Origin: Kribbibacterium absianum | Lineage (GTDB): Bacteria > Actinomycetota > Coriobacteriia > Coriobacteriales > Atopobiaceae | DNA: 64,000 nt | Direction: 5' to 3' | NCBI RefSeq assembly: GCF_030067705.1 | Contig: NZ_JASJEX010000001.1 | Coordinates: 496,001-560,000 of the forward strand | Part shown: in pieces, positions 1-64,000 of the stretch | How the letters are laid out: each line of letters starts with the position of its first letter | Position numbering within the stretch: position 1 is the stretch's first letter | Translations under genes and position numbers: made by a program | The notes under the pieces: generated by a model | Databases searched by the model: none | What the model was told of the DNA's origin: nothing | The model's input: the letters and a program-made list of their open reading frames with translations, nothing else

Positions 1-1728
1 TGCTATCTGAACAAGCTGCCGAACCAACGGATCACGGACGTGCGGCTCGGCGCAGGCATCGGACGGGCTGAGTGCACGCCCGCGAACGGGGGGTTCCGAA
101 ATCAGGACGGGAGGGCCTGGATCCTCCACTACACCGGCGACGGCTCCCGACCCTGGTCCGTGCCGGGCGCGTTCTCCTGGCGGATGTCGAAGTTCGCCCG
201 GTCCACGGACGGGCGTTGGTGCGACGCGCGGGTGACGCTCGACGCCTCGGGCGACGGGAAGTACTACGGCGTGGCGTCGGCCGGCGTGAAGCCGCTCTTC
301 TTCATCCAATGGCAGGGCGCGACCGTCGACGGGAGCGCGTGCGCGCGCACGGGGGACATCGGCGACTTCTGTGGCTACGGCTTCGACACGGCGACCGGAA
401 AGCGGGTGGGCACCTTCCAGCCCGGCATTAAGGTGAAGGTGCACGTGGACCTGCTGAAACAGGGGACCGACGAGCCCTTCCCGATGCCGACAGAGGGCAT
501 GGCGGTCATGTTCGTGGACATCGACCAGTTCTGGGGCGCCGGGTACCAGAGCTATCGAGAGTCCATCCGACTGGGATCCGGGGTCGGACGCACCTTCTAT
601 GTCTCCACCAAGACCAAGCTGAACGTGTCCGGCCACCCGTCCGTCGCGTCCGGCGCGGTCGAGTGCTGCGAGGAGAACGGCTGGCTCTGCTCGCCAACGG
701 AGACCGACGAGTCGACCTGGGACTCGTCCGTGGTCTTCTACGTGACCGAGCCCTCCTACGAGTTCGAGTGGACCGGCTTCGGGTGCGGTACCGGCTGGAG
801 GCAGGAGTACGTGACGTACCCGGACACCGAGCGGTACCCGCGCATTGGGAAGTTGGTGGGCTCGGTGGCCGGCAAGGAGAAGATGGCAGAGACAGCCCCT
901 GCCAGGCGGGGCGACATCGTCGACTGGGTGCTCGACGTCTCCTACCCCTATGTGGTGGGGGCGGCGGCCGCGAAGACCCTGCGGGTGTCGGACACCTTCG
1001 ATTCCCGGCTCGACGTCTCGCAGGCGAGGGTCGTCGTGGTGAAGCTTAAGGACGAGGCCGCCGGCGTCCCCAAGGACATCGACGTGACCGGCTCCTGGAT
1101 GGCCACCTGGGAGCGGCAGACGCTCCGGCTGGAGGCGCTGGATCCGGAGGACGTGGATGCCGGGGGAACCTACCGGGTCGTGGTCTCCGGCACCGCAGTG
1201 AGGCGGGGCTGCGCTCTGGACGACGTCGTGAACACGGGCACCGTCGTTGTGGAGAGCGCCGACCCTGGTCAGGGCACGGTCTCCAAGGAGTCCGGGCCCG
1301 CAACCCTCACCCTGGGGGTCCGCTTTCGCGTGCTCAAGGTGACGAAGAGGGCCGAGAAGGGCGAATGGGACGCCGCCTTCGGGCGCCCCGCCTTCCCGGT
1401 CAAGGTCTCTGGCACTGCGGCGTCGGGCGACGCGGTGGAGAAGTGGGCAGTGCTTGCACCGGAACCCGGCTCGTCAGAGGCCATAGAGGTGGACGTGTCG
1501 GGGCTCGAGGGCTCGCTCGAGGTCACCGAGCTTGCGGCCTCCGGGTGGCAGTTCCATTCCCTGACCGGATCCGGTGGGTCCTTCCGCGCCGACGGCCAGG
1601 TGGGCTCTTTCGACCTGGACTCCCTCGACGATCCGTCGGACGGCGTGCTGCAGGCCACCTTCACGAACCGGTTCCTGAGGCCGGACGGCCCGCGCCACAG
1701 CGCCCATGCGGTGAACGAGGTTCGGTGA
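1..1728 (+). CDS. Surface/adhesin-like protein, 5'-truncated by the window edge
   Basis: The frame is open from base 1, so the start lies upstream and only the last 575 codons are here. The N-terminal half is unrecognised and rich in Trp, Tyr, Gly and Cys. Residues around 300-430 (GDIVDWVLDV, then an LRVSDTF stretch) resemble isopeptide-forming fimbrial repeat domains. The last 130 residues (VLKVTKRA, FPVKVSG, LEVTELAASGW) resemble a Cna-B/SpaA-like beta-sandwich. The C-terminus ends in NEVR with no LPXTG motif, hydrophobic segment or basic tail, so sortase anchoring is not supported by this fragment. A strong hairpin terminator follows. The surface-protein call is by domain resemblance only. 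Confidence 0.55.
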   Translation, partial: CYLNKLPNQRITDVRLGAGIGRAECTPANGGFRNQDGRAWILHYTGDGSRPWSVPGAFSWRMSKFARSTDGRWCDARVTLDASGDGKYYGVASAGVKPLFFIQWQGATVDGSACARTGDIGDFCGYGFDTATGKRVGTFQPGIKVKVHVDLLKQGTDEPFPMPTEGMAVMFVDIDQFWGAGYQSYRESIRLGSGVGRTFYVSTKTKLNVSGHPSVASGAVECCEENGWLCSPTETDESTWDSSVVFYVTEPSYEFEWTGFGCGTGWRQEYVTYPDTERYPRIGKLVGSVAGKEKMAETAPARRGDIVDWVLDVSYPYVVGAAAAKTLRVSDTFDSRLDVSQARVVVVKLKDEAAGVPKDIDVTGSWMATWERQTLRLEALDPEDVDAGGTYRVVVSGTAVRRGCALDDVVNTGTVVVESADPGQGTVSKESGPATLTLGVRFRVLKVTKRAEKGEWDAAFGRPAFPVKVSGTAASGDAVEKWAVLAPEPGSSEAIEVDVSGLEGSLEVTELAASGWQFHSLTGSGGSFRADGQVGSFDLDSLDDPSDGVLQATFTNRFLRPDGPRHSAHAVNEVR

Positions 1729-1752
1729 GGGTGCCCGGGTGAACAAGAGCGA

Positions 1753-1803
1753 TGGAAAAGGGCCGGCGCCGACACCGTTCGGGCCGGCGCCGGCCCTTTT
1801 CCA
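1753..1803. terminator. Bidirectional hairpin terminator between convergent genes
   Basis: The arms TGGAAAAGGGCCGGCGCC (1753-1770) and its exact complement (1786-1803) form an 18-bp stem with a 15-nt loop. The A and T runs sit inside the stem ends, so it can act for the + strand surface gene and for the - strand VanZ-like gene. Confidence 0.85.
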
Positions 1804-1902
1804 GCAGCGAGGCGACAACAGCTTGGTCTGGTGTCGTACGGACGAATGTCGGATGCCAGCTCTTTCCGGCGTGGGGACACCCGTCTCTCAACGGGCTCGG
1901 CG

Positions 1903-3408
1903 CTACCGCTCTGTCAGCACGAATCGACCGCCGTCGCGTGCGAGCGTGAAGTCGCGGAGGTCGCCGCACCAGCCCCACGACCCGGAGTCAGGATCGCCGT
2001 CCAGCCAGACGTTCAGGGAGCGCAGGACGGGCACACCGGCGACCAGCCGAGGGCAGGCGAGCGTCGCGTAGCGGCGCTCGCCCAGCTCGTCCAGGCTTGC
2101 CGTGCAGTGCACGTAGCCCCTCAGGTGCGCGGCTCCGTCCCCGGAGGCTTCCCACACGCCGCGGCCGGCGTTCGCCAGCAAGTCGCCGTACACGCCCCAG
2201 TTGAACGTGGCCCCGGGCGACTCGGGAGCGGGGGCGGCGAGGTCCCCGAGATCGATCTCGGAGGCCTCGAGCCAGCCGTTGTGCCCCACGAGCCGGGCCG
2301 TCACTTGCCGGGGTCCCACTGTGGCGAACGATTCGACCGCAGCCGTCATGTCCACGGGCTTGCCCCAAAGGAGGAATCGGGTGCTCTCGGTCGCCACAAC
2401 AGGCACCGAGAGCGTCTCGAGCCCCTCGCCAAGGCGCGAGTCGTTGGCCACCGCCACGCCGCAATAGCGCGCCCCCTCCTCGGAGACCCACTCGTCCGCT
2501 TGGATCATGGTGCCCTCGACGACGAGGGTCGACCCGTCAATCGAAAAGGGGCTCTTCCGTGCGTCGCCGTCCCCGTCGAGCCACAGGTCGTCGGAGAAGC
2601 CGGCATCCAAGGGTCTCGGGGCCGAGTCGCCCATCCAGGCCAGCTCCTGCGCCGAGAGCTCCTCAACGAAGGGCTCCCCTGTGGCTCGCACAGGGGAGAT
2701 GGCCGCTGTGACAGCCAGCACGACACAGGAAAGGAGCGCGGAGGCCAAAACCAACGGGGACACGAACTCCCAACGGCGGGGCTCTGGAGCGTCGTGCACC
2801 ACCGCAAGGGACCCTTCTCGACAGGCGATTCGGTAGCCGCGCATGACGACGGTGTCGGCGGCGGCAAAGCCTGCAATGCCTCCCAGGGTGTTCGCGATGA
2901 CGTCCAAAACGTCGGCCACCCCCAACCCGAGCACGTACTGCGCCACCTCGAGGCCCAGCGAAAGGCCGAGCAGCGTGGCGAACGACCGTGCGTACGACGA
3001 CGTGGCATGACGGAGCAGGGCTCCGGCCGGGACAAAGGCGAGAACGTTCAGCCAGAGGATCCAAGGGTTGTCGGACGCCTGCGCGAGGAGCTCCCCGACG
3101 TCGAGGTTGACCTCGCGCACGCCAACGCTCTTAAACAAGGCGACCGCGAGCAGACAGCAGCCGTAGAGCGCCAGGTCGGCAGCCGCGAGCCATCGAGGAA
3201 GCCGGCCAGCCGTGAGCAGTCCGAGCGACGTCCCGCAGAGAATGGCGATGACCGCGCAGAACAAGCCAATGCTCGGGTCAGAGGCCGCGCTGTACCCGAG
3301 CAGCCCCACCATCGCCCCGTAGACCTCGTTGTTGCAGATCCACGAGAGGGCGACGAACACCAGAGCCCCGACGGTCACCGACAGTGCGGCCGATCTCGCT
3401 CTCGACAT
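1903..3408 (-). CDS. VanZ-like membrane protein with large soluble C-terminal domain
   Basis: This is 501 residues with the start at 3408, preceded by GGAGG six bases upstream. The first ~240 residues form several hydrophobic segments. Residues ~100-180 match the VanZ pattern: a polar loop, NVLAFVPAGALLR, then GLSLGLEVAQYV and DVIANTLGG. VanZ-family proteins are membrane proteins named after a teicoplanin-resistance gene, but most have unknown roles. The segment after ~240 is a soluble, beta-rich domain of about 250 residues that I do not recognise; after the last membrane helix it is probably extracytoplasmic. A longer frame upstream (to 3678) lacks a ribosome site and is not used. It is a single gene converging on the surface-protein gene. 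Confidence 0.65.
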   Translation of the reverse strand: MSRARSAALSVTVGALVFVALSWICNNEVYGAMVGLLGYSAASDPSIGLFCAVIAILCGTSLGLLTAGRLPRWLAAADLALYGCCLLAVALFKSVGVREVNLDVGELLAQASDNPWILWLNVLAFVPAGALLRHATSSYARSFATLLGLSLGLEVAQYVLGLGVADVLDVIANTLGGIAGFAAADTVVMRGYRIACREGSLAVVHDAPEPRRWEFVSPLVLASALLSCVVLAVTAAISPVRATGEPFVEELSAQELAWMGDSAPRPLDAGFSDDLWLDGDGDARKSPFSIDGSTLVVEGTMIQADEWVSEEGARYCGVAVANDSRLGEGLETLSVPVVATESTRFLLWGKPVDMTAAVESFATVGPRQVTARLVGHNGWLEASEIDLGDLAAPAPESPGATFNWGVYGDLLANAGRGVWEASGDGAAHLRGYVHCTASLDELGERRYATLACPRLVAGVPVLRSLNVWLDGDPDSGSWGWCGDLRDFTLARDGGRFVLTER

Positions 3409-3752
3409 AGGAACCTCCAACCTGGAACAGAAGCCTCTCCACGGCAAGAGGCCCACTGCCGCGACGCCTGCAAGGGTCCGAAGCAAAACAGGCGGCGAAC
3501 GAGCCACCGCCTCACGGCTCACAGGCGAGCCCCGGGTGCCCGTAGCTCCACTATGCCGGAGGACATGACAGCGGCAGGCAACGACCGGGCAACATCTGTT
3601 GAACGGATGCGCTTGTGATTGCGAGCGGCTCCTGATGTCCGCATACGGAGGCGTCCGCGATTGGCCGCATGTCGGCACGTGGTTCCGGGAGTCGAGGCGC
3701 CGCAGCCGCGGAGACCATCTTTGTGTCTCCGGTGTCGCCCCGGGGCGAGCCC
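3409..3752. other. Intergenic region between divergent VanZ-like gene and pyr promoter
   Basis: About 340 bases with no convincing gene. Short frames exist on both strands but lack ribosome sites and family resemblance. It should carry the promoter of the minus-strand VanZ-like gene, but I could not point to clear -35/-10 boxes. Confidence 0.5.
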
Positions 3753-3781
3753 TTGCAATCCCGTCACGCCCCTCCTACACT
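3753..3781 (+). promoter_or_regulatory. Promoter of the pyr operon
   Basis: TTGCAA (3753-3758) and TACACT (3776-3781) are separated by exactly 17 bases, a good sigma-70-type promoter. It reads into a leader of about 120 bases before pyrR. Confidence 0.75.
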
Positions 3782-3830
3782 CGTCAGCGACCTTTAAGCG
3801 CGGTGCGGGACATCGTCAAGGGAACATAAC

Positions 3831-3888
3831 GCGGCCGTCCGGCCGCCTCCCTGGGATGTCCCTGACCGTTGAGGCCAGGGACTTTTTT
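3831..3888 (+). promoter_or_regulatory. pyr leader with transcription attenuator
   Basis: A first hairpin (GCGGCCG 3831-3837 with CGGCCGC 3840-3846) is followed by a classic terminator: GTCCCTG (3858-3864) pairs with CAGGGAC (3876-3882), then TTTTTT. In other bacteria PyrR binds the pyr leader RNA when UMP is high and favours termination. The terminator directly ahead of pyrR fits that scheme. The stretch CCGTTGAGGC in the loop is loosely like a PyrR-binding loop, but I cannot confirm it. Confidence 0.7.
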
Positions 3889-3907
3889 GGAAGAAGGAAG
3901 GAGCCGG

Positions 3908-4462
3908 ATGGGACAGGAACAGCCAAAGGCCACCATCATGGACCAGCAGGCGATGGAGCGTGGCATCCGTCGCATCGCCCATGAGGTGCTGGAGCACAAC
4001 GAGGGGGCGGAGACCATCGCGCTCGTGGGCGTGGTCCGCCGTGGCGCGACGCTCGCGCGCATGCTCGCCGACCAGATCGAGGAGATCGAGGGCACCCGTC
4101 CGCAGGTCGGCCTTCTCGACATCAGCTTCTACCGCGACGACGTGACCCGCTGCATCGCCCCGGTGCTCCACAAGACCGAGATCCCCTTCAACGTGGACGG
4201 GCGCGACATCGTGCTCGTGGACGACGTGCTGTACACCGGCCGCACCGTGCGCTCCGCCATGGACGCGATCATGGACTTCGGGCGCCCGGCCACGATCCAG
4301 CTGGCCGTGATGGTGGACCGCGGGCACCGCGAGCTGCCGATCCGCGCCGACTACGTGGTCAAGAACGTGCCGAGCTCCCACGAGGAGGACGTGCGTGTGT
4401 GTCTGCCGCCGCTGGACGACCACATGGCGGTTGAGATCTGGGAGAAAGAGGGGGCCCTGTGA
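3908..4462 (+). CDS. pyrR: PyrR bifunctional regulator / uracil phosphoribosyltransferase
   Basis: This is 184 residues, normal for PyrR. The PRPP-binding loop DIVLVDDVLYTG is at 100-111, and the family segments VGVVRRGATLA and DISFYRDDV are present. PyrR regulates pyr mRNA by binding leader RNA and also converts uracil plus PRPP to UMP. The ATG at 3908 has an AAGGAAGGAG ribosome site; earlier in-frame starts lie in the terminator. First gene of the pyr cluster, overlapping pyrB by 1-4 bases. Regulation by the attenuator just upstream is expected. Confidence 0.95.
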   Translation: MGQEQPKATIMDQQAMERGIRRIAHEVLEHNEGAETIALVGVVRRGATLARMLADQIEEIEGTRPQVGLLDISFYRDDVTRCIAPVLHKTEIPFNVDGRDIVLVDDVLYTGRTVRSAMDAIMDFGRPATIQLAVMVDRGHRELPIRADYVVKNVPSSHEEDVRVCLPPLDDHMAVEIWEKEGAL

Positions 4463-5394
4463 TGCTTTCCGTGCGCAACCTGATCGACACCACGAGCCTC
4501 ACGGCCGACGACATCACCCAGATCCTCGACACCGCGCGTTCCTTCGACGAGGTGAACAGCCGCTCGATCAAGAAGGTGCCGGCGCTCCGCGGCCGCACGA
4601 TCGTGAACCTGTTCCTCGAGCCCTCGACGCGCACCCGCAGCTCCTTCGAGCTGGCCGAGAAGCGCCTCTCCGCCGACACCCTCAACATGGGCGGCAAGGA
4701 GAGCTCGGTGGTCAAGGGCGAGTCCCTTGCCGACACCATTCAGACCATCAGCGCCATGAACGTGGACGCGTTCGTCTGTCGCGCCAGTTTTGCGGGCACC
4801 CCGCACGTCATCACCGAGAACACCGACGCCAAGGTCATCAACGCCGGCGACGGCAAGCACCAGCACCCGACGCAGGCGATGCTCGACCTCTACACGATCC
4901 GCGAGCACTTCGGCCACCTCGACGGCCTCAAGGTCGCCATCGTGGGCGACCTGCTCCACAGCCGTGTCGCCGGGTCGCTCGTCCCCGCGCTCAAGACCAT
5001 GGGCGCCGAGGTGACGCTCGTCGGGCCGCCGACCTTCCAGGTGATCGACCCCGCCTACTACGGCGTCGAGCAGACGTCCTCGATCGACGACGTCATCGAG
5101 GAGATGGACGTCGTGTACATGCTCCGCGTGCAGCTGGAGCGCATGGGCGGGGCCGCGATCCCGAGCCGCCGCGAGTACAACCGCCTCTACGGCCTCACCA
5201 AGGAGCGCGCCGCCCGGATGAAGCCGGGCTCCATCGTGTGCCATCCCGGCCCGATGAACCGCGGCATGGAGATCATGGGCGAGGTGGCCGACGCGCCCAA
5301 CTCCAAGATCCTCGACCAAGTGAACGCCGGCGTGTGCACGCGCATGGCCGCCCTGTACCTGCTCCTGGGAGGAGACGACAATGATCTTGCTTAA
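4462..5394 (+). CDS. pyrB: Aspartate carbamoyltransferase catalytic subunit
   Basis: This is 310 residues. The carbamoyl-phosphate loop EPSTRTRSSF is at ~53-62 and HPTQAMLDLY at ~135-144, both diagnostic. It makes N-carbamoyl-aspartate from carbamoyl phosphate and aspartate, the committed step of pyrimidine synthesis. The start is ATG 4462 in a TGATG overlap with pyrR; GTG 4459 is an alternative that adds one residue. No regulatory pyrI gene is adjacent. Its 3' end overlaps pyrC by 14 bases, suggesting translational coupling. Confidence 0.95.
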   Translation: MLSVRNLIDTTSLTADDITQILDTARSFDEVNSRSIKKVPALRGRTIVNLFLEPSTRTRSSFELAEKRLSADTLNMGGKESSVVKGESLADTIQTISAMNVDAFVCRASFAGTPHVITENTDAKVINAGDGKHQHPTQAMLDLYTIREHFGHLDGLKVAIVGDLLHSRVAGSLVPALKTMGAEVTLVGPPTFQVIDPAYYGVEQTSSIDDVIEEMDVVYMLRVQLERMGGAAIPSRREYNRLYGLTKERAARMKPGSIVCHPGPMNRGMEIMGEVADAPNSKILDQVNAGVCTRMAALYLLLGGDDNDLA

Positions 5395-6670
5395 GGGCGC
5401 CCATGGCGTCGACCCCCAGGTGGGTCTTGACGAGCCGGTCGACGTGCTGATCGACGGCGGGGCCATCGTGGAGGTGGCGCCGGCGATCGACGCCCCCGAG
5501 GGCGCCGAGGTCGTCGACTGTGCGGGCAAGGTGCTCATGCCGGGCCTCGTGGACATGCACGTGCACTTCCGCGAGCCGGGCTTCGAGTACAAGGAGGACA
5601 TCGAGAGCGGCTGCCGCGCGGCCACCCACGGCGGCTACACCGACGTCGCGACGATGCCCAACACCCAGCCCGTGACCGACAACGGCACTGCCGTCGCCTT
5701 CCAGATCGTGACGGCCGAGAAGGTAGGCCTCAACCGCGTGCACCCCATCGGCGCGCTCACGCGCGGCGAGGACGGCGAGGCGCTGGCCGAGATCGGCGAC
5801 ATGACCTTCGCGGGCGCGGCCGGATTCTCCGACGACGGCCACGGCGTGCAGTCCGCCGGCATGATGCGCACCTGCATGGAGTACGTGAGCCAGTTCGACC
5901 GCGCCGTGATCGCCCACTGCGAGGACGAGAGCCTCACGGGCAACGGCGTGATCAACGAGGGCCGCGCCTCCACCCGCCTCGGCATGTTCGGCTGGCCGGC
6001 GCTCGGCGAGGAGCTCGAGGTCATGCGCGACATCGAGCTCTGCCGCCTCACCGGCTGCCCGCTGCATGTGGCGCACATCTCCACCGCGCGCTCGCTCGAC
6101 CTCGTCCGCGCCGCCAAGGCCGACGGGCTGCCCGTGACCTGCGAGGTCACGCCGCACCACCTGTTCCTGACCGAGGAGAACATCACCGACTCCTACAACA
6201 CGAACCTCAAGGTGAACCCGCCCCTGCGCACCCGCGACGACGCTGCGGCGCTCGTGGAGGGCCTCTTGGACGGCTCCATCGACTGCCTGGTGAGCGACCA
6301 CGCGCCGCACGCGACGCACGAGAAGGACTGCGAGTTCGAGATCGCCTACTTCGGCACGATCGGCCTCGAGACCACCGTGCCGCTGATGATGACGAACCTC
6401 GTCGAGAAGGGCCTGCTCAGCTGGCCGCGCTTCGTCGAGGTGGCCGCGGTCGCGCCGCGCCGCGTGCTGCGGCTCGAGCCGGTGAGGCTGGAGGCGGGCT
6501 CCGTTGCCGACCTCACGCTGATCGACCCCGAGGCGCCGGTGACCGTGACCCCGGAGTACTTCGAGTCCAAGGCGGAGAACAGCGCGTTTTTGGGCCAGCG
6601 CCTGCACGGTGCCGCGAGCGACGTGTTCGTGGCCGGCAAGCGCACCCTGGCCAACGGTGTCGTGCAGTGA
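5381..6670 (+). CDS. pyrC: Dihydroorotase
   Basis: This is 429 residues, class I dihydroorotase. The metal-binding motif DMHVHFREPG is near residue 57 and SDHAPHA near 308, with the carboxylated-lysine region between. It cyclises N-carbamoyl-aspartate to dihydroorotate using zinc. A GGGAGGA ribosome site inside the end of pyrB precedes the ATG. Only a weak hairpin follows, so transcription may continue to pyrK. Confidence 0.95.
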   Translation: MILLKGAHGVDPQVGLDEPVDVLIDGGAIVEVAPAIDAPEGAEVVDCAGKVLMPGLVDMHVHFREPGFEYKEDIESGCRAATHGGYTDVATMPNTQPVTDNGTAVAFQIVTAEKVGLNRVHPIGALTRGEDGEALAEIGDMTFAGAAGFSDDGHGVQSAGMMRTCMEYVSQFDRAVIAHCEDESLTGNGVINEGRASTRLGMFGWPALGEELEVMRDIELCRLTGCPLHVAHISTARSLDLVRAAKADGLPVTCEVTPHHLFLTEENITDSYNTNLKVNPPLRTRDDAAALVEGLLDGSIDCLVSDHAPHATHEKDCEFEIAYFGTIGLETTVPLMMTNLVEKGLLSWPRFVEVAAVAPRRVLRLEPVRLEAGSVADLTLIDPEAPVTVTPEYFESKAENSAFLGQRLHGAASDVFVAGKRTLANGVVQ

Positions 6671-6703
6671 CCCACCTGTCCTGAGATGTCGTAAACGTGG
6701 CTC

Positions 6704-6721
6704 GGGGCCCTTCGGGGCCCC
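6704..6721 (+). terminator. GC hairpin after pyrC, weak or partial terminator
   Basis: GGGGCCC (6704-6710) pairs with GGGCCCC (6715-6721) around a TTCG loop. Only a short mixed T run follows, so it may reduce rather than stop read-through into pyrK. Confidence 0.4.
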
Positions 6722-6748
6722 GTTCCTCTGTGCGGGCTCACCTCCCGC

Positions 6749-6754
6749 TACACT
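6749..6754 (+). promoter_or_regulatory. Possible -10 box for pyrKDFE
   Basis: TACACT lies 35 bases before the pyrK start and matches the -10 box of the pyrR promoter, but no good -35 box sits at the right distance. Confidence 0.35.
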
Positions 6755-6789
6755 GGCCTTACCTGTCGGTTCTTACGGAAAGGACCCCT

Positions 6790-7581
6790 ATGCCCCAACC
6801 TTCGTTGGCGCGCGTCCACGAGGCCGAAGTGGTCTCGAACGTGCGCGTGGCCGAGGGGCTCTGGCGTCTTGTGGTCAAGTCGCCCGTGCTCGCGGCCAAG
6901 CTCTCGCCCGGCCAGTTCATGTCGGTCGCCGTCCCGGGCGAGCCCTTGCAGGTCTCGCGCGCGCCCCTCTCGTATGTGACCTGCGACTTCGACGCCGGCA
7001 CCGTCGAGACGGTCTACACGGTGGTGGGGCCGGGCACTGAGGCGCTGTCCCGCATGGAGCCCGGCTCCACGACGACCATCTTGGGGCCGGGCGGCCATGG
7101 ATGGAAGCTGGACGCGTTCACCAAGCGCTGCCTGCTCGTGGCCGGCGGGGTGGGCGTCACGCCCATCGCGAGCGCCGCGCAGGCCCTGGGGCTTCAGGGA
7201 CTTGCCTACGACGTGGTCGTGGGCGCCCGGACCGGCAACGCCCTCTGGGGCGTGGACCGGTTCCTGACCTACGGTGCGGACCATGTGGTCGTCGTCACCG
7301 ACGACGGCACGGCGGGCGCCAAGGGCCTCACCACGGACGCGCTCGAGGCCGCGCTCCCCGAGGAGCGCTACGACCTCGTGCTCGTGTGCGGGCCGGAGCC
7401 CATGATGAGGAAGTGCGCCGAGCTCTGCGCCGAGTACGAGGTGGCCTGCCAGGTCTCGATGGAGCGGATGATGACCTGCGGGTTCGGCGCCTGCGCCACC
7501 TGCGTGGTGCCGACGGTCAACGGCGCGGTGGGCGCGTGCATGGGCGGCCCTGTGATGAACGCTGCGGAGGTGGTCTGGTGA
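6790..7581 (+). CDS. pyrK: Dihydroorotate dehydrogenase electron-transfer subunit PyrK
   Basis: This is 263 residues. An FAD-binding ferredoxin-reductase fold (RAPLSYV near 57, NAD-binding GGVGVTPI near 120) is followed by a C-terminal [2Fe-2S] site with the cysteines of TCGFGACATC and GACMGG at ~230-252. PyrK passes electrons from the FMN of PyrD to NAD+. ATG 6790 has a GGAAAGGA ribosome site; an upstream in-frame start at 6697 lies in the intergenic hairpin region. Overlaps pyrD by four bases. Confidence 0.95.
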   Translation: MPQPSLARVHEAEVVSNVRVAEGLWRLVVKSPVLAAKLSPGQFMSVAVPGEPLQVSRAPLSYVTCDFDAGTVETVYTVVGPGTEALSRMEPGSTTTILGPGGHGWKLDAFTKRCLLVAGGVGVTPIASAAQALGLQGLAYDVVVGARTGNALWGVDRFLTYGADHVVVVTDDGTAGAKGLTTDALEAALPEERYDLVLVCGPEPMMRKCAELCAEYEVACQVSMERMMTCGFGACATCVVPTVNGAVGACMGGPVMNAAEVVW

Positions 7582-8543
7582 GCGAGGAGATCCTGACGAC
7601 CGAGGTCGTCGAAGAGGAGCCCCAAGGCCCCTCCATGGCCGTGAACCTGGGCGGCATCGCAATGAAGAACCCCATCAACACGGCCTCCGGCACCTACGGG
7701 TTCGGCTGGCAGTTCGAGGGGTTCTATGACGTGTCGCAGCTCGGCGCCATCACGACCAAGGGCTGCGCGGCAGAGCCGTGGCCGGGCAACCCGGCGCCCC
7801 GTATGTGCGACGTGTACGGCGGCGTGATGAACTCCGTCGGCCTGCAGAACCCGGGCGTCAAGGGGATGGTGGCCGAGGCAGGGGAGTACCTGGCAAAGCT
7901 CGCCGAGAAGGGCACCGCGGTCATCTGCCAGGTTGCCGGCCACTCCGTCGAGGAGTACGTGGCGGCGGTGGAGCAGTTCGAGGAGCTCGCTCCGTGGGCC
8001 GCCGGCCTCGAGATCAACATCAGCTGCCCCAACATCGCGCAGGGCGGCATCGCGATGGGCTCCACGCCGGACGGGGCCGCCGAGGTCATCAAGGCCGTGC
8101 GCCCGCGCACGGAGAGGCCGCTCCTCGTGAAGATGGCGCCGACGCGCGTCCCCGAGGTCGCCCGCGCCCTTGAGGCCGCCGGCGCCGACGCGCTCTCCGT
8201 CATCAACTCGATCCCGGCCATGGCCATCGACGTGGACACGCGCCGCTCGAAGCTGTCGCGACCGACCGGCGGCCTTTCCGGCCCTGCGTGCCACGCCATC
8301 GCCGTCCGGATGGTGTGGGAGGCGGCCCAGGCCGTGCAGATTCCCATCAACGGCGTGGGCGGTGTGAGCTCGGGCCGCGACGCGGCTGAGTTCATCCTTG
8401 CCGGCGCGACGTCCGTCTCCGTGGGCGCCGCGAACCTGTGGGACCCGACGTGCGCTCCGCGCATCCTCCAGGAGCTCACCGCGTGGGTCGAGAGCCAGGG
8501 GGTCGACGACGTGAACGAGCTGATCGGAGCCTTCGAATGCTAG
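7578..8543 (+). CDS. pyrD: Dihydroorotate dehydrogenase, NAD-linked class 1B catalytic subunit
   Basis: This is 321 residues from GTG 7578 (overlap with pyrK). An FMN-binding TIM barrel starting NPINTASGTYGFG, TTKGC and NSVGLQNPG are class 1B signatures, and NISCPN (~148) supplies the catalytic cysteine. It oxidises dihydroorotate to orotate. The paired PyrK makes this the NAD-dependent cytosolic enzyme typical of anaerobic and Gram-positive bacteria. The start is chosen because no later ATG leaves a complete barrel. Confidence 0.95.
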   Translation: MSEEILTTEVVEEEPQGPSMAVNLGGIAMKNPINTASGTYGFGWQFEGFYDVSQLGAITTKGCAAEPWPGNPAPRMCDVYGGVMNSVGLQNPGVKGMVAEAGEYLAKLAEKGTAVICQVAGHSVEEYVAAVEQFEELAPWAAGLEINISCPNIAQGGIAMGSTPDGAAEVIKAVRPRTERPLLVKMAPTRVPEVARALEAAGADALSVINSIPAMAIDVDTRRSKLSRPTGGLSGPACHAIAVRMVWEAAQAVQIPINGVGGVSSGRDAAEFILAGATSVSVGAANLWDPTCAPRILQELTAWVESQGVDDVNELIGAFEC

Positions 8544-9262
8544 AGGACAGGCGGGCCGAGGCCGCCGACCGCGTGATCGTGGCCCTCGACTGCGACCGCA
8601 CCGAGGCGGTCGCGCTCGCGCACAAGCTGGCCGGGAAGGCCCGTTGGGTCAAGGTGGGCATGACCCTCTTCTACGCGGAGGGGCCCTCCATCGTCGACTA
8701 CTTCCGGAGCCAGGGCTTCAAGGTGTTCCTGGACCTCAAGCTGTTCGACATCCCGCACCAAGTGCGGGGGGCGGCCGCGAGCGCGGTCGCGACGGGCGCC
8801 GACATCCTGAGCATCCACGGCCTCGGAGGGGCCGACATGGTGCAGGCCGCCCGCGCGGGCGCCGACTCCTGTGACCGCGACGTGGAGCCCCGGGTGATCG
8901 CGATCACGGTCCTCACGTCCATGAGCCAGGGCACGCTCGAGACCATCGGTGTGGGGGAGCCGCTCACCGACGAGGTGAAGCGCCTGGCGACGCTCGCGTG
9001 CACCAACGGTGCGGACGGTGTGGTGTGCTCGCCGAACGAGGCCGCGATGCTGCGCGAGCTCCTCGGGCCCGACGCCCTGATCGTGACCCCGGGGGTGCGT
9101 CCGACGGGGGCGGCGCTCGGCGACCAGTCGCGCGTGGCGACCCCGGCGGGTGCCATCAAGGCCGGTGCGTCGCACCTCGTGGTGGGGCGTCCGATCACGG
9201 CGGCCGACGACCCGGTGGCGACGTTCGACGCCATCGTGGACGAGGTGGCCGAGGCGCTGTAA
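8537..9262 (+). CDS. pyrF: Orotidine 5'-phosphate decarboxylase
   Basis: This is 241 residues. VALDCDR at the N-terminus and FLDLKLFDIPHQ (~62-73) carry the catalytic Asp/Lys set; TPGVRP near 187 is the phosphate-binding end of the barrel. It decarboxylates OMP to UMP. The start overlaps the pyrD stop by seven bases, and the reading frame upstream in pyrD is not coding. This is the short monofunctional type. Confidence 0.95.
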   Translation: MLEDRRAEAADRVIVALDCDRTEAVALAHKLAGKARWVKVGMTLFYAEGPSIVDYFRSQGFKVFLDLKLFDIPHQVRGAAASAVATGADILSIHGLGGADMVQAARAGADSCDRDVEPRVIAITVLTSMSQGTLETIGVGEPLTDEVKRLATLACTNGADGVVCSPNEAAMLRELLGPDALIVTPGVRPTGAALGDQSRVATPAGAIKAGASHLVVGRPITAADDPVATFDAIVDEVAEAL

Positions 9263-9276
9263 CGGAACCGAACCGA

Positions 9277-9322
9277 CCCCGGCCTGCCTTGCCGCTCCCT
9301 GAGGCGGCCGGGCAGGCCGGGG
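9277..9322 (+). other. Strong hairpin between pyrF and pyrE
   Basis: CCCCGGCCTGCC (9277-9288) and its perfect complement (9311-9322) form a 12-bp stem. No T run follows, so it looks more like an RNA-stability or partial-attenuation element than a terminator. Confidence 0.55.
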
Positions 9323-9345
9323 CTCTAGACACGAAAGAGAGAACC

Positions 9346-9942
9346 ATGGCAGAGCGACTTTCCGACGAGCAGATCGTCGACATCCTGGAGGAGACCGGCG
9401 CCGTGCGCCACGGGCACTTCGTGCTCACGAGCGGGCGCCATTCCGACACGTACGTCCAGTGCGCGCGCCTGATGGAGAGCCCCACGCTCACTGTGCAGCT
9501 GGCCGAGGAGGCCGCCGCGCGCCTGCCCGAGGAGGTCCGCGACGCCGTGACCCTGGTGGCGAGCCCGGCCGTCGGCGGCATCACCTTCGGCTTCGCGATG
9601 GGCTACGCGCTCGGCCGCGACTTCATCTTCTCCGAGCGCGTCGAGGGCGCGATGACCTTCCGCCGCTCCTTCGAGGTGCCCCAGGGCGCCAAGGTGCTCG
9701 TCTGTGAGGACGTCGTCACCACCGGTGGCTCCGTCAAGGAGGTCTGCGACCTCGTGGAGGCGGCCGGCGGCGAGGTCGTCGGCGTCGTGTCGCTCATCGA
9801 CCGAGGGAGCGGTCGCGCCTTCGACGCGCCGTTCTACCCGCTGCTGTCGTTCCCCGTGGCAAGCTGGGCGCCGGAAGAGTGCCAGCTCTGCAAGAACGGC
9901 GGCGCGCCGGAGTCGCTCGGCTCGCGCAGGATCGCAAGGTAG
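9346..9942 (+). CDS. pyrE: Orotate phosphoribosyltransferase
   Basis: This is 198 residues. The PRPP motif VLVCEDVVTTGGS is at ~117-129. It joins orotate and PRPP to make OMP, the substrate of PyrF. ATG 9346 follows AAAGAGAGAACC, a modest ribosome site. It is the last gene of the pyr cluster; no carA/carB is in the window. The next gene has its own promoter. Confidence 0.95.
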   Translation: MAERLSDEQIVDILEETGAVRHGHFVLTSGRHSDTYVQCARLMESPTLTVQLAEEAAARLPEEVRDAVTLVASPAVGGITFGFAMGYALGRDFIFSERVEGAMTFRRSFEVPQGAKVLVCEDVVTTGGSVKEVCDLVEAAGGEVVGVVSLIDRGSGRAFDAPFYPLLSFPVASWAPEECQLCKNGGAPESLGSRRIAR

Positions 9943-9963
9943 CCGCTAAATCAGCGAATTGTC

Positions 9964-9992
9964 TTGCAAAGCAGCGTGCGAATCGCCACACT
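9964..9992 (+). promoter_or_regulatory. Promoter of mihF
   Basis: TTGCAA (9964-9969) and CACACT (9987-9992) with a 17-base spacer, about 80 bases before the mihF start. The -35 box is identical to that of the pyrR promoter. Confidence 0.65.
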
Positions 9993-10073
9993 GGTGCTCG
10001 TTCTGCCCAAAGAACGCACGAGGGTCCCCGGCTTAGGGCGCCCTTTTGACGTCAAATTGGTTAGGAGTTTTCC

Positions 10074-10382
10074 ATGGCACTTCCCCAGCTCTCCGAAGAG
10101 CAGCGCGCCGAGAACCTGAAGAAGGCCGCCGAGGCTCGTCACGCCCGCGCCGAGCTGCGCGAGAAGATCAAGAACGGGGAGGTCTCCCTCGAGGACGTGC
10201 TGAACTCCGAGGACGCGGCCGCCGCGCGCATGCCGGTCCGCGCCCTCATCGAGTCCCTGCCGGGCTACGGCAAGGCGAAGGCCGCCAAGATCATGGAGGA
10301 GCTCGACATCTCCCCGAAGCGCCGCGTCCAGGGCCTCGGCGCCCGCCAGCGCGAGCGTCTGCTCGAGATCCTCTCCAAGTAG
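10074..10382 (+). CDS. mihF: Integration host factor, mycobacterial type (mIHF)
   Basis: This is 102 residues, all-helical. It has a basic N-terminal helix region (LKKAAEARHARAELREKIK) and a helix-two-turn-helix end around LPGYGKAKAAKIMEELDI and RVQGLGARQRERLLEIL. mIHF is an actinobacterial nucleoid protein unrelated to the proteobacterial HU/IHF family; it binds and bends DNA. Its place just ahead of gmk and rpoZ is the usual actinobacterial arrangement. TTAGGAG precedes the ATG. Confidence 0.93.
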   Translation: MALPQLSEEQRAENLKKAAEARHARAELREKIKNGEVSLEDVLNSEDAAAARMPVRALIESLPGYGKAKAAKIMEELDISPKRRVQGLGARQRERLLEILSK

Positions 10383-10393
10383 CGCGGCTTTCT

Positions 10394-10957
10394 GTGACAC
10401 CGCGTCTCTTTGTCGTCTCTGGGCCGTCGGGCGTGGGCAAGGGCACCCTCGTGGAGCGTCTCCGCGAGCGGCGTCCGGACCTGGGCCTGACGGTCTCTGC
10501 CACCACGCGGGACCCGCGCCCCGGCGAGGTGCCCGACGTGTCGTACCACTTCCTGTCGAACGAGGAGTTCGACCGGCTCGTGGACGAGGGCGCGTTCGTC
10601 GAGTGGGCTCAGTACGGCAGCAACCGCTACGGCACGCTCCGCTCCGAGGTTCAGAAGAACCTCGAGGTGGGGCATTCCGTGGTTCTCGAGATCGACGTCC
10701 GAGGGGGCCTCAACGTCAAGCGCCTGTTCCCCGACGCCGCGGTGCTCGTCTTCATCGAGCCCCCGTCGCGCGAGGAGCTTGAGCACCGCCTGCGCCACCG
10801 GGGCACCGAGGACGAGGAGAGGATCCAGGTGCGCCTGGCGCAGGTGGCACGGGAGTACGAGGCGGCCAAGGCCTACGACGCCGCCATTGTGAACGACGAC
10901 CTGGAGCGTGCGACCGCCGAGCTGGCGGAGCTCGTCCAGGCCGAGGAATCGAAGTGA
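10394..10957 (+). CDS. gmk: Guanylate kinase
   Basis: This is 187 residues from GTG 10394. The P-loop SGPSGVGKG is at 9-17, then SATTRDPRPGE and YHFLSNEEF, which are guanylate kinase signatures. It phosphorylates GMP to GDP with ATP. There is no strong ribosome site, but the start is eleven bases after mihF, so coupling is likely. Overlapping longer frames run into mihF and are shadows. Confidence 0.95.
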   Translation: MTPRLFVVSGPSGVGKGTLVERLRERRPDLGLTVSATTRDPRPGEVPDVSYHFLSNEEFDRLVDEGAFVEWAQYGSNRYGTLRSEVQKNLEVGHSVVLEIDVRGGLNVKRLFPDAAVLVFIEPPSREELEHRLRHRGTEDEERIQVRLAQVAREYEAAKAYDAAIVNDDLERATAELAELVQAEESK

Positions 10958-10963
10958 GGTTTC

Positions 10964-11245
10964 ATGTCCATCACCAAGCCGCAAATCGACGACCTGCTCG
11001 CCAAGACCGAGGAGAACCCGTTCCTCCTGTGCTCGATCGCGTCCAAGCGCGCCTGTGACATCAACAACATGCTCCGCGGCCAGCACCTCCGCGTGGCCGC
11101 CGTGCAGGACGTGGACGACATCACGACCGTTGTCAGCGGCAAGGACCCGATCTCCATCGCGATGAACGAGCTGGAGGACGGCACCCTGGGCTACGACGCC
11201 GCCGAGTTCGACGTCGAGATCGCCGACGGCGACGTCAACAACTGA
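10964..11245 (+). CDS. rpoZ: RNA polymerase omega subunit
   Basis: This is 93 residues. IDDLLAKTEENPFLLCSIASKRA and the NEL motif in IAMNELEDG match omega, which helps assemble beta-prime in RNA polymerase. It follows gmk by six bases, as in many bacteria. The stop overlaps the thiI start as TGATG. Confidence 0.93.
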   Translation: MSITKPQIDDLLAKTEENPFLLCSIASKRACDINNMLRGQHLRVAAVQDVDDITTVVSGKDPISIAMNELEDGTLGYDAAEFDVEIADGDVNN

Positions 11246-12477
11246 TGGCGTCCCGCGTCTGCCTCGTCCACTACCACGAGATCGGGCTCAAGGGGAAGAA
11301 CCGCAAGACCTTTGAGGACCAGCTCTGCACGAACCTGCGCCTCGCGCTGCGCGACCTTCCCGTCGCGCACGTGGGGCGCATTTCCGGCCATCTGCTGGTG
11401 ACGTTCTCGACGGCCGAGGCCCCTCTCGTTGCCGCCCCGCTGATTCGGCAGGTGCCGGGCGTCGCACGTGTGTCGGTCGCGTTCCGCTGCGAGCGCGACC
11501 CCGAGCAGTTCTGCGCCGCCGCCGTCGAGGCGCTCGCTGAGGCCGAGCCGTTCTCCACGTTCAAGGTGCATGCCAAGCGCTCGAACACCGACTATGAGCT
11601 CCACACGATGGATCTCAACAGACTGGTGGGCACTGCGCTCTGCCATGCGTTCCCCGAGAAGAAGGTGGATGTCCACGAACCGGACGCCACCGTGCACGTG
11701 CTCGTGAACCAGGGCAACGTGTACGTGTACTGCGCGAGCGAGCCGGGCGTGGGCGGCCTCCCCGTCGGGACCGCAGCCAAGTGCGTGAGCCTCTTCAGCA
11801 GCGGCTTCGACTCGCCGGTCGCGACCTGGATGATGGGACGACGGGGCGCGGTGATGGTGCCCGTGCACTTCTCGGGGCGTCCGCAGACAAGCGACGCCTC
11901 GGAGTGGACGTGCCAGGACATCGTGCGCGCGCTGCAGCCGGAGGGCGCGATCGGGCGTCTCTATGTGGTGCCGTTCGGTGACTGCCAGCGGGAGATCGCC
12001 CTCGCGGTCCCGCAATCCCTTCGCGTGATCATGTACCGCCGCCTCATGTACGACGTGGCCCAACGCATAGCGCGGGTCGAGGGCGCGAAGGCGCTCGTCA
12101 CGGGCGAGTCGCTGGGTCAGGTGGCCTCACAGACCCTCGAGAACATCACGGCCACGAGCGAGGTGGTCGAGGGGTTGCCGGTGCTCCGGCCGCTCATCGG
12201 CTCCGACAAGCAGGAGATCATGGCCCGTGCCAAGGCCATCGGCACGTACGAGCTCTCGGCTCAGACGGTCCCGGACTGCTGCACGCTCTTCATGCCGCGC
12301 CGTCCTGAGACGCACGCGCGCCTCGCCGACGTGCACACGGCCTGGGAGGCCTTCGACCACGAGGCCATGGCCGAACGCCTCTTGGACGAGGTGGAGTGGG
12401 TGGATTTCCCAGGCTGCGCCGCGTACCGGCCGCCGAAGCGGTGGCGGCCGCGTCACGAAGAGCTCGCGCCGCTGTAG
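11245..12477 (+). CDS. thiI: tRNA 4-thiouridine synthase ThiI
   Basis: This is 410 residues. An N-terminal ferredoxin-like plus THUMP region (~1-165) is followed by a PP-loop ATPase with SSGFDSP at ~184. It adenylates U8 of tRNA before sulfur transfer. The length means no C-terminal rhodanese domain, so sulfur must come from a separate cysteine desulfurase; the NifS-like gene at 45708 is a candidate. The TGATG overlap with rpoZ fixes the start. A strong terminator follows. Confidence 0.93.
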   Translation: MASRVCLVHYHEIGLKGKNRKTFEDQLCTNLRLALRDLPVAHVGRISGHLLVTFSTAEAPLVAAPLIRQVPGVARVSVAFRCERDPEQFCAAAVEALAEAEPFSTFKVHAKRSNTDYELHTMDLNRLVGTALCHAFPEKKVDVHEPDATVHVLVNQGNVYVYCASEPGVGGLPVGTAAKCVSLFSSGFDSPVATWMMGRRGAVMVPVHFSGRPQTSDASEWTCQDIVRALQPEGAIGRLYVVPFGDCQREIALAVPQSLRVIMYRRLMYDVAQRIARVEGAKALVTGESLGQVASQTLENITATSEVVEGLPVLRPLIGSDKQEIMARAKAIGTYELSAQTVPDCCTLFMPRRPETHARLADVHTAWEAFDHEAMAERLLDEVEWVDFPGCAAYRPPKRWRPRHEELAPL

Positions 12478-12535
12478 TCTCTGCTCTCGGCGTCCCTTCT
12501 GTGGAGGCCAGGTGGATTCTTCCCTGAACGTCAGG

Positions 12536-12568
12536 AAACGACCCGTCGGCAGCGCCGGCGGGTCGTTT
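12536..12568 (+). terminator. Rho-independent terminator after thiI
   Basis: AAACGACCCG (12536-12545) pairs with CGGGTCGTTT (12559-12568), with a further CGGC/GCCG in the loop. Ends the mihF-gmk-rpoZ-thiI unit. Confidence 0.85.
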
Positions 12569-12716
12569 CGCATTTGAACGCTTTCCCTGCGCCGATGGCA
12601 CGCGCTGACAGACGCTGCGACGGCCGGCCAGAACGTGTCGGACTCTGAGGACGGAAGGACCAGACTCTGGCGCAGCCGTCCGGTATCCTCGGCCGCTACG
12701 GCAGAGAGGGGGAGCC

Positions 12717-13487
12717 ATGGCGCAGCGGAAGGGTGCCGAGCCGAAGCGCGCGGCAGCGGGGACGAGGCGGCGGACGCGGGCGCCGCGTTGGGCGCGGAGG
12801 CTCGGGCTCGAGCCGAAGGGGGCCGTGGCCGTCGCTGCCGCAGTGGTGCTGTGCGCGGTCGGAGCCGTGGGGGCCTGGAGGCTCGTCACCCCGTCGGAGG
12901 TGGTTGTGGAACGGGGGAGCCAAAGCGAGGCGACCGAGACGGTGGCCGACGGCGCGACAGCGGGCGACGAGACGAGCGCGCCGGAACAAGCGCGGGACCG
13001 GACATCCGAGGCGGCCGCCGAGCCCGAGCCATCGACGACCGCATCGGTGCAGGTGCACGTGGACGGGGCGGTCGCGAGCCCGGGCCTCTATGTGCTGGAA
13101 GGGGAGGACCTGCGTGTCAATGACGCGGTTGCCGCCGCCGGCGGCCTGACCGGCGACGCCGACACGAGCGTCGTCAACCTGGCCGAGCCGATCTCCGACG
13201 GCTGCAAGGTGCATGTGCCCGTCGCCGGCGAGGCGCCCACGGCAGCCCAGGGAACGACGACGACGGCAACGACGACGTCGGGCCCGGCGCCGGTCGCGCT
13301 CGTGAACATCAACACCGCCGGCGTGGACGATCTCTGCACTCTCTCCGGGGTCGGGGAGGCCACAGCCCGGGCAATCATCGAGGACCGCGAGGCGAACGGC
13401 CCCTTCACCTCCAAAGAGGACCTCATGCGGGTCTCGGGCATCGGCGAGAAGAAGTTCGCCAAGGTGGAGGGCGACATCTGTGTCTGA
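12717..13487 (+). CDS. comEA: Competence protein ComEA, DNA-binding receptor
   Basis: This is 256 residues. There is a basic cytoplasmic N-terminus, one membrane helix at ~35-55, a Thr/Glu-rich spacer, a SLBB-type domain (~103-170, VQVHVDGAVASPGLY), a Thr-rich linker, and a helix-hairpin-helix tail (~197-256, NINTAG, LSGVGEATA, VSGIGEKK). ComEA binds incoming double-stranded DNA outside the membrane. It overlaps comEC by eight bases. Start ATG 12717 follows AGAGGGGGAG. Confidence 0.93.
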   Translation: MAQRKGAEPKRAAAGTRRRTRAPRWARRLGLEPKGAVAVAAAVVLCAVGAVGAWRLVTPSEVVVERGSQSEATETVADGATAGDETSAPEQARDRTSEAAAEPEPSTTASVQVHVDGAVASPGLYVLEGEDLRVNDAVAAAGGLTGDADTSVVNLAEPISDGCKVHVPVAGEAPTAAQGTTTTATTTSGPAPVALVNINTAGVDDLCTLSGVGEATARAIIEDREANGPFTSKEDLMRVSGIGEKKFAKVEGDICV

Positions 13488-15825
13488 GGGCCAGACCTTC
13501 CCCGAGCGCCCAGCACTGCCCCTCGCCTTTCTCCTCTTTGTGGCGCTGTTCGCGGGGGCGCGAGCGGTGCTCTGGGGAGGCGACGGCGCGCTGCCGTGGA
13601 CCTTGGCGGTCGCGATGCCCGGCGTGATCCTCTCCGCGGCACGATGGCGGCGTGGGCGGCGCGCCTTCGGGCTCGTGCTCGCATCGGCAGCGCTCGGAGT
13701 GGGGGCGGCGCTGGGCTGGGCGACGTCGTGCTCGCTCTCGGCCGCCACCGACACGCTGGCCCACACGCCCGTCTCGACCCTGCGGTTCCGGACGGAGGGC
13801 GCGTCGGCCCCGGGCACCTATTCGTGGCGCACCACCGCCGCCGCGTACCAGGAGGGCCGCCGGCTCGGCACGGTGTGGCTCGCGACCGACCATGCCCTCG
13901 AGGAGGGAGCGACGGTCACCGGCATCGGGACGTTCGCAGCAGTCTCGGACGACGAGTTCGGGCGCAGCGCGCGTGCCCGGGGCATGCTCGGCACGGTGAG
14001 GCTGGCCCGCGTGTCGACCGACGGCGCGAACGGGCTCGCTGGGGCGCTCACGGCCGCGAGACGGTCATTGCTTGGCGTCCTGGACCTCGAAGACCCGGGC
14101 CATGCCCTGGCTGCTGGCATGGTGTTGGGAGACAAGACGGCGCTCAAAAGTCTTGGCGTGGCAGACGACTTCTCGGGAGCCGGGATGGCACACCTCACCG
14201 CCGTCTCGGGGACTCATGTGGCGCTCGTGACGGGGCTTCTGGCCGGCATCGTGGGGCGCCTCAAGATGGCGCGTGAGGCCAAAGGCGCTCTCACGTTGTC
14301 CGTGGCCGCGCTGTACGTGCTGCTCTGCGGGGCGCCGGTCTCCGCCCTCCGCGCCTGGGGCATGAGCGCGGCGGCGTTCGGCTCGTCGCTCGTGGTGCGG
14401 CGCGCGAGCCCCCTCACAGCGCTCGGCGTCGTCGGGCTGCTCATCGTGGCCTGGGACCCGTGCGTGACGGGCGACCTCGGGTTCTCGCTCTCTGCGAGCT
14501 GTGTGACGGCCCTGTGCCTCGTGGGGCCGTGGGCGCAGGGCTGGGTCGAGCGGCTCCTGCCGGCCCCGACGTTCCGACGAGTGCCCACCCCCTGGCGTCG
14601 GCGGGTGGTCTCCCTGTGGCGGGAGGTCTGTTCGAGCGCGGCCTCCTCCCTTGCGTGCTCAGTCGCCAGCGCGCCACTCTGTGCGGGCGCGTTCGGGTCG
14701 CTCGCCGTCCTCGGCCCGGTCGCGAACGTGCTCGCTGCGCCGTTCATCGGCCCGTTCATGACGCTCGCGCTCGCCGCCCTGGCGCTGGGACGCGTGCCGG
14801 TGGTAGGGGAGTCGCTGCTGGGCGCCCTCTCCGTGCTCGGGCGTCTGCTGTGTACGATCGCCTCGACCGTGGCGTCGTCGCCGCTGGCGACCGTGGCGGT
14901 GTCGCTTGCCGAGCCATGGCCGCTCGTCCTCACCGCGTTGCTGCTTGTCGCCGTCTGGACCTGGTGGCCCAGACCGAACGGGCTCCTGCGACGCCGGTTC
15001 ACCGTGCTCTGGATAGCGGGCGCGGCTGGTGTGATGGCAGGAGTGGCGCTGCTCGCCGCCGTGCTGGCGCCACCGTCGGTGACCGTGCTCGACGTGGGGC
15101 AGGGAGACGCCATCCTCATTCGTGACGGCCTGCACGCGGTTCTCGTGGACACCGGGCCGGACGAGGCCGTCGCGTCAGCGGTGGCACGGGCCGGCATCCG
15201 ATCAGTGGACGCCGTCGTGCTCACGCACCAGCACGACGACCATGTGGACGGTTTGGCCGCGCTCCCCGGGTGTTGCGCGGTCGGGTCGCTTGTGGTCGGC
15301 AGCGGCGTCGCCGAGAACCTGACCGGCGACGTTCGGATGGCCCGCGACCGGCTTGGGGCCGAGCTGGTCGAGCTGTCCGCAGGGGACACGGTGGCAGTGG
15401 GCTCGTGGACGTTGCGCGTGGTGTGGCCCCAGGGGCCTCGCGACGGCTCCGAGAACGAGGACTCGCTCTGCCTGACACTCGAGCGGAACGGCCGCGTGTG
15501 GGGCCTCCTCACCGGGGATGCGGAGTCCGACAGCTTGGCCGAGTTCATCGGTAAGCTCCCGGCCCTTGCCTTCCTCAAGGTGGGGCACCACGGCTCGTCC
15601 GTCGCAGTCACCCCCGAGCAGGCCGCGGCGCTCGCACCGACCGTCGCGGTGGCGTCGGCGGGCGAGGGCAACCCGTACGGCCATCCAGCGGGGGAGTGCG
15701 TCACGGCCCTTGAGTCGGCAGGGTCTGTCTTCCTCTGCACCAAGGACGTGGGCGACGTGTGCGTCCTCCCTGACGGGCCTGCGGTGCGGGTGCGCACCGC
15801 AGGAGGAGCCATGCCCTATGATTGA
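13480..15825 (+). CDS. comEC: Competence DNA channel ComEC
   Basis: This is 781 residues. Membrane helices at the N-terminus, an OB-like soluble part (~90-190), the competence membrane core from ~200 (DFSGAGMAHLTAVSGTHVAL) to ~525, and a C-terminal metallo-beta-lactamase domain (~533-781) with DVGQGDA and HQHDDHVDG. It forms the channel that takes single-stranded DNA into the cytoplasm; the lactamase-like domain is thought to degrade the other strand. GTG 13480 overlaps the comEA end. Natural competence is plausible, but pilus genes are not in the window. Confidence 0.95.
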   Translation: MSEGQTFPERPALPLAFLLFVALFAGARAVLWGGDGALPWTLAVAMPGVILSAARWRRGRRAFGLVLASAALGVGAALGWATSCSLSAATDTLAHTPVSTLRFRTEGASAPGTYSWRTTAAAYQEGRRLGTVWLATDHALEEGATVTGIGTFAAVSDDEFGRSARARGMLGTVRLARVSTDGANGLAGALTAARRSLLGVLDLEDPGHALAAGMVLGDKTALKSLGVADDFSGAGMAHLTAVSGTHVALVTGLLAGIVGRLKMAREAKGALTLSVAALYVLLCGAPVSALRAWGMSAAAFGSSLVVRRASPLTALGVVGLLIVAWDPCVTGDLGFSLSASCVTALCLVGPWAQGWVERLLPAPTFRRVPTPWRRRVVSLWREVCSSAASSLACSVASAPLCAGAFGSLAVLGPVANVLAAPFIGPFMTLALAALALGRVPVVGESLLGALSVLGRLLCTIASTVASSPLATVAVSLAEPWPLVLTALLLVAVWTWWPRPNGLLRRRFTVLWIAGAAGVMAGVALLAAVLAPPSVTVLDVGQGDAILIRDGLHAVLVDTGPDEAVASAVARAGIRSVDAVVLTHQHDDHVDGLAALPGCCAVGSLVVGSGVAENLTGDVRMARDRLGAELVELSAGDTVAVGSWTLRVVWPQGPRDGSENEDSLCLTLERNGRVWGLLTGDAESDSLAEFIGKLPALAFLKVGHHGSSVAVTPEQAAALAPTVAVASAGEGNPYGHPAGECVTALESAGSVFLCTKDVGDVCVLPDGPAVRVRTAGGAMPYD

Positions 15826-15831
15826 CCCCAC

Positions 15832-16839
15832 GTGACCGCCGAGGACAGGAGGGCCATGGCGGACCGCCTGCTGCCTGCGTATCTTGCCGTGGGGAAGAAC
15901 GACGCGAAGCGTGCCCGCGCCTGCGCCCACCTCAAGCGGCACGTGGATCCGTCCCTCGTGGACTTCAACCTGGACGAGCTGCGCAACGCCCGCGATGTCG
16001 AGCCGGCGACGCTCGTCGGGTCGTGCCGACAGATGCCCTTCGGCGAGGGGCCCCGCGTTGTGATCGTCCACGACGCGGACAAGCTCCCGGCCGAGACGAC
16101 GAAGGCGTTCCTCGACTATCTGGAGAGCCCGAACCCGGACGCGGTGGTGCTGCTCGACTGCCCGACGCTCGCGAAGAACACGCGGCTCTACAAGGCCGTC
16201 GCACGGCTCGGCGCAAAGGCCGTCATCGACTGCGAGCCCGTCAAGGGCTTCAAACTCCCCCCGGTGGTGCTCGCGATGGCGGAGGGCAGGGGTCTGCGGC
16301 TCGGCCCCGGGGCGGCCGACGAGCTGGTGTCCCGGCTCGGTGAGTCGGAGGCCCTCATCGACTCCGTGTTGGCGGGGCTCGCGGAGACGCACGGACCGGG
16401 GGCGTTCTTGAGCCGCGAGGACATTGTCGCGAACGTCCGCCGGGTGGAGGACGTCAAGCCGTGGCATGTGGCCGACGCCGTCTGCGCTCGCGATTCGGCC
16501 CGCGCGCTGGAGCTGCTCGGCGACCTCGGTGGCACGTCCGTGGTCGCGGTCCTGTCGATGACGGTGGCGCGGCTCGAAGAGTTGCTCTGCTTCAGCTGCG
16601 CGGGACCAGCCGCCGCTGGGGTGCTGGGTGGCCCGCAATGGCGCTTCAAGAACCACGCGCGGTGGGCACGCGGCTTCTCGGAGGCGGAGCTCGTGCACGG
16701 CATCGAGGACGCGGCAGAGGTGGAGCGAGCCGTCAAGGGCGCCGGTCGGGGGGCGCTCGCCGACGCCGACGCGGCCATGCGCCTGTGGGTCGTGTCGCTC
16801 TGCGTGCCGGGTGCTCCGCGCGTGAGCGAGCTGGCATGA
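15832..16839 (+). CDS. holA: DNA polymerase III delta subunit
   Basis: This is 335 residues, normal for HolA. The order ACAHLKRHVDPSL, VVIVHDADKLP and LDCPTLAKNTRLYK matches the degenerate AAA+ domain of delta, followed by the helical C-terminal collar region. Delta opens the sliding clamp in the clamp loader. It follows comEC by six bases; comEC-holA-rpsT is a common gene order. GTG 15832 is the first in-frame start; ATG 15856 is an alternative. Confidence 0.9.
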   Translation: MTAEDRRAMADRLLPAYLAVGKNDAKRARACAHLKRHVDPSLVDFNLDELRNARDVEPATLVGSCRQMPFGEGPRVVIVHDADKLPAETTKAFLDYLESPNPDAVVLLDCPTLAKNTRLYKAVARLGAKAVIDCEPVKGFKLPPVVLAMAEGRGLRLGPGAADELVSRLGESEALIDSVLAGLAETHGPGAFLSREDIVANVRRVEDVKPWHVADAVCARDSARALELLGDLGGTSVVAVLSMTVARLEELLCFSCAGPAAAGVLGGPQWRFKNHARWARGFSEAELVHGIEDAAEVERAVKGAGRGALADADAAMRLWVVSLCVPGAPRVSELA

Positions 16840-16857
16840 GACGCCGCGCCACAAAGA

Positions 16858-16880
16858 AAGGCCCGGGGACCCCGGGCCTT
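16858..16880. terminator. Hairpin terminator between holA and rpsT
   Basis: AAGGCCCGGGG (16858-16868) and CCCCGGGCCTT (16870-16880) form a near-perfect palindrome. Read on the minus strand it is followed by TTTCTTT, so it mainly ends rpsT; it can also stop holA transcripts. Confidence 0.85.
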
Positions 16881-16908
16881 GTGGGTGCGTCTGATTGTCG
16901 CAGAGGGG

Positions 16909-17175
16909 CTACTCGCCCATCTTGTTGACCATCTTCTGGACGCCGCTCTTGCGGTTGGCGGCCTGGTTCTTCGGGATGATGCCCTTGGTGACGGCCTTGT
17001 CCATGAGACGGCAGGCGTAGTTGGCCTTCTGCTGCGCGAGCTCCTGGTCGCCAGCGGCCACAGCCTCGCGGACACGGCGGACGGCGGTCTTCAGCTGGGA
17101 CTTGTAGGCCCGGTTGCGCATGCGCGCCTTCTCAGCGGTCTTGATGCGCTTCTTCTGCGACTTGATGTTTGCCAC
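16909..17175 (-). CDS. rpsT: 30S ribosomal protein S20
   Basis: This is 88 residues, basic, and starts [21 protein letters not shown], the S20 signature. GTG at 17175 is the start, with GGAAGGA eight bases upstream; the longer upstream frame is noncoding. S20 is a primary binder of 16S rRNA. It is convergent with holA and has a terminator after it. Confidence 0.95.
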
Positions 17176-17305
17176 GTGCGGATCCTTCCATATGCGTACT
17201 GTGTGAGGCCCCTCGGCTGAGACACGGATGGGCAACTGCGTCAGTTTAGCACAGAGAATCAAACGCCTGTCCCCTGCGCAGGATATCCGCAGGAAGGGAG
17301 CGCCC

Positions 17306-17437
17306 TCACGCCTCGCTGGTGCCCTCGCCGTGGCGGCGGGCCCAGAAGAGGATCATCGTCACGAAGACCGCGACGAGCAGCGCCAGCGCTCCGACCGCGA
17401 CGACGGCGTCGGTGCTCATGAAGCCCGCGGTGCCCAT
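17306..17437 (-). CDS. Small single-pass membrane protein, 43 residues, hypothetical
   Basis: A minus-strand frame from ATG 17437 to TGA 17306, preceded by GGAGGGG at good spacing. It begins [13 protein letters not shown] and has one hydrophobic helix of about 23 residues (~9-32, [16 protein letters not shown]), then a short basic/acidic tail. No family is recognised. An inner ATG at 17419 would give 37 residues. It lies upstream of rpsT on the same strand with a gap of about 130 bases. Ribosome site plus clean membrane helix support it; size limits certainty. Confidence 0.5.
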
Positions 17438-17560
17438 AGCCACGCCCCTCCGTCCGCGAACACGATCGGCCACTAAGCTCCCCTAATTTGATGGAAGGCC
17501 CCGACCCCGTCAAGGACCTGCGCCGGCCAGAGACCGCCCGTGAGCCATCCCGGGACGGGG

Positions 17561-17566
17561 TACACT
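17561..17566 (+). promoter_or_regulatory. -10 box directly ahead of lepA
   Basis: TACACT ends eight bases before the lepA ATG. Transcription would begin at or next to the start codon, giving a leaderless or nearly leaderless mRNA. There is no clear -35 box and no Shine-Dalgarno at normal spacing. Confidence 0.45.
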
Positions 17567-17573
17567 GGCTGAC

Positions 17574-19382
17574 ATGACTACGACTGACACCTCTCACATC
17601 CGGAACTTCTCGATCGTCGCGCACATCGACCACGGGAAGTCCACCATCTCCGACCGCATCCTCGAGCTGACCCACACGGTCGAGGAGCGCGACATGCGCT
17701 CGCAGCTCCTCGACACGATGGACATCGAACAGGAGCGCGGCATCACGATCAAGTCCAACGCCGTGCGCGTGATGTACGACGCGGACGACGGCGAGACCTA
17801 CCAGTTCAACCTCATCGACACGCCGGGGCACGTGGACTTCACCTACGAGGTCTCGCGCTCTCTCGCCGCCTGCGAGGGCGCGGTGCTCGTCGTGGACGCC
17901 ACCCAGGGCGTCGAGGCCCAGACGGTCTCGAACGCGAACCTGGCGATGAACGCGAACCTGGAGATCGTGCCGGCCATCAACAAGATCGACCTGCCGAGCG
18001 CGCACCCGGACGAGGTGCGCGAGGAGATCGAGGAGGAGCTCGCCATCCCGGCCGAAGACGCCGTGTGCGTCTCGGGCAAGACCGGCGAGGGCATCCACGA
18101 CCTGCTCGAGTCGATCGTCTTCCTCGTGCCGCCCCCGGAGGGCGACGCGCGGGCGCCGCTCAAGGCGCTGATCCTGGACTCGTACTTCGACGAGTACCGC
18201 GGCGTGGTGGCGATGGTGCGCGTCTTCGACGGCTCCATCAAGAAGGGCGACCGCCTGCACATGATGCAGGGCGACGAGGACTTCCTCGTGGACGCCGTGG
18301 CGGTGAAGCGGCCGGCCGAGGTGCCCGTGCGAGAGCTTGCGGTGGGAGAGGTCGGCGTCGTGGTGACCGGCCTCAAGGACCCCGCTGCCGTGCGCGTGGG
18401 CGACACGCTCACCTACGCCGACCGTCCCTGCGCAGAGGCGCTCCCCGGGTACCGCGAGGCCAAGCCGATGGTCTACACCGGCATCTTCCCGATCGACAAC
18501 AAGGAGTACGAGAACCTCCGCGACGCGCTCGAGAAGCTCCGCGTGAACGACCCGTCGCTCGTGTGGGACCCCGAGACCTCCGTCGCCCTTGGCTTCGGCT
18601 TCCGCGTCGGGTTCCTCGGCCTTCTCCACATGGAGGTGGTCAAGGAGCGGCTGGAGCGCGAGTTCGGCCTCGACCTCATCGCCACGAGCCCGTCGGTGGA
18701 CTACCACGTGTACCTCACGGACGGCGACATGGTGGACATCCGCAGCCCGCAGGACCTGCCCGACCCGAGCTCCATCGACCACATCGAGGAGCCGTACCTG
18801 AAGGCGAAGGTCATCGTGCCCCCGGAGTTCACGGGCGCCGTGATGCAGCTCGCGGTGGAGCACCGCGGCGAGATGGCGGACATGGTCTACCTCTCCGACA
18901 AGTCCGTGGAGATGCACTTCGAGATCCCGCTGGCCGAGCTCATCCTCGACTTCTTCGACCAGCTGAAGAGCCGGACCAAAGGCTACGCGTCGCTCGACTA
19001 CGAGTTCGACGAGTACCGCCCGAGCGACCTCGTGAAGCTCGACATCCTGCTCTCCGGCGACGACGTGGACGCGCTCTCGTTCATCGTGCACAAGGACAAG
19101 GCCTACCCGCTCGCGCGCGGCCTCTGCGACAAGCTCAAGGAGATGATCCCGCGCCAGCAGTTCGAGGTGCCGATCCAAGGCGCCATCGGCTCGAAGATCA
19201 TCGCCCGCTCCACCGTGAAGGCGGTGCGCAAGGACGTGCTGGCCAAGTGCTACGGCGGCGACATCACGCGCAAGCGCAAGCTCCTCGAGAAGCAGAAGGA
19301 GGGCAAGAAGCGCATGAAGTCCATCGGGCGCGTGGAGGTGCCGCAGGAAGCGTTCCTCGCCGTGCTGAAGGTGGACGAGTGA
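17574..19382 (+). CDS. lepA: Elongation factor 4 (LepA), ribosome-associated GTPase
   Basis: This is 602 residues. The G1 motif AHIDHGKST is at 16-24, DTPGHVDF and NKIDLPSA follow, then EF-G-like domains and the LepA-specific C-terminal domain (ending [19 protein letters not shown]). LepA is a conserved translational GTPase acting on stalled or misplaced ribosomes and on 30S assembly. The TGA overlaps the dusB GTG. The mRNA may be leaderless (see the -10 box). Confidence 0.96.
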
Positions 19383-20590
19383 CGGCGGAAGAGCTGCTCG
19401 AGCAGTACGGACCCGAGTGCGGCCTGACCTGCAAAAGGGGACGGAGCACTTTTGCAGGTGCTTCGACGCCTGATGACGTGCGCGCCGCACTGGCGCACAG
19501 CCCCTTCCTGATGGCGCCGATGGCCGGCGTCTCCGACCAGGCGTACCGCCTGATGGCGCAGGCCGGCGGCGCTGCCTTGGGCTACAGCGAGATGGTGTCC
19601 TGCGCGGGCATCCATTACGGCGGCGAGAAGACCTGGGGGCTCGTGGACCCGGACCCGGCCGAGCCGGACCTTGCGGTGCAGCTCTTTGGCAGCGACCCCG
19701 AGCTTTTCGCCGAGGCGGCCGAGAAGGTCCAGGCGCGGCTCGGCGAGCGTCTCGCCCTCATCGACGTGAACATGGCGTGTCCGGTGCCCAAGGTGACCAA
19801 GAAGGGGGAGGGCTCTGCGCTGCTGGACTCTCCTGTGTTGGCCGCCGAGATCGTGCAAGCGTGCGTCGAGCACTGCGACGTACCCGTGACGGTGAAGACA
19901 CGACGCGCGCGGCGCCCGGACGGACAGGGCTCCGCGGGCGACCAGGTGGTGGACCTCGCAAAGGCCGTGGAGGCCGCCGGCGCCTCGGCAATCGGCGTGC
20001 ACGGCCGGTACGCGTCGCAGTTCTATCGCGGCGAGTCGGACGACGGCCCGGTCACGAAGATCGCGGCCGAGCTGTCCATTCCGGTCATTGCCACTGGCGA
20101 CGCGCTGACGCCAGAGCGCTGCGTCGAGCTGCTCGGCACTGGCGCCGCTGGCGTGTTCGTGGCCCGGGGGACCTACGGGAACCCGTGGATCTTCTCGGAC
20201 GCGCTCGCGCTGCTGCGCGGCGAGCCGGTGCCGGAGCATACGGCGCACGAGCGGATCGCCGCGTTCAAGCTGCATGTGAGGCTCCTCGAGGCGACGGGGG
20301 CGCACCTAGCGCGGGCACGCTCGCTCGCGGGCTGGTACCTGCGTGGATTGCCGAACGCAGCGTCGTGGCGCGAGCGCGCGATGCACTGCTCGTCGGTGGA
20401 TGAGTACTGCGCGCTGGCGGACGCCGCAGGGCCGCCGCTCTCGACTGATCACAGAGTCACGCGCCCCCGTTCTGCAGATCCGAGGCCCGCGGGCCGGCAA
20501 AAGTGCCGAGAGGTCCCTCGTTCTGCACTTTTGGCGGGACAAACCACAGAACGAGGGACAGCGGCGACCGAAGGGAGGCCGCATGGCTGA
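19379..20590 (+). CDS. dusB: tRNA-dihydrouridine synthase, DusB-like
   Basis: This is 403 residues, longer than the usual ~320-350. The FMN barrel core starts [11 protein letters not shown] at ~44-54; [10 protein letters not shown] carries the catalytic cysteine, and [12 protein letters not shown] and ATGDALTPE follow. It reduces uridines in tRNA. The GTG at 19379 overlaps the lepA stop by four bases. Both ends look modified by repeats: residues ~17-27 are encoded by a palindrome, and the last ~40 residues are encoded by an inverted-repeat cluster that runs into hemW. A later start (GTG 19478) would drop the N-terminal repeat, but has no ribosome site. Confidence 0.85.
19427..19459 (+). repeat. 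Palindromic element inside dusB (family B-like)
   Basis: The arms ACCTGCAAAAG (19427-19437) and CTTTTGCAGGT (19449-19459) are an 11-bp perfect inverted repeat with GGGAC in the centre. The inner 31 nt and the GCAAAAnGGGAC core resemble the family B element at 31986. Confidence 0.7.
20468..20559 (+). repeat. Inverted-repeat cluster at the dusB/hemW junction
   Basis: GTCCCTCGTTCTG (20513-20525) pairs perfectly with CAGAACGAGGGAC (20547-20559). GCAAAAGTGC just upstream (20498-20507) is complementary to GCACTTTTG in the loop, and CGTTCTGCA occurs twice (20468, 20518). The dusB frame reads through the whole cluster. Confidence 0.75.
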
Positions 20591-21791
20591 GAAGGACTTC
20601 CGAGCGCTCTATCTCCACGTCCCCTTCTGCGCGAGCAAGTGCGCCTATTGCGACTTCGAGTCGGCCCCGTGCGACCGGCGCGACCCGCTGTTGAGCGAGT
20701 ACGCGGTATCGGTCGCCGGTATGGTCGAGCGGGTCCGGAGCGCCGGGCTGCTCGGCGCCCTCGAGACCGCCTACATCGGCGGCGGCACGCCGACGCTTCT
20801 GGCGGACGGGGACCTCGTGCGGCTCGTCAAGATCTCGGGGCCGGTGGGCGAGCTGTCGTTCGAGGCCAACCCCGAGTCCCTGACCGCCGAGAAGCTCGTG
20901 GCCGCCCGTGAGGCCGGGGCGACGCGTGTCTCGATCGGCGTTCAATCGCTCAACGACCGCGAGCTGCGCGCGCTCGGACGCGTCCACACCGCCGAGACGG
21001 CGATCGAGGCGCTGCGTCTTGCCGCAGTGTCCGGCCTCGACGTGTCGTGCGACCTCATGGGCGCGATCCCGTTGCAGACCCCGGAGAGCCTTAGGTCCTC
21101 CGTGCGCGGAGTGCTCGGCTGCGGCGTCGGGCACGTGAGCGTCTACCCGCTCCAGGTGGAGGAGGGGACGCCGTTCGGCCGGGCGGTGGACGAGGGCCGC
21201 ATGGAGCTCCCGAGCACGGACCGGGAGGCCGATGCGATGGAGGAGGCCGAGGCGCTCCTGCGGGCGGCCGGCTTCCAGCGCTACGAGGTGGCGAGCTACG
21301 CGCTCCCCGGGAGGGACTGCCGTCACAACGGGCACTACTGGGACGGCTCGGCGTACCTTGGGCTCGGCACCGGTGCGGCGTCGATGGCGCACCGCGCGCT
21401 GTACGAGCGGTTCCGCGAGCTGGCCCCGGGCCTTCCGGCGATGCCCGACGGCAATGAGCGCGCGCGGTTCTCGTGCACGTCGACCGCGCCGGCCGTCGCG
21501 TCCGCGCATGGGGCGCTCGAGCCGCTCGCCTGGGACGTCGAGTTCCTCACTGCCGGCGAGGCCGCCGCGGAGGACCTCATGCTCGCCGCCCGCACGAGCA
21601 AGGGAATCCCGGGCGAACAGGTGGCCCGCGCCGGCCGCCTCCTCGGGCGCGAGCGCGTGCTCGGCGCACTGCGCGGGCTCGAGCGCGACGGGCTTCTCGC
21701 CCGCGTGGATGACGCGTGGCGCCCCACTGAACGCGGGTGGCTTCTCGGCAACGTCGTCTTCGGGCGGTTGTGGAGCCTGGCCTCTGAATAA
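20583..21791 (+). CDS. hemW: HemW-type radical SAM protein (heme chaperone family)
   Basis: This is 402 residues. The radical SAM motif PFCASKCAYC has cysteines 16, 20 and 23; YIGGGTPTLL follows at ~61-70, with the C-terminal HemN-like domain after ~290. HemW binds heme and was long misannotated as coproporphyrinogen oxidase. It is often next to lepA, as here. ATG 20583 has GGGAGG five bases upstream and overlaps the dusB frame by eight bases. Confidence 0.92.
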   Translation: MAEKDFRALYLHVPFCASKCAYCDFESAPCDRRDPLLSEYAVSVAGMVERVRSAGLLGALETAYIGGGTPTLLADGDLVRLVKISGPVGELSFEANPESLTAEKLVAAREAGATRVSIGVQSLNDRELRALGRVHTAETAIEALRLAAVSGLDVSCDLMGAIPLQTPESLRSSVRGVLGCGVGHVSVYPLQVEEGTPFGRAVDEGRMELPSTDREADAMEEAEALLRAAGFQRYEVASYALPGRDCRHNGHYWDGSAYLGLGTGAASMAHRALYERFRELAPGLPAMPDGNERARFSCTSTAPAVASAHGALEPLAWDVEFLTAGEAAAEDLMLAARTSKGIPGEQVARAGRLLGRERVLGALRGLERDGLLARVDDAWRPTERGWLLGNVVFGRLWSLASE

Positions 21792-21849
21792 CACTGCTAG
21801 GCGGTGGGAATTCTCCTCAGCGGTCATTCACCGACGGAAAGGAGCGCCC

Positions 21850-22395
21850 ATGGCGTCCATCTACGATTTCACTGTCGAGAAGCCCGACGGCACGGAGGTC
21901 TCGCTCTCCGAGTTCCAGGGCAAGCCGATGCTCATCGTCAACACTGCCACTGGCTGTGGCTTCACCCCGCAGTACGAGGATCTCAAGAACCTGTACAACA
22001 CCTACTCCGGACAGGGCCTCGAGATCATCGACATCCCGTGCGACCAGTTCGGGCACCAGGCGCCCGGCACCGACGAGGAGATCCACACCTTCTGCACCGC
22101 GAACTTCGGCACCCCCTACGAGCAGTACAAGAAGTCCGAGGTGAACGGCGACGGGCAGCTGCCGCTCTACGCCTTCTTGAAGGAGCAGCAGGGCTTCGAG
22201 GGTTTCACGGGGGAGAAGGCCGACTTCATGGACGGCTACCTCAAGGAGAACGTGGACCCGAACTACGCGGACAACGACGACATCAAGTGGAACTTCACCA
22301 AGTTCCTCGTCTCCAAGGACGGCGACGTGGTGGCGCGCTTCGAGCCCACCGTTGACATGGCCGTCGTGGAAGAGGCCGTGAAGGAGCAACTGTAA
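21850..22395 (+). CDS. gpx: Glutathione-peroxidase-family thiol peroxidase
   Basis: This is 181 residues, one thioredoxin-fold domain. [12 protein letters not shown] places a peroxidatic cysteine (not selenocysteine) at 36; [13 protein letters not shown] and [10 protein letters not shown] complete the catalytic set. It reduces hydroperoxides, probably with thioredoxin rather than glutathione as the reductant (inference from family knowledge). Start ATG 21850 follows GGAAAGGAG. A family A element and a terminator follow. Confidence 0.92.
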
Positions 22396-22404
22396 CGCCC
22401 CGGG

Positions 22405-22435
22405 TGGGACACTTCAAAAAGACGAGAGCGTCTCA
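22405..22435 (+). repeat. 31-nt family A palindromic element, copy 1
   Basis: TGGGAC at one end, GTCTCA at the other, core CAAAAAGACGAGA. Lies between the gpx stop and its terminator. Confidence 0.85.
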
Positions 22436-22448
22436 CTGCGCGGTTGAC

Positions 22449-22478
22449 GAGGGTCGCCTTGAGGGGCGGCCCTCTTTT
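22449..22478 (+). terminator. Rho-independent terminator after gpx
   Basis: GAGGGTCGCC (22449-22458) pairs with GGCGGCCCTC (22465-22474), followed by TTTT. Confidence 0.85.
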
Positions 22479-22499
22479 CATGGGGACAAACCCCTGTTC

Positions 22500-22528
22500 T
22501 TGACCGGGATTACCGGCTCTCCTATCGT
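22500..22528 (+). promoter_or_regulatory. Promoter of the first dnaJ gene
   Basis: TTGACC (22500-22505) and TATCGT (22523-22528) with a 17-base spacer. The inverted repeat GGGGacaaaCCCC lies just upstream. No CIRCE or HAIR heat-shock operator was recognised. Confidence 0.75.
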
Positions 22529-22571
22529 ATTTGGGTTACTGAGAGCACCCGGCGACAGGAGCCCCACCCGC

Positions 22572-23687
22572 ATGTCTTCGATGACCGAGAAGGACTACTA
22601 CGCCATCTTGGGCGTCCCCGAGAACGCGAGCACCGACGAGATCCGCAAGGCGTTCCAGCAAAAGGCACGCAAGCTGCACCCGGACGTCAACAAGGCGCCC
22701 GACGCCGAGGAGAGGTTCAAGGAGGTCTCCGAGGCCTACGCCGTCCTATCGGACGAGGACAAGCGGCGCCGCTACGACGCGATGCGCTCTGGCAACGTGT
22801 TCGCGCAGAGCTCCCCAACGGGGCCGGCCGGCGGCTATGGCTACGGCGGGTACGGCTCGCCGTTCGGCGGACCGGTGGGCTGGGGCGGGTTCTCGACCCA
22901 ACGGCGAACGCGGGCAGCAGCGTTCAACCCCCGGGCGGGCCAGGACGTCGTGTACCAGCTGGACCTTGATCCCAAGACCGCTGCGGCCGGTTGCCGCCGG
23001 GGCGTCACCTATCAACGCTACGTGAGCTGCGACGCCTGCCACGGCACCGGCTCCACCGAGGTGGACCACGCCAAAGCCTGCCCGACCTGTCACGGCACCG
23101 GCACCATCGATGTGGACCTGTCGCAGGTCTTCGGCGGCCTGGGCTTCGGCGCGATGCGCATGCAGTGCCCCGAGTGCGAGGGCACCGGCAAGGTGGTCGC
23201 CGACCCCTGCGACCGCTGTCACGGGTCCGGGCGCGTGCTGTCCGGGTCGGAGGCGGTCGTGGACATCCCCGCCAACTCCCACGACGGCACCGAGGTGCGC
23301 ATCAAGGGCATGGGCAACGCGGGCACCAACGGCGCGCCGGCGGGCGACCTCGTCGTGCGCGTGGGCGTGCCAGCGGAACGTTTGAGCCCGGAGAGCGCGA
23401 TGGGCTTCCAGGTGATCGGCTTCATCATCCCGTTCGTGTTCTTCGGCTGGTTCTTCAACGTGCTCGACGTGCTCGTGCCGCTCATGGCCATCCCGGTGGT
23501 CCTCGGCGCGGTGTTCATCGTCCGGGGCGGCCTCGGTAAGCACAACAGGGTCTGGTGGAAGAACGCCGGGCGCTACGTGGTCAACGGGCTCTCCAACGGC
23601 TTTTTGCTGGCCCTGTTCCTCGGCCTGCTGTTCAGCTGCGCGCAGAGCGCCGGCCGGACCGCGATGTACTACGGACCCGGCTGGTAG
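22572..23687 (+). CDS. DnaJ-family co-chaperone with C-terminal membrane helices
   Basis: This is 371 residues. The J-domain has HPD at 36-38, followed by a Gly-rich stretch (~85-110) and four zinc-finger repeats ([32 protein letters not shown]; ~152-222). Substrate-binding domain I is partial. The dimerisation region is replaced by three hydrophobic helices (~276-295, 300-317, 342-356). That is not normal DnaJ and suggests a membrane-anchored J-protein. ATG 22572 has an AGGAG site. It precedes a full-length dnaJ, so this is a paralogue with a special role rather than the main DnaJ. Confidence 0.85.
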
Positions 23688-23715
23688 CGGGGAGGGTGCC
23701 GGCGGGCCGGCAGGG

Positions 23716-23739
23716 CGCCCCGGAGAAACCCACGGGGCG
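23716..23739 (+). terminator. Possible terminator hairpin after the first dnaJ
   Basis: CGCCCC (23716-23721) pairs with GGGGCG (23734-23739) around an 12-nt loop, with a weak downstream ACTTGTTT. Confidence 0.4.
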
Positions 23740-23781
23740 AACTTGTTTCTGACGTGAACGTTTCGGAGCGGGCCAGAAACT

Positions 23782-23802
23782 AACGGATGGGCAGCATCCG
23801 TT
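23782..23802. promoter_or_regulatory. Perfect inverted repeat ahead of the second dnaJ, possible operator
   Basis: AACGGATG (23782-23789) and CATCCGTT (23795-23802) are perfect 8-bp arms five bases apart, just before a -10-like CATAGT at about 23808. A dimeric repressor site is plausible. Confidence 0.5.
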
Positions 23803-23873
23803 GGGGCATAGTGTCTCGCGACAAACTGCAGAGCGCGACGGGGGAGACGCCCCGCTGGAATGGAGGCTCGTCC

Positions 23874-25136
23874 ATGGCGGAGGCCAAACGCGACTACTAC
23901 GAGGTGCTCGGCGTCGATCGGGACGCGGACGCGAAGACCATCAAGCGGGCGTTCCTCAAGAAGGCGCGGGTGATGCACCCGGACGTCTCGGACGACCCGG
24001 ACGCCGAGGCCCAGTTCAAAGAGATCAACGAGGCGTACACGGTCCTCTCCGACGACGCCAAGCGTGCCAACTACGACCGCTACGGCGACCCCAACGGGCC
24101 GGGCGGCTTCGGCGGGGCCGGCATGGACGACTTCTTCGGCGGCTTCGATATGAGCGACCTGTTCTCCGAGTTCTTCGGCGGAGGGCGGGGTGCGTCGCGA
24201 CCGCGCACGCGCGGCCGCGACATGACCATCTCGATGCGCATCAGCCTCCAAGAAGCGGCAACGGGCGTCGAGCGCACCATCACCTACGACCGCCTTGCAC
24301 CCTGCGAGGACTGCGGCGGCACCGGCTCGGCGGACGGCTCCGAACCCGAGACGTGCCCTGACTGCGGGGGGTCCGGCGTTGTCACCAGCTGGCAGCACAC
24401 GATCCTTGGCCGCATGCAGACGCAGACCGCCTGCCCCACCTGTCACGGCACCGGCCAGGTGGTAGGGACACCGTGCGAGACCTGTGACGGGCAGGGGCGC
24501 GCACCGTCCCGCGAGAAGGTCACGGTGCAGATCCCCGCCGGCGTGCGCAGTGGCCAGTCGCTCGTGATCCAGGGGGCCGGGGAGGCCGGCGTGCGCGGCG
24601 AGGCCGCAGGAGACCTCGTCGTGACCGTCGAGGTGGAGCAGAGCGACCAGTTCGTGCGGCAAGGGGACGACCTGGCGTGCGCCATCGACGTGGACGCGTT
24701 CGAGGCGATGCTCGGCGCCGCCGTCGACGTGCCGGGCGTGATGCCCGACGAGACGGTGACGGTCGAGGTGCCGGCGGGGACGCAGCCGCAGGCTCAGATC
24801 GTCGTCCCGGGCAAGGGCATGCCGAGGCTCGGAAGCCCGGACCGCCGCGGCCGCCTGGTCTGCGTCGTGAACCTCGTGGTGCCGCGTGACCTCAGCGACG
24901 AGCAGCAGGCGGCGCTGACGGCGCTCGCCCGGGAGCGCGGGTGCCGCGTGGCCGGGTCCGACGAGACGCTCGAGGGCAGGATCGACGAGGTGTTCTCCGA
25001 GGACAAGGGCCTGGTTGAGGAGGCCGAGGCGCCGAGCGGACAGGCGGCGACGCACGAGGCTGCGGACGACCGTCCGGCGAAGAAGCCGCGGCCGACGAAG
25101 AAGCGCCCCTTCGGCAAGCGACGGAAGAAGAAGTGA
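23874..25136 (+). CDS. dnaJ: Chaperone DnaJ (HSP40), canonical
   Basis: This is 420 residues. J-domain with HPD at 35-37, Gly/Phe region with DDFFGGFD (~80-110), zinc finger with [24 protein letters not shown] and CETCDGQG (~143-210), two beta-sandwich substrate domains, and a basic Lys-rich tail after ~395. It delivers unfolded proteins to DnaK and stimulates its ATPase. The stop overlaps the mtaB GTG. The terminal KKRPFGKRRKKK tail is unusual. dnaK and grpE are not in the window. Confidence 0.95.
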   Translation: MAEAKRDYYEVLGVDRDADAKTIKRAFLKKARVMHPDVSDDPDAEAQFKEINEAYTVLSDDAKRANYDRYGDPNGPGGFGGAGMDDFFGGFDMSDLFSEFFGGGRGASRPRTRGRDMTISMRISLQEAATGVERTITYDRLAPCEDCGGTGSADGSEPETCPDCGGSGVVTSWQHTILGRMQTQTACPTCHGTGQVVGTPCETCDGQGRAPSREKVTVQIPAGVRSGQSLVIQGAGEAGVRGEAAGDLVVTVEVEQSDQFVRQGDDLACAIDVDAFEAMLGAAVDVPGVMPDETVTVEVPAGTQPQAQIVVPGKGMPRLGSPDRRGRLVCVVNLVVPRDLSDEQQAALTALARERGCRVAGSDETLEGRIDEVFSEDKGLVEEAEAPSGQAATHEAADDRPAKKPRPTKKRPFGKRRKKK

Positions 25137-26416
25137 GCGCTCCTGCGGGGGGTCCCGCCGCGGGGGCGGGGGCGTCGGCCGGTCGCGCTCCCCGCGTGGC
25201 GCTCGTGAACCTGGGCTGCCGCGTGAACCGGGTCGAACTCGACGCCATCGCCGCTTCCCTGCAGAAGGCCGGCTGCGAGCTGGTTCCGGAGCCGGACGCC
25301 GAGGCGGTGGTGGTCAACACGTGCGCCGTCACGGGCGAGGCCGAGGCCAAGGCGCGCAAGGCCGTGCGTCGGGCGGCCGCATTGCCGCAGGCGCCGGTGG
25401 TGGTGGCCACCGGGTGCGTGGCGAACCTGTTCGTCGACGAGTTGGCCGAGCTCGGCGATCGCGTCGTTGTGGAGCCGATCAAGGGGCTCGTGCCGGCACG
25501 CGTGCTGGGCGAGCTGGGCTGGTCCGAAGGGTCGGGCACGGCGACGGCCGGGGGCACGCCGACGGGCCGCACGCGCCCGGGCGTCAAGATCCAGGACGGT
25601 TGTGACAACCGGTGCACCTACTGCATCGTGTGGAAGGCCCGCGGGGCCGCACGGTCGCTGCCGCGAAACGAGGCGCTCGCGCAGGTGCTGGCCGAGGTCG
25701 ACGCCGGCGCCCACGAGGTGGTGCTCACCGGGATCAACCTGGGGCGTTACTCGGACGGCGGCTTTGGGCTCGCGGAGCTGCTCGACGAGCTTCTCGAGCG
25801 CACGGACGGCGTGCGCTACCGCCTCAGTTCCATCGAGCCTCCCGAGGTCACACCGGCGCTGCTCAGCGTGATGGGGCAGAGCGGCGGCATGGCGGCACCG
25901 TTTTTGCACCTGCCGGTCCAGAGCGGCTCTGCCGGCGTGCTCAAGCGCATGGGGCGCCTGTACACGCCTGCGGAGTACCTCCGCGTCGTCGATGCGGCGC
26001 GGGAGGCGGTGCCGGGAATCGCGGTGGCCTGCGACATCATCGCCGGCTTCCCGGGCGAGACGGACGAGGAGCACGTCGAGTCGGTGGCCCTCTGCCGGCG
26101 CGCCGCGTTCGCGAACATGCACGTGTTCCGCTACTCACGGCGCCCGGGGACACCTGCGGCGGCCTCGCCGGACCAGGTGGACCCGCGCGTGATCGCCGCG
26201 CGCGCCTCCGAGCTACGCGGCCTCGCACGGGACATGCGCCGGACGTACGTGGCAGCGCGCGTGGGCCAGCCGGAGCTGGTCCTCGTGGAGGGCGGCGGGA
26301 AGGGCGTCACCGGCGGCCTCGTGGAGTGCCTGGTGCCGGACGGCATCCGAGAAGGGTCGCTCGTCTCGGTCACGCCGCACGCGGCCCTTCCCGGCTCCCT
26401 CCTCGACGCCCGGTGA
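25133..26416 (+). CDS. mtaB: tRNA ms2t6A37 methylthiotransferase MtaB
   Basis: This is 427 residues. The UPF0004 domain has cysteines 29 (LGCRVN), 64 (NTCAVT) and 95 (TGCVAN); the radical SAM cluster is CDNRCTYC at 157-164. The LGCRVN form and short length favour MtaB over MiaB or RimO. It adds a methylthio group to t6A37 in tRNA. The TRAM region at the C-terminus is short. GTG 25133 overlaps dnaJ. Its TGA stop is the first three bases of a family A element. Confidence 0.88.
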   Translation: MSAPAGGPAAGAGASAGRAPRVALVNLGCRVNRVELDAIAASLQKAGCELVPEPDAEAVVVNTCAVTGEAEAKARKAVRRAAALPQAPVVVATGCVANLFVDELAELGDRVVVEPIKGLVPARVLGELGWSEGSGTATAGGTPTGRTRPGVKIQDGCDNRCTYCIVWKARGAARSLPRNEALAQVLAEVDAGAHEVVLTGINLGRYSDGGFGLAELLDELLERTDGVRYRLSSIEPPEVTPALLSVMGQSGGMAAPFLHLPVQSGSAGVLKRMGRLYTPAEYLRVVDAAREAVPGIAVACDIIAGFPGETDEEHVESVALCRRAAFANMHVFRYSRRPGTPAAASPDQVDPRVIAARASELRGLARDMRRTYVAARVGQPELVLVEGGGKGVTGGLVECLVPDGIREGSLVSVTPHAALPGSLLDAR

Positions 26417-26444
26417 GACACTCTAAAGAGACGAAAGTGTCTCA
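26414..26444 (+). repeat. 31-nt family A element, copy 2
   Basis: TGAGAC...GTCTCA with core TAAAGAGACGAAA. The first three bases are the mtaB stop codon. Paired in tandem with the next copy, 10 bases apart. Confidence 0.9.
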
Positions 26445-26454
26445 TCCCGTTCGG

Positions 26455-26485
26455 TGGGACAGGCCAAAGAGACGAGATCGTCCCA
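26455..26485 (+). repeat. 31-nt family A element, copy 3
   Basis: TGGGAC...GTCCCA with core CAAAGAGACGAGATC. Tandem partner of copy 2; both ends carry the compensated G/C version of the outer pair. Confidence 0.9.
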
Positions 26486-26539
26486 CCGCGCTGGGCTAGG
26501 ATGAACAGCGAAACCTGTCGTCCCGGTGAGGAGGCCTCA

Positions 26540-27493
26540 TTGGAGCCGTCCCGCGTGCGCCTGACCGTCCCAGACTCGGTGGACATGACCCTGCTTCTCG
26601 GCCCCGCCGACTCGCTGCTCCGTCGCCTCGAGGAAGCGACCACCGCCGCCGTGACGGTGCGCGGGAACGCCGTGGGCCTCACGGGCGAGCCGGCCGAGGT
26701 CAACCGCATGGTGGGCGTGTTCTCGCGCATGATCGAGGACGTGACCCGCGGGAACCCGCCCACGACGGCCGACGTGGAGCTCCTGCTCGAGCAGTCGGCC
26801 CTGGGCGACGTGCCGCCGTCCTCGCTCGCGGACGACGTCCTTCTCACCTACCGCGGCCGTGCGATCCGACCGAAGACCGCAGGTCAGGCTGCGTACATCC
26901 ACGCGATCCGCGCCCACACCGTCACGTTCGCCATCGGCCCTGCGGGCACGGGCAAGACGTACCTGGCCATGGCCATGGCCGTTGCGGCCCTGAAGCGTCG
27001 GGACGTGGGTCGCATCGTGCTGGCGCGGCCGGTGGTCGAGGCGGGCGAGTCGCTCGGCTATCTGCCGGGCACCCTCGAGGAGAAGCTCGACCCCTACGTG
27101 CGGCCGCTCTACGACGCGCTCTTCGACATGACGGACATGGAGAAGGGCAACGCGCTCATCGAGCAGGGCGTCATCGAGATCGCGCCGCTCGCCTTCATGC
27201 GCGGGCGCACGTTCAACGACGCGTTCGTGATCCTGGACGAGGCCCAGAACACGACGCCGGAGCAGATGAAGATGTTCCTCACACGCCTCGGTTTCGGTTC
27301 CACCTTCGTGGTCACGGGCGACCTCACGCAGCACGACCTGGGCGGCCGCAACGGCCTGGCGCAAGCACGCGAGGTGCTCGGCGGCATCGACGACATCGCG
27401 TTCTGCGACCTGTCCCGCGCCGATATCGTGCGCCACACGCTGGTGGGCAAGATCGTTGATGCTTACGAGAACTTCGCGCCCCAGGAGGTGTAG
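26540..27493 (+). CDS. phoH: PhoH-like ATPase
   Basis: This is 317 residues from TTG 26540, which has GAGGAGG at ideal spacing; an upstream ATG at 26501 would add 13 residues but has no ribosome site. Walker A GPAGTGKT is at ~133-140, then ARPVVEAGESLGYLPG, ILDEAQNTTPEQMKMFLTR and TGDLTQ. PhoH proteins are RNA-linked P-loop ATPases; pairing with ybeY is conserved and suggests a role in rRNA or ribosome quality control. Confidence 0.92.
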   Translation: MEPSRVRLTVPDSVDMTLLLGPADSLLRRLEEATTAAVTVRGNAVGLTGEPAEVNRMVGVFSRMIEDVTRGNPPTTADVELLLEQSALGDVPPSSLADDVLLTYRGRAIRPKTAGQAAYIHAIRAHTVTFAIGPAGTGKTYLAMAMAVAALKRRDVGRIVLARPVVEAGESLGYLPGTLEEKLDPYVRPLYDALFDMTDMEKGNALIEQGVIEIAPLAFMRGRTFNDAFVILDEAQNTTPEQMKMFLTRLGFGSTFVVTGDLTQHDLGGRNGLAQAREVLGGIDDIAFCDLSRADIVRHTLVGKIVDAYENFAPQEV

Positions 27494-27495
27494 CG

Positions 27496-28035
27496 GTGCC
27501 GGTGCTGGACGTTGACCTCATGGTCGCCGAGGACCTGACCGAGCCGTTCGCGCTCGACGCGGCCGAGCTTGAGCGGCTTGGGCTGCTGGTGCTGGGCCAC
27601 GAGGGCGTCGAGCGACCATGCTCGGTCTCCGTGAGCGTGGTGACGGACGATGCGATTGCCGAGATCAACGAGCAGTGGCGCGAGCAGGCACGGCCGACGG
27701 ACGTCGTGTCGCTGGAGTGCGAGCGGCCTGACGACCCGGACCTGGCGCCGGGCGAGCCCTGCGAGCTGGGGGACATCATCCTGGCGCCGGCGTACATCGC
27801 GGTCCAGGCCAAGCGTTTCGGCACGACGCCGGCCGACGAGACGCGCCTGCTCGCCATCCACGGCCTCCTGCACCTCTTGGGCTACGACCACATCGAGGAG
27901 GCGGACGCCGTGGTCATGGAGTCGCTGGAGGACGCCCTTTTGGCCGAGGCGACGGCCGGGCGTCTGGACGCCGTGGCAACGACGCGCCACGAGGAGCTGC
28001 AGATGCAGGCGGGCGAGGGGAGCGACGGCGCATGA
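27496..28035 (+). CDS. ybeY: Endoribonuclease YbeY
   Basis: This is 179 residues from GTG 27496. The zinc site HGLLHLLGYDH at ~122-132 is diagnostic, and RPTDVVSLE is the preceding conserved block. YbeY acts in 16S rRNA 3' maturation and 70S quality control. It follows phoH by two bases and overlaps dgkA by four. The C-terminal ~30 residues after the zinc site are longer than in short YbeY proteins. Confidence 0.93.
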   Translation: MPVLDVDLMVAEDLTEPFALDAAELERLGLLVLGHEGVERPCSVSVSVVTDDAIAEINEQWREQARPTDVVSLECERPDDPDLAPGEPCELGDIILAPAYIAVQAKRFGTTPADETRLLAIHGLLHLLGYDHIEEADAVVMESLEDALLAEATAGRLDAVATTRHEELQMQAGEGSDGA

Positions 28036-28415
28036 TTCCCGGCTCCGACCGCAACCACCCCACGCTGATCAAGAGCTTCCTGTTCGCGATGCAGGGCTTC
28101 GCGTTCGCGTTCCGCACCGAGCGCAACATCAAGATCATGCTGGGCGGCATGGTCTTCGCCGTGGTCATGGGGCTCGTGTGCCAGTGCAACGCGGCAGAGT
28201 GGGGCGTGGTGCTCCTCGGCTGCGGCGCCGTGCTCTCGGCGGAGCTGATGAACACGTCGATCGAGACCGTCGTGGACCTCGTGTCGCCGGAGTACCACGA
28301 GCTTGCCGGCCGGGCGAAGGACATCGCCGCGGCCGCAGTCTACACGCTGTGCGTCCTGGTGGGCATTATGGGCGTGGTGGTGTTCGCGGGGGCCGCCCTG
28401 CGCGCCTACGCCTAG
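28032..28415 (+). CDS. dgkA: Diacylglycerol/undecaprenol kinase
   Basis: This is 127 residues with three membrane helices. ELMNTSIETVVD near 77-88 holds the catalytic Glu and Asn of the DgkA family, and KDIAAAAVY is the second conserved block. In Gram-positive bacteria this family phosphorylates undecaprenol for cell-wall lipid carrier recycling. The start is in an ATGA overlap with ybeY. Convergent with the SPFH gene. Confidence 0.9.
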   Translation: MIPGSDRNHPTLIKSFLFAMQGFAFAFRTERNIKIMLGGMVFAVVMGLVCQCNAAEWGVVLLGCGAVLSAELMNTSIETVVDLVSPEYHELAGRAKDIAAAAVYTLCVLVGIMGVVVFAGAALRAYA

Positions 28416-28421
28416 TCGGGA

Positions 28422-28452
28422 TGAGACAAAGCAAAGAGACAGAACTGTCTCA
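28422..28452 (+). repeat. 31-nt family A element, copy 4
   Basis: TGAGAC...GTCTCA. The inner hairpin is GAGACAG/CTGTCTC, a double compensatory change from the consensus GAGACGA/TCGTCTC. Confidence 0.9.
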
Positions 28453-28460
28453 AAACGAGA

Positions 28461-28494
28461 CCGGGCCTGTCCGACGGCCGCCGAACAGGCCCGG
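28461..28494. terminator. Hairpin between convergent dgkA and SPFH genes
   Basis: CCGGGCCTGT (28461-28470) and ACAGGCCCGG (28485-28494) form a 10-bp stem. It sits exactly between two oppositely oriented family A elements. It lacks its own T run, but together they could stop both strands. Confidence 0.65.
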
Positions 28495-28525
28495 TGAGAC
28501 GATCTCGTCTCTTTGATCTGTCTCA
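28495..28525 (-). repeat. 31-nt family A element, copy 5
   Basis: Inverted copy with the exact consensus. Its first three bases (minus strand) are the TGA stop of the SPFH gene. Confidence 0.9.
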
Positions 28526-29446
28526 CTCGCTGGGCTGGTCCGCCTTGTGGGCGCACAGCATCTGCTCGAACATCGACGTGCTCTCGCGGAAATCGGCCGG
28601 AAGGACCACGGTGGACGACTTCCCGCTCTTGGAGAAGCTCTCCATCATGTCGGTCCACTGGGTGTAGAGGAACAGCTCGTTGGCCTCGGCCGTCGTCACG
28701 CCGGCCTCCTTGATCGTCGCCAGCGAGTCCTTGATGCCCTCGGCGATGGCCTTGCGCTGCTCGGCGATGCCGCGACCGGCCTGGCGCATGGCGTCGGCCT
28801 TGGCCTCGGCCTCGGTGACGGTGCGGATCCGCTCGGCGTCGGCCAGCGACTGCGCCGCCACCTTCTTGCGCTCGGCAGCGTTGATGTCGTTCATGGCCGC
28901 CTCGACGTCCTTGGGCAGCCCGATGGACTGGATCAGCGTGCCGACCACTTCGAAGCCGTAGCGGATCATGTGGTCGGAGACCTTCTTGCGGACGTCATCG
29001 GCGATGGCGTCCTTCTCATCAAAGACGGAGTCCAGGTCGAACTGCGGGATCGTGGAGCGCAACGCGTCCACGATGTAGGACTGCATCTGCTCCTCGGGGT
29101 TGGTGAGGGAATAGTAGCTGCGGTAGACGCCGGAGTCCTGCACCGTGGCGCCCTGCTCCTCCGAGACCTTGTACTGCACCGCGACCTCGACCTTGATGGT
29201 CACGTTGTCGCGGGTCTTGGCGGAGAGCGTGAACACGTCCTGCTGGATGCGGAGGTCCACTATCTTCGCGATGGTCTCGATCATGGGGATCTTCACGTGG
29301 AAGCCGGGGCCCTCCATGCGCGCGAACTTGCCGAAGCGCTCGATGATCGCCACGGACTGCTGGCTCACCGTGTAGGCGCCGGTGATGATCACGACGAGGA
29401 CCACAAGGACGACCAAAACCCAGCTCAGAGTACTGATGATTGCCAT
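28523..29446 (-). CDS. SPFH/band-7 (stomatin-like) membrane protein
   Basis: This is 307 residues. One N-terminal membrane helix (~4-24), then the band-7 domain (QQSVAIIERFGKF, KIPMIETIAKIVDLRIQQ, TKDNVTIKVEVAVQY-like segment) and a helical Ala/Glu-rich region (~185-260). Stomatin-like proteins form membrane microdomain scaffolds; usually a nodulation-efficiency-D partner is adjacent, but none is seen here. ATG 29446 has GGAAGG upstream. The stop codon comes from the family A element, so the C-terminus may have been altered by it. Confidence 0.88.
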   Translation of the reverse strand: MAIISTLSWVLVVLVVLVVIITGAYTVSQQSVAIIERFGKFARMEGPGFHVKIPMIETIAKIVDLRIQQDVFTLSAKTRDNVTIKVEVAVQYKVSEEQGATVQDSGVYRSYYSLTNPEEQMQSYIVDALRSTIPQFDLDSVFDEKDAIADDVRKKVSDHMIRYGFEVVGTLIQSIGLPKDVEAAMNDINAAERKKVAAQSLADAERIRTVTEAEAKADAMRQAGRGIAEQRKAIAEGIKDSLATIKEAGVTTAEANELFLYTQWTDMMESFSKSGKSSTVVLPADFRESTSMFEQMLCAHKADQPSE

Positions 29447-29701
29447 ATCCGCCTTCCTGGAGAGTCGCTCATAGCTGCATGATTGATGTTACAGCATCCG
29501 GGCGCCCTTCATGGGCGGCCCACCGCGCGTGCCGCGAAAGGCCGGCAGGTCGCGGAGACCAGCAGGCCGCCCTGTTCCCAGTGTGTTAACGGGAGTGCAT
29601 CAACATGCCAGGTTTATGCAGCACGGTTAGTATTCTCTGCACGCCAGCGTCACGCCGAGAAGGATCGCTCGGCACACCGACACGCACAAGAGGAGGCCGC
29701 C
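29447..29701. other. Divergent intergenic region
   Basis: About 255 bases between the SPFH gene (-) and a small + strand gene. It must hold promoters for both. TAGTAT at about 29630 is a -10 candidate for the + strand; no clear -35 box. No RNA gene recognised. Confidence 0.4.
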
Positions 29702-29887
29702 ATGACGATGAACGCATCGAACCACGCAACCGAGCTCCGCGGCCTCCGACGCCAGCTCTCGACGCTGAGCCAGCAGGCCAACGACTGGCGCGCCCACAAC
29801 CAGGGCGCTGTCGGCGCGGATCCCTACGCGGACCAGATCAGCCGCCTGCGCGACCGCATCGCCCGCACGGAGGCGCGCGCGTTCTAG
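29702..29887 (+). CDS. Small helical protein, 61 residues, hypothetical
   Basis: ATG 29702 has AGGAGG at good spacing. The protein is short, hydrophilic and probably helical with heptad-like Leu/Ile (ELRGLRRQLSTLSQQ, ISRLRDRIARTEAR), so a small coiled coil. No family recognised. A family A element and a terminator follow at once. Confidence 0.6.
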   Translation: MTMNASNHATELRGLRRQLSTLSQQANDWRAHNQGAVGADPYADQISRLRDRIARTEARAF

Positions 29888-29907
29888 CAGCGCCGACGTC
29901 CCCGATG

Positions 29908-29938
29908 TGGGACAGATCAAAGAGACGAGATCGTCTCA
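29908..29938 (+). repeat. 31-nt family A element, copy 6
   Basis: TGGGAC...GTCTCA with the consensus core. Its last three bases, read on the minus strand, are the TGA stop of the XRE gene. Confidence 0.9.
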
Positions 29939-30598
29939 TCCAGGAGAACCATCCTCAAAGGCCGTCCGGGAACCCAAGCCCGGGCGGCCTTTTCCCTCGG
30001 GACTCCCAGCTCCGTCGAAGAACGTCCAGTCACCAACCGTGAACTGTCCCAAGCGGTCGGGGCGCACCGGCTCTGCCAGCCGCCGGGTTTCCATCCACTC
30101 GTCGGTGACCTCCACCAGGAACTGTGCACCGCTCTGCTCCACCAGATAGAACTGCTTGTTCCGGTTGTCGATGGCCCGCGCGACCTCGAGGCTCCCACCC
30201 CAGAAAGACCACGGCGCAAGGACGGTCATGGCCGTGTCCAATAGGCTCTCCGCCTTGGGTAGCTTCTGCACCGAGGCCAGCGAGTGAATCTCCGCCCTCG
30301 GGAACCGCTCGGTCACGGCCTGTCGCTTCCTCTCCCAGCGATGCCTCCCGTCGTAGGCGGCGAGGTCGATTGGCGCTCGCGTCACAGACAGGTCCAGGGC
30401 GGTTCCGTCGTCCAGCAGCTCATCGAGGCTCATGTCGAGTAGCCCGGCCATCACCTTGAGGTTCTCGATGTCCGGAATGCCTTTGCCCGTCTCCCACTTG
30501 GTCACGGCCTGCCGGGACACGCCGAGCATCTGCGCCATCTGCGCCTGCGTCAGCCCCGCGTCCTTGCGTGCGGCTCGGATCTTCTCGCCCAAAGTCAT
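29936..30598 (-). CDS. XRE-family transcriptional regulator
   Basis: This is 220 residues. An N-terminal Cro/C1-type helix-turn-helix (~3-58: IRAARKDAGLTQAQMAQMLG, SRQAVTKWE, PDIENL) is followed by an unrecognised C-terminal part with a PH-like hydrophobic/aromatic pattern. It is divergent from the acetolactate decarboxylase gene, which may be its target. Its last ~25 codons run through the opposite-strand terminator of the small gene and end in a family A element, so the natural stop has probably been lost. Start ATG 30598 has GAAGGGGCGAG upstream. Confidence 0.82.
   Translation of the reverse strand: MTLGEKIRAARKDAGLTQAQMAQMLGVSRQAVTKWETGKGIPDIENLKVMAGLLDMSLDELLDDGTALDLSVTRAPIDLAAYDGRHRWERKRQAVTERFPRAEIHSLASVQKLPKAESLLDTAMTVLAPWSFWGGSLEVARAIDNRNKQFYLVEQSGAQFLVEVTDEWMETRRLAEPVRPDRLGQFTVGDWTFFDGAGSPEGKGRPGLGSRTAFEDGSPG
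29957..29993 (+). terminator. Terminator of the small gene, inside the XRE frame
   Basis: AAAGGCCGTCCGGG (29957-29970) pairs with CCCGGGCGGCCTTT, followed by a final T and C-rich sequence. On the other strand the same bases encode the XRE C-terminus. Confidence 0.75.
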
Positions 30599-30766
30599 GG
30601 CTCGCCCCTTCGTGTCCGCTGCCCAACTCCATAAAGCGGGACGAACCTCGCGCACGTCAAGCAACGCACCGTGGCATCGGCGGTTTTGCCAGCTTGTCGC
30701 TTTGTGTGGGCTTCGTGCCGCCGGGGCGCCCGGGCGTAGGCTTCCGTCCGGAAGAGAAAGGAAGCC

Positions 30767-31486
30767 GTGGACGACACCGCGTTCTACCAGGTCTCTACGC
30801 TCAACAGCTTGATGCTCGGGAACTTCGACGGCGTCGTCAGCGTCGAGGAGCTGCTCCGACATGCTAGCTGGGGCGTCGGCACGTTCGAGGGCCTCGACGG
30901 TGAGGCCGTCCTCTGTGACGGGCACGTCTACGACGGGCGCGCCGACGGCAGCTGCACCGAGCAGGACCCATCGGCGCTGCTCCCGTTCTGCGCTGCCGCA
31001 GACTTCACTGGCGAGGCGGAGCGCTTCTCCATCCACGACTGCTGCAGCCTTGCGGCGGTCGAAGAGGCCCTGGACGCCGCCCGGGACGATGGCAACGACA
31101 ATCTCTGGCACCTCGTGGCGCTGCACGGCCTCTTCCCGCAGGTTCGCTGGCGCAGCTGCCCCAAGCAGGAGAAGCCCTACCCCACGATGGAGGCGTGCGC
31201 CCGCGAGCAGCGGGAGTTCGAGGCCCACGCCCAGGCCGGCTGGGTCATCGGCGTGCGCGTCCCGCCGTACATGGCCGGCGTCAACATGCCTGGCTGGCAC
31301 CTGCACTTTCTCTCGGAGGACCGACGCCGGGGCGGCCACCTGCTGGACCTGGCGGTGCAGGTCGCCGCGGGGCGGCTGCAGAGCTACCACGAGTTCCAGC
31401 TGGTGGTGCCCGTCTCGCCCGAGTTCGGTTCCGAGGACCTGACGCAGGACCTGAGCGCGGCCACCCAGCGCGTGGAGGGGCAGTAG
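30767..31486 (+). CDS. budA: Alpha-acetolactate decarboxylase
   Basis: This is 239 residues from GTG 30767 (GAAAGGAA upstream). FYQVSTLNSLMLGNFDG, ELLRHASWGVGTFEGLDGE and VNMPGWHLHFLSEDRRRGGH match the family; the His pair of WHLHF and the His of GGH are the metal ligands. It converts 2-acetolactate to acetoin, diverting pyruvate to a neutral product. The acetolactate synthase is not adjacent. Divergent from an XRE regulator. Confidence 0.92.
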   Translation: MDDTAFYQVSTLNSLMLGNFDGVVSVEELLRHASWGVGTFEGLDGEAVLCDGHVYDGRADGSCTEQDPSALLPFCAAADFTGEAERFSIHDCCSLAAVEEALDAARDDGNDNLWHLVALHGLFPQVRWRSCPKQEKPYPTMEACAREQREFEAHAQAGWVIGVRVPPYMAGVNMPGWHLHFLSEDRRRGGHLLDLAVQVAAGRLQSYHEFQLVVPVSPEFGSEDLTQDLSAATQRVEGQ

Positions 31487-31560
31487 GGGGACGCCGCGTG
31501 GTGCCTCCGCCCACGGCTCCGCTCTTTGCATGGGCTTCGAGCGCGTCCTTCTCGGCTCGG

Positions 31561-31566
31561 TATACT
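31561..31566 (+). promoter_or_regulatory. -10 box for the VOC-protein gene
   Basis: TATACT, a near-consensus -10 box 38 bases before the start. The -35 region is poor. Confidence 0.5.
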
Positions 31567-31603
31567 GGATGAATCTGTGCCGACACCGCCCGGAAGGAGC
31601 CCC

Positions 31604-31975
31604 ATGGCTAACGACCCGCAGGAACTCTTTGGCCTCCGACTGGGCCATGTGGGCATCAACGCGTCGGATAATGACGAGGCCGTGGCCATCGCCGAGCGCT
31701 TCACCGACCTGCTCGGGCTGCCGGGGCGCGAGACCCCCATCAGCATCTTCCCGAACGAGCTGGTGGAGGTCATGCGCGAGGGCGGTCGCGGCGAGAAGGG
31801 CCACATCGGGCTGCACGTGGACGCGGACAAGATGGCCGACGCCGAGGCCTGGTTCGCCGAGCGCGGCTTCCCGGTGGAGGAGTCGTCGCGGCGCCTGATG
31901 CCGGACGGCACGACGCGCCTCGTGTACTTCCAGGAGCCCATCGGCGGCTTCGCGATCCATCTGACGCAGGAGTAG
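31604..31975 (+). CDS. VOC-superfamily (glyoxalase-like) protein
   Basis: This is 123 residues, one vicinal-oxygen-chelate domain. LRLGHVGIN and [11 protein letters not shown] place two candidate metal histidines; the C-terminal half ends GGFAIHL. The substrate is unknown. Related small proteins are annotated as lactoylglutathione lyase-like, but I cannot assign a reaction. Start ATG 31604 has GGAAGGAG. Confidence 0.7.
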
Positions 31976-31985
31976 GAACCATCAC

Positions 31986-32016
31986 TGTGCAAAAAGGGAC
32001 TGTCCCTTTTTGCACA
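31986..32016. repeat. 31-nt family B palindrome, copy 1
   Basis: TGTGCA at one end and TGCACA at the other, central AAAAAGGGACTGTCCCTTTTT: a perfect 15-bp palindrome around one base. It overlaps the region just before the ribosome site of the ABC-F gene. Confidence 0.9.
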
Positions 32017-32033
32017 TCAAGGAGTACAGCGCT

Positions 32034-34067
32034 TTGATCCTTTTGCTTGACAAACTGTCCAAGTCCTTCGGCGGCCACGAGCTGTTCCGCGACGCGACGA
32101 TGCAGCTCAACGCCGGCGAGTCCTGGGCGCTCGTGGGGCCCAACGGCGCCGGCAAGACCACGATGCTCAAGTGCGTGATGGGCCTCGAGTCCCCGGACTC
32201 GGGCACCATCGCCACGGCCAAGGGCGCCACGATCGGCTACCTCGAGCAGGAGCACGAGCCCGCCGGAGACCGCTCGGCCATCGACGAGGTCATGGCAGCG
32301 GCCCACGAGATCCAGGAACTGGGCGAGCGCCTGACGGACCTCGAGCACGAGATGTCCACCGAGACCGACCCGGACAAGCTCGAGCGCGCGATGGAGCAGT
32401 ACAGCCGCGCCCGCGACCGCTTCGAGTCCGCCGGCGGCTACGAGCTCGAGAGCCGCGCCCGCCAGATCCTCGCGGGCCTCGGCTTCCCGGTGGAGGACTT
32501 CGACAAGCCCGCCTGCGAGTTCTCCGGCGGCTGGCAGATGCGCATCTCGCTCGCGAAGCTGCTCCTCCGGCACCCGGACATCCTGCTCCTCGACGAGCCC
32601 ACGAACCACCTGGACCTCGAGTCCGTGCAGTGGTTCGAGGGGTTCCTCTCCAGTTACGACGGCGTCGTCCTCATCGTGTCCCACGACCGATCGTTCATGG
32701 ACGCCTGCGTGGACCACGTGGCGGCGCTCGAGAACCGCGCGCTGCGCACCTACACCGGCAACTACAGCGACTACCTGCGCCAGCGCGAGGCCAACCTCGA
32801 GCAGCTCCGCGCCAAGCGTGCCGCGCAGGAGCGTGACATCGCGCACATGCAGGTCTTCGTCGACAAGTTCCGCTACAAGCCCACCAAGGCCAAGGCGGCC
32901 CAGGAGCGCATGGCGCGCATCGAGGAGATCAAAAAGGAGCTGGTCGTCCTTCCGGAGCAGACCAAGAAGGTGCACTTCCGCTTCCCGGAGCCGCCCCGCA
33001 CCGGCGACGAAGTGATCCACGTGGACCACGTGCGCAAGGCCTTCGATGACAACGTGGTCTACGAGGACGCGGACCTCAAGCTCTACCGCGGCGACCACGT
33101 GGTGCTCGTCGGCCCCAACGGCGCGGGCAAGTCCACGCTCATGAAGCTCATCTGCGGCAAGCTGGCGCCGGACGCGGGCTCCGTCAAGCTCGGCAAGGAC
33201 GTGGAGCTGGCCTACTACGCGCAGCACCAGCTGGACGAGCTCAACGCCGCGAACACGGTCATGAAGGAGATGGACGAGGCCGCCGTCGGCTGGACCACCT
33301 CCGAGGAGCGCAAGCTCTTGGGCGCGTTCCTGTTCCACGGCGACGACGTCGAGAAGCGCGTGCAGATGCTCTCGGGCGGTGAGAAGGCCCGTCTCGCGCT
33401 GGCCAAGATGCTCGTGGCGCCAGAGCCGCTCCTCTGCTTGGACGAGCCGGCGAACCACCTGGACATCGACTCGGTGGACGTGCTCGAGGAGGCCTTGAGG
33501 GAGTTCAAGGGCACCATCGTGCTGATCAGCCACGACGAGCACCTGGTCCGCGCCGTGGCCACCAAGGTGGTGGACGTCCGCGACGGGAACGTCACCGTGT
33601 ACGACGGCGATTACGACTACTTCCTGTTCAAGCGCGCCGAGCTGGCGGCCCGCGCGGCGGAGGAGGCGGCTGCCGGAGCGGACGCGTCGGCACCGCAGGC
33701 CGGGTCGCGCAACGTCGTCGCCATTGGCGAGAAGGCCCCCAGGGCCGAAAAGACCGGGGGAGCGAAGTCGACCGGGCGCAACGTCAAGACCAAGGAGCAG
33801 CGCCGTGCCGAGGCGGAGGCGAGGAACGCCCGCAACCGGCGCCTCGCCAAGGAGCGGAAGCGGCTGAAGGAGGTGGAGCGCGAGCTCGAGTGCGGCCAGG
33901 CCCGCTACGACGAGCTCATGGAGCTCATGGCATCGGAGGAGCTGTACGCCGACGCCGACAAGTTCGACGCCGCGATGAAGGAGTACAACCAGCTCAAGGG
34001 GGCGCTCCCCACGCTGGAGGAGGAGTGGCTGTCGCTCACTGAGACCCTGGAGGCCGACGATGCGTAG
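32034..34067 (+). CDS. ABC-F family ATPase (ribosome-associated)
   Basis: This is 677 residues from TTG 32034, which has AAGGAG nine bases upstream. Two nucleotide-binding domains: Walker A GPNGAGKT (~36) and GPNGAGKS (~360), signatures FSGGWQMR and LSGGEKAR, and an inter-domain linker rich in Lys/Arg (~255-310). No membrane helices. A C-terminal coiled coil (~570-677) follows a low-complexity Ala/Lys stretch. ABC-F proteins act on ribosomes (stall relief or antibiotic protection). The family B palindrome sits at its 5' end. Overlaps the next gene by eight bases. Confidence 0.9.
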
Positions 34068-34353
34068 CCACGCCGGGTGGTCGCGGCTGCTCCAGGGGCT
34101 CGCCTATGTGTTCCGCGTGCTGGCCGTGCTCACGTCGTTGCTCGTGCTCGCGCTGTGCCTGGGATCGGCCGTGAGCCTCGGCGTGCTCGATTGGGTGGTC
34201 AAGCTGGACGCGACGATCCCGTCGGGTCTCTCGGGGGTCCTCGTGTACGCCACGCCGCTGGGTGGCGCGTTCCGCGGCGACTTCTTCATCGCGGCCCTCG
34301 TGCTCTTCGTCTGCGACTGGGCCTGCTGCCGCCTCAGCGCCGCGCTGCGATGA
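34060..34353 (+). CDS. Small membrane protein, hypothetical
   Basis: This is 97 residues with two or three hydrophobic segments (~12-45 and ~75-90). No family recognised. It overlaps the ABC-F gene by eight bases and so is translationally coupled. Its TGA stop is the first three bases of a family A element, so the natural C-terminus may have been different. Confidence 0.6.
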
Positions 34354-34381
34354 GACACTTTAGAGAGACAGGATCGTCTCA
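34351..34381 (+). repeat. 31-nt family A element, copy 7
   Basis: TGAGAC...GTCTCA with core AGAGAGACAGGATC. It provides the stop codon of the preceding gene. Confidence 0.88.
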
Positions 34382-34391
34382 CTCGCGCGGA

Positions 34392-34422
34392 TGAGACACT
34401 TCTGTCTCTTTGGACTGTTCGG
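34392..34422 (-). repeat. 31-nt family A element, copy 8 (degenerate)
   Basis: Inverted copy 10 bases after copy 7. The hairpin half (GAGACA/TGTCTC on the minus strand) is intact, while the outer TGAGAC arm has decayed to CCGAAC. Confidence 0.75.
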
Positions 34423-34438
34423 ACCTGAGAGGAGCCCC

Positions 34439-35140
34439 GTGAGCCTCACGCCCACGTACTTCGTCAACATCGCCGTGTCCGTGGCCGTGGTCATGTGGGC
34501 CGCGACGCTCCATGAGGTCGCCCACGGCTACGTCGCGTACCGGTGCGGCGACCCCACGGCCAAGAACGCGGGGCGCCTGACCCTCAACCCGCTCAAGCAC
34601 CTCGACCTCTTCGGCTCGGTGATACTCCCGCTCGTGATGGCGCTGCTCGGCGGCCCGGTCTTCGGCTACGCGAAGCCGGTGCCGTACAACCCCAACAACC
34701 TCAGGCACCGTCGGCGCGACGAGGTGCTCGTCGCGATGGCCGGCCCGGCGTCGAACCTCCTGCAGGCGCTCCTCGGGATGGTCGTCTGGCGCATCTGGCT
34801 CCAGGCGGACCCGGCGTTCCTGCTCGCCAGCTCGGGGGCCGGCTACTGGGTCTGCGACGTCCTCACCCTCTACGTGTGGGTCAACCTGATCCTCTGCTTC
34901 TTCAACCTGATCCCGCTGCCGCCGCTCGACGGCAGCCACCTCATCGCGTTCTTCCTGCATGGCCGTGCCCTCGACGGCTACTACAAACTGTCCCAGTACT
35001 CGATGCCGCTCCTCATCGTCCTGCTCTACCTGCTCCCGGACTTCCTGCACGTCGACCCGCTCGGCGTCTACTTCAACGCGACGGCCGGCAGCCTCTACGA
35101 CCTGATGATGTACACCAACCTCCCGTGGGGGCTGAGCTGA
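34439..35140 (+). CDS. Site-2 protease family (M50) membrane metalloprotease
   Basis: This is 233 residues from GTG 34439 (GAGAGGAG upstream); an earlier ATG at 34391 lies in the repeat and is rejected. Multiple membrane helices. The zinc motif HEVAH is at 25-29, GPASNLLQALLG at ~105 and the second ligand in NLIPLPPLDGSHL at ~155-167. The compact form without PDZ domain resembles the short S2P group often found ahead of scpA/scpB. Substrates unknown. Confidence 0.88.
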   Translation: MSLTPTYFVNIAVSVAVVMWAATLHEVAHGYVAYRCGDPTAKNAGRLTLNPLKHLDLFGSVILPLVMALLGGPVFGYAKPVPYNPNNLRHRRRDEVLVAMAGPASNLLQALLGMVVWRIWLQADPAFLLASSGAGYWVCDVLTLYVWVNLILCFFNLIPLPPLDGSHLIAFFLHGRALDGYYKLSQYSMPLLIVLLYLLPDFLHVDPLGVYFNATAGSLYDLMMYTNLPWGLS

Positions 35141-35143
35141 GCC

Positions 35144-35947
35144 ATGGGCTACCGCGTGACGGCCGGGCGCTTCTCGGGACCCTTTGAGCTGCTCTTGACC
35201 CTGGTGAGCCGCCAGAAGGTGGACATCGGCGCCATCTCCGTGAGCGACATCGCCGACCAGTACCTGGCCGAGATGGACCAGCTCGGCGACCTCGACCTCG
35301 AGGTGGCGAGCGACTTTTTGCTGGTGGCGGCCACGCTCTTGGAGATCAAGGCCGCCTCGCTCGTGCCGGACGGCCGGCGCGCGCACCAGGAGGTCGACGA
35401 CGAGGACGACCCTTTGGAGGGGCTCACCGCCGAGCAGGCGCGCGACGTTCTCGTGGCGCGCCTCGTCGCCTACAAGCAGTTCCGCAACGCTGGGGCGGCG
35501 CTCGGGGCCCGCATGGAGGCCGAGAGCCACATGCACCCCAGAACGGCCGGGCCCGACCCGGAGTTCCTCGGGCTCATGCCGGATTTCCTCCGGTCCGTCA
35601 CGCTCTCCGGACTGGCGGTCCTCTGCGCGAACCTGGACTCCCGTCGCACCCAGATGCTGCTCGACGCAGAGCATGTCGCGCCCAGGCGGCTCCCAGTGGC
35701 CCTGACGGTCGCGTCGGTGGACCGCATGACCAGGGCGCGCCCGACGCTCACCTTCGACGAGCTCCTCCAAGGCTCCCGCGACCCCGAGCAGGTCGTGGTG
35801 ACGTTCCTGGCGGTGCTCGAGCTGGTGAAGCGGGGGAGCGTGGTGGTGCGGCAGGAGGAGCCGTTCGGCACGCTGGACGTGGCACGCGTGGCCGGAGCCG
35901 CGGCCTATGAGCTGTCCGAGGCCGCGGAGGCGGCGGACTTCGAATGA
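35144..35947 (+). CDS. scpA: Segregation and condensation protein A
   Basis: This is 267 residues. The kleisin N-terminal region FSGPFELLLTLVSRQKVDIG and ATLLEIKAASLV are ScpA signatures; the C-terminal winged helix (VTFLAVLELVKRGSV) binds SMC heads. ScpA bridges the SMC dimer in chromosome condensation. It follows the protease gene by three bases and is separated from scpB by 90 bases holding a palindrome. Confidence 0.93.
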   Translation: MGYRVTAGRFSGPFELLLTLVSRQKVDIGAISVSDIADQYLAEMDQLGDLDLEVASDFLLVAATLLEIKAASLVPDGRRAHQEVDDEDDPLEGLTAEQARDVLVARLVAYKQFRNAGAALGARMEAESHMHPRTAGPDPEFLGLMPDFLRSVTLSGLAVLCANLDSRRTQMLLDAEHVAPRRLPVALTVASVDRMTRARPTLTFDELLQGSRDPEQVVVTFLAVLELVKRGSVVVRQEEPFGTLDVARVAGAAAYELSEAAEAADFE

Positions 35948-35988
35948 GCGGGACGGGCGCATGCGACGCGTGCGCCCCGGTGACCGGG

Positions 35989-36019
35989 TGGGACAAAGGT
36001 GCCGGGCACGTGCGTCCCA
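35989..36019. repeat. 31-nt palindrome with family A-like ends but different core
   Basis: TGGGAC (35989-35994) and GTCCCA (36014-36019) as in family A, same length, but the core AAAGGTGCCGGGCACGTGC is unrelated and forms its own GTGC/GCAC hairpin. Confidence 0.65.
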
Positions 36020-36037
36020 CCGCTGAGGGAGGTTGAG

Positions 36038-36808
36038 ATGGCTGATCTGGACCGACTGCCGGCGGGATCGGTGAAGGCGGCGCTCGAGGCGCTTCTGCTG
36101 GTGTCGAGCGACCCCGTGCCGGCGACGGAGCTGGCGAAGGCCCTCGGCATCGCGCCGGGCGAGGCGGTCGAGGCGCTCAGCGACCTCTCCGCCGAGTACG
36201 AGGACGCCGGCCGCGGGTTCCAGCTGCGCCAGGTCGCCGGCGGGTGGCGGCTCTACACGCACCCGGCCTACCACGACCAGGTCGAGTCCTATGTCCTCTC
36301 CTGGGACACCCGTAAGCTCTCGCAGGCGGCGCTGGAGACGCTCGCCGTCATCGCCTACCACCAGCCGGTGACCCGCGAGGGCGTGAAGGCCGTGCGCGGC
36401 GTGAACTCCGAGGGGGTCGTCGCGTCGCTCGTGGACAAGGGGCTCGTCCGCGAGCTCGGGCGGTCGAAGGAGGCCAACGGCGCGGTCCTCTACGGGACCA
36501 CCACCGCGTTCCTCGAGCACTTCGGCCTGCGGTCGCTCAAGGACCTGCCGCCGCTCGAGGACTTCGCTCCGGACGAGGAGGCGCGGGAGTTCATCCGCGA
36601 GCGGCTGTCCGGACGGGCGCCGATGCCAGCAGAGGGCGTGCCCGACGAGGCCGACCCCGCCGCCGTCCGCGCCGAACGCGCGGAGCGCCTCGTGGCCGAG
36701 GCCGACCTGCTCGAGGAGGCCGAGCGCTACTTGGGCGACGGCCCGGAGGAGCTCGACGAGGCGACAAGGCCCGCCATTGACGCCGCCACCGACGAGGAGG
36801 AGCAGTGA
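36038..36808 (+). CDS. scpB: Segregation and condensation protein B
   Basis: This is 256 residues. Two winged-helix domains; LEALLLVSSDPVPATELAKALG, LSQAALETLAVIAYHQPVTR and VASLVDKGLVRELGR are ScpB signatures. Partner of ScpA in the SMC complex. The acidic tail after ~180 is low-complexity. ATG 36038 has GGGAGG. Overlaps the pseudouridine synthase by four bases. Confidence 0.92.
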   Translation: MADLDRLPAGSVKAALEALLLVSSDPVPATELAKALGIAPGEAVEALSDLSAEYEDAGRGFQLRQVAGGWRLYTHPAYHDQVESYVLSWDTRKLSQAALETLAVIAYHQPVTREGVKAVRGVNSEGVVASLVDKGLVRELGRSKEANGAVLYGTTTAFLEHFGLRSLKDLPPLEDFAPDEEAREFIRERLSGRAPMPAEGVPDEADPAAVRAERAERLVAEADLLEEAERYLGDGPEELDEATRPAIDAATDEEEQ

Positions 36809-37629
36809 CGGGCGCCGCGCCGGAGCCCGGCCTCGTGCCGATGCGCCTGCAGAAGTTCCTCGCCCGGGCCGGCGTCGCCTCGCGGCGGGGGTCCGAGAAC
36901 CTGATGACGGCCGGCAGGGTCACCGTCAACGGCCAGACCGTCACACAGCTGGGCGCTAAGGTGGACCCGAGCGCCGATGTGGTCGCGGTCGACGGGCGTC
37001 CGGTCGCGTGGCCGAGCGCGCCGTTCAGCTGCCTGCTCTACAAGCCGGCCGGCGTGCTGACCACGATGGACGACCCCTATGGTCGCCGCACCGTCGCATC
37101 GCTCGTCCCCACCGATGAGCACCCAGGCCTCTTTCCGGTTGGGCGCCTCGACCAGGACACCACAGGGCTCTTGCTGTTCACCACCGACGGCGAGCTCGCG
37201 CAGCGGTTGCTCCATCCCCGCTACGAGAAGGAGAAGCGCTACACGGCCCTGGTGGAGGGGCGCACGAGCGACGCGGAGCTGCAGCCGCTGCGGTCGGGCG
37301 CCCTTCTGGACGACGGCCCCTGCGCGCCCGCCCGCTGCTCTGTGCTGAAACCCGGGAGCGCCCGTGCACGAGCCGTCGCTCCCAACGGCGTCCCCTATAC
37401 TGAGTCGGTTGTCGAGCTGGCGGTTCACGAGGGCCGCAAGCACATCGTCAAGCGAATGCTCGCGTCGATCGGGCACCCGGTGGTGCGCCTGCACCGCCAT
37501 GGGTTCGGCCCCTTGGAGCTCTCCGGCCTCGAGCCGGGCCGGTGGCGCGAGCTCACGGACGCCGAGGGACGCGCCCTCCGCGAGGCCACGGGCCTGGACG
37601 GGGGCGCACGGGGAAAGGACACGCGATGA
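36805..37629 (+). CDS. rluB: 23S rRNA pseudouridine synthase, RluB/RsuA family
   Basis: This is 274 residues from GTG 36805. An N-terminal S4 RNA-binding domain (~13-60: MRLQKFLARAGVASRRGSE) precedes the catalytic domain with the Asp in PVGRLDQDTTGLLL (~111-124) and HEGRKHIVKRML. It converts a specific rRNA uridine to pseudouridine. Its place between scpB and cmk is a common actinobacterial and Firmicutes order. Overlaps cmk by four bases. Confidence 0.9.
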   Translation: MTGAAPEPGLVPMRLQKFLARAGVASRRGSENLMTAGRVTVNGQTVTQLGAKVDPSADVVAVDGRPVAWPSAPFSCLLYKPAGVLTTMDDPYGRRTVASLVPTDEHPGLFPVGRLDQDTTGLLLFTTDGELAQRLLHPRYEKEKRYTALVEGRTSDAELQPLRSGALLDDGPCAPARCSVLKPGSARARAVAPNGVPYTESVVELAVHEGRKHIVKRMLASIGHPVVRLHRHGFGPLELSGLEPGRWRELTDAEGRALREATGLDGGARGKDTR

Positions 37630-39191
37630 TCGTCGCCATCGACGGCCCGGCGGGGTCCGGCAAGTCCACGGTCGCGCGGGCGCTCGCCGCGCGCGAGGGC
37701 CTCACCTATCTCGACACCGGCGCGATGTACCGCGCCGTGACGCTCGCGTGCCTCGAGCGGGGCGTGGACCCGGCGGACGCCGACGCCGTGGCGGAGGTCG
37801 CCAAAGCAGTGCGCGTCTCGTTCGCGCCCGGTGACGGCGGCGCCGCACCGCGTGTGCTGCTCGACATCCAGGACGTGACGGAGGCCATCCGCACCGCGGA
37901 GGTGGACCGTGCGGTGAGCGCGGTCTCCGCCGTGCCGGCCGTGCGCGAGGCCATGGTGGCCCAGCAGCGACGGATCGCCGAAGGACACGACGTGGTGGCA
38001 GAGGGCCGAGACATTGGGACCGTCGTGTTCCCGAAGGCCGAGGTCAAGGTGTTCCTCTCGGCCGACCCCGAGGCCCGCGCGTGGCGCCGCGCCATCGAGC
38101 GCGAGGGCGGCGACCCCACCGCGCCGGACGCGAAGGTCCACGACAAGAAGGCCTACAAGCGGGTGCTCGCGGACATCAAGAGCCGGGACGCCCAGGACTC
38201 CGCGCGGGACACGAGCCCGCTCAAGCCCGCTGACGACGCCGTGCGGCTCGACTCCACCAAGCTCACAAAGGACGAGACCCTCGACGCCATCGCCGCCCTC
38301 GTCGACCAGCGGCGTGGACGCTCGGGAGAGAGCCGATCGTCCACGGTTGGACGCTCGGGAGAGAGCCAGTCGTCCAACCCTGGACAAAAGGCTCTCTCTG
38401 AAGCGTCCGGGGGCAAGAAGGGCAAGACGGCCAAGAGGCCGAAGAAGGCCGACGAGCCCATGCGCGCCTTCCATTGCGACTTTGACGACTACTTCGACCA
38501 CGGCATCGACCAGTGGCCGCTGCCGAGCCGCGCCTGGCACAACTTCATGTGCGGCGTGGTCTACGGCTTCACCAAGCTCTACTGGCCATGGGTGTTCGAG
38601 GGCGGCGAGGAGTTCATGGAGGAGCTCGCGCGGCGCGACAAGGGCACCGTCATCGTGCAGAACCACGTCTCGATGGTCGAGCCGGTCATCACGGTGGTCT
38701 GGGGCTGGCGCCACGGCGTGCACATCCGCCCGGTCTACAAGAAGGAGTTCGAGAAGAACGACCTCCTCACCTGGGTCTTCAGTCGCACCGGCGCGATCCC
38801 GGTGAACCGCGGCACCGCCGATCTCAAGATGGCCCGGCGCTGCCAGCGTGCGATCCAGCGCGGCGAGTCGGTCCTCATCTACCCCGAGGGCACGCGCATC
38901 CGCGAGGACGACAAGAAGGCGCCGATCCATGGCGGCTTCGCCCTCATCGCGCAGATGGCCAGGACCGACGTGACGCCGATGGCCGTCATCGGCGTCCGCG
39001 CGGTCACGCCCGACAACAAGCTCCCGGCGCGCCCGCACCACGTGTGGTTCAAGGTCGGTCGCCCCATCTCCTTCGGCGAGCTGGGCGTCAAGGGGCGCCG
39101 CCAGCAACTGGACGCGATGGAGCAGCGCGCGATGGACCGCGTGTGGCGCCTGCGCGCCCAATTGCGCGCCGAGCATCCGGGGGAGTGGTAG
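37626..39191 (+). CDS. cmk: Cytidylate kinase fused to 1-acylglycerol-3-phosphate acyltransferase
   Basis: This is 521 residues. Residues 1-~225 are CMP kinase (P-loop GPAGSGKS at 7-14, YLDTGAMYRAVT, AEGRDIGTVVFP). Residues ~275-521 are a PlsC-type acyltransferase with NHVSMVEP at ~346 and EGTRI at ~421; the usual HX4D is HX4E (Glu 352). The linker (~230-270) is Ser/Lys-rich, and three 31-nt family C palindromes encode residues ~230-262. It would couple CMP/CDP supply with phosphatidate synthesis, if both halves are active. cmk-plsC-ispH order supports the assignment. Confidence 0.9.
   Translation: MIVAIDGPAGSGKSTVARALAAREGLTYLDTGAMYRAVTLACLERGVDPADADAVAEVAKAVRVSFAPGDGGAAPRVLLDIQDVTEAIRTAEVDRAVSAVSAVPAVREAMVAQQRRIAEGHDVVAEGRDIGTVVFPKAEVKVFLSADPEARAWRRAIEREGGDPTAPDAKVHDKKAYKRVLADIKSRDAQDSARDTSPLKPADDAVRLDSTKLTKDETLDAIAALVDQRRGRSGESRSSTVGRSGESQSSNPGQKALSEASGGKKGKTAKRPKKADEPMRAFHCDFDDYFDHGIDQWPLPSRAWHNFMCGVVYGFTKLYWPWVFEGGEEFMEELARRDKGTVIVQNHVSMVEPVITVVWGWRHGVHIRPVYKKEFEKNDLLTWVFSRTGAIPVNRGTADLKMARRCQRAIQRGESVLIYPEGTRIREDDKKAPIHGGFALIAQMARTDVTPMAVIGVRAVTPDNKLPARPHHVWFKVGRPISFGELGVKGRRQQLDAMEQRAMDRVWRLRAQLRAEHPGEW
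38314..38344 (+). repeat. 31-nt family C palindrome, copy 1, in the Cmk-PlsC linker
   Basis: GTGGAC...GTCCAC ends, core GCTCGGGAGAGAGCCGATC with an inner GCTC/GAGC hairpin. Confidence 0.85.
38347..38377 (+). repeat. 31-nt family C palindrome, copy 2
   Basis: TTGGAC...GTCCAA ends, nearly the same core as copy 1, two bases after it. The outer pair G-C of copy 1 is replaced by T-A, keeping complementarity. Confidence 0.85.
38380..38410 (-). repeat. 31-nt family C palindrome, copy 3 (inverted)
   Basis: CTGGAC...GTCCGG ends and GGCTCTCTC core, an inverted and more diverged copy two bases after copy 2. Confidence 0.75.
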
Positions 39192-39192
39192 C

Positions 39193-40068
39193 GTGGCGCT
39201 GCGCGATACGCGGCCGGCGGTCGAGGTCGCCGAGCAGGCCGGTGCCTGCTTCGGCGTCGAGCGGGCGCTGGCGCTCGTGGACCGCGTGCTCGCGGAGCAT
39301 GACGGCTCGACCGGCGTTCACACGCTCGGCCCGCTGATCCACAACCCCGCCGTGGTGGACGGCCTCGCCGAGCAGGGCGTGTCCGTCGTTGGGGAGCGGG
39401 ACCTTGGGTCGCTCCCGGGAGGCGACCTGGTGGTGCTGCGCACTCACGGTGTGGTCCCGTCCGTTGTCGACGAGGCGCGCGCGGCCGGCCTCGAGGTGGC
39501 CGACGCCACGTGCCCCTACGTCAAGAAGGTTCACCACGCCGCTCGGCGGCTCGCTGACGAGGGCTACCAAGTGGTGGTCGTGGGCGAGCAGGGGCACCCC
39601 GAGGTGGAGGGGATCCTCGGCCACGCGCCCAGCGCCTGGGTGATCGGCTGCGCGGAGGACCTCGACGGCCGCGACGTGCCCAAGCGCGTGGGGGTCGTGG
39701 TGCAGACGACGCAGTCCAAGGCGAACCTCGACGCGGTCATCGCGCGGCTCAGCTCGCTGGCCGAGGAGGTGCGGCTCTTCAACACCATCTGCGAGGCAAC
39801 GTCCGAGCGTCAGGCCGCAGCGGCCGCTCTTGCCCGGCGCGCCGACGTCATGGTGGTGCTGGGAGGGCGGAACTCCGCCAACACGACGCGGCTCGCCCAG
39901 ATTTGCTCGACCTTCGCGCCCACGCACCACATCGAGGGCGCCGACGAGCTCGACCCCGCCTGGTTGGCCGGCGCGGCGCTCGTCGGTGTCACCGCCGGCG
40001 CGTCCACCCCGGCCTCGCAGATCGCCGACCTGGTGGCCGCCATCGAGTCTGTGGCAGACCCCTCATGA
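39193..40068 (+). CDS. ispH: 4-hydroxy-3-methylbut-2-enyl diphosphate reductase
   Basis: This is 291 residues from GTG 39193. The three cluster cysteines are at 19 (AGACFGV), ~107 (DATCPYV) and ~200 (NTICEAT); LRTHGV and GHPEVEG are active-site blocks. It is the last step of the MEP isoprenoid pathway, making IPP and DMAPP. One base separates it from cmk-plsC; the ATGA overlap couples it to the next gene. Confidence 0.95.
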   Translation: MALRDTRPAVEVAEQAGACFGVERALALVDRVLAEHDGSTGVHTLGPLIHNPAVVDGLAEQGVSVVGERDLGSLPGGDLVVLRTHGVVPSVVDEARAAGLEVADATCPYVKKVHHAARRLADEGYQVVVVGEQGHPEVEGILGHAPSAWVIGCAEDLDGRDVPKRVGVVVQTTQSKANLDAVIARLSSLAEEVRLFNTICEATSERQAAAAALARRADVMVVLGGRNSANTTRLAQICSTFAPTHHIEGADELDPAWLAGAALVGVTAGASTPASQIADLVAAIESVADPS

Positions 40069-41504
40069 CGGGTGAGACACTTCAAAGAGACGACTTCGTC
40101 TCATCGTCTCCTTACCTTGACCCACCGGCGCGGGCGGACTACGCGCCGAGCGCGGCGCCCGGCACGCAGGGGGCGGTCGTCCAATCGGTCGCCGAGGGAA
40201 GCCCGGCGTGGCAGGCGGGGCTCGAGCCTGGCATGGTGGTGCGCGCCGTCAACGGCGTGCCGCTCGACGACATCATCACGTGGCGCTGGGAGGCCGACGA
40301 GGGTCGCTGCACGCTGGACGTCGAGGTTCCCGGCGAAGACGGTCTCTTCGAGGCGGAGCTGTACCGCGACCCGGGCGAGGACTGGGGCCTCCAGTTCACC
40401 GACGTGCTCTTCGACGGCATCCGCACCTGCCGGAACGCCTGCGTGCTCTGCTTCATGTCGATGCTGCCCAAGGGCCTCCGCGACTCGCTCTATCTGCGCG
40501 ACGACGACTACCGCCTGAGCTTCCTTCAGGGCAACTTCGTGACGCTCACCAATGTGGACGACAAGGACCTCGCTCGGGTCATCGACTACCGCATGGAGCC
40601 GATGAACGTCTCGATCCACGCGGTGTCGCACGAGGCGCGCCGGAAGATGATGGGGAAGCACGAGGCGCGCGGCCTCGAGGTGCTCGAGGCCCTCTGCGAC
40701 GCCGGCCTCGAGGTGCACGGCCAAGTGGTGCTGTGCCCCGGCCTGAACGACGGCGACGAGCTCGTCCGCACCCTCGACTTCGTCGAGCAGCATCCCGCGA
40801 TCACATCGCTCGCCATCGTCCCGCTCGGCTACACCAAGCATTCAAGGTTCGACCGGAGCTACTCGGACGACCCCGCTGCCGCCCGCCGCGTCGTGGAGCA
40901 GCTGAAGCCGTATCAAGAGCGGAGCCGCGCGACAACCGGGTCCACGCGCTTCCAGCTCTCGGACGAGTTCTACGTGGCCGCCCAGCTGCCGGTGCCCCCG
41001 GCCGACCACTACGACGGTTTCCCGCAGTACTACGACGGCATCGGGATGCTCCGCTCGTTCCTCGACGAAACGGATCGGGTGGTGCTCGAGCGCGCACCGG
41101 AGCTCTCTGCGGTGGCCAACGCGCTCGAGGCGCGGGGCGAGCGGGTCCTCATCGTCTGCGGGCACGCGGCCCTCGGCGTCTACGAGCGGTTCTGCGCCGG
41201 CGCCCCCTTGCGGGGCGTCGCGGCACCCTTCCCGGTGCGCAACGACTACTTCGGCGGCGACGTCAACGTGACCGGCCTCATTGTGGCCGAGGATCTGCTC
41301 GCGCAGCTGCCCGAGGACCTCGCGGGCACCTTTGTCGTGCTCCCGGACCTCATGCTCAACTTCGACCGCATGACCCTCGACGGCTCCACGGAGCGCGATG
41401 TCCTCGACGCGATCGCGGCCCGCGGGGGCACGGGCGCGTTCCTCACCACGCTGCCAGGGCCCCTTGTCGACGGCCTTGCCGAACGCTTCTGCCAGAACGG
41501 GTAG
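40065..41504 (+). CDS. DUF512 protein with PDZ and radical SAM-like domains
   Basis: This is 479 residues. A PDZ domain (~36-95: VVQSVAEGSPAWQAGLEPG, VNGVPLDD) is followed by CRNACVLC (cysteines 122, 126, 129) and a radical SAM-like barrel, then the DUF512 C-terminal domain. The family is conserved next to der; its reaction is unknown. Residues 3-13 are encoded by a complete family A element. There is no in-frame ATG, GTG or TTG between that element and the PDZ domain, so the element must be translated. Confidence 0.85.
   Translation: MTGETLQRDDFVSSSPYLDPPARADYAPSAAPGTQGAVVQSVAEGSPAWQAGLEPGMVVRAVNGVPLDDIITWRWEADEGRCTLDVEVPGEDGLFEAELYRDPGEDWGLQFTDVLFDGIRTCRNACVLCFMSMLPKGLRDSLYLRDDDYRLSFLQGNFVTLTNVDDKDLARVIDYRMEPMNVSIHAVSHEARRKMMGKHEARGLEVLEALCDAGLEVHGQVVLCPGLNDGDELVRTLDFVEQHPAITSLAIVPLGYTKHSRFDRSYSDDPAAARRVVEQLKPYQERSRATTGSTRFQLSDEFYVAAQLPVPPADHYDGFPQYYDGIGMLRSFLDETDRVVLERAPELSAVANALEARGERVLIVCGHAALGVYERFCAGAPLRGVAAPFPVRNDYFGGDVNVTGLIVAEDLLAQLPEDLAGTFVVLPDLMLNFDRMTLDGSTERDVLDAIAARGGTGAFLTTLPGPLVDGLAERFCQNG
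40073..40103 (+). repeat. 31-nt family A element, copy 9, translated in the DUF512 gene
   Basis: TGAGAC...GTCTCA with core CAAAGAGACGACTTC. In frame it encodes ETLQRDDFVS. Confidence 0.9.
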
Positions 41505-41556
41505 ACACCCTGAGATATGTGCCGGCCCCCTCGAGCCCGGCAAAGAAGGAGGCGCC

Positions 41557-42882
41557 ATGCCAAAACCCATCGTCGCCGTCGTCGGACGCCCCAATGTGGG
41601 CAAGTCCACATTGGTGAACCGCCTGGCCGAGGCACGCGAGGCCATCGTCCACGAGAGCCGCGGCGTGACGCGCGACCGCTCCTACCACGAGGCCGACTGG
41701 AACGGCCGCGAGTTCGTGATCATCGACACCGGCGGCATCGAGTCCGAGAAGAGCGACGACGTCTTCGCGCCCCGCATCCGCCAGCAGGCCCTTGCCGCGG
41801 CCAACGAGGCCGACGTGATCCTCTTCGTCGTGGACGGCCGCACCGGCGCCACCGAGGAGGACGAGGAGGTGGCCCGGATCCTGCGCAGAACCGACAAGCC
41901 GGTGTTCCTGCTCGTCAACAAGCTCGACAACCCGGAGCGCGAGGAGGCCGTCTGGGACTTCTGGTCGCTCGGCGTCGGCGAGCCGCGCGCGCTCTCCGCC
42001 CTCCACGGGCACGGCACGGGCGACCTGCTCGACGAGGTCGTCGCCTGCTTCCCTGAGGAGGTCGACGAGTCCGCCCTCTATCCCGAGGGCGTCTGCAACC
42101 TGGCCATCATCGGGCGTCCGAACGTCGGCAAGTCGTCGCTGGTGAACCGCATCTGCGGCGACGAGCGGTCCATCGTCAGCGACGTGGCCGGCACCACGCG
42201 CGACGCCGTCGACGTGATGGTGGAGCACGACGGCGAGCTGTTCCGTATCGTGGACACCGCCGGCATGCGCAAGCGCTCGGCCGTGACCGAGGACGTCGAG
42301 TACTACTCGATGGTCCGCGGCCTGCGCGCCATCGACCAAGCGGACCTCTGCCTGCTCGTCCTCGACTCCTCGGAGGGCATGACGGAGCAGGACCAGAAGA
42401 TCGCGACGATGGCCATCGAGCGCGGCTGCGGCCTCGTGGTGCTGCTCAACAAGTGGGACCTGCTCAAGAACCAGGAGCAGGCCCGGGAGGACTGCCTCAT
42501 GTCCGTGGACCGGCGCCTGGACTTCGCGCCCTGGGCGCCGCGCCTGCGCATCTCGGCGCTCACCGGGCGCTCGGTGGACAAGATCTGGGACCTCGTGGCC
42601 CAGGTGCGCGCGAACCGGTGCCGCCAGGTGCCCACGAGCGAGGTGAACAACCTGCTCCAGCGCCTCCGCGAGACCGGCCACACCGCGATCGAGGGTAAGA
42701 AGCGCCTACGGCTCATGTACGGCACGCAGACCGCCACCGCGCCTCCCGTCTTCGCGCTGTTCTGCAACCACCCCGAGGTGGCCGACGACAACTACCGCCG
42801 CTACCTCGAGAACCGCTTCCGCGAGGCCTTCGACTTCGAGGGCACGCCGATTCGTCTGAGATTCCGTCGAAAGGACGCGTGA
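41557..42882 (+). CDS. der: Ribosome-assembly GTPase Der (EngA)
   Basis: This is 441 residues with two tandem G domains: GRPNVGKST at 8-16 and GRPNVGKSS at ~186-194, each with its DxxG and NKxD motif (NKLD, NKWD), and a C-terminal KH-like domain. Der matures the 50S subunit. ATG 41557 has AAGGAGG. Its stop overlaps the plsY GTG. Confidence 0.96.
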   Translation: MPKPIVAVVGRPNVGKSTLVNRLAEAREAIVHESRGVTRDRSYHEADWNGREFVIIDTGGIESEKSDDVFAPRIRQQALAAANEADVILFVVDGRTGATEEDEEVARILRRTDKPVFLLVNKLDNPEREEAVWDFWSLGVGEPRALSALHGHGTGDLLDEVVACFPEEVDESALYPEGVCNLAIIGRPNVGKSSLVNRICGDERSIVSDVAGTTRDAVDVMVEHDGELFRIVDTAGMRKRSAVTEDVEYYSMVRGLRAIDQADLCLLVLDSSEGMTEQDQKIATMAIERGCGLVVLLNKWDLLKNQEQAREDCLMSVDRRLDFAPWAPRLRISALTGRSVDKIWDLVAQVRANRCRQVPTSEVNNLLQRLRETGHTAIEGKKRLRLMYGTQTATAPPVFALFCNHPEVADDNYRRYLENRFREAFDFEGTPIRLRFRRKDA

Positions 42883-43889
42883 GCGCCATGATCTCCTCGA
42901 TGCTCCTGCCCGTGCTGCTGGCCCTTCTGCTCGCCAGCTACTGCATAGCCGGCATCCCCTTTGGCCTGGTCTTCTCCAAGCTCGCCGGCGTCGACGTGCG
43001 CGAGAAGGGCTCCGGCAACATCGGCGCCACCAACGTGACCCGCACGATGGGCACCGGTATGGGCGTGCTCACGATGCTCTGCGACATCGCCAAGGGCTGG
43101 GTCTGCACGTTCTTTGGCTCCGCGATCCTCGCGCGGCTCGTGTTCGAGGGCGACCCCGCGCCCGTGGCGCCCACCGGAGCCTTCGGTTGGACCGTCGCGT
43201 GCATCTACCTGGCCTGTATCTGCGGCCACGTGTTCTCGCCGTACCTGCACTTCAGGGGCGGCAAGGGCATCGCGGTGGGCTTTGGCGCGGCATTGGGCTT
43301 CTCGTGGCCCATCGCGCTCGGCCTGCTCGTGGTCTGGGCGCTCTGCGCGGTGCCCTCGCGCTACGTGTCCGCCGGCTCGACGTGCGCCGCCGTGTGCCTG
43401 CCGTTCCTTGCGTTCTTCATCTACTACCCGGCGAGCTTCGCGTTCGTGGCGCCGTTCGTGCTCGTGGCCGTCATCGTCGTGTGGGCGCACCGCGAGAACC
43501 TGGGGCGCCTGCGCGCCGGCACCGAGCGCCCCTTCTCGTTCAAGAGGGAGGACGAGGCGGCTCCCGAGGCCCAGTCCTACCACGAGGAGCAGGGCGAGGT
43601 CATTGCCGACCGTGCGGGCGCGCCCGACGAGACTCCGGTGGACGACGGCCGCACGGACGCCGCCCCGCGCACCGTGGAGAACGCCCGCAGCGAGGAGCAG
43701 GTGGAGCTCGCCGACATGGAGGCCGAGTCCCGCCGCGCCGTGGCCGAGGACAAGGCGCGCGAGGACGCCCCCGACGTGACGGACGTCGAGGACGCGCTGC
43801 AGGAGGCCGCGGAGGCCGAGAAACCCGCCGTCGTGTTCGGCGACGAGCCGTACGTGAGCAAGCTGGTCCGCCGCGACGACGACAACTGA
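42879..43889 (+). CDS. plsY: Glycerol-3-phosphate acyltransferase PlsY with long acidic tail
   Basis: This is 336 residues. Residues ~1-212 are the PlsY membrane core with GSGNIGATNVTR (~46-57), FRGGKGIAVGFG (~126) and WAHRENLGRL near the end; it acylates glycerol-3-phosphate from acyl-phosphate. PlsY usually ends here. A further ~120 residues form a cytoplasmic, Glu/Asp/Ala-rich tail with helical heptad-like stretches and a final YVSKLVRRDDDN. GTG 42879 or ATG 42888 as start. PlsC in the cmk fusion would do the next step. Confidence 0.92.
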   Translation: MSAMISSMLLPVLLALLLASYCIAGIPFGLVFSKLAGVDVREKGSGNIGATNVTRTMGTGMGVLTMLCDIAKGWVCTFFGSAILARLVFEGDPAPVAPTGAFGWTVACIYLACICGHVFSPYLHFRGGKGIAVGFGAALGFSWPIALGLLVVWALCAVPSRYVSAGSTCAAVCLPFLAFFIYYPASFAFVAPFVLVAVIVVWAHRENLGRLRAGTERPFSFKREDEAAPEAQSYHEEQGEVIADRAGAPDETPVDDGRTDAAPRTVENARSEEQVELADMEAESRRAVAEDKAREDAPDVTDVEDALQEAAEAEKPAVVFGDEPYVSKLVRRDDDN

Positions 43890-43920
43890 TGTGCATTTAG
43901 GGACAGTCCCCAAATGCACA
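43890..43920. repeat. 31-nt family B palindrome, copy 2
   Basis: TGTGCATTTAGGGAC and its near-perfect complement around one base, directly after the plsY stop. It has the same ends and GGGAC/GTCCC core as the copy at 31986. Confidence 0.9.
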
Positions 43921-43952
43921 AATGCACGTGGCGAGAGGAGAGGGAGCGCGCC

Positions 43953-44996
43953 ATGGAACACGACGCGAAGGTGTGTGACAAGGCGGCCGTGATCGGCCTC
44001 GGATCCTGGGGCACGGCGGTGTCCGGCCTCGTGGCCCGGCACGCCGAGCAGGTCGTTGGCTGGGTCTACGAGCGCGAGGTCGCCGAGGGGGTCAACGCGA
44101 ACCACCGCAACCCGCTCTACCTCACCGGCTACAGCCTCCCCGAGAACGTCGTCGCCACGAACAGCCTGACAGACGCGGTGACCGGGGCGCGGGCGATCGT
44201 GGTCGTGGTCCCGAGCGCGTTCCTCCGGGCAACGGTGCGCCAGATGGCGCCCTCCGTGGCGGCCGACACGCCGGTGCTCGTCCTCACCAAGGGCATCGAG
44301 CCGGGCACCGGCCTCCTGATGACCGATATCGTGGCCGAGGAGCTTGGCAACCCGGCGCGCGTCGCGTGCCTCTCCGGCCCCAACCACGCCGAGGAGATCT
44401 GCCAGGGCAAGCCGGCGGCCGCCGTCATCGCCAGCGCGGACCAGACGGTGGCCGAGACGTTCCGCGCCCTCTTCATCGACCAGCACTTCCGTGCCTACGT
44501 CTCGAGCGACGTCACCGGCGTCGAGGTCTGTGCGGCCGTGAAGAACGTGATCGCCATCGCCTGCGGCATCGCGCGCGGCCTCGAGCTCGGCGACAACGCG
44601 CTCTCCGTGCTCATGACCCGTGGCCTTGCCGAGGTGGCGCGCATCGCCTGCGCGATGGGCGGTGACCCCATGACCTGCATGGGCCTTGCCGGCATGGGCG
44701 ACCTGGTCACCACCTGCATGTCCCCCCATTCGCGCAACGGCTCGTTCGGCGCGGCGCTCGTGGCCGGCGAGACCCTCGACGAGTACCAGGCGCGCACCCA
44801 CATGGTGGTGGAGGGAGCCGTCGCGGCCCTCTCCGCGCACGAGATCTGCGAGCGCCTCGGCGTCGAGGCGCCGGTCGTGGACGCGGTGTGGTCGGTGCTC
44901 TATAACGGCAGCTCCGTGCGCGACGAGATGCGCCGCATGCTCGACCGCCTGCCCTACGAGGAGTTCTACGGCCTTGCCGGCGCCTTCCGGGGCTAA
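43953..44996 (+). CDS. gpsA: NAD(P)-dependent glycerol-3-phosphate dehydrogenase
   Basis: This is 347 residues. The Rossmann motif GLGSWGTAVSG is at ~16-26, then LTKGIEPGTG, LSGPNHAEEI and the catalytic Lys in AAVKNVIAIACG. It makes sn-glycerol-3-phosphate for phospholipid synthesis, feeding PlsY. ATG 43953 follows GAGAGGGAG; the ORF upstream is encoded by the family B palindrome and is rejected as N-terminus. Confidence 0.95.
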   Translation: MEHDAKVCDKAAVIGLGSWGTAVSGLVARHAEQVVGWVYEREVAEGVNANHRNPLYLTGYSLPENVVATNSLTDAVTGARAIVVVVPSAFLRATVRQMAPSVAADTPVLVLTKGIEPGTGLLMTDIVAEELGNPARVACLSGPNHAEEICQGKPAAAVIASADQTVAETFRALFIDQHFRAYVSSDVTGVEVCAAVKNVIAIACGIARGLELGDNALSVLMTRGLAEVARIACAMGGDPMTCMGLAGMGDLVTTCMSPHSRNGSFGAALVAGETLDEYQARTHMVVEGAVAALSAHEICERLGVEAPVVDAVWSVLYNGSSVRDEMRRMLDRLPYEEFYGLAGAFRG

Positions 44997-45027
44997 CATC
45001 GGTTCGGCGGAAAGAAGGGAGCTGCCC

Positions 45028-45708
45028 ATGAGGCACAGGACCGTCAAGGTCGCGCCGTCGATCCTCTCGGCGGACATTCTCAGGCTGGGTGACGAGCTGG
45101 CGACCATCGGCACCGCCGACCTCGTCCATATCGACGTGATGGACGGGTCGTTCGTGCCGAACCTCACGTTCGGGCCGAACGTCGTGCGCGCCTGCAAGGC
45201 AGCCAGCAGCATCCCGACCGACGTGCACCTCATGATCGAGAACCCCGACGAGGCGGTGGGCCTCTACCTCAAGGCCGGCGCGGACCTCGTGTGCTTCCAT
45301 TGGGAGGCCGCGCGCCACGCGCACCGCATCGTGTCACAGATCCACGAGGGGGGCGCCCGCGCCGCTGTCGCGCTCAACCCCGGCACTCCGGTGGGCTGTC
45401 TCGAGGCCATCATCGAGGAGCTCGACATGGTGCTCCTGATGAGCGTCGACCCCGGGTTCGGCGGCCAGCGCTTCATCCCGAGCACCATCGACAAGCTCCA
45501 ACGGCTCGTCGACCTGTGCGACCGTCACGGCGTGAGCCCGTGGATCGAGGTGGACGGGGGCGTCTCCGCCACCAATGCCGCCGAAGTGGTCGCGGCGGGC
45601 GCGAACGTGCTCGTGGCTGGCAGCGCGGTCTTCGGTGCCCCCGACCGTGAGGCGGCCATCACGTCGATTCGCAAGGCCGGACACCTCGGTCTCGGGAGGG
45701 ACGTCTAG
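45028..45708 (+). CDS. rpe: Ribulose-phosphate 3-epimerase
   Basis: This is 226 residues. VAPSILSAD, HIDVMDGSFVPN, DVHLMIENP, MSVDPGFGGQ and VDGGVS are the complete set of Rpe signatures. It interconverts ribulose-5-phosphate and xylulose-5-phosphate. The start at 45028 has AAGAAGGGAG. Its stop overlaps the next gene by one base. Confidence 0.95.
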   Translation: MRHRTVKVAPSILSADILRLGDELATIGTADLVHIDVMDGSFVPNLTFGPNVVRACKAASSIPTDVHLMIENPDEAVGLYLKAGADLVCFHWEAARHAHRIVSQIHEGGARAAVALNPGTPVGCLEAIIEELDMVLLMSVDPGFGGQRFIPSTIDKLQRLVDLCDRHGVSPWIEVDGGVSATNAAEVVAAGANVLVAGSAVFGAPDREAAITSIRKAGHLGLGRDV

Positions 45709-46880
45709 TGTCCCGGCCTGTGTATCTGGATTACGCTGCGTCCGCGCCGCTGCGCCCGGAGGCGGTCGCGGCCGAGGGCGCCTATCGGGCGCTTCCCTGC
45801 GCGGCCGCGAACCCCAACTCGCTCCACACGCTCGGGCGCCAAGCGGCGACGGAGCTCGAGCGGGCCCGGCGCAGCGTGGCCCGGTCGCTCGGCGGGGGCT
45901 TCCGGCCGGCGGACGTCGTCTTCACGGGCGGTGGGACCGAGGCGGACAACCTGGCCGTCATCGGGATGGCGGAGGGCGCCCGCGAGAGGGACCGCGGGCG
46001 CACCCGCGTCGTGCTCTCGGCAATCGAGCACGACGCGGTGCTCGACCTCGTCGCGCCGCTGAAGCAACGCGGTTTCGCGGTGAGCCTGGGATCGCCAGGA
46101 CGCGATGGGCGCGTGACCGGCGACGCGGTGGCGGAGTTGCTCGACCCGGACGTCGCCCTTGTGAGCGTGATGGCCGCCAACAACGAGACCGGAGCCGTTC
46201 AGCCGGTGCGCGAGCTCGGGGACGCGGCCCACCGGGCCGGCGCCCTGTTCCACGTGGACGCGATTCAGGCGTTCGGGCGCGTCCCGCTGGACCTGGCCTC
46301 CGCCGACGCCGTGTCCGTGGCCGGCCACAAGATCGGGGCACCGGTGGGCACCGCGTTCCTCGCGCTCCGAGCCCGCGCGCCCTTCTGGCCTCAGGCCTTT
46401 GGCGGCGGTCAGGAGCGCGGAGTGCGTCCGGGGACGCAGGACGTGGCTGGAGCCGTGGCCCTGGCCGCGGCCGTGCAGACGGTGTGCCAGCATCTTGAGG
46501 CAACGAGGGCCACGGTCGCGGAGCGCGCCCGGCGCCTCGAGGACCGGCTCTGCTCCGTGGAGGGCGTCGAGCCGAGCGTGACCCTTCCGTGGGAGCACCG
46601 CCTGCCGGGCATCGTGAGCGTGCTCGTGGACGGGCTCGAGAGCGAGGGGCTCGTGCTCGCGCTCGACCAGGCAGGATACGAGGTCTCGGCCGGCTCTGCC
46701 TGCTCGTCCGGGTCACTCGAGCCGAGCCACGTGCTGACGGCCATGGGGATCCCGCGCGACCGCGCGTTCGGCTCCCTTCGCATCTCGTTCGACGAGCGGG
46801 TGCCCGAGGAGGACCTCGAGCGGTTCTCCGAGGCCTTCGCGGAGGTCGTGACGCGCCTGCGCAGCCGGGAGCGGCGCTAA
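45708..46880 (+). CDS. nifS: Cysteine desulfurase, NifS/IscS family
   Basis: This is 390 residues from GTG 45708. PLP-dependent fold type I; VYLDYAASAPLRPE at the start, the PLP lysine in VAGHKIGAPVG (~206) and the catalytic cysteine in GSACSSGS (~332). It makes persulfide from cysteine. Directly ahead of mnmA by one base, so it is probably the sulfur donor for tRNA 2-thiolation, and perhaps for ThiI. Confidence 0.92.
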   Translation: MSRPVYLDYAASAPLRPEAVAAEGAYRALPCAAANPNSLHTLGRQAATELERARRSVARSLGGGFRPADVVFTGGGTEADNLAVIGMAEGARERDRGRTRVVLSAIEHDAVLDLVAPLKQRGFAVSLGSPGRDGRVTGDAVAELLDPDVALVSVMAANNETGAVQPVRELGDAAHRAGALFHVDAIQAFGRVPLDLASADAVSVAGHKIGAPVGTAFLALRARAPFWPQAFGGGQERGVRPGTQDVAGAVALAAAVQTVCQHLEATRATVAERARRLEDRLCSVEGVEPSVTLPWEHRLPGIVSVLVDGLESEGLVLALDQAGYEVSAGSACSSGSLEPSHVLTAMGIPRDRAFGSLRISFDERVPEEDLERFSEAFAEVVTRLRSRERR

Positions 46881-46881
46881 G

Positions 46882-47919
46882 ATGCGCGTCGTTGCGGGAA
46901 TGTCCGGCGGGGTGGACTCGTCGGCGGCCGTGGAGCTGCTGCGCGAACAGGGGCACGAGGTCATCGGCTGCACGCTGGTGATGGCGCGCGGCGACGGTGC
47001 GCCGGCCTCCCCATCCGAAGCGGCGCTCGACCGGGCGGCAGAGACCTGCCGCAAGCTCGGCATCCCGCATTTGATCAGAGACGTCACAGGAGACTTCGAG
47101 CGCTGGGTCACCGGCCCCTTCTTCGATGAGTACCTAGCCGGCCGCACCCCGAGCCCGTGCGTCGCCTGCAACCGGCACGTGAAGGTGGCTGCGCTGCTCG
47201 ACGTTGCGGATCAGGTGGGCGCGGAGATGGTCGCGACGGGTCACTACGCGCGCAAAGCGATCGGCATGGATGGCGTGGCTCGCATCGCCCGCGGGACCGA
47301 TGCCAAGAAGGACCAGAGCTACTTCCTCTGCCAACTGACGCCGGAACAGGTGGCGCGCATGGTCTTGCCGCTCGCCCCCTACGAGAAGCCCCGAGTGCGC
47401 CAGCTGGCCGCCGTGGCCTCCCTCCCAGCTGCGGCTGTCGAGGACTCCCAAGGCGTGTGCTTCGCGCCCAAGGGGGACTACCGCGCCTTCCTCCGAGAGC
47501 GCTCGCCCGAGGCCTTCGAGCCGGGCGACTTCGTCGACGAGGAGGGCGAGGTCCTCGGCCGCCACGGGGGCGTAGCCGGGTTCACGGTGGGCCAGCGCAA
47601 GGGCATCGGCCTCGCCGGCGGCCCATGGTTTGTGAAGGCCATTGACGCGCCGAGCCGCACGATCGTCCTCACCAGAGGCGCGCCGGAGCCTCCGCGCTCT
47701 TTCACAGTGCGCTGCGAGCACGTGGAGCTGGGCCCCGCCGTCACGGTGCAGACACGGTACCGGGCGCCCGACCTTGCTGCCACCTACCACCAGGAGGGCG
47801 ACCTCGTGGTGGTGACGCCGCAGGAGCCGGGGTGCCTTGCTGCCCCCGGTCAGACCTGTGCCTTCTACCTGGGCGACACCGTGGTCGGGGGCGGCACGGT
47901 CGTGGACCTGCGCTACTGA
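46882..47919 (+). CDS. mnmA: tRNA-specific 2-thiouridylase MnmA
   Basis: This is 345 residues. PP-loop SGGVDSSAA at 8-16; the two catalytic cysteines are in SPCVACN and SQGVCFAP; ATGHYAR and FTVGQRKGIGL are family blocks. It thiolates U34 of Lys, Glu and Gln tRNAs, taking sulfur from the adjacent desulfurase. No strong ribosome site; one base from nifS, so coupled. Confidence 0.95.
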   Translation: MRVVAGMSGGVDSSAAVELLREQGHEVIGCTLVMARGDGAPASPSEAALDRAAETCRKLGIPHLIRDVTGDFERWVTGPFFDEYLAGRTPSPCVACNRHVKVAALLDVADQVGAEMVATGHYARKAIGMDGVARIARGTDAKKDQSYFLCQLTPEQVARMVLPLAPYEKPRVRQLAAVASLPAAAVEDSQGVCFAPKGDYRAFLRERSPEAFEPGDFVDEEGEVLGRHGGVAGFTVGQRKGIGLAGGPWFVKAIDAPSRTIVLTRGAPEPPRSFTVRCEHVELGPAVTVQTRYRAPDLAATYHQEGDLVVVTPQEPGCLAAPGQTCAFYLGDTVVGGGTVVDLRY

Positions 47920-47975
47920 TGGCACAGAGCGACCGACCTCAAGGGCTGATCGATGGCTGAAAGGACACGGAAACC

Positions 47976-48773
47976 GTGAAGGTTCAAGTGATGGTAGAAG
48001 GTTTGTTCTCGCTGTTCCCGGCCACCGATGCCGAGCCGTGGGACCGCGTTGGGCTCTCCGTCGGCGACCCTCAAGCCGCCATTGAGGGTGTGGCCTGCTG
48101 CCTCGACCCGACGCCGGATGCCATCCGCAGAGCCCGCGAGTCGGGCTGCAACGTGCTCGTGACCCACCATCCGGCCTTCCTTGACCCACCGGCCGTCGTG
48201 GGCCCGCACGCCACGCTGGCGTCGCGGACCGTGTGGGAGGCCGTCAGGCTCGGGGTGTCCCTCGTTGCGATGCACACCAACCTGGACCGATCCGAGCCGG
48301 CCCTCCGGCTCCCGGCGGCGCTCACCGGCCTTCCGTACCTGCGGCCGCTCGACGTGGACGGGTACGGAGCGGTGCTCGACGGGAATGGCCTCACAGCGGC
48401 TGAGGTCGCCGAGCGCTTCGCGGCCACCTATGGCGCGCCGGCGCAGGTCTGGCACGGGCGGCAGCGGTCCGGGGACGTCGCGTTCTGCTCGGGTTCTCTC
48501 GGCGGCATCGGTGACGGCGCGCTCCGTGCGGGCTGCTCGACCATCGTGGGTGGGGAGCTTTCCTACCATCGTTGCCTCGACCTCGTCGCACGGGGCGCGG
48601 CCGTTATACTGTTGGGCCACGATGCGTCGGAGCAGCCCTACGCCGAGCTGCTGGCCGAGTCCGTCGAGGAGCTCGAGCCGGCCGCACCCGTCTCGGTGCT
48701 GCGCCAGCCGCTGCCATGGACGGTGGTGGGGGTCGGCGCGGAGAGCACCGACGGTGCCGGGACGTGGCTGTGA
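47976..48773 (+). CDS. Nif3-like dinuclear metal center protein
   Basis: This is 265 residues from GTG 47976. WDRVGLSVGDPQ, VTHHPAFLDPP, AMHTNLDRSE and GGELSYHRCLD include the metal ligands of the Nif3/YqfO family. The exact role is not settled (sometimes called GTP cyclohydrolase 1 type 2). It is paired with a zinc-ribbon coiled-coil gene, the same pairing as in mycobacteria. Confidence 0.88.
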   Translation: MKVQVMVEGLFSLFPATDAEPWDRVGLSVGDPQAAIEGVACCLDPTPDAIRRARESGCNVLVTHHPAFLDPPAVVGPHATLASRTVWEAVRLGVSLVAMHTNLDRSEPALRLPAALTGLPYLRPLDVDGYGAVLDGNGLTAAEVAERFAATYGAPAQVWHGRQRSGDVAFCSGSLGGIGDGALRAGCSTIVGGELSYHRCLDLVARGAAVILLGHDASEQPYAELLAESVEELEPAAPVSVLRQPLPWTVVGVGAESTDGAGTWL

Positions 48774-48811
48774 CCGGCACCGACAGACCGCAGAGCAGGG
48801 AGGTTCCGCCC

Positions 48812-49525
48812 ATGGACGAGGCTCAGGCGTTGCTGAGGCTCCAAGAGATCGACCTCGAGACGATCCGCATCACGAACGATGCCAAGAAGCTTCCCCAGCA
48901 CGCGAAGATCGCCGCGGCCCAAGCGGCGCTCAAGAAGGTGCAGGGAGAGCTGGTGAAGATCGTCGGCCAGCGCAAGGACCTCCAGATGGACATCGAGGGG
49001 TTCGACCGGCTGCGCGGCGACGCCGAGCGCCTTGAGCAGCAGGCCAGCCAGGACTTCCAGACCTCTGCGGACGCGCGCGCCGTCGCGGACCTCGAGAGCC
49101 GGCTCAACGCCGTCACCAAGCGCATCGAGAAGATCGACTACCAGCAGAACCAAGCGCTCGAGCAGCTCATCACCGTCGAGCGAGCCGAGAAGAACGCCAA
49201 CGCGCTCCAGGCCCGCCTGCAGAACGAGCTCGCGCAGCTGCTCGGGTCCCTCAAGCAGGAGCTGCTCGACAGTCAGAACCGTCTCACCGCGCTCAAACGG
49301 GAGCGCGAGGAGGTGGCCGCGCTCGTCTCGCCGGAGATGCAGGCCCGTTACAACCGCGCCAACGAGCGGTTCAAAGGCCGGGCCGTCGAGACCCTGACCG
49401 GCAACAAGCCGTCCTCTTGCCGCGTGGCATTGCAGCCGGCCCAGTACGCCGACCTCAAGCGCCGCAAGCTCCCGGTGGACGAGTGCCCCTACTGCCACCG
49501 CATCCTGATCACGGACTGGCACTGA
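48812..49525 (+). CDS. Coiled-coil protein with C-terminal zinc-ribbon-like end (CT398/Rv2229c-like)
   Basis: This is 237 residues. Residues ~1-180 form a long coiled coil, and the tail has PSSCRVAL and ECPYCHRIL. The family normally has a C4 zinc ribbon (two CxxC pairs); here the first pair has only one Cys, so three ligands remain. Unknown molecular role. ATG 48812 has AGGGAGG; a GTG at 48770 overlapping Nif3 is an alternative start. Three bases before coaBC. Confidence 0.82.
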   Translation: MDEAQALLRLQEIDLETIRITNDAKKLPQHAKIAAAQAALKKVQGELVKIVGQRKDLQMDIEGFDRLRGDAERLEQQASQDFQTSADARAVADLESRLNAVTKRIEKIDYQQNQALEQLITVERAEKNANALQARLQNELAQLLGSLKQELLDSQNRLTALKREREEVAALVSPEMQARYNRANERFKGRAVETLTGNKPSSCRVALQPAQYADLKRRKLPVDECPYCHRILITDWH

Positions 49526-49527
49526 CG

Positions 49528-50820
49528 ATGACCTTGGAAGCGAACCGCCAGGGGGCGCCGGGGGCGACCCGCCCCGGTGCCCCTGGCTCAGAACAAGCCA
49601 GGCGCGCGCCGCATGTGCTCCTCGGCGTGACGGGGTGCATCGCCGCATACAAGGCCGCCGAAGTCGTCCGCGGGCTACAGAAGGCCGGCTGCGAGGTGCG
49701 CGTCGCCATGACGCGCGCGGCCGAGCGGTTCATCGGCCCCGTCACGTTCGAGGCCCTCACCGGCCAGCCCGTGCTCCGGGACCTGTTCGACGACCCGGTG
49801 AGCCCCATCCCGCACATCGAGCGCGCCGAGTGGGCCGACCTCGTCGCGGTCGTGCCATGCACCGCCTCGGTCATGGCCAAGGCTGCCGCCGGCATCGCCG
49901 ACGACGCGCTCACCTCGACGCTCCTGGCTGCGCAGGGCCCCGTGCTGCTCGCGCCGGCCATGAACGTGCACATGTGGAAGAACCCGGCGACGCAGGCCAA
50001 CGTGCGGACGCTGCGCTCGCGGGGCGTCGAGGTCGTCACGCCCGACAGTGGGCGGCTCGCCTGCGGCGACGTGGGGGAGGGAAAGCTCCCGCCGGTGGAG
50101 CGCTTGGTGGAAGCCATTGCCGCTGCGGCCCGTCGCGCCGCGTGGCCCCAACCGTTGGCCGGCAGGCGCGTGGTCGTGACGGCCGGCCCCACCCATGAGG
50201 CCGTCGACCCGGTGCGCTACCTGGCGAACGCCTCCTCCGGGAAGATGGGCGTCGCGCTGGCGCGCGCGGCCCGCGACCTCGGCGCCGCCGTGACGCTCGT
50301 TCTCGGGCCTGTCGCGCTCGACGCGCCTTTCGGCGTGGCCGTCGAGCCCGTCACGAGCGCCGCCGAGATGGCTGAGCGCACCCTCGCCGCCGCCGCTGGC
50401 GCCGACCTCGTCGTTTGTGCGGCGGCCGTCGCCGACTACACCCCGGCCGCGCCCGCGGACCACAAGCTCAAGAAGGCGGCCGAGCATCTGGACGCAATTC
50501 CAGTGGTGGAGACCCGGGACATCCTTGCGGCGGTGTCCGCGCTCCCCGGGGAGCGCGTGGTCGTGGGCTTCGCCGCCGAGACGGATGACCTTCTCGGCCA
50601 CGCCCGTGCCAAGCTCGCCTCCAAGGGCTGCGACCTGGTCGTGGCCAACGACGTCTCCCGTCCGGGCATCGGTTTCGGATCTGACGAGAACGCCGTCACG
50701 CTCATCACGGCCGACGGCGAGCGCGCAGTCCCGACCGCCCCCAAGGACGACATCGCCCGTGCGGTCATCGACGCCGCCTGCGACCTCATGACATCCGCAC
50801 CCAACCGCTCGGAGGCTTGA
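49528..50820 (+). CDS. coaBC: Bifunctional phosphopantothenoylcysteine decarboxylase/synthase
   Basis: This is 430 residues. After a ~28-residue Pro/Gly-rich leader, the flavin decarboxylase half (LLGVTGCIAAYKAAEVVR; PAMNVHMWKNPATQ) is followed by the synthase half from ~205 (VVVTAGPTHEAVDPVRYLANASSGKMG). It makes 4'-phosphopantetheine in CoA synthesis. ATG 49528 is chosen; the leader is unusual, and a later start at ~residue 29 would fit the family better but lacks an initiation codon. Overlaps nfo. Confidence 0.94.
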   Translation: MTLEANRQGAPGATRPGAPGSEQARRAPHVLLGVTGCIAAYKAAEVVRGLQKAGCEVRVAMTRAAERFIGPVTFEALTGQPVLRDLFDDPVSPIPHIERAEWADLVAVVPCTASVMAKAAAGIADDALTSTLLAAQGPVLLAPAMNVHMWKNPATQANVRTLRSRGVEVVTPDSGRLACGDVGEGKLPPVERLVEAIAAAARRAAWPQPLAGRRVVVTAGPTHEAVDPVRYLANASSGKMGVALARAARDLGAAVTLVLGPVALDAPFGVAVEPVTSAAEMAERTLAAAAGADLVVCAAAVADYTPAAPADHKLKKAAEHLDAIPVVETRDILAAVSALPGERVVVGFAAETDDLLGHARAKLASKGCDLVVANDVSRPGIGFGSDENAVTLITADGERAVPTAPKDDIARAVIDAACDLMTSAPNRSEA

Positions 50821-51767
50821 TGCCCTATTTCGGATCCCACCTCTCTTCCACCGGCGGCTACACCGCGATGGGGGAGACCTCGCTCGAGATGGGCGAGGAC
50901 ACCTTCGCGTTCTTCCCGCGGCCTCCCCGCGGCGGCCGCATGCGCAAGCTCGACCCCGAGGACATGAACGGCCTCGTCGACCTGCTGGCCGAGCACCACT
51001 TCGGCCCCCTCGTCGCCCACGCGCCCTACGTCTACAACCTCTCCTCCAACAAAGAGGAGAACGTCCGCCGCACGCGCGACAACCTGCTCGGCGACATCGA
51101 GCGCCTCGACCTCATCCCCGGCTGCCTCTACAACATCCACCCGGGCGCCCATGTGGGCCAGGGCGTTGAGGCCGGCGTCCAGCTCATCGCTGACGGTCTC
51201 AACGAGGTCCTCCGGCCGGACCAGAGCACCGTCGTCCTCCTCGAGACCATGGCCGGCAAGGGCACCGAGCTCGGCGCCCGCTTCGAGGAACTCGCGATGG
51301 TGGTCGAGCGCGTGGAGCTGGACCAGCTCCTGGGCGTGTGCCTCGACAGCTGTCATGTGAGCGACGGCGGCTACGACGTCGCCGCGGACCTCGACGCCGT
51401 GCTCGACGAGTTCGACGCCACCGTGGGCCTCGAGCGCCTCCGCGCGATCCATCTGAACGACTCCAAGAACCCCTGCGGCTCCCACAAGGACCGCCACGAG
51501 CGCATCGGCGCGGGCTCGCTCGCGCTCGCCACGTTCCAGGCGTTCGTCACGAACCCCCGCCTCCAGCACCTGCCGATGATCCTCGAGACGCCCAACGAGC
51601 GCGAGGGCTATGTCTTCGAGGTGTCGCTGCTGAGGAGCCTTAGCGCGGGCATGCCCCTCGACGAGGCCCAGGCGCTCCTCGACGAGCACGAGGCCAAACT
51701 GGCAGAGGAACAGGCCGGTCGCGAGGCCGGCGGAGCGGCGGGAGCCCCCGAGAGGGACGGCGAATAG
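50820..51767 (+). CDS. nfo: Endonuclease IV (AP endonuclease)
   Basis: This is 315 residues. FGSHLSSTGG, VAHAPYVYNL, YNIHPGAHVG, DSCHVSDGGYD and HLNDSKNPCGSHKDRHERIG carry the zinc-ligand set of Nfo. It cleaves abasic sites in base-excision repair. ATG 50820 in TGATG overlap with coaBC. A ~30-residue Ala/Glu-rich tail after the domain is extra. Confidence 0.94.
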   Translation: MPYFGSHLSSTGGYTAMGETSLEMGEDTFAFFPRPPRGGRMRKLDPEDMNGLVDLLAEHHFGPLVAHAPYVYNLSSNKEENVRRTRDNLLGDIERLDLIPGCLYNIHPGAHVGQGVEAGVQLIADGLNEVLRPDQSTVVLLETMAGKGTELGARFEELAMVVERVELDQLLGVCLDSCHVSDGGYDVAADLDAVLDEFDATVGLERLRAIHLNDSKNPCGSHKDRHERIGAGSLALATFQAFVTNPRLQHLPMILETPNEREGYVFEVSLLRSLSAGMPLDEAQALLDEHEAKLAEEQAGREAGGAAGAPERDGE

Positions 51768-51769
51768 AC

Positions 51770-53563
51770 GTGGGCATCCTGATCGGCCTGGAGCAGGCGA
51801 GCCACGAGTGGCCCAACAAGGCCGTGCTCAAGGACCAGACCGCCGGGCTCTTCGAGGGCGACCGCATCGGCGTGGTCGGCAAGAACGGCGACGGCAAGAC
51901 CACGCTGCTCGAGCTCCTCTCCAAACGGCTCGAGCCGGACGCAGGCACCGTCACCTGGCGGAACCACCTCGCGGTGGGCGTGCTGGAGCAGGCGGACCCG
52001 CTGAACGACGACGACACCGTGGGGCGCGCGGTCTTCGGCGACGTGCCCACCTACACCTGGGCGAGCGACCCCAAGACCCGCGGCCTCGTGAACGCCCTGA
52101 TCGGCGACATCGACCTCGAGGCCCGGGTGGGCTCGCTCTCCGGCGGCCAGCGGCGCCGCGCCGACCTCGCGCGCGTGCTCGCCGGCGACTGGGACGTGCT
52201 GCTCCTGGACGAGCCCACCAACCATCTGGACATGGCCGCCATCGCGTGGCTCGCGGACCACCTCGGCCATCGCTGGGCGGCGGGCGAGGGCGCGCTCCTC
52301 TGCGTGACCCACGACCGCTGGTTCCTCGACAACGTGTGCACCTCGATGTGGGAAGTGCACGACGGACAGATCGAGCCGTTCGAGGGCGGCTACTCCGCGT
52401 ACATCCAGCAGCGTGTGGAGCGTGACCGACTCGCAGCCGTGGCAGAGGAGCGCCGCCAGTCCATCCTCCGCAAGGAGCTCGCGTGGCTGTCGCGCGGCGC
52501 CCAGGCCCGCTCCACCAAGCCCAAGTTCCGCGTGAAGGAGGCCCAGGCCCTCATCGCCGATGTGCCGCCGATGCGCAACCCCCTGGAGCTGCGGCGGCTC
52601 GCCGTCGCACGACTCGGCAAGCAGGTCTTCGAGCTGAAGGACGTCGGCGTGAACTATGGCGACGGGCCTGTGCTTCAGGGCATCGACTGGCTGATCGGCC
52701 CGGGCGAGCGCATCGGCATCCTCGGCGAGAACGGCGCGGGCAAGTCCACGCTCCTCAAGCTCTTCCGCGGGACGCTCGAGCCCACCTCGGGCACCGTCAA
52801 GCGGGGCGCGTCCGTGAAGCTCGGCGTCATGGACCAGCACCTGGACTCGCTGGCGGACAAGGGGGACTGGCGCGTCAAGGACCTGCTCGCCACCTACAAG
52901 ACGAGCTACGTCATCGGCGGCAAGGAGTACACCCCGAGCGCGCTGCTCGAGAGCCTCGGGTTCGACACCCGCGAGACGATGACCTACATCAAGGACCTGT
53001 CGGGCGGCCAACAGCGCCGGCTGGCCCTCATGTGCGTGCTGCTCGACGAGCCCAACGTGCTCGTCCTCGACGAGCCGGGCAACGACCTCGACACCGACAT
53101 GCTCGCGGTGATGGAGGACCTCCTCGACGGCTGGCCCGGGACGCTGCTCCTTGTGACCCATGACCGGTCGTTGATGGAACGGGTGACCGACGACCAGTTC
53201 GCGATCATCGACGGCCGGCTGGTGCACATGCCCGGCGGGCCCGAGCAGTTCCTAAAGGTGCTGGCAGAGCGCACGCGGGAGCCCGAGGCCCCGACCGCCG
53301 AAGCGCCCGCCAGGAACGTCCGCGCCGACGGCCTCACCAACCAAGAGCGGCGCGAGCTGCGGAAGCGCTTCGACTCGCTCGACCGACGGCTGCAAAAGAG
53401 CCCGACGGAGCCGGAACGGCTTCGCCAGGCCATGCGCGACGCGAACCCGTCCGACTTCGCCGCCCTGACCAAGCTGCAGGCACAGCTCACGTCCGCCGAG
53501 GAGGAGCGCGCGGCTTGGGAGGACGAGTGGCTGGAGCTGGCCGAGAAGCTCGGGCTGGAGTGA
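51770..53563 (+). CDS. ABC-F family ATPase, second
   Basis: This is 597 residues from GTG 51770. Two ATPase domains: GKNGDGKTT (~38) and GENGAGKST (~320), signatures LSGGQRRRADLAR and LSGGQQRRLALM, each with Walker [10 protein letters not shown] or LVLDEPGND. No membrane segments. A C-terminal helical tail after ~510 resembles the Uup group. Acts on ribosomes or DNA-associated processes by family inference. Confidence 0.9.
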   Translation: MGILIGLEQASHEWPNKAVLKDQTAGLFEGDRIGVVGKNGDGKTTLLELLSKRLEPDAGTVTWRNHLAVGVLEQADPLNDDDTVGRAVFGDVPTYTWASDPKTRGLVNALIGDIDLEARVGSLSGGQRRRADLARVLAGDWDVLLLDEPTNHLDMAAIAWLADHLGHRWAAGEGALLCVTHDRWFLDNVCTSMWEVHDGQIEPFEGGYSAYIQQRVERDRLAAVAEERRQSILRKELAWLSRGAQARSTKPKFRVKEAQALIADVPPMRNPLELRRLAVARLGKQVFELKDVGVNYGDGPVLQGIDWLIGPGERIGILGENGAGKSTLLKLFRGTLEPTSGTVKRGASVKLGVMDQHLDSLADKGDWRVKDLLATYKTSYVIGGKEYTPSALLESLGFDTRETMTYIKDLSGGQQRRLALMCVLLDEPNVLVLDEPGNDLDTDMLAVMEDLLDGWPGTLLLVTHDRSLMERVTDDQFAIIDGRLVHMPGGPEQFLKVLAERTREPEAPTAEAPARNVRADGLTNQERRELRKRFDSLDRRLQKSPTEPERLRQAMRDANPSDFAALTKLQAQLTSAEEERAAWEDEWLELAEKLGLE

Positions 53564-53567
53564 GCCC

Positions 53568-55301
53568 ATGGAGGAATTGGCGCGGCGTTTCTTCCCGCCC
53601 TACCGGCGCTATCTGATCTGGGGTCCTGTCACCAAGTGCCTGGAGGTGGGCTTCGACCTGCTCACGCCGCTCGTCATCGCGTGGATGATCGACTCCGGGG
53701 TCAACGCGGGCGACACGGACGTGATCTGGCAGGGGGTCGGCCTCCTTGCGGGCATGGCGTTCCTCGGCTTCGGCGTCACGCTCATCTGCCAAAAGATGGC
53801 TTCGCTGGCGAGCCAGGGCGTCGGGACCGACATCCGCGCCGCCCTCATCGAGAAGATGGGCACCTTCTCGGCCGCCGAGCTCGACCGTTTCGGCGCCCCG
53901 ACGCTCGTGACGCGCACCACCAACGACGTCAACCAGCTGCAGCTCGCCATCTCGATGCTCATCCGCCAGCTGATCCGCTGGCCAGCTCTGGCCGTGGGCT
54001 CGGTGGTGTGCGCGCTCGCCATCGACGTGCCGCTCGGCCTCGTGTTCTGCGTGTGCCTGCCGGTGCTCGCGGCGGTGTTCTACCTCGTGATGTCCCGCTC
54101 CGTGCCGTTCTTCGCGGGCATGCAGGCCAAGCTCGACGCGATCGGGCGCCTCGTCCGTGAGACGGCGAGCGGCGTGCGCCCCATCCGCGCGTTCAACCGC
54201 GAGGCGTTCCAGGAGGCGCGGTTCCGCGAGGCGTCGCAGGAACAGGCCGACATGGCCGTGGGTGCGGGCCGCTTGACCGCGCTGCTCTCTCCGGCGACCT
54301 TCCTCGTCATGAACGTGGGCATCGCCTGCGTCCTCTGGCTCGGCGGGGGGTCCGTGACGGCCGGGCGCCTTGAGCAGGGCCAGGTCATGGCGCTCATCGG
54401 CTACATGAACCAGCTGCTCGTGTCCATTGCGTACATCGCCAACCTCGTCGTGATCTTCACGCGCGCCGCAGCGAGCGCCGAGCGTGTGGAGGAGGTCCTG
54501 GCCTGCGAACCCACCGTGACCGACGCGGGCGTCTGCGAGCAGCCGACCGAGACCGGCGCGCCGGTGCTCGAGATGGAGCGCGTGTCGTTCTCGTTCCCGA
54601 ACGCGGGGCGGCCGGCCTTGATGGACGTGTCGCTCGTGCTGGAACCGGGCCAGAGCCTCGGCGTGATCGGCGGCACGGGCTCCGGCAAGAGCGCATTGGC
54701 CTCGCTCGTGCCGCGCCTGTACGACGCGACGGAGGGCAGCGTGCGCGTGGCCGGCCGCGACGTGCGCGACCTGCCGCTGTCCCAGCTTCGGAGACTCGTG
54801 GCCTTTGTGCCCCAGCGGGCGGAGCTGGTGAGCGGCACGGTGCGCGACAACCTCCGCTGGCGCGGCGAGGACGCGACCGACGACGAGCTGTGGGCGGCGC
54901 TCGAGGCCGCCCAGGCAGCCGACTTTGTTCGCCGGCTGCCGGAGGGTCTCGACGCGCCCGTCGAGCCCAACGGCCGCAACTTCTCGGGCGGCCAGCGGCA
55001 GCGGCTCACCGTGGCGCGCGCGCTCGTGGAGCCGTCTGCCCTCGTGGTGCTCGACGACTCGGCGTCGGCCCTCGATTACGCCACGGACGCTGCGCTCCGG
55101 CGGGCGCTCGCGCACCTGCCCGGGTCGCCGGCGCGCCTCGTGATCAGCCAGCGCATCAGTACCGTGAGCTCCTGCGACCAGGTGCTCGTGCTCGACCAGG
55201 GACAGGTCATGGGTCTCGGCACGCACGACGAGCTCCTCGCGGGCTGCCCGCTCTACCGTGAGATCGCGGACTCGCAGCTCCGCCAAGAGGAGGCCGCATG
55301 A
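53568..55301 (+). CDS. ABC exporter half-transporter, subunit A (degenerate ATPase site)
   Basis: This is 577 residues. Six membrane helices (~15-310) and one nucleotide-binding domain (GGTGSGKSALA at ~367; FSGGQRQRL). In Walker B the catalytic Glu is Asp (VVLDDSAS, Asp 497). That is the known hallmark of one half of heterodimeric exporters such as TM287/288. Its ATPase site should be weak. Four-base overlap with subunit B. The substrate is unknown; multidrug or lipid-type export is the family norm. Confidence 0.9.
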   Translation: MEELARRFFPPYRRYLIWGPVTKCLEVGFDLLTPLVIAWMIDSGVNAGDTDVIWQGVGLLAGMAFLGFGVTLICQKMASLASQGVGTDIRAALIEKMGTFSAAELDRFGAPTLVTRTTNDVNQLQLAISMLIRQLIRWPALAVGSVVCALAIDVPLGLVFCVCLPVLAAVFYLVMSRSVPFFAGMQAKLDAIGRLVRETASGVRPIRAFNREAFQEARFREASQEQADMAVGAGRLTALLSPATFLVMNVGIACVLWLGGGSVTAGRLEQGQVMALIGYMNQLLVSIAYIANLVVIFTRAAASAERVEEVLACEPTVTDAGVCEQPTETGAPVLEMERVSFSFPNAGRPALMDVSLVLEPGQSLGVIGGTGSGKSALASLVPRLYDATEGSVRVAGRDVRDLPLSQLRRLVAFVPQRAELVSGTVRDNLRWRGEDATDDELWAALEAAQAADFVRRLPEGLDAPVEPNGRNFSGGQRQRLTVARALVEPSALVVLDDSASALDYATDAALRRALAHLPGSPARLVISQRISTVSSCDQVLVLDQGQVMGLGTHDELLAGCPLYREIADSQLRQEEAA

Positions 55302-57121
55302 CCCCCCGTGAGACAGATCAAAGAGACGAGATCGTCCCACGGGGCCCCCGCACGGGCGCCATCGTTCGTAGGCTCCTTCGGTACGCGCGCCCGCACGCCG
55401 GGCTCGTGACGCTCACCGCCCTCTGCGCGCTCGCCGGCGTGGGCCTCTCGCTCTGGGTGCCCGTGCTTATCGGCGACGCCGTGGACGCCCTGGTCGGCGC
55501 CGGCGACGTGGACTGGGAGTTCCTCGCCTGGTCGGTGCGCACCATCGCGCTCGTGGCGCTCGGCGTCGCGGCGTTCCAGTGGGCGCAGGGCTACGCGAGC
55601 AACCGGCTCTCCTACGAGACGGTCCGCGACCTCCGCAACGCCGCCTACGACAAGCTGCACCGCCTGCCCGTCTCCTACCTCGACACGCACGGTGCCGGCG
55701 ACCTCATCAGCCGCATCGTGAACGACGCGGACGCCGTGGGCGACGGGATCCTCCAAGGCGTCCAGCAACTGCTCACGGGCATCGTGACCATCGTCGGCAC
55801 GCTGCTCTTCATGCTCACGGTGTCGCCGGAGATGACCGTTGTGGTCGTCCTGCTCACGCCCATCTCGATGCTCGGGGCCTGGGCCATCGCGCACTTCTCG
55901 CAGAAGACGTTCGCCGCGCAGCAACAGATCCAGGGGCGCCTCTCGGCCTATACCGAGGAGCATGTCGGCGTCCAGCGGCTGCTCAACCTTTACGGGCGCC
56001 AGGTGGAAGAGCGCGACGGCTTCGGCGCCATCAACGGCGAGCTGTACCAGGTGGGGGAGCGCGCACAGTTCATCGGCTCGCTCACGAACCCCGGGACGAG
56101 GTTCGTGAACAACCTCGTGTACGCGGGCGTCGCGGCCGCCGGCTGCTGTTGCGTGGTCACCGGCATTCCTGGGACGCTCACCGTGGGCGGCGTCCAGAGC
56201 TTCCTCTCCTATGCGACGCAGTACACGAAGCCGTTCAATGAGATCTCCGGCGTCCTCGCGCAGGTGCAGACCGCGCTGGCCGGGGCGGAGCGGCTCTTTG
56301 GGCTCATCGACGCGCCCGAGCAGGAGCCGGACGCCCCGGACGCAAGGGCACTACCGGAACAGGCTCGCGGCGAGGTCGCGTTCCGGGGCGTGACCTTTGG
56401 CTACGACCCCAAGAAGCCCGTGCTCCACAATGTCAGCTGGCACGCGAGCCCCGGCGAGCGCATCGCCGTGGTGGGGCCCACCGGCTGCGGCAAGACGACG
56501 CTCATCAACCTGTTGCTGCGGTTCTACGACGTGGACGAGGGAGCCGTGCTCGTGGACGGGGCGGACGTGCGGAGCCTCAAGCGGGCGAGCCTGCGGGGCG
56601 CTTTCGGCATGGTGCTGCAGGACACGTGGCTCTTCGAGGGGACCGTGCGCGAGAACATCGCCTACGGGTGCCCTGCCGCCACGGACGAGCAGGTGCAGGA
56701 GGCGGCGCGGAGGGCGTTCGCCGACGGGTTCATCGAGCAGTTGCCGAACGGCTACGACACCGTGATCGGCGGGGCGTCCACGCAGCTGTCGCAGGGCCAG
56801 TGCCAGCTCCTGTGCATCGCGCGGGTGATGCTCCGCGACCCGTCCGTCCTTGTGCTGGACGAGGCGACGAGCTCCATCGACACGCGCACCGAGGTGCTCG
56901 TGCAGGCAGCGTTCGATGCGATGGTGGCCGGGCGCACGTCCATCATCGTGGCGCACCGCCTCTCCACGATCCGGCACGCGACCCGCATCCTCGCGATGAA
57001 GGACGGCCACATCGTGGAGCAGGGCACGCACGAGGAGCTCCTCGCCGCAGGCGGTCTCTACGCGCAACTCTACCGCGCTCAGTGGGCGCAGGAAGAGGCC
57101 GAATCCTCCGCCACGGAGTGA
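55298..57121 (+). CDS. ABC exporter half-transporter, subunit B (catalytic)
   Basis: This is 607 residues, six membrane helices and an ATPase domain (GPTGCGKTTLI at ~391; LVLDEATSS with catalytic Glu 522). The signature is LSQGQ rather than LSGGQ, matching the degenerate composite site of a heterodimer. Residues 4-14 are encoded by a family A element directly after the start; the next in-frame start codon lies inside the first membrane helix, so the element is very likely translated. The stop codon is the first three bases of another family A element, so both ends of this gene are made of the same repeat. Confidence 0.9.
   Translation: MTPRETDQRDEIVPRGPRTGAIVRRLLRYARPHAGLVTLTALCALAGVGLSLWVPVLIGDAVDALVGAGDVDWEFLAWSVRTIALVALGVAAFQWAQGYASNRLSYETVRDLRNAAYDKLHRLPVSYLDTHGAGDLISRIVNDADAVGDGILQGVQQLLTGIVTIVGTLLFMLTVSPEMTVVVVLLTPISMLGAWAIAHFSQKTFAAQQQIQGRLSAYTEEHVGVQRLLNLYGRQVEERDGFGAINGELYQVGERAQFIGSLTNPGTRFVNNLVYAGVAAAGCCCVVTGIPGTLTVGGVQSFLSYATQYTKPFNEISGVLAQVQTALAGAERLFGLIDAPEQEPDAPDARALPEQARGEVAFRGVTFGYDPKKPVLHNVSWHASPGERIAVVGPTGCGKTTLINLLLRFYDVDEGAVLVDGADVRSLKRASLRGAFGMVLQDTWLFEGTVRENIAYGCPAATDEQVQEAARRAFADGFIEQLPNGYDTVIGGASTQLSQGQCQLLCIARVMLRDPSVLVLDEATSSIDTRTEVLVQAAFDAMVAGRTSIIVAHRLSTIRHATRILAMKDGHIVEQGTHEELLAAGGLYAQLYRAQWAQEEAESSATE
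55309..55339 (+). repeat. 31-nt family A element, copy 10, translated in exporter subunit B
   Basis: TGAGAC...GTCCCA, consensus core. In frame it encodes ETDQRDEIVP, the same reading frame as in the DUF512 gene. Confidence 0.9.
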
Positions 57122-57149
57122 GACAGATCAAAGAGACGGGATCGTCCCA
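57119..57149 (+). repeat. 31-nt family A element, copy 11
   Basis: TGAGAC...GTCCCA. Starts with the stop codon of exporter subunit B. First of the tandem pair upstream of the RAYT gene. Confidence 0.92.
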
Positions 57150-57160
57150 CGCGACCGGGG

Positions 57161-57191
57161 TGAGACAGATCAAAGAGACAAGACTGTCTCA
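57161..57191 (+). repeat. 31-nt family A element, copy 12
   Basis: TGAGAC...GTCTCA with inner GAGACA/TGTCTC. Eleven bases after copy 11. Followed by a small CCCGG/CCGGG hairpin. Confidence 0.92.
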
Positions 57192-57297
57192 CCCGGCAAC
57201 CGGGTGTCCCTTGTTTATGGAGGTCCCATCAAGGCCTGAAACACGCCTGTAATCTAGGTTCCCACAGACCGCTTCCCGAGGAGACGGAGGAACCCAG

Positions 57298-58050
57298 ATG
57301 GCAGACACCCACCGCGCGCGTTCGGATGCCGACCTGTACCACGTCGTGGCGCGAGGAGTCGGGAGGCAGCTCATCTTCGAGGACGACGCGGACCGCGCCG
57401 CCTACACCGACCTCCTCTATGGGCAGGCGCGCAAGCGGGGCGCGGAGATCGTCGCCCATGCCCTCGTCGAGAACCACACCGACGCCGTCGTCCAGGTGCC
57501 CTACGAACGGCTCGGGGCTTTCATGAAGGTGGTCCTCGGTGCCTATGCACGCTCGTTCAACCGGCGCCACGAGCGAACGGGGCACCTTTTGGAAGGGCCG
57601 TTTCACAGCGAGCCCATCAACGATGACACGTACCTCCTCACCGTGGTGCGCTATGTGCACCAGAACCCCCTCAAAGCAGGGCTCGCGGGCGGCCTTCTGT
57701 ATCCGTGGAGCAGCTACGGGCGCTATCTGGCCGGCGACGGGTCGCCGCTGGTGATGGGGCTCCTCGGGTCCACCGATGCTTTCGTTCGATTCCATGAGGC
57801 GCCGGGGACCCTGTGCGACGGGGTGCGCCCGCCTTTGCCACGGGGAACGGCCAGAAACGCCGAGGCGCTGATCGACGCCGCGAGAGAGGCGCTCGGCGCC
57901 GACCCATCCACGGTGAAAGGGGTGCCGCGCGAGCAGCGTGACGCGTCGCTGCGCCTGTTGGTCGAGACGGGATTCTCGGTGCGCCAAGTGGAGCTCGTGA
58001 CCGGAGTCTCGCACGCGACCGTGCAACGCGTGACAAGCAGGGCCGCATGA
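57298..58050 (+). CDS. REP-associated tyrosine transposase (RAYT), IS200/Y1-like
   Basis: This is 250 residues. Y1-transposase fold: start with DLYHVVARGVGRQL, the motif region VENHTDAVVQVP and VRYVHQNPLKAGL with the likely catalytic Tyr 119, followed by YPWSSYGRYL. A C-terminal helix-turn-helix (~222-247, FSVRQVELVTGVSHATV) is typical of several RAYT groups. The metal-binding HUH motif reads His60-Thr-Asp62, not HUH. RAYTs are single-copy host-vertical transposases that mobilise REP palindromes. Two tandem family A elements lie upstream and two inverted ones downstream, and the stop codon is the start of the third. ATG 57298 has GGAGACGGAGG. Confidence 0.88.
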   Translation: MADTHRARSDADLYHVVARGVGRQLIFEDDADRAAYTDLLYGQARKRGAEIVAHALVENHTDAVVQVPYERLGAFMKVVLGAYARSFNRRHERTGHLLEGPFHSEPINDDTYLLTVVRYVHQNPLKAGLAGGLLYPWSSYGRYLAGDGSPLVMGLLGSTDAFVRFHEAPGTLCDGVRPPLPRGTARNAEALIDAAREALGADPSTVKGVPREQRDASLRLLVETGFSVRQVELVTGVSHATVQRVTSRAA

Positions 58051-58078
58051 GACGATCTCGTCTCTTTGATCTGTCCCA
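58048..58078 (-). repeat. 31-nt family A element, copy 13
   Basis: Inverted copy; its first three bases on the plus strand (TGA) are the RAYT stop codon. Consensus core. Confidence 0.92.
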
Positions 58079-58090
58079 CCCCGACGGGCA

Positions 58091-58121
58091 TGAGACAGTC
58101 CTGTCTCTTTGATCTGTCTCA
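58091..58121 (-). repeat. 31-nt family A element, copy 14
   Basis: Inverted copy 12 bases after copy 13. On its own strand the inner hairpin is GAGACAG/CTGTCTC, the compensated version also seen at 28422. Confidence 0.92.
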
Positions 58122-58127
58122 CAAAGA

Positions 58128-58155
58128 AAGGCCCGGAGCCGTGGCTCCGGGCCTT
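58128..58155 (-). terminator. Terminator of tRNA-Pro
   Basis: AAGGCCCGGAGCC (58128-58140) pairs perfectly with GGCTCCGGGCCTT (58143-58155). On the minus strand it is followed by TTTCTTTG, ending the tRNA transcript. Confidence 0.85.
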
Positions 58156-58165
58156 GATGTTCCAC

Positions 58166-58242
<77 letters not shown>

Positions 58243-58294
58243 TGGATGCAACGAAGGGAACTTTAGCATTGCCCCGTTGCCGGTGCAAGCTCAA

Positions 58295-58870
58295 TCACAA
58301 AACGTCGGGCGCGCCCTTCATCGCCGCCTCGAACTCGTCGTAGCTCACGACCTCCGTTCCGAAGCACCGGCGGAAGTACTCGAGCCCCTCGGCCTCGTCG
58401 CCGATCAGGAACGTCATCGTCGCGTCCGCCACGCACACGCTCCGATAGTTGAGGAAGAACGCCGAGGCCAGCGTGTGGAGCACGCAGATGTTGGTGTCCC
58501 AGCCGATCGCCACCACGGTGTCCACGCCCAACTCGCGCAGGGTCAGGTCGAGGTCGGTCTGGAAGAACGCCGAGTAGCGACGCTTGGGAATCGTGATGTC
58601 CTCCGGCTGAGGGCCGAGAGCGGCGGCGGTCTGCGCCTCGGTCGTGCCAGCCAGACCGTGGTCGCCCCACAGCGCCAGCTCCGTGTCCAGGCCGGGACGG
58701 TGCGCGTCGTTGCAGTAGATCACCGGGACGCCCGCGTCATGGCAGAGCGCGACGGTCTTCGTGCAGGCGTCGAGGAACGCGGCCTTCGTCTCGTCCTCGG
58801 CCGCGTCGGACAGGCCTCCCTCACAGACGTCGATGACGAGCAGGGCGGTGCGGGTGGGGTCGAACGGCAT
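58295..58870 (-). CDS. Cysteine hydrolase, isochorismatase-like
   Basis: This is 191 residues. ALLVIDVCEGG at the start has the catalytic Asp, the Lys/Arg strip around IPKRRYSAFFQTDLD and the nucleophile region GWDTNICVLHTLASAF (Cys ~128). This is the nicotinamidase/isochorismatase fold. The substrate is not assignable; nicotinamidase is one option, but the metal-binding histidines of PncA are not clearly present. The start at 58870 has GAGGAAC upstream. Divergent from the next gene. Confidence 0.85.
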   Translation of the reverse strand: MPFDPTRTALLVIDVCEGGLSDAAEDETKAAFLDACTKTVALCHDAGVPVIYCNDAHRPGLDTELALWGDHGLAGTTEAQTAAALGPQPEDITIPKRRYSAFFQTDLDLTLRELGVDTVVAIGWDTNICVLHTLASAFFLNYRSVCVADATMTFLIGDEAEGLEYFRRCFGTEVVSYDEFEAAMKGAPDVL

Positions 58871-58952
58871 AGGGTTCCTCCAATATCCAGGGGACTTCGC
58901 GCATGCGCTATCATAACCCAGCCTTTTAGCCCTCTTTAGATCGGAGGCGCCC

Positions 58953-59315
58953 ATGGGTCGCGCCATCGCGCTCTGCCTGTTCCCTGCGCTCCTCGCCTGC
59001 CTTTCCCTCGCGCTCGCGTTCGAGAGCGCCCTCGCCGGCCTCTCCTGGATCGTCGTCGCCGTCATCAGCGCCGCCGGCGTGTGTTTCGCCCTCAGCTGTG
59101 TGCGCATGGTGGGCGGCCAGATGATGGGCTCGTTCCGCAAGGAGCTCCAGCGCCGCGGCGGGGCCGAGAAGGACGTCGTGTCCCAGGAGGAGGCCGGCAG
59201 CCGCACGAGGAGCGCGCTGGCCCTCGGCGGCGTCGGTGCCGTCCTTCTCGCTGCCGGGTTCCTGCTCGGCGGCGCCCCGCTCGTGAGCATCCTCAGCTTC
59301 CTTGCCACCCTCTAG
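58953..59315 (+). CDS. Small membrane protein, hypothetical
   Basis: This is 120 residues. Two hydrophobic segments at the N-terminus (~4-22 and ~30-48), a basic/acidic loop with FRKELQRRGG, and a final hydrophobic stretch (~88-118). No family recognised. ATG 58953 has ATCGGAGG. TATCAT at about 58910 is a possible -10 box. Confidence 0.6.
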   Translation: MGRAIALCLFPALLACLSLALAFESALAGLSWIVVAVISAAGVCFALSCVRMVGGQMMGSFRKELQRRGGAEKDVVSQEEAGSRTRSALALGGVGAVLLAAGFLLGGAPLVSILSFLATL

Positions 59316-59419
59316 ACCGCCCGGGGCACGCGCGGAGGGGCCAAGCGCGTCCACGTGTCGGCCTTGCGGTGGCTACAAAACCGTAAGGCTCCCTGAGAAC
59401 GCCCCCGCACCCGCTCGCG

Positions 59420-59446
59420 TACACTGGCTAGTTGTGTCATCGACAC
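59420..59446 (+). promoter_or_regulatory. Probable -10 box and inverted repeat before the PgsA-like gene
   Basis: TACACT (59420-59425), the same -10 sequence as at pyrR, followed by GTGTC (59434-59438) and GACAC (59442-59446), perfect 5-bp arms that could be an operator or early hairpin. No clear -35 box. Confidence 0.4.
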
Positions 59447-59482
59447 CTGTGGCAAGATCCATCCGGCCGAAAGGCTCACAAC

Positions 59483-60178
59483 TTGAACCTCCATCAGTTC
59501 CTTGAGGACAAGATTCACGCCGAGGACCCCGACGCCCCGGTGGGGACCTCCAACAATCCCTCCTGGAAGATCCTCACCGTGGCCAACTTCATCACGATGG
59601 CCCGCATCGTGCTCACGGTGGTCTTCCTCGTGCTCTTCGTGCAGCAGTTCAACCGCGTCGCGTGCCTCGCGATCTACGCGGTCGCCGCGTCCACGGACTT
59701 CCTCGACGGGCAGATCGCGCGGCGCACCCAGACCGTGAGCTGGTTCGGCAAGCTGCTCGACCCGGCGGTGGACCGCTTCCTGCTCTTCACTGGCGTGCTC
59801 GGCCTGTGCGTGGTGGGGGAGCTGCCCGTGTGGATCCCCGTCCTCGTTATCGGCCGCGACGTGGCGCTCGCCGTCGGCATGGCGCTCCTGCAGCGCTACC
59901 GCAAGCGCCCGGTGGACGTGCTCTTCATCGGCAAGGTGGCCACGGCGCTCCTGCTGGCCGGCTTCAGCTGGATGCTCCTCGACCTGCCGGTGGTCCCGGG
60001 CTGGGGGCTCGTCGACGTCGGCTGGCTGCCGCTCCTCAACTCCACCGCCGCCTGCCCGGCCATCCTGGTGGTCTACGCCGGCGTGGTGGTCTCCATGGTC
60101 ACAGGCGTGCTCTATTTCATGGAGGGCTTCCAGATCCGTGACGAGGCGCTCGAGGAGGGCGGGCGAGATGAGGCGTAG
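59483..60178 (+). CDS. CDP-alcohol phosphatidyltransferase, PgsA-like
   Basis: This is 231 residues from TTG 59483, the first start with a ribosome-like site (GAAAGG); upstream in-frame codons are in the leader. The family motif reads DFLDGQIARR...GKLLDPAVDR, with the four Asp residues that bind CDP-alcohol and metal. Several membrane helices follow. Likely makes phosphatidylglycerophosphate or a similar phospholipid. Overlaps the next gene by 11 bases. Confidence 0.85.
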   Translation: MNLHQFLEDKIHAEDPDAPVGTSNNPSWKILTVANFITMARIVLTVVFLVLFVQQFNRVACLAIYAVAASTDFLDGQIARRTQTVSWFGKLLDPAVDRFLLFTGVLGLCVVGELPVWIPVLVIGRDVALAVGMALLQRYRKRPVDVLFIGKVATALLLAGFSWMLLDLPVVPGWGLVDVGWLPLLNSTAACPAILVVYAGVVVSMVTGVLYFMEGFQIRDEALEEGGRDEA

Positions 60179-61268
60179 CGCCCCGTTCCTCATGGCCGCC
60201 CTCACGGCCGTCGCGCTCTTCCTTGCCCCGGTGCCCGCGCACGCCGACGCCGTCACGCCCTCGTTCGCGGACGACCTCGAGGCCCAGTCCTGGCTCCTCA
60301 CAGACTCACGGGGCAGGGTGCTCGCGTCTGCGAACGCCGACAAGTCCATGGAGCCGGCCTCGACCACCAAGATCATGACGGCTATGGTGGTCCTCGACTC
60401 GGGCGTCTCGATGGACACCGCCTACACGGTGCCAGAGATGCCGAGCGACTGGGAGAATCCCCAGCTTGCGGGCTACGAAGCGGGCACCACTGCCACCGTC
60501 CGGGACCTCCTCGAGGTCATGCTCGTCTACTCCGCCAACGACGCCGCGCAGACGCTCGCCGTCGGGCTGGCGGGCTCCATCGACGCCTTTGCGGACCTCA
60601 TGAACCAGAAGGCGCACGAGATCGGCATGACGGCGACAACCTTCAAGAACCCCTCCGGCATGGAGGAGGCGGGCCACACGAGCACCGCGACCGACCTCGT
60701 GACCATGGGCCGCTACGCCCTTGACAACTATCCCTTCATCGCTCGGATGGTGCGGACGCACGAGGTGACGGTCCCCGTCAACGGCGTGGACAAGGCCTTC
60801 GAATCCACCGACGCGCTCATGCCCGTGTACCCGGCCCTCATCGGCATCAAGACGGGCGCCGTCAGCGCTGGCTACGCGTTCCTCGGGGCCGCACGGTCCG
60901 ACGGCGTGACCCTGTACAGCTGCGTGCTCGGCTGCCCCACCCCCTGGGGGCGTTTCCAGGACACGCTCGACCTGATGCAATGGGCCTATGCCCGCTACGC
61001 GAGCCTCACCTTCGCCAAGGAGGGCCAGGTGCTCGGGTGGCGCCCGTTCGCCTTCCGTTTCGGCTACATGGTGCCGGTGGTCTGGGACCAGACCGTCTCC
61101 GGGCCGGTGTGGCCCGACGGCGGCGCGACCACCTACTCCCGCGTCGTTCCTGCCTCGGACCAGCTCATGGTCCCCGGCGAGCAGTGCGGCGCATCGCTCT
61201 GGACGCAGGACGGCCGCACAGTGGCCGCCGGGTCGCTCTCGGTCGCCCGGGCGGTCGTTCGGGCATAA
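60168..61268 (+). CDS. D-alanyl-D-alanine carboxypeptidase (class A/C low-MW PBP)
   Basis: This is 366 residues. Signal peptide (~1-26, cut after AHA), then the S11 serine active-site STTK (Ser 65, Lys 68), YSANDA (Ser ~122) and KTGAVSAGY (~227). It trims the terminal D-Ala of peptidoglycan pentapeptides. The C-terminal domain after ~265 is a beta-rich extension; no membrane anchor is seen at the very end. ATG 60168 lies in the end of the pgsA-like gene, so it is translationally coupled. Confidence 0.93.
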   Translation: MRRSAPFLMAALTAVALFLAPVPAHADAVTPSFADDLEAQSWLLTDSRGRVLASANADKSMEPASTTKIMTAMVVLDSGVSMDTAYTVPEMPSDWENPQLAGYEAGTTATVRDLLEVMLVYSANDAAQTLAVGLAGSIDAFADLMNQKAHEIGMTATTFKNPSGMEEAGHTSTATDLVTMGRYALDNYPFIARMVRTHEVTVPVNGVDKAFESTDALMPVYPALIGIKTGAVSAGYAFLGAARSDGVTLYSCVLGCPTPWGRFQDTLDLMQWAYARYASLTFAKEGQVLGWRPFAFRFGYMVPVVWDQTVSGPVWPDGGATTYSRVVPASDQLMVPGEQCGASLWTQDGRTVAAGSLSVARAVVRA

Positions 61269-61331
61269 CAGGGTGAGACACCGTCGTCCGGCACGTGCCG
61301 GCCGCATCCCGCACAGCCCCGAGGAGGACCC

Positions 61332-62192
61332 ATGGCCAAGAGCGCCCCTTCCACCAAAGCCACACCGTTGACCCAGGAGCATGGCTATCTGGGCGCCGAG
61401 CTGGAGCCTGACGCGAACGGCGTCCTGACGCCGTCCTACTACGGGGACGCGGCGGGGGAGCCGGAGGCCTTCGCGGCCGGTTGCGCACTCGCGGACATCA
61501 GCGGCACCGTCGGCTCCGTGGTCGAGGGCGCGGACGCCGGCGCGTTCCTCCAGATGGCCTTCGCGGGCCCTCTGCCCGTGCCGGGTCAGCTGGTCGAGAG
61601 CGTCGCCCTTCGCGGGGACGGAACAGTGGTCTCGCCGGCGCTCGTCGCCTGCCTCGGCGACTACTACGGCCTTTGGGCGCCGGCCGAGACGGCGCAGCAG
61701 CTCACGGGCTGGCTCGAAGGCGTGGCCGCGATCGAGCAGGCCGGCAGCCGCGCCTTCTCGGACGTCAAGCTCGGACACGCTGCAGCCATGGTCACATTGC
61801 TGGTCGCCGGCCCGGACTCCGAGAGGGTCCTCTCCGACTACCTCGCTCCCGATGCCTCCCTTCCCGCCGTCGGCTCCATCGCGAACCTCATGCTCGACCG
61901 AATCCCCACCGTCTGCGGCCGGGTCGATGTCAACGGTGCCCCATGGACGCTCCTCTGGGTGCCCGAAACCAAGGCGCGCGTGCTCTGGCGGAGCCTGCTC
62001 TCCTTCGAGCAGGTGACGCCGGTGGGCTCCTCGGCCGTCTGGGGCCAGATCGAAGAGCAGGCACGGGGCCTGGGCGCCCTCCTCGACGACCCGGACTCGG
62101 CGCCCTTGCCCCAGGAGTGCGGCGCCGCAGGCCTGCTCCGTGCCGACGGTGGCTTCATCGGCGCACGCGCGCTCGCTGAACTACACTCGTAG
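61332..62192 (+). CDS. GcvT/YgfZ-like fold protein
   Basis: This is 286 residues. CALADISGTVGSVVEGADAGAFL and the spacing of GPLPVPGQLV and YYGLWAP resemble the folate-binding fold of aminomethyltransferases (GcvT) and YgfZ. Key folate contacts are not clearly conserved, and no gcvH, gcvP or lpd genes are near. Function is therefore open. ATG 61332 has GAGGAGG. Confidence 0.55.
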   Translation: MAKSAPSTKATPLTQEHGYLGAELEPDANGVLTPSYYGDAAGEPEAFAAGCALADISGTVGSVVEGADAGAFLQMAFAGPLPVPGQLVESVALRGDGTVVSPALVACLGDYYGLWAPAETAQQLTGWLEGVAAIEQAGSRAFSDVKLGHAAAMVTLLVAGPDSERVLSDYLAPDASLPAVGSIANLMLDRIPTVCGRVDVNGAPWTLLWVPETKARVLWRSLLSFEQVTPVGSSAVWGQIEEQARGLGALLDDPDSAPLPQECGAAGLLRADGGFIGARALAELHS

Positions 62193-62276
62193 CCGGACAA
62201 GCACCTACATCAAACGCACAATGCGTCGCCCCCCCCCGTCGGGCTCTGACTCGTTGCGCGGTATATGGGAGGCCTC

Positions 62277-63476
62277 ATGACGCGCTACGACTTCACGACG
62301 CTCCGCGACCGCAGCACCGAGGGCTCTGCCAAATGGGACCTCATGAAGGCAGCGCGGCCTGACGTGCCTTCGGGAACCGTGCCGTTCTCGATCGCCGACA
62401 TGGAGTTCGTGACGGCGCCCCCCATCGTCGACGCGCTCGCCAACGCCGCCCAGAACCAGAACCTCGGCTACGCGTGCAGCACGCCCCCGTACCGGGACGC
62501 GGTCGTCTCGTGGCAGGAGCGCCGGCACCACTGGCGACCGCAGCCCGAGTGGATTGTCGACAGCCCGGGCATCGTCCCGGCGCTCTCCTTCGCTGTCAGG
62601 GCCTACACGGAGCCCGGCGACCGCGTCGTGATCCAGAGCCCGGTCTACCCGCCCTTCCGCGCGGCCATCGAGGACAACGGTCGCATCGTGGCGGACGCGC
62701 CGCTCATCCTCCGTCCGGATGGCAGCTACCACATGGACTTCGAGGCCCTAGCGGCCCAACTGTCTCGGCCCGACGTCGGCCTCATGATCCTCTGCAACCC
62801 GCACAACCCGGTCGGCCGCGTATGGACGCGCGCGGAGCTGGAGCGTCTCGGCGAGCTGTGCGCCCAGAACGCCGTGTCCCTCGTCTCGGACGAGATACAC
62901 GGCGACCTCGCGCAGCCCGGCCACGAGCACGTGCCCATGGCCACCGCGATGCCCAAAGGCCACGAGTCCGACTGCCTCGTGTGCGTGGCCCCCTCCAAGA
63001 CGTTCAACCTCGCGGGCCTGCAGTGCTCGTCGATCCTGATCGAGGACCCCGAGCGTCGCGCGGCGTTCCAGAGACAGCTCTCTTTGGCCGGCATCCATTC
63101 GCTCGGATGCCTCGCGTACGTGGGCGCCCAGGCGGCCTACACCCAGTGCGAGCCGTGGCTCGACGAGCTGATCGGCGTCATCGGCGAGAACTACGCGCTG
63201 GTTCGTGCGCACGTGGCGAAGCGGTGGCCAGAGGCTCGGCTCGCCCCGCTCGAGGGAACTTACATCGCGTGGCTCGACCTTCGTTTCACCGGCGCGACGC
63301 CCGCAGAGATCCAGGGCGCCTGCGAGGCCAACGCCCTCTTCTTCGACTTCGGCCCCAAGTTCGGCCCGGGAGGGGACGGGTTCGTGCGGTGGAACCTGGC
63401 CTGCCCCTCGTGGGTCATCGCCGAAGCGCTGCCGCGCTTGGACTCCGCCCTGGAATCGATCGTCGAGCACCGCTGA
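62277..63476 (+). CDS. PLP-dependent C-S lyase / aminotransferase, PatB/MalY family
   Basis: This is 399 residues. Start RYDFTTL with DRSTEGSAKWD, PFSIADMEFVTAPPI, ICNPHNPVGRVWT and the PLP Lys in APSKTFNLAGLQCS (~240) define the MalY/PatB group, which cleaves cystathionine or other C-S bonds. ATG 62277 has GGGAGG. A nine-C run lies about 40 bases upstream. It may work with RidA, which handles reactive enamines from PLP enzymes. Confidence 0.9.
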   Translation: MTRYDFTTLRDRSTEGSAKWDLMKAARPDVPSGTVPFSIADMEFVTAPPIVDALANAAQNQNLGYACSTPPYRDAVVSWQERRHHWRPQPEWIVDSPGIVPALSFAVRAYTEPGDRVVIQSPVYPPFRAAIEDNGRIVADAPLILRPDGSYHMDFEALAAQLSRPDVGLMILCNPHNPVGRVWTRAELERLGELCAQNAVSLVSDEIHGDLAQPGHEHVPMATAMPKGHESDCLVCVAPSKTFNLAGLQCSSILIEDPERRAAFQRQLSLAGIHSLGCLAYVGAQAAYTQCEPWLDELIGVIGENYALVRAHVAKRWPEARLAPLEGTYIAWLDLRFTGATPAEIQGACEANALFFDFGPKFGPGGDGFVRWNLACPSWVIAEALPRLDSALESIVEHR

Positions 63477-63485
63477 GGAGGCGCC

Positions 63486-63860
63486 ATGTACTCGATCTCC
63501 ACCCCGCACGCGCCGCGCCCGGACGGGCCCTACAGCCAAGGGTCCAGCGCGGCCCGCTATCTCTTCGTCAGCGCACAGGGGCCCGAGGACCCCGTGACCG
63601 GCGGGGTCGTCGACGGCTCCATCGGCGTGCAGACCGTGCGCGCGCTCGGCAACATGGAGGCCGTGCTGGAGGAGGTGGGGCTCGGTATCGAGGCCGTGTG
63701 CAAGCTCACCCTGTGGCTGACGGACCTCGACGACCTTCCCAGCGTGGACGAGGTGCTCACCGAGCGGCTCGAGAAGCCCTATCCGGCGCGCTCCGTGTGC
63801 GAGGTGTCGCGCCTGCCAAAGGGCGCGCGCATCCAAATCGAGTGCGTCGCCTGCCGCTAG
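63486..63860 (+). CDS. ridA: RidA-family enamine/imine deaminase
   Basis: This is 124 residues. GPYSQG near 15-20, the substrate Arg in PARSVCEV (~104) and the closing RIQIECVA block are RidA signatures. It hydrolyses 2-aminoacrylate-type enamines released by PLP enzymes such as the neighbouring PatB/MalY lyase. GGAGG lies five bases before the ATG. A GC hairpin follows. Confidence 0.93.
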   Translation: MYSISTPHAPRPDGPYSQGSSAARYLFVSAQGPEDPVTGGVVDGSIGVQTVRALGNMEAVLEEVGLGIEAVCKLTLWLTDLDDLPSVDEVLTERLEKPYPARSVCEVSRLPKGARIQIECVACR

Positions 63861-63897
63861 ACCGGCGAGAGGGGAGAGGCCGACCTCTCCCCGGTCG
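63861..63897 (+). terminator. Hairpin after ridA
   Basis: GACCG (63861-63865) pairs with CGGTC (63893-63897), and GGGGAGAGG pairs with CCTCTCCCC around a CCGA loop. No strong T run, so a weak terminator. Confidence 0.6.
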
Positions 63898-63988
63898 GGG
63901 CGGGCCCCGCGTGGCCGGCTGTGCGCTTCCTCTCTCGCGCTGGCTGAAAAGGCGCACCCGAGGATGCCGCCGGCCGATACGGGTAGGT

Positions 63989-63994
63989 TAGAAT
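63989..63994 (+). promoter_or_regulatory. Possible -10 box at the window end
   Basis: TAGAAT close to the last base suggests a gene starting just outside the window. No convincing -35 box. Confidence 0.3.
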
Positions 63995-64000
63995 GTCCAT

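What the first reader, a model, noticed from the sequence alone, without database searches (positions are those of the whole stretch)
22572..23687. Membrane-anchored DnaJ paralogue with zinc finger
J-domain and all four zinc repeats are kept but the C-terminal substrate/dimerisation part is replaced by three hydrophobic helices. It has its own good promoter and stands next to the canonical dnaJ. It could bring DnaK to the membrane.
Basis: partly seen in the sequence, partly recalled or inferred. Interest (0 to 1): 0.5.

Follow-up and report, generated by a model that had tools for sequence, protein, structure and literature searches.

The report
Membrane-anchored cousin of chaperone DnaJ
Next to the normal DnaJ gene these bacteria carry a second DnaJ whose tail has been swapped for three predicted membrane-spanning helices, probably so that it can call the DnaK protein-folding machine to the cell membrane; the design is old and shared by many related bacteria, and I found no description of it.

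Summary
Window 22572-23687 (+) encodes a 371-aa protein with a J domain (HPD), a G/F linker, and the first beta domain (CTDI) with all four zinc CxxCxGxG repeats. It then goes straight into three hydrophobic helices instead of CTDII and the dimerisation tail. It is no sequencing error. The same tail occurs in 157 of 297 genomes of the order: 91 of the window's own family (Atopobiaceae), 65 of a second family, 1 of a third. In a tree of 60 proteins all 26 tailed ones form one clade. In 80 of 80 named loci dnaJ lies downstream on the same strand. AlphaFold gives three helices at mostly high confidence, and positive charges put the J domain in the cytosol. The tail matched no known family or solved fold. 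The genome's only Hsp70 is DnaK. Best reading: a membrane-tethered, class A-derived J protein that captures clients at the inner face of the membrane and hands them to DnaK. The anatomy is computed; partner, location and clients are inferred. The 'own good promoter' is not kept by relatives. New variant of a known kind.

The parts
22572..23687 (+). gene of the membrane-anchored DnaJ paralogue (called mDnaJ here), 371 aa
22593..22787 (+). J domain, residues 8-72, HPD at residues 36-38
   Evidence: PF00226 E 1e-25; PDB relatives; HPD in 57 of 57 aligned rows, but the 56 relatives had been picked by containing HPD
22788..22925 (+). G/F-rich linker, residues 73-118, disordered in the model
   Evidence: sequence; block pLDDT 37-66
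22926..23375 (+). CTDI beta domain with inserted zinc finger (residues 119-268; zinc finger 153-220)
   Evidence: PF01556 positions 2-75 and PF00684; Foldseek and VIA-align to DnaJ, DnaJA2 and Ydj1
23388..23453 (+). membrane helix 1 (residues 273-294), conserved G278, G283, P287
23463..23525 (+). membrane helix 2 (residues 298-318)
23547..23669 (+). long helix 3 (residues 326-366): WW (328-329), then the hydrophobic part ending in SC (355-356)
   Evidence: WW 57/57, C356 54/57
22557..22561 (+). Shine-Dalgarno-like AGGAG, 10 nt before the ATG
   Evidence: sequence
22500..22528 (+). sigma70-like promoter match TTGACC-17-TATCGT; not conserved in relatives
22449..22474 (+). terminator-like hairpin between the upstream glutathione-peroxidase gene and this gene (2 such sites found in the scanned stretch, 1.6 expected)
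23874..25136 (+). neighbouring full-length class A DnaJ (DnaJ2)
   Evidence: PF01556 2-152 of 152

Best explanation
This is a J-domain protein derived from class A DnaJ, in which CTDII and the dimerisation tail have been replaced by a three-helix membrane anchor. The N-terminal J domain, G/F linker, CTDI and zinc finger sit in the cytosol against the membrane. CTDI and the zinc finger pick up unfolded or unassembled segments, most likely cytosolic parts of membrane proteins or precursors waiting for export. The J domain then triggers ATP hydrolysis by DnaK, so that DnaK traps the client at the membrane. Shown by computation: domain make-up, conservation, single origin, three predicted helices, charge-based N-in topology, one Hsp70 in the genome. 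Inferred: actual membrane location, DnaK as partner, CTDI client binding, client class.
For: Domain content. HPD and zinc Cys kept in relatives (the relatives were picked by containing HPD). Tail in 157 of 297 genomes of the order, 91 of them of the own family. One clade of 26 tailed proteins against 34 untailed, SH-aLRT 100. Helices at block pLDDT 87-98 in the full model except the last ten residues (72), and 74-95 in a tail-only model. K+R per segment 2.9 / 0.1 / 3.9 / 1.3 in the 62 of 79 tails that show three segments, i.e. N-terminus in by the positive-inside rule. CTDI fold match. One Hsp70 in the genome: DnaK, 864.6 bits; the second hit over Pfam's Hsp70 cut-off, 38.7 bits, is MreB (PF06723, 464.5 bits). 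That J proteins target Hsp70 to places, and that class A client sites lie in the beta domains and zinc finger, is from PMC8215388 (passages seen).
Against: No expression, localisation or interaction data. A simple hydropathy count finds only two segments in 14 of 79 tails and four in 3 of 79. In all 57 aligned rows the helix II position that is Lys26 in E. coli DnaJ (numbering and role in DnaK binding recalled) is Gln (Q29); the neighbour DnaJ has Leu there and the J protein of the dnaK operon has Arg, so this J domain may work weakly or selectively on DnaK. Without CTDII it should be monomeric unless the anchor oligomerises, and monomeric class A proteins are expected to be poorer chaperones (recalled).
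Confidence: 0.65

Rival explanations
1. A dedicated assembly factor: the membrane tail binds one particular membrane complex (for example the Sec/YidC machinery, FtsH or a transporter), and the J domain brings DnaK to that complex alone, much as DjlB/DjlC are thought to serve a membrane client set with HscC.
For: The tail keeps specific residues rather than mere hydrophobicity: G278, G283, W328, W329 are 57/57, P287 56/57, C356 54/57, which suggests a binding surface. Membrane J proteins with narrow tasks are known (DjlB/DjlC with HscC, PMC8215388 passages).
Against: CTDI and zinc finger, the general client-binding parts, are conserved (0.77 mean consensus frequency). No constant partner gene was seen: downstream is dnaJ in 80 of 80 loci; of the 61 loci where hemW is visible upstream, 19 have it within 250 nt and 41 have over 400 nt between, 32 of these 41 sharing a deaminase-like gene that the window lacks there. 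Partners elsewhere in the genome were not sought.
Confidence: 0.25
2. A DnaK-independent holding or thiol-oxidising zinc chaperone at the membrane, comparable to the plant and algal zinc DnaJ-like proteins (BSD2, ORANGE, ZnJ6).
For: All zinc Cys kept; algal ZnJ6 is a thylakoid zinc DnaJ-like protein with holding and oxidising activity (PMC7865324, abstract and section list seen); a further conserved Cys (54/57) lies towards the end of helix 3.
Against: BSD2 and ORANGE lack a J domain (recalled), whereas the J domain is the best-kept region here (0.88). The helix 3 Cys is missing in L080, L097 and L105.
Confidence: 0.12
3. A membrane-stress sensor of the heat-shock circuit: the gene arose at the head of the hrcA-dnaJ operon and its tail monitors membrane state and titrates DnaK or the repressor.
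For: In two loci of the family without mDnaJ (f2) the order is hemW, CIRCE-like site, hrcA, dnaJ (L171, L172); six mDnaJ loci keep mDnaJ-hrcA-dnaJ (L019, L028, L084, L095, L099, L174). hrcA is found in only 7 of the 91 same-family genomes and none of the 65 of the second family (taken as the same draw: same size and handles).
Against: mDnaJ persists where hrcA is gone, so HrcA cannot be its general partner. No CIRCE or HspR-type site was found near it. The hrcA loss is confounded by shared descent.
Confidence: 0.08
4. A decaying duplicate of dnaJ with a meaningless hydrophobic tail, or a frameshift artefact.
For: One relative (Atopobium minutum, L066) has a frameshift in the gene.
Against: Same tail in 157 genomes, conserved tail residues, one clade, no CTDII in other frames.
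Confidence: 0.02

Closest known systems
Class A J-domain proteins (bacterial DnaJ, DNAJA, Ydj1)
   Same: J domain, G/F linker, CTDI with inserted two-site zinc finger
   Different: No CTDII, no dimerisation domain; three membrane helices instead. Some eukaryotic class A proteins reach membranes by a C-terminal farnesyl lipid (recalled), a functional parallel by another means.
E. coli DjlB / DjlC (tail-anchored class C J proteins, partner HscC)
   Same: C-terminal membrane anchor with a J domain (PMC8215388 passages)
   Different: Those share only the J domain with DnaJ and work with HscC; here zinc finger and CTDI are kept and DnaK is the only Hsp70 found.
E. coli DjlA
   Same: J protein that functionally interacts with DnaK (passages); membrane location recalled
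   Different: Anchor at the N-terminus, J domain at the C-terminus, no zinc finger (recalled); the NCBIfam DjlA model matches only the J region, weakly (E 0.03).
Cyanobacterial DnaK3/DnaJ3
   Same: Hsp70 system working at a membrane (PMC7281324, start of abstract in the search listing)
   Different: A separate Hsp70, DnaK3, bound to thylakoids; I know of no three-helix tail there (recalled, not tested).
ZnJ6 and related plastid zinc DnaJ-like proteins
   Same: Membrane-associated protein with four CxxCxGxG motifs (PMC7865324 abstract)
   Different: Plastid proteins, DnaJ-like by their zinc motifs; the protein here has a full J domain.

Membership tests
Class A J-domain protein (DnaJ) | N-terminal J domain with HPD | tested here: met
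   PF00226 E 1e-25, over cut-off; HPD in sequence
Class A J-domain protein (DnaJ) | G/F-rich linker | tested here: met
   residues 73-118, Gly/Phe-rich by eye and disordered in the model
Class A J-domain protein (DnaJ) | zinc finger of four CxxCxGxG inserted in CTDI | tested here: met
   PF00684 54.1 bits against 32.7; all 8 Cys
Class A J-domain protein (DnaJ) | second beta domain CTDII | tested here: not met
   PF01556 stops at 75 of 152; no CTDII in any frame
Class A J-domain protein (DnaJ) | C-terminal dimerisation domain and tail | tested here: not met
   replaced by helices 273-366
Class A J-domain protein (DnaJ) | NCBIfam DnaJ equivalog score (TIGR02349) | tested here: not met
   241.7 bits against 377.2. 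The neighbour DnaJ scores 372.5, also just under, so the cut-off alone is not decisive.
Class A J-domain protein (DnaJ) | stimulates DnaK ATPase | not testable with these tools
   needs biochemistry
DjlB/DjlC-type tail-anchored J protein | C-terminal membrane anchor, J domain in cytosol | tested here: inconclusive
   predicted by hydropathy, charge and model only; three helices, not one
DjlB/DjlC-type tail-anchored J protein | HscC partner | tested here: not met
   two places match Pfam Hsp70 in the genome (99.78% complete): DnaK and MreB

The most novel reading that the evidence does not exclude
A clade-wide, fixed membrane Hsp70 station: an ancestor of two or three families of Coriobacteriales turned a dnaJ copy into an integral membrane chaperone whose three-helix tail is itself a client- or stress-sensing module. 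With it in place, the HrcA circuit in the same operon became dispensable and was lost in most lineages.
Probability: 0.1. Interest if true: 0.65.

Novelty: new variant of a known kind. Interest (0 to 1): 0.42.

Why it matters
Class A DnaJ is among the most conserved chaperones. A fixed, vertically inherited version that trades half of its client-binding part and its dimerisation domain for a multi-pass membrane anchor would be a clear bacterial case of placing Hsp70 at the membrane while keeping general client binding. It gives bacteria such as Olsenella and Atopobium an extra J protein that can be deleted or tagged, and a natural test of what CTDII and dimerisation are for. NCBIfam's DnaJ models match it only in part and below their cut-offs, so automatic annotation may well list it as an ordinary DnaJ (inference).

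Tried and rejected
Frameshift or sequence error: rejected. Own promoter as a conserved feature: rejected (4 of 76 relatives against 3.3 expected). Heat-shock operator control: no CIRCE within 4 mismatches anywhere in the window, and no CIRCE (4) or HAIR (3) near the gene in the window or in the hrcA-bearing relatives L019, L028, L084, L095, L099, L174 (both consensus sequences recalled); three HAIR-like hits at 3 mismatches in L165, L169 and L174 lie far from the gene. A genome-wide HAIR search gave 6 places at 2 mismatches against 3 for the reversed pattern, none in the window. Inverted-repeat search upstream gave nothing shared. Homology of the tail to a known family: a Pfam scan of 23 tails gave none for the window's tail and scattered weak hits for others (best E 0.0024, DUF3159, one member); PHROGs none; PDB sequence profile only VAMP2 at E 0.03 and 0.054; tail-only model in Foldseek best E 8, VIA-align best Z 3.5 among 5 chains. 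These absences do not prove a new fold. The upstream glutathione peroxidase (PF00255) as partner: of the 80 named loci only L027 shows it, some being cut short upstream, so rejected. A deaminase-like gene (L042: PF00383) precedes mDnaJ in 32 of the 41 named loci with a wide hemW gap (family tested for L042 only); not in the window, so not pursued. A second Hsp70 as dedicated partner: none, the second match is MreB. Literature: nine searches, plus passages of PMC12799103, which has no occurrence of 'membrane' in its main text, brought up no bacterial class A J protein with a multi-helix tail. The survey of bacterial J proteins where one would look (Barriot et al. 2020, cited in PMC8215388) was not held under the DOI that I recalled, so 'undescribed' is not proven.

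Limits: the named loci are the best 80 of 163, picked by patterns from the family itself. Two of the 80 (L066 frameshift; L092, no full open frame with HPD) were dropped from the 78 read in full, which had to contain HPD. Alignment A4 used 56 of these 78 plus the window, A5 63 of 78 plus the window; near-copies were left out by eye. Family names f2, f3 and f10 are not given by the tools; f2 is probably Eggerthellaceae and f10 probably Coriobacteriaceae, both recalled guesses. In one search, 120 of the non-matching genomes are not listed, so I cannot say how many f10 genomes lack the tail. An earlier count said 22 of 24 same-family genomes; the right count is 21 of 24 (G007, G008, G017 lacked a match to the single sequence; G007 and G017 match the profile, G008 is not among the genomes shown there).

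Full report
What is there. The open frame at 22572-23687 (+) encodes 371 residues. It starts at ATG 22572 with AGGAG 10 nt upstream; of 77 relatives with a usable start 55 begin MASMN and most others with a close variant. It holds a J domain, a G/F linker and a zinc finger of four CxxCxGxG repeats inserted in CTDI. Then, right after CTDI, a tail of about 100 mostly hydrophobic residues follows. Pfam's DnaJ_C model matches only its first half (2-75 of 152), while the neighbour at 23874-25136 matches it in full. The correction is that the first client-binding domain, CTDI, is kept: model residues 123-268 align to DnaJA2 with Z 12.5 over 142 residues (rmsd 3.5).

Not an artefact. No frame of 22400-23870 encodes anything like CTDII (best E 1.1). 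With one sequence as query, the tail is found in 23 of 40 genomes, own genome included. With a 23-row profile it is found in 157 of 297 genomes drawn from the order: 91 of the window's own family f1, 65 of family f10 and 1 of f3 (family counts made by hand from the listing). Of the 140 non-matching genomes 20 are listed, in order of kinship, and they begin with other families, so no same-family genome seems to lack it. A class-wide draw gave 109 of 246 and a phylum-wide draw 23 of 396, only in f1 and f10. f1 is Atopobiaceae: the tail from G022 is identical to that of Olsenella sp. KGMB02461 (L005 and L027), and named loci are Olsenella, Atopobium, Thermophilibacter, Parafannyhessea and the like. 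Two f3 genomes have a diverged version beside dnaJ; only one of them, G034, reached the profile threshold.

One origin and fixed address. In a quick maximum-likelihood tree of the J-to-CTDI part (60 rows, 271 columns, tail left out) all 26 tailed proteins form one side of a branch with SH-aLRT 100. The f3 pair joins at the base with a long branch, so its place is less sure. In 80 of 80 named loci a dnaJ match follows on the same strand (in L070 only after 3.4 kb, in L078 only its first 66 codons). The same holds in the ten loci fetched from f10 and f3 and in two further f1 loci. Two loci of f2, where no tail was found, read lepA-dusB-hemW-hrcA-dnaJ-mtaB with a CIRCE-like site (2-3 mismatches) before hrcA. 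In six loci of Atopobiaceae/f1 hrcA still lies between the tailed gene and dnaJ (L019, L028, L084, L095, L099, L174). The own genome has no hrcA. In the order draw 7 of the 91 f1 genomes and none of the 65 f10 genomes have it (taken as the same draw). So the tailed gene most simply arose at the head of the hrcA-dnaJ unit and hrcA was later lost in most lineages. Upstream the neighbour varies: hemW directly, a deaminase-like gene, or, here, a glutathione peroxidase.

The tail. The full model (57 rows, mean pLDDT 85.3, pTM 0.60) and a tail-only model (64 rows, mean pLDDT 85.4, pTM 0.68) both show three helices, the third long (41 residues). A plain hydropathy count gives three segments in 62 of 79 tails, two in 14 and four in 3. 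Among the 62, Lys+Arg average 2.9 before helix 1, 0.1 between 1 and 2, 3.9 between 2 and 3, and 1.3 after 3. That puts the J domain and the WW-bearing loop inside by the positive-inside rule (established knowledge). Conserved points are G278, G283, W328, W329 (57/57), P287 (56/57) and C356 (54/57), i.e. more than hydrophobicity. Three members (L080, L097, L105) have another ending without that Cys. No family or fold for the tail was found, which does not show that it is new.

How it probably works. The genome has three J proteins: this one, the full DnaJ beside it, and a zinc-less one in an operon that reads dnaK-grpE-J-hspR (L002, named from sequence by eye). The only Hsp70 found is DnaK (864.6 bits); a second hit over the Pfam cut-off is MreB. 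With an intact HPD, kept CTDI and zinc finger, and a membrane anchor, the likeliest role is to trap clients at the cytosolic face of the membrane for DnaK. This is inference. Against easy acceptance stands the invariant Gln at the helix II position that is Lys26 in E. coli DnaJ (57/57; its role is recalled), which may tune or weaken the contact.

Regulation. The promoter-like match at 22500-22528 is real as a match (1 against 0.1 expected) and follows a terminator-like hairpin (2 found, 1.6 expected), so transcription from its own start is plausible in this genome. Relatives do not keep it (4 of 76 against 3.3 expected). No heat-shock operator was recognised near it.

Known or new. It is class A-derived but fails two defining features of class A, CTDII and the dimerisation domain. 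It may work like, but is not a member of, the tail-anchored DjlB/DjlC type (passages of PMC8215388). Literature searches turned up no description, but the main survey of bacterial J proteins could not be read. I rate it a new variant of a known kind, of moderate interest.

Noticed in passing
window 22390-22438, 26399-26488, 28488-28526, 29893-29941, 40058-40106, 55294-55342, 57104-57194, 58041-58122: Interspersed palindromic repeat, REP-like, core about 27-30 nt (GAGACAGATCAAAGAGACGAGATCGTC...), 8 + 3 copies in the window, some in pairs; those between 22390 and 29941 lie between or at the ends of genes. 24 matches within 3 mismatches in the genome against 0 for the reversed pattern. One copy lies just upstream of the finding.
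   Followed up: partly
own genome and order-wide; L171, L172, L174: Heat-shock repressor HrcA is absent here and in most of the family (found in 7 of 91 f1 and 0 of 65 f10 genomes), although in two f2 loci it sits beside dnaJ with a CIRCE-like site.
   Followed up: partly
L002 (G000:C3): The dnaK operon reads dnaK-grpE-J-hspR (by eye) with a zinc-less, class B-like J protein, so the full zinc DnaJ is not in the dnaK operon.
   Followed up: partly
L066 5644-5656: In Atopobium minutum DSM 20586 the tailed gene is split by a frameshift in the G/F linker; could be a sequencing error.
   Followed up: no
L080, L097, L105: Variant tail without the terminal Cys and with a longer last hydrophobic stretch and a basic end.
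   Followed up: no
L078 6502-6699: In Olsenella phocaeensis the dnaJ beside the tailed gene matches only over residues 4-69 before mtaB follows; it may be truncated, leaving the tailed protein as the only zinc DnaJ of this locus.
   Followed up: partly
window 21850-22395: A glutathione peroxidase gene (PF00255, E 5.4e-34) lies directly upstream; among the 80 named loci only L027 shows it there, so it looks like a local insertion.
   Followed up: partly
L042 4691-5179 and similar places in 32 of 41 named loci with a wide hemW gap: A cytidine/deoxycytidylate deaminase-like gene (PF00383 in L042) sits between hemW and the tailed dnaJ in many relatives, not in the window.
   Followed up: partly
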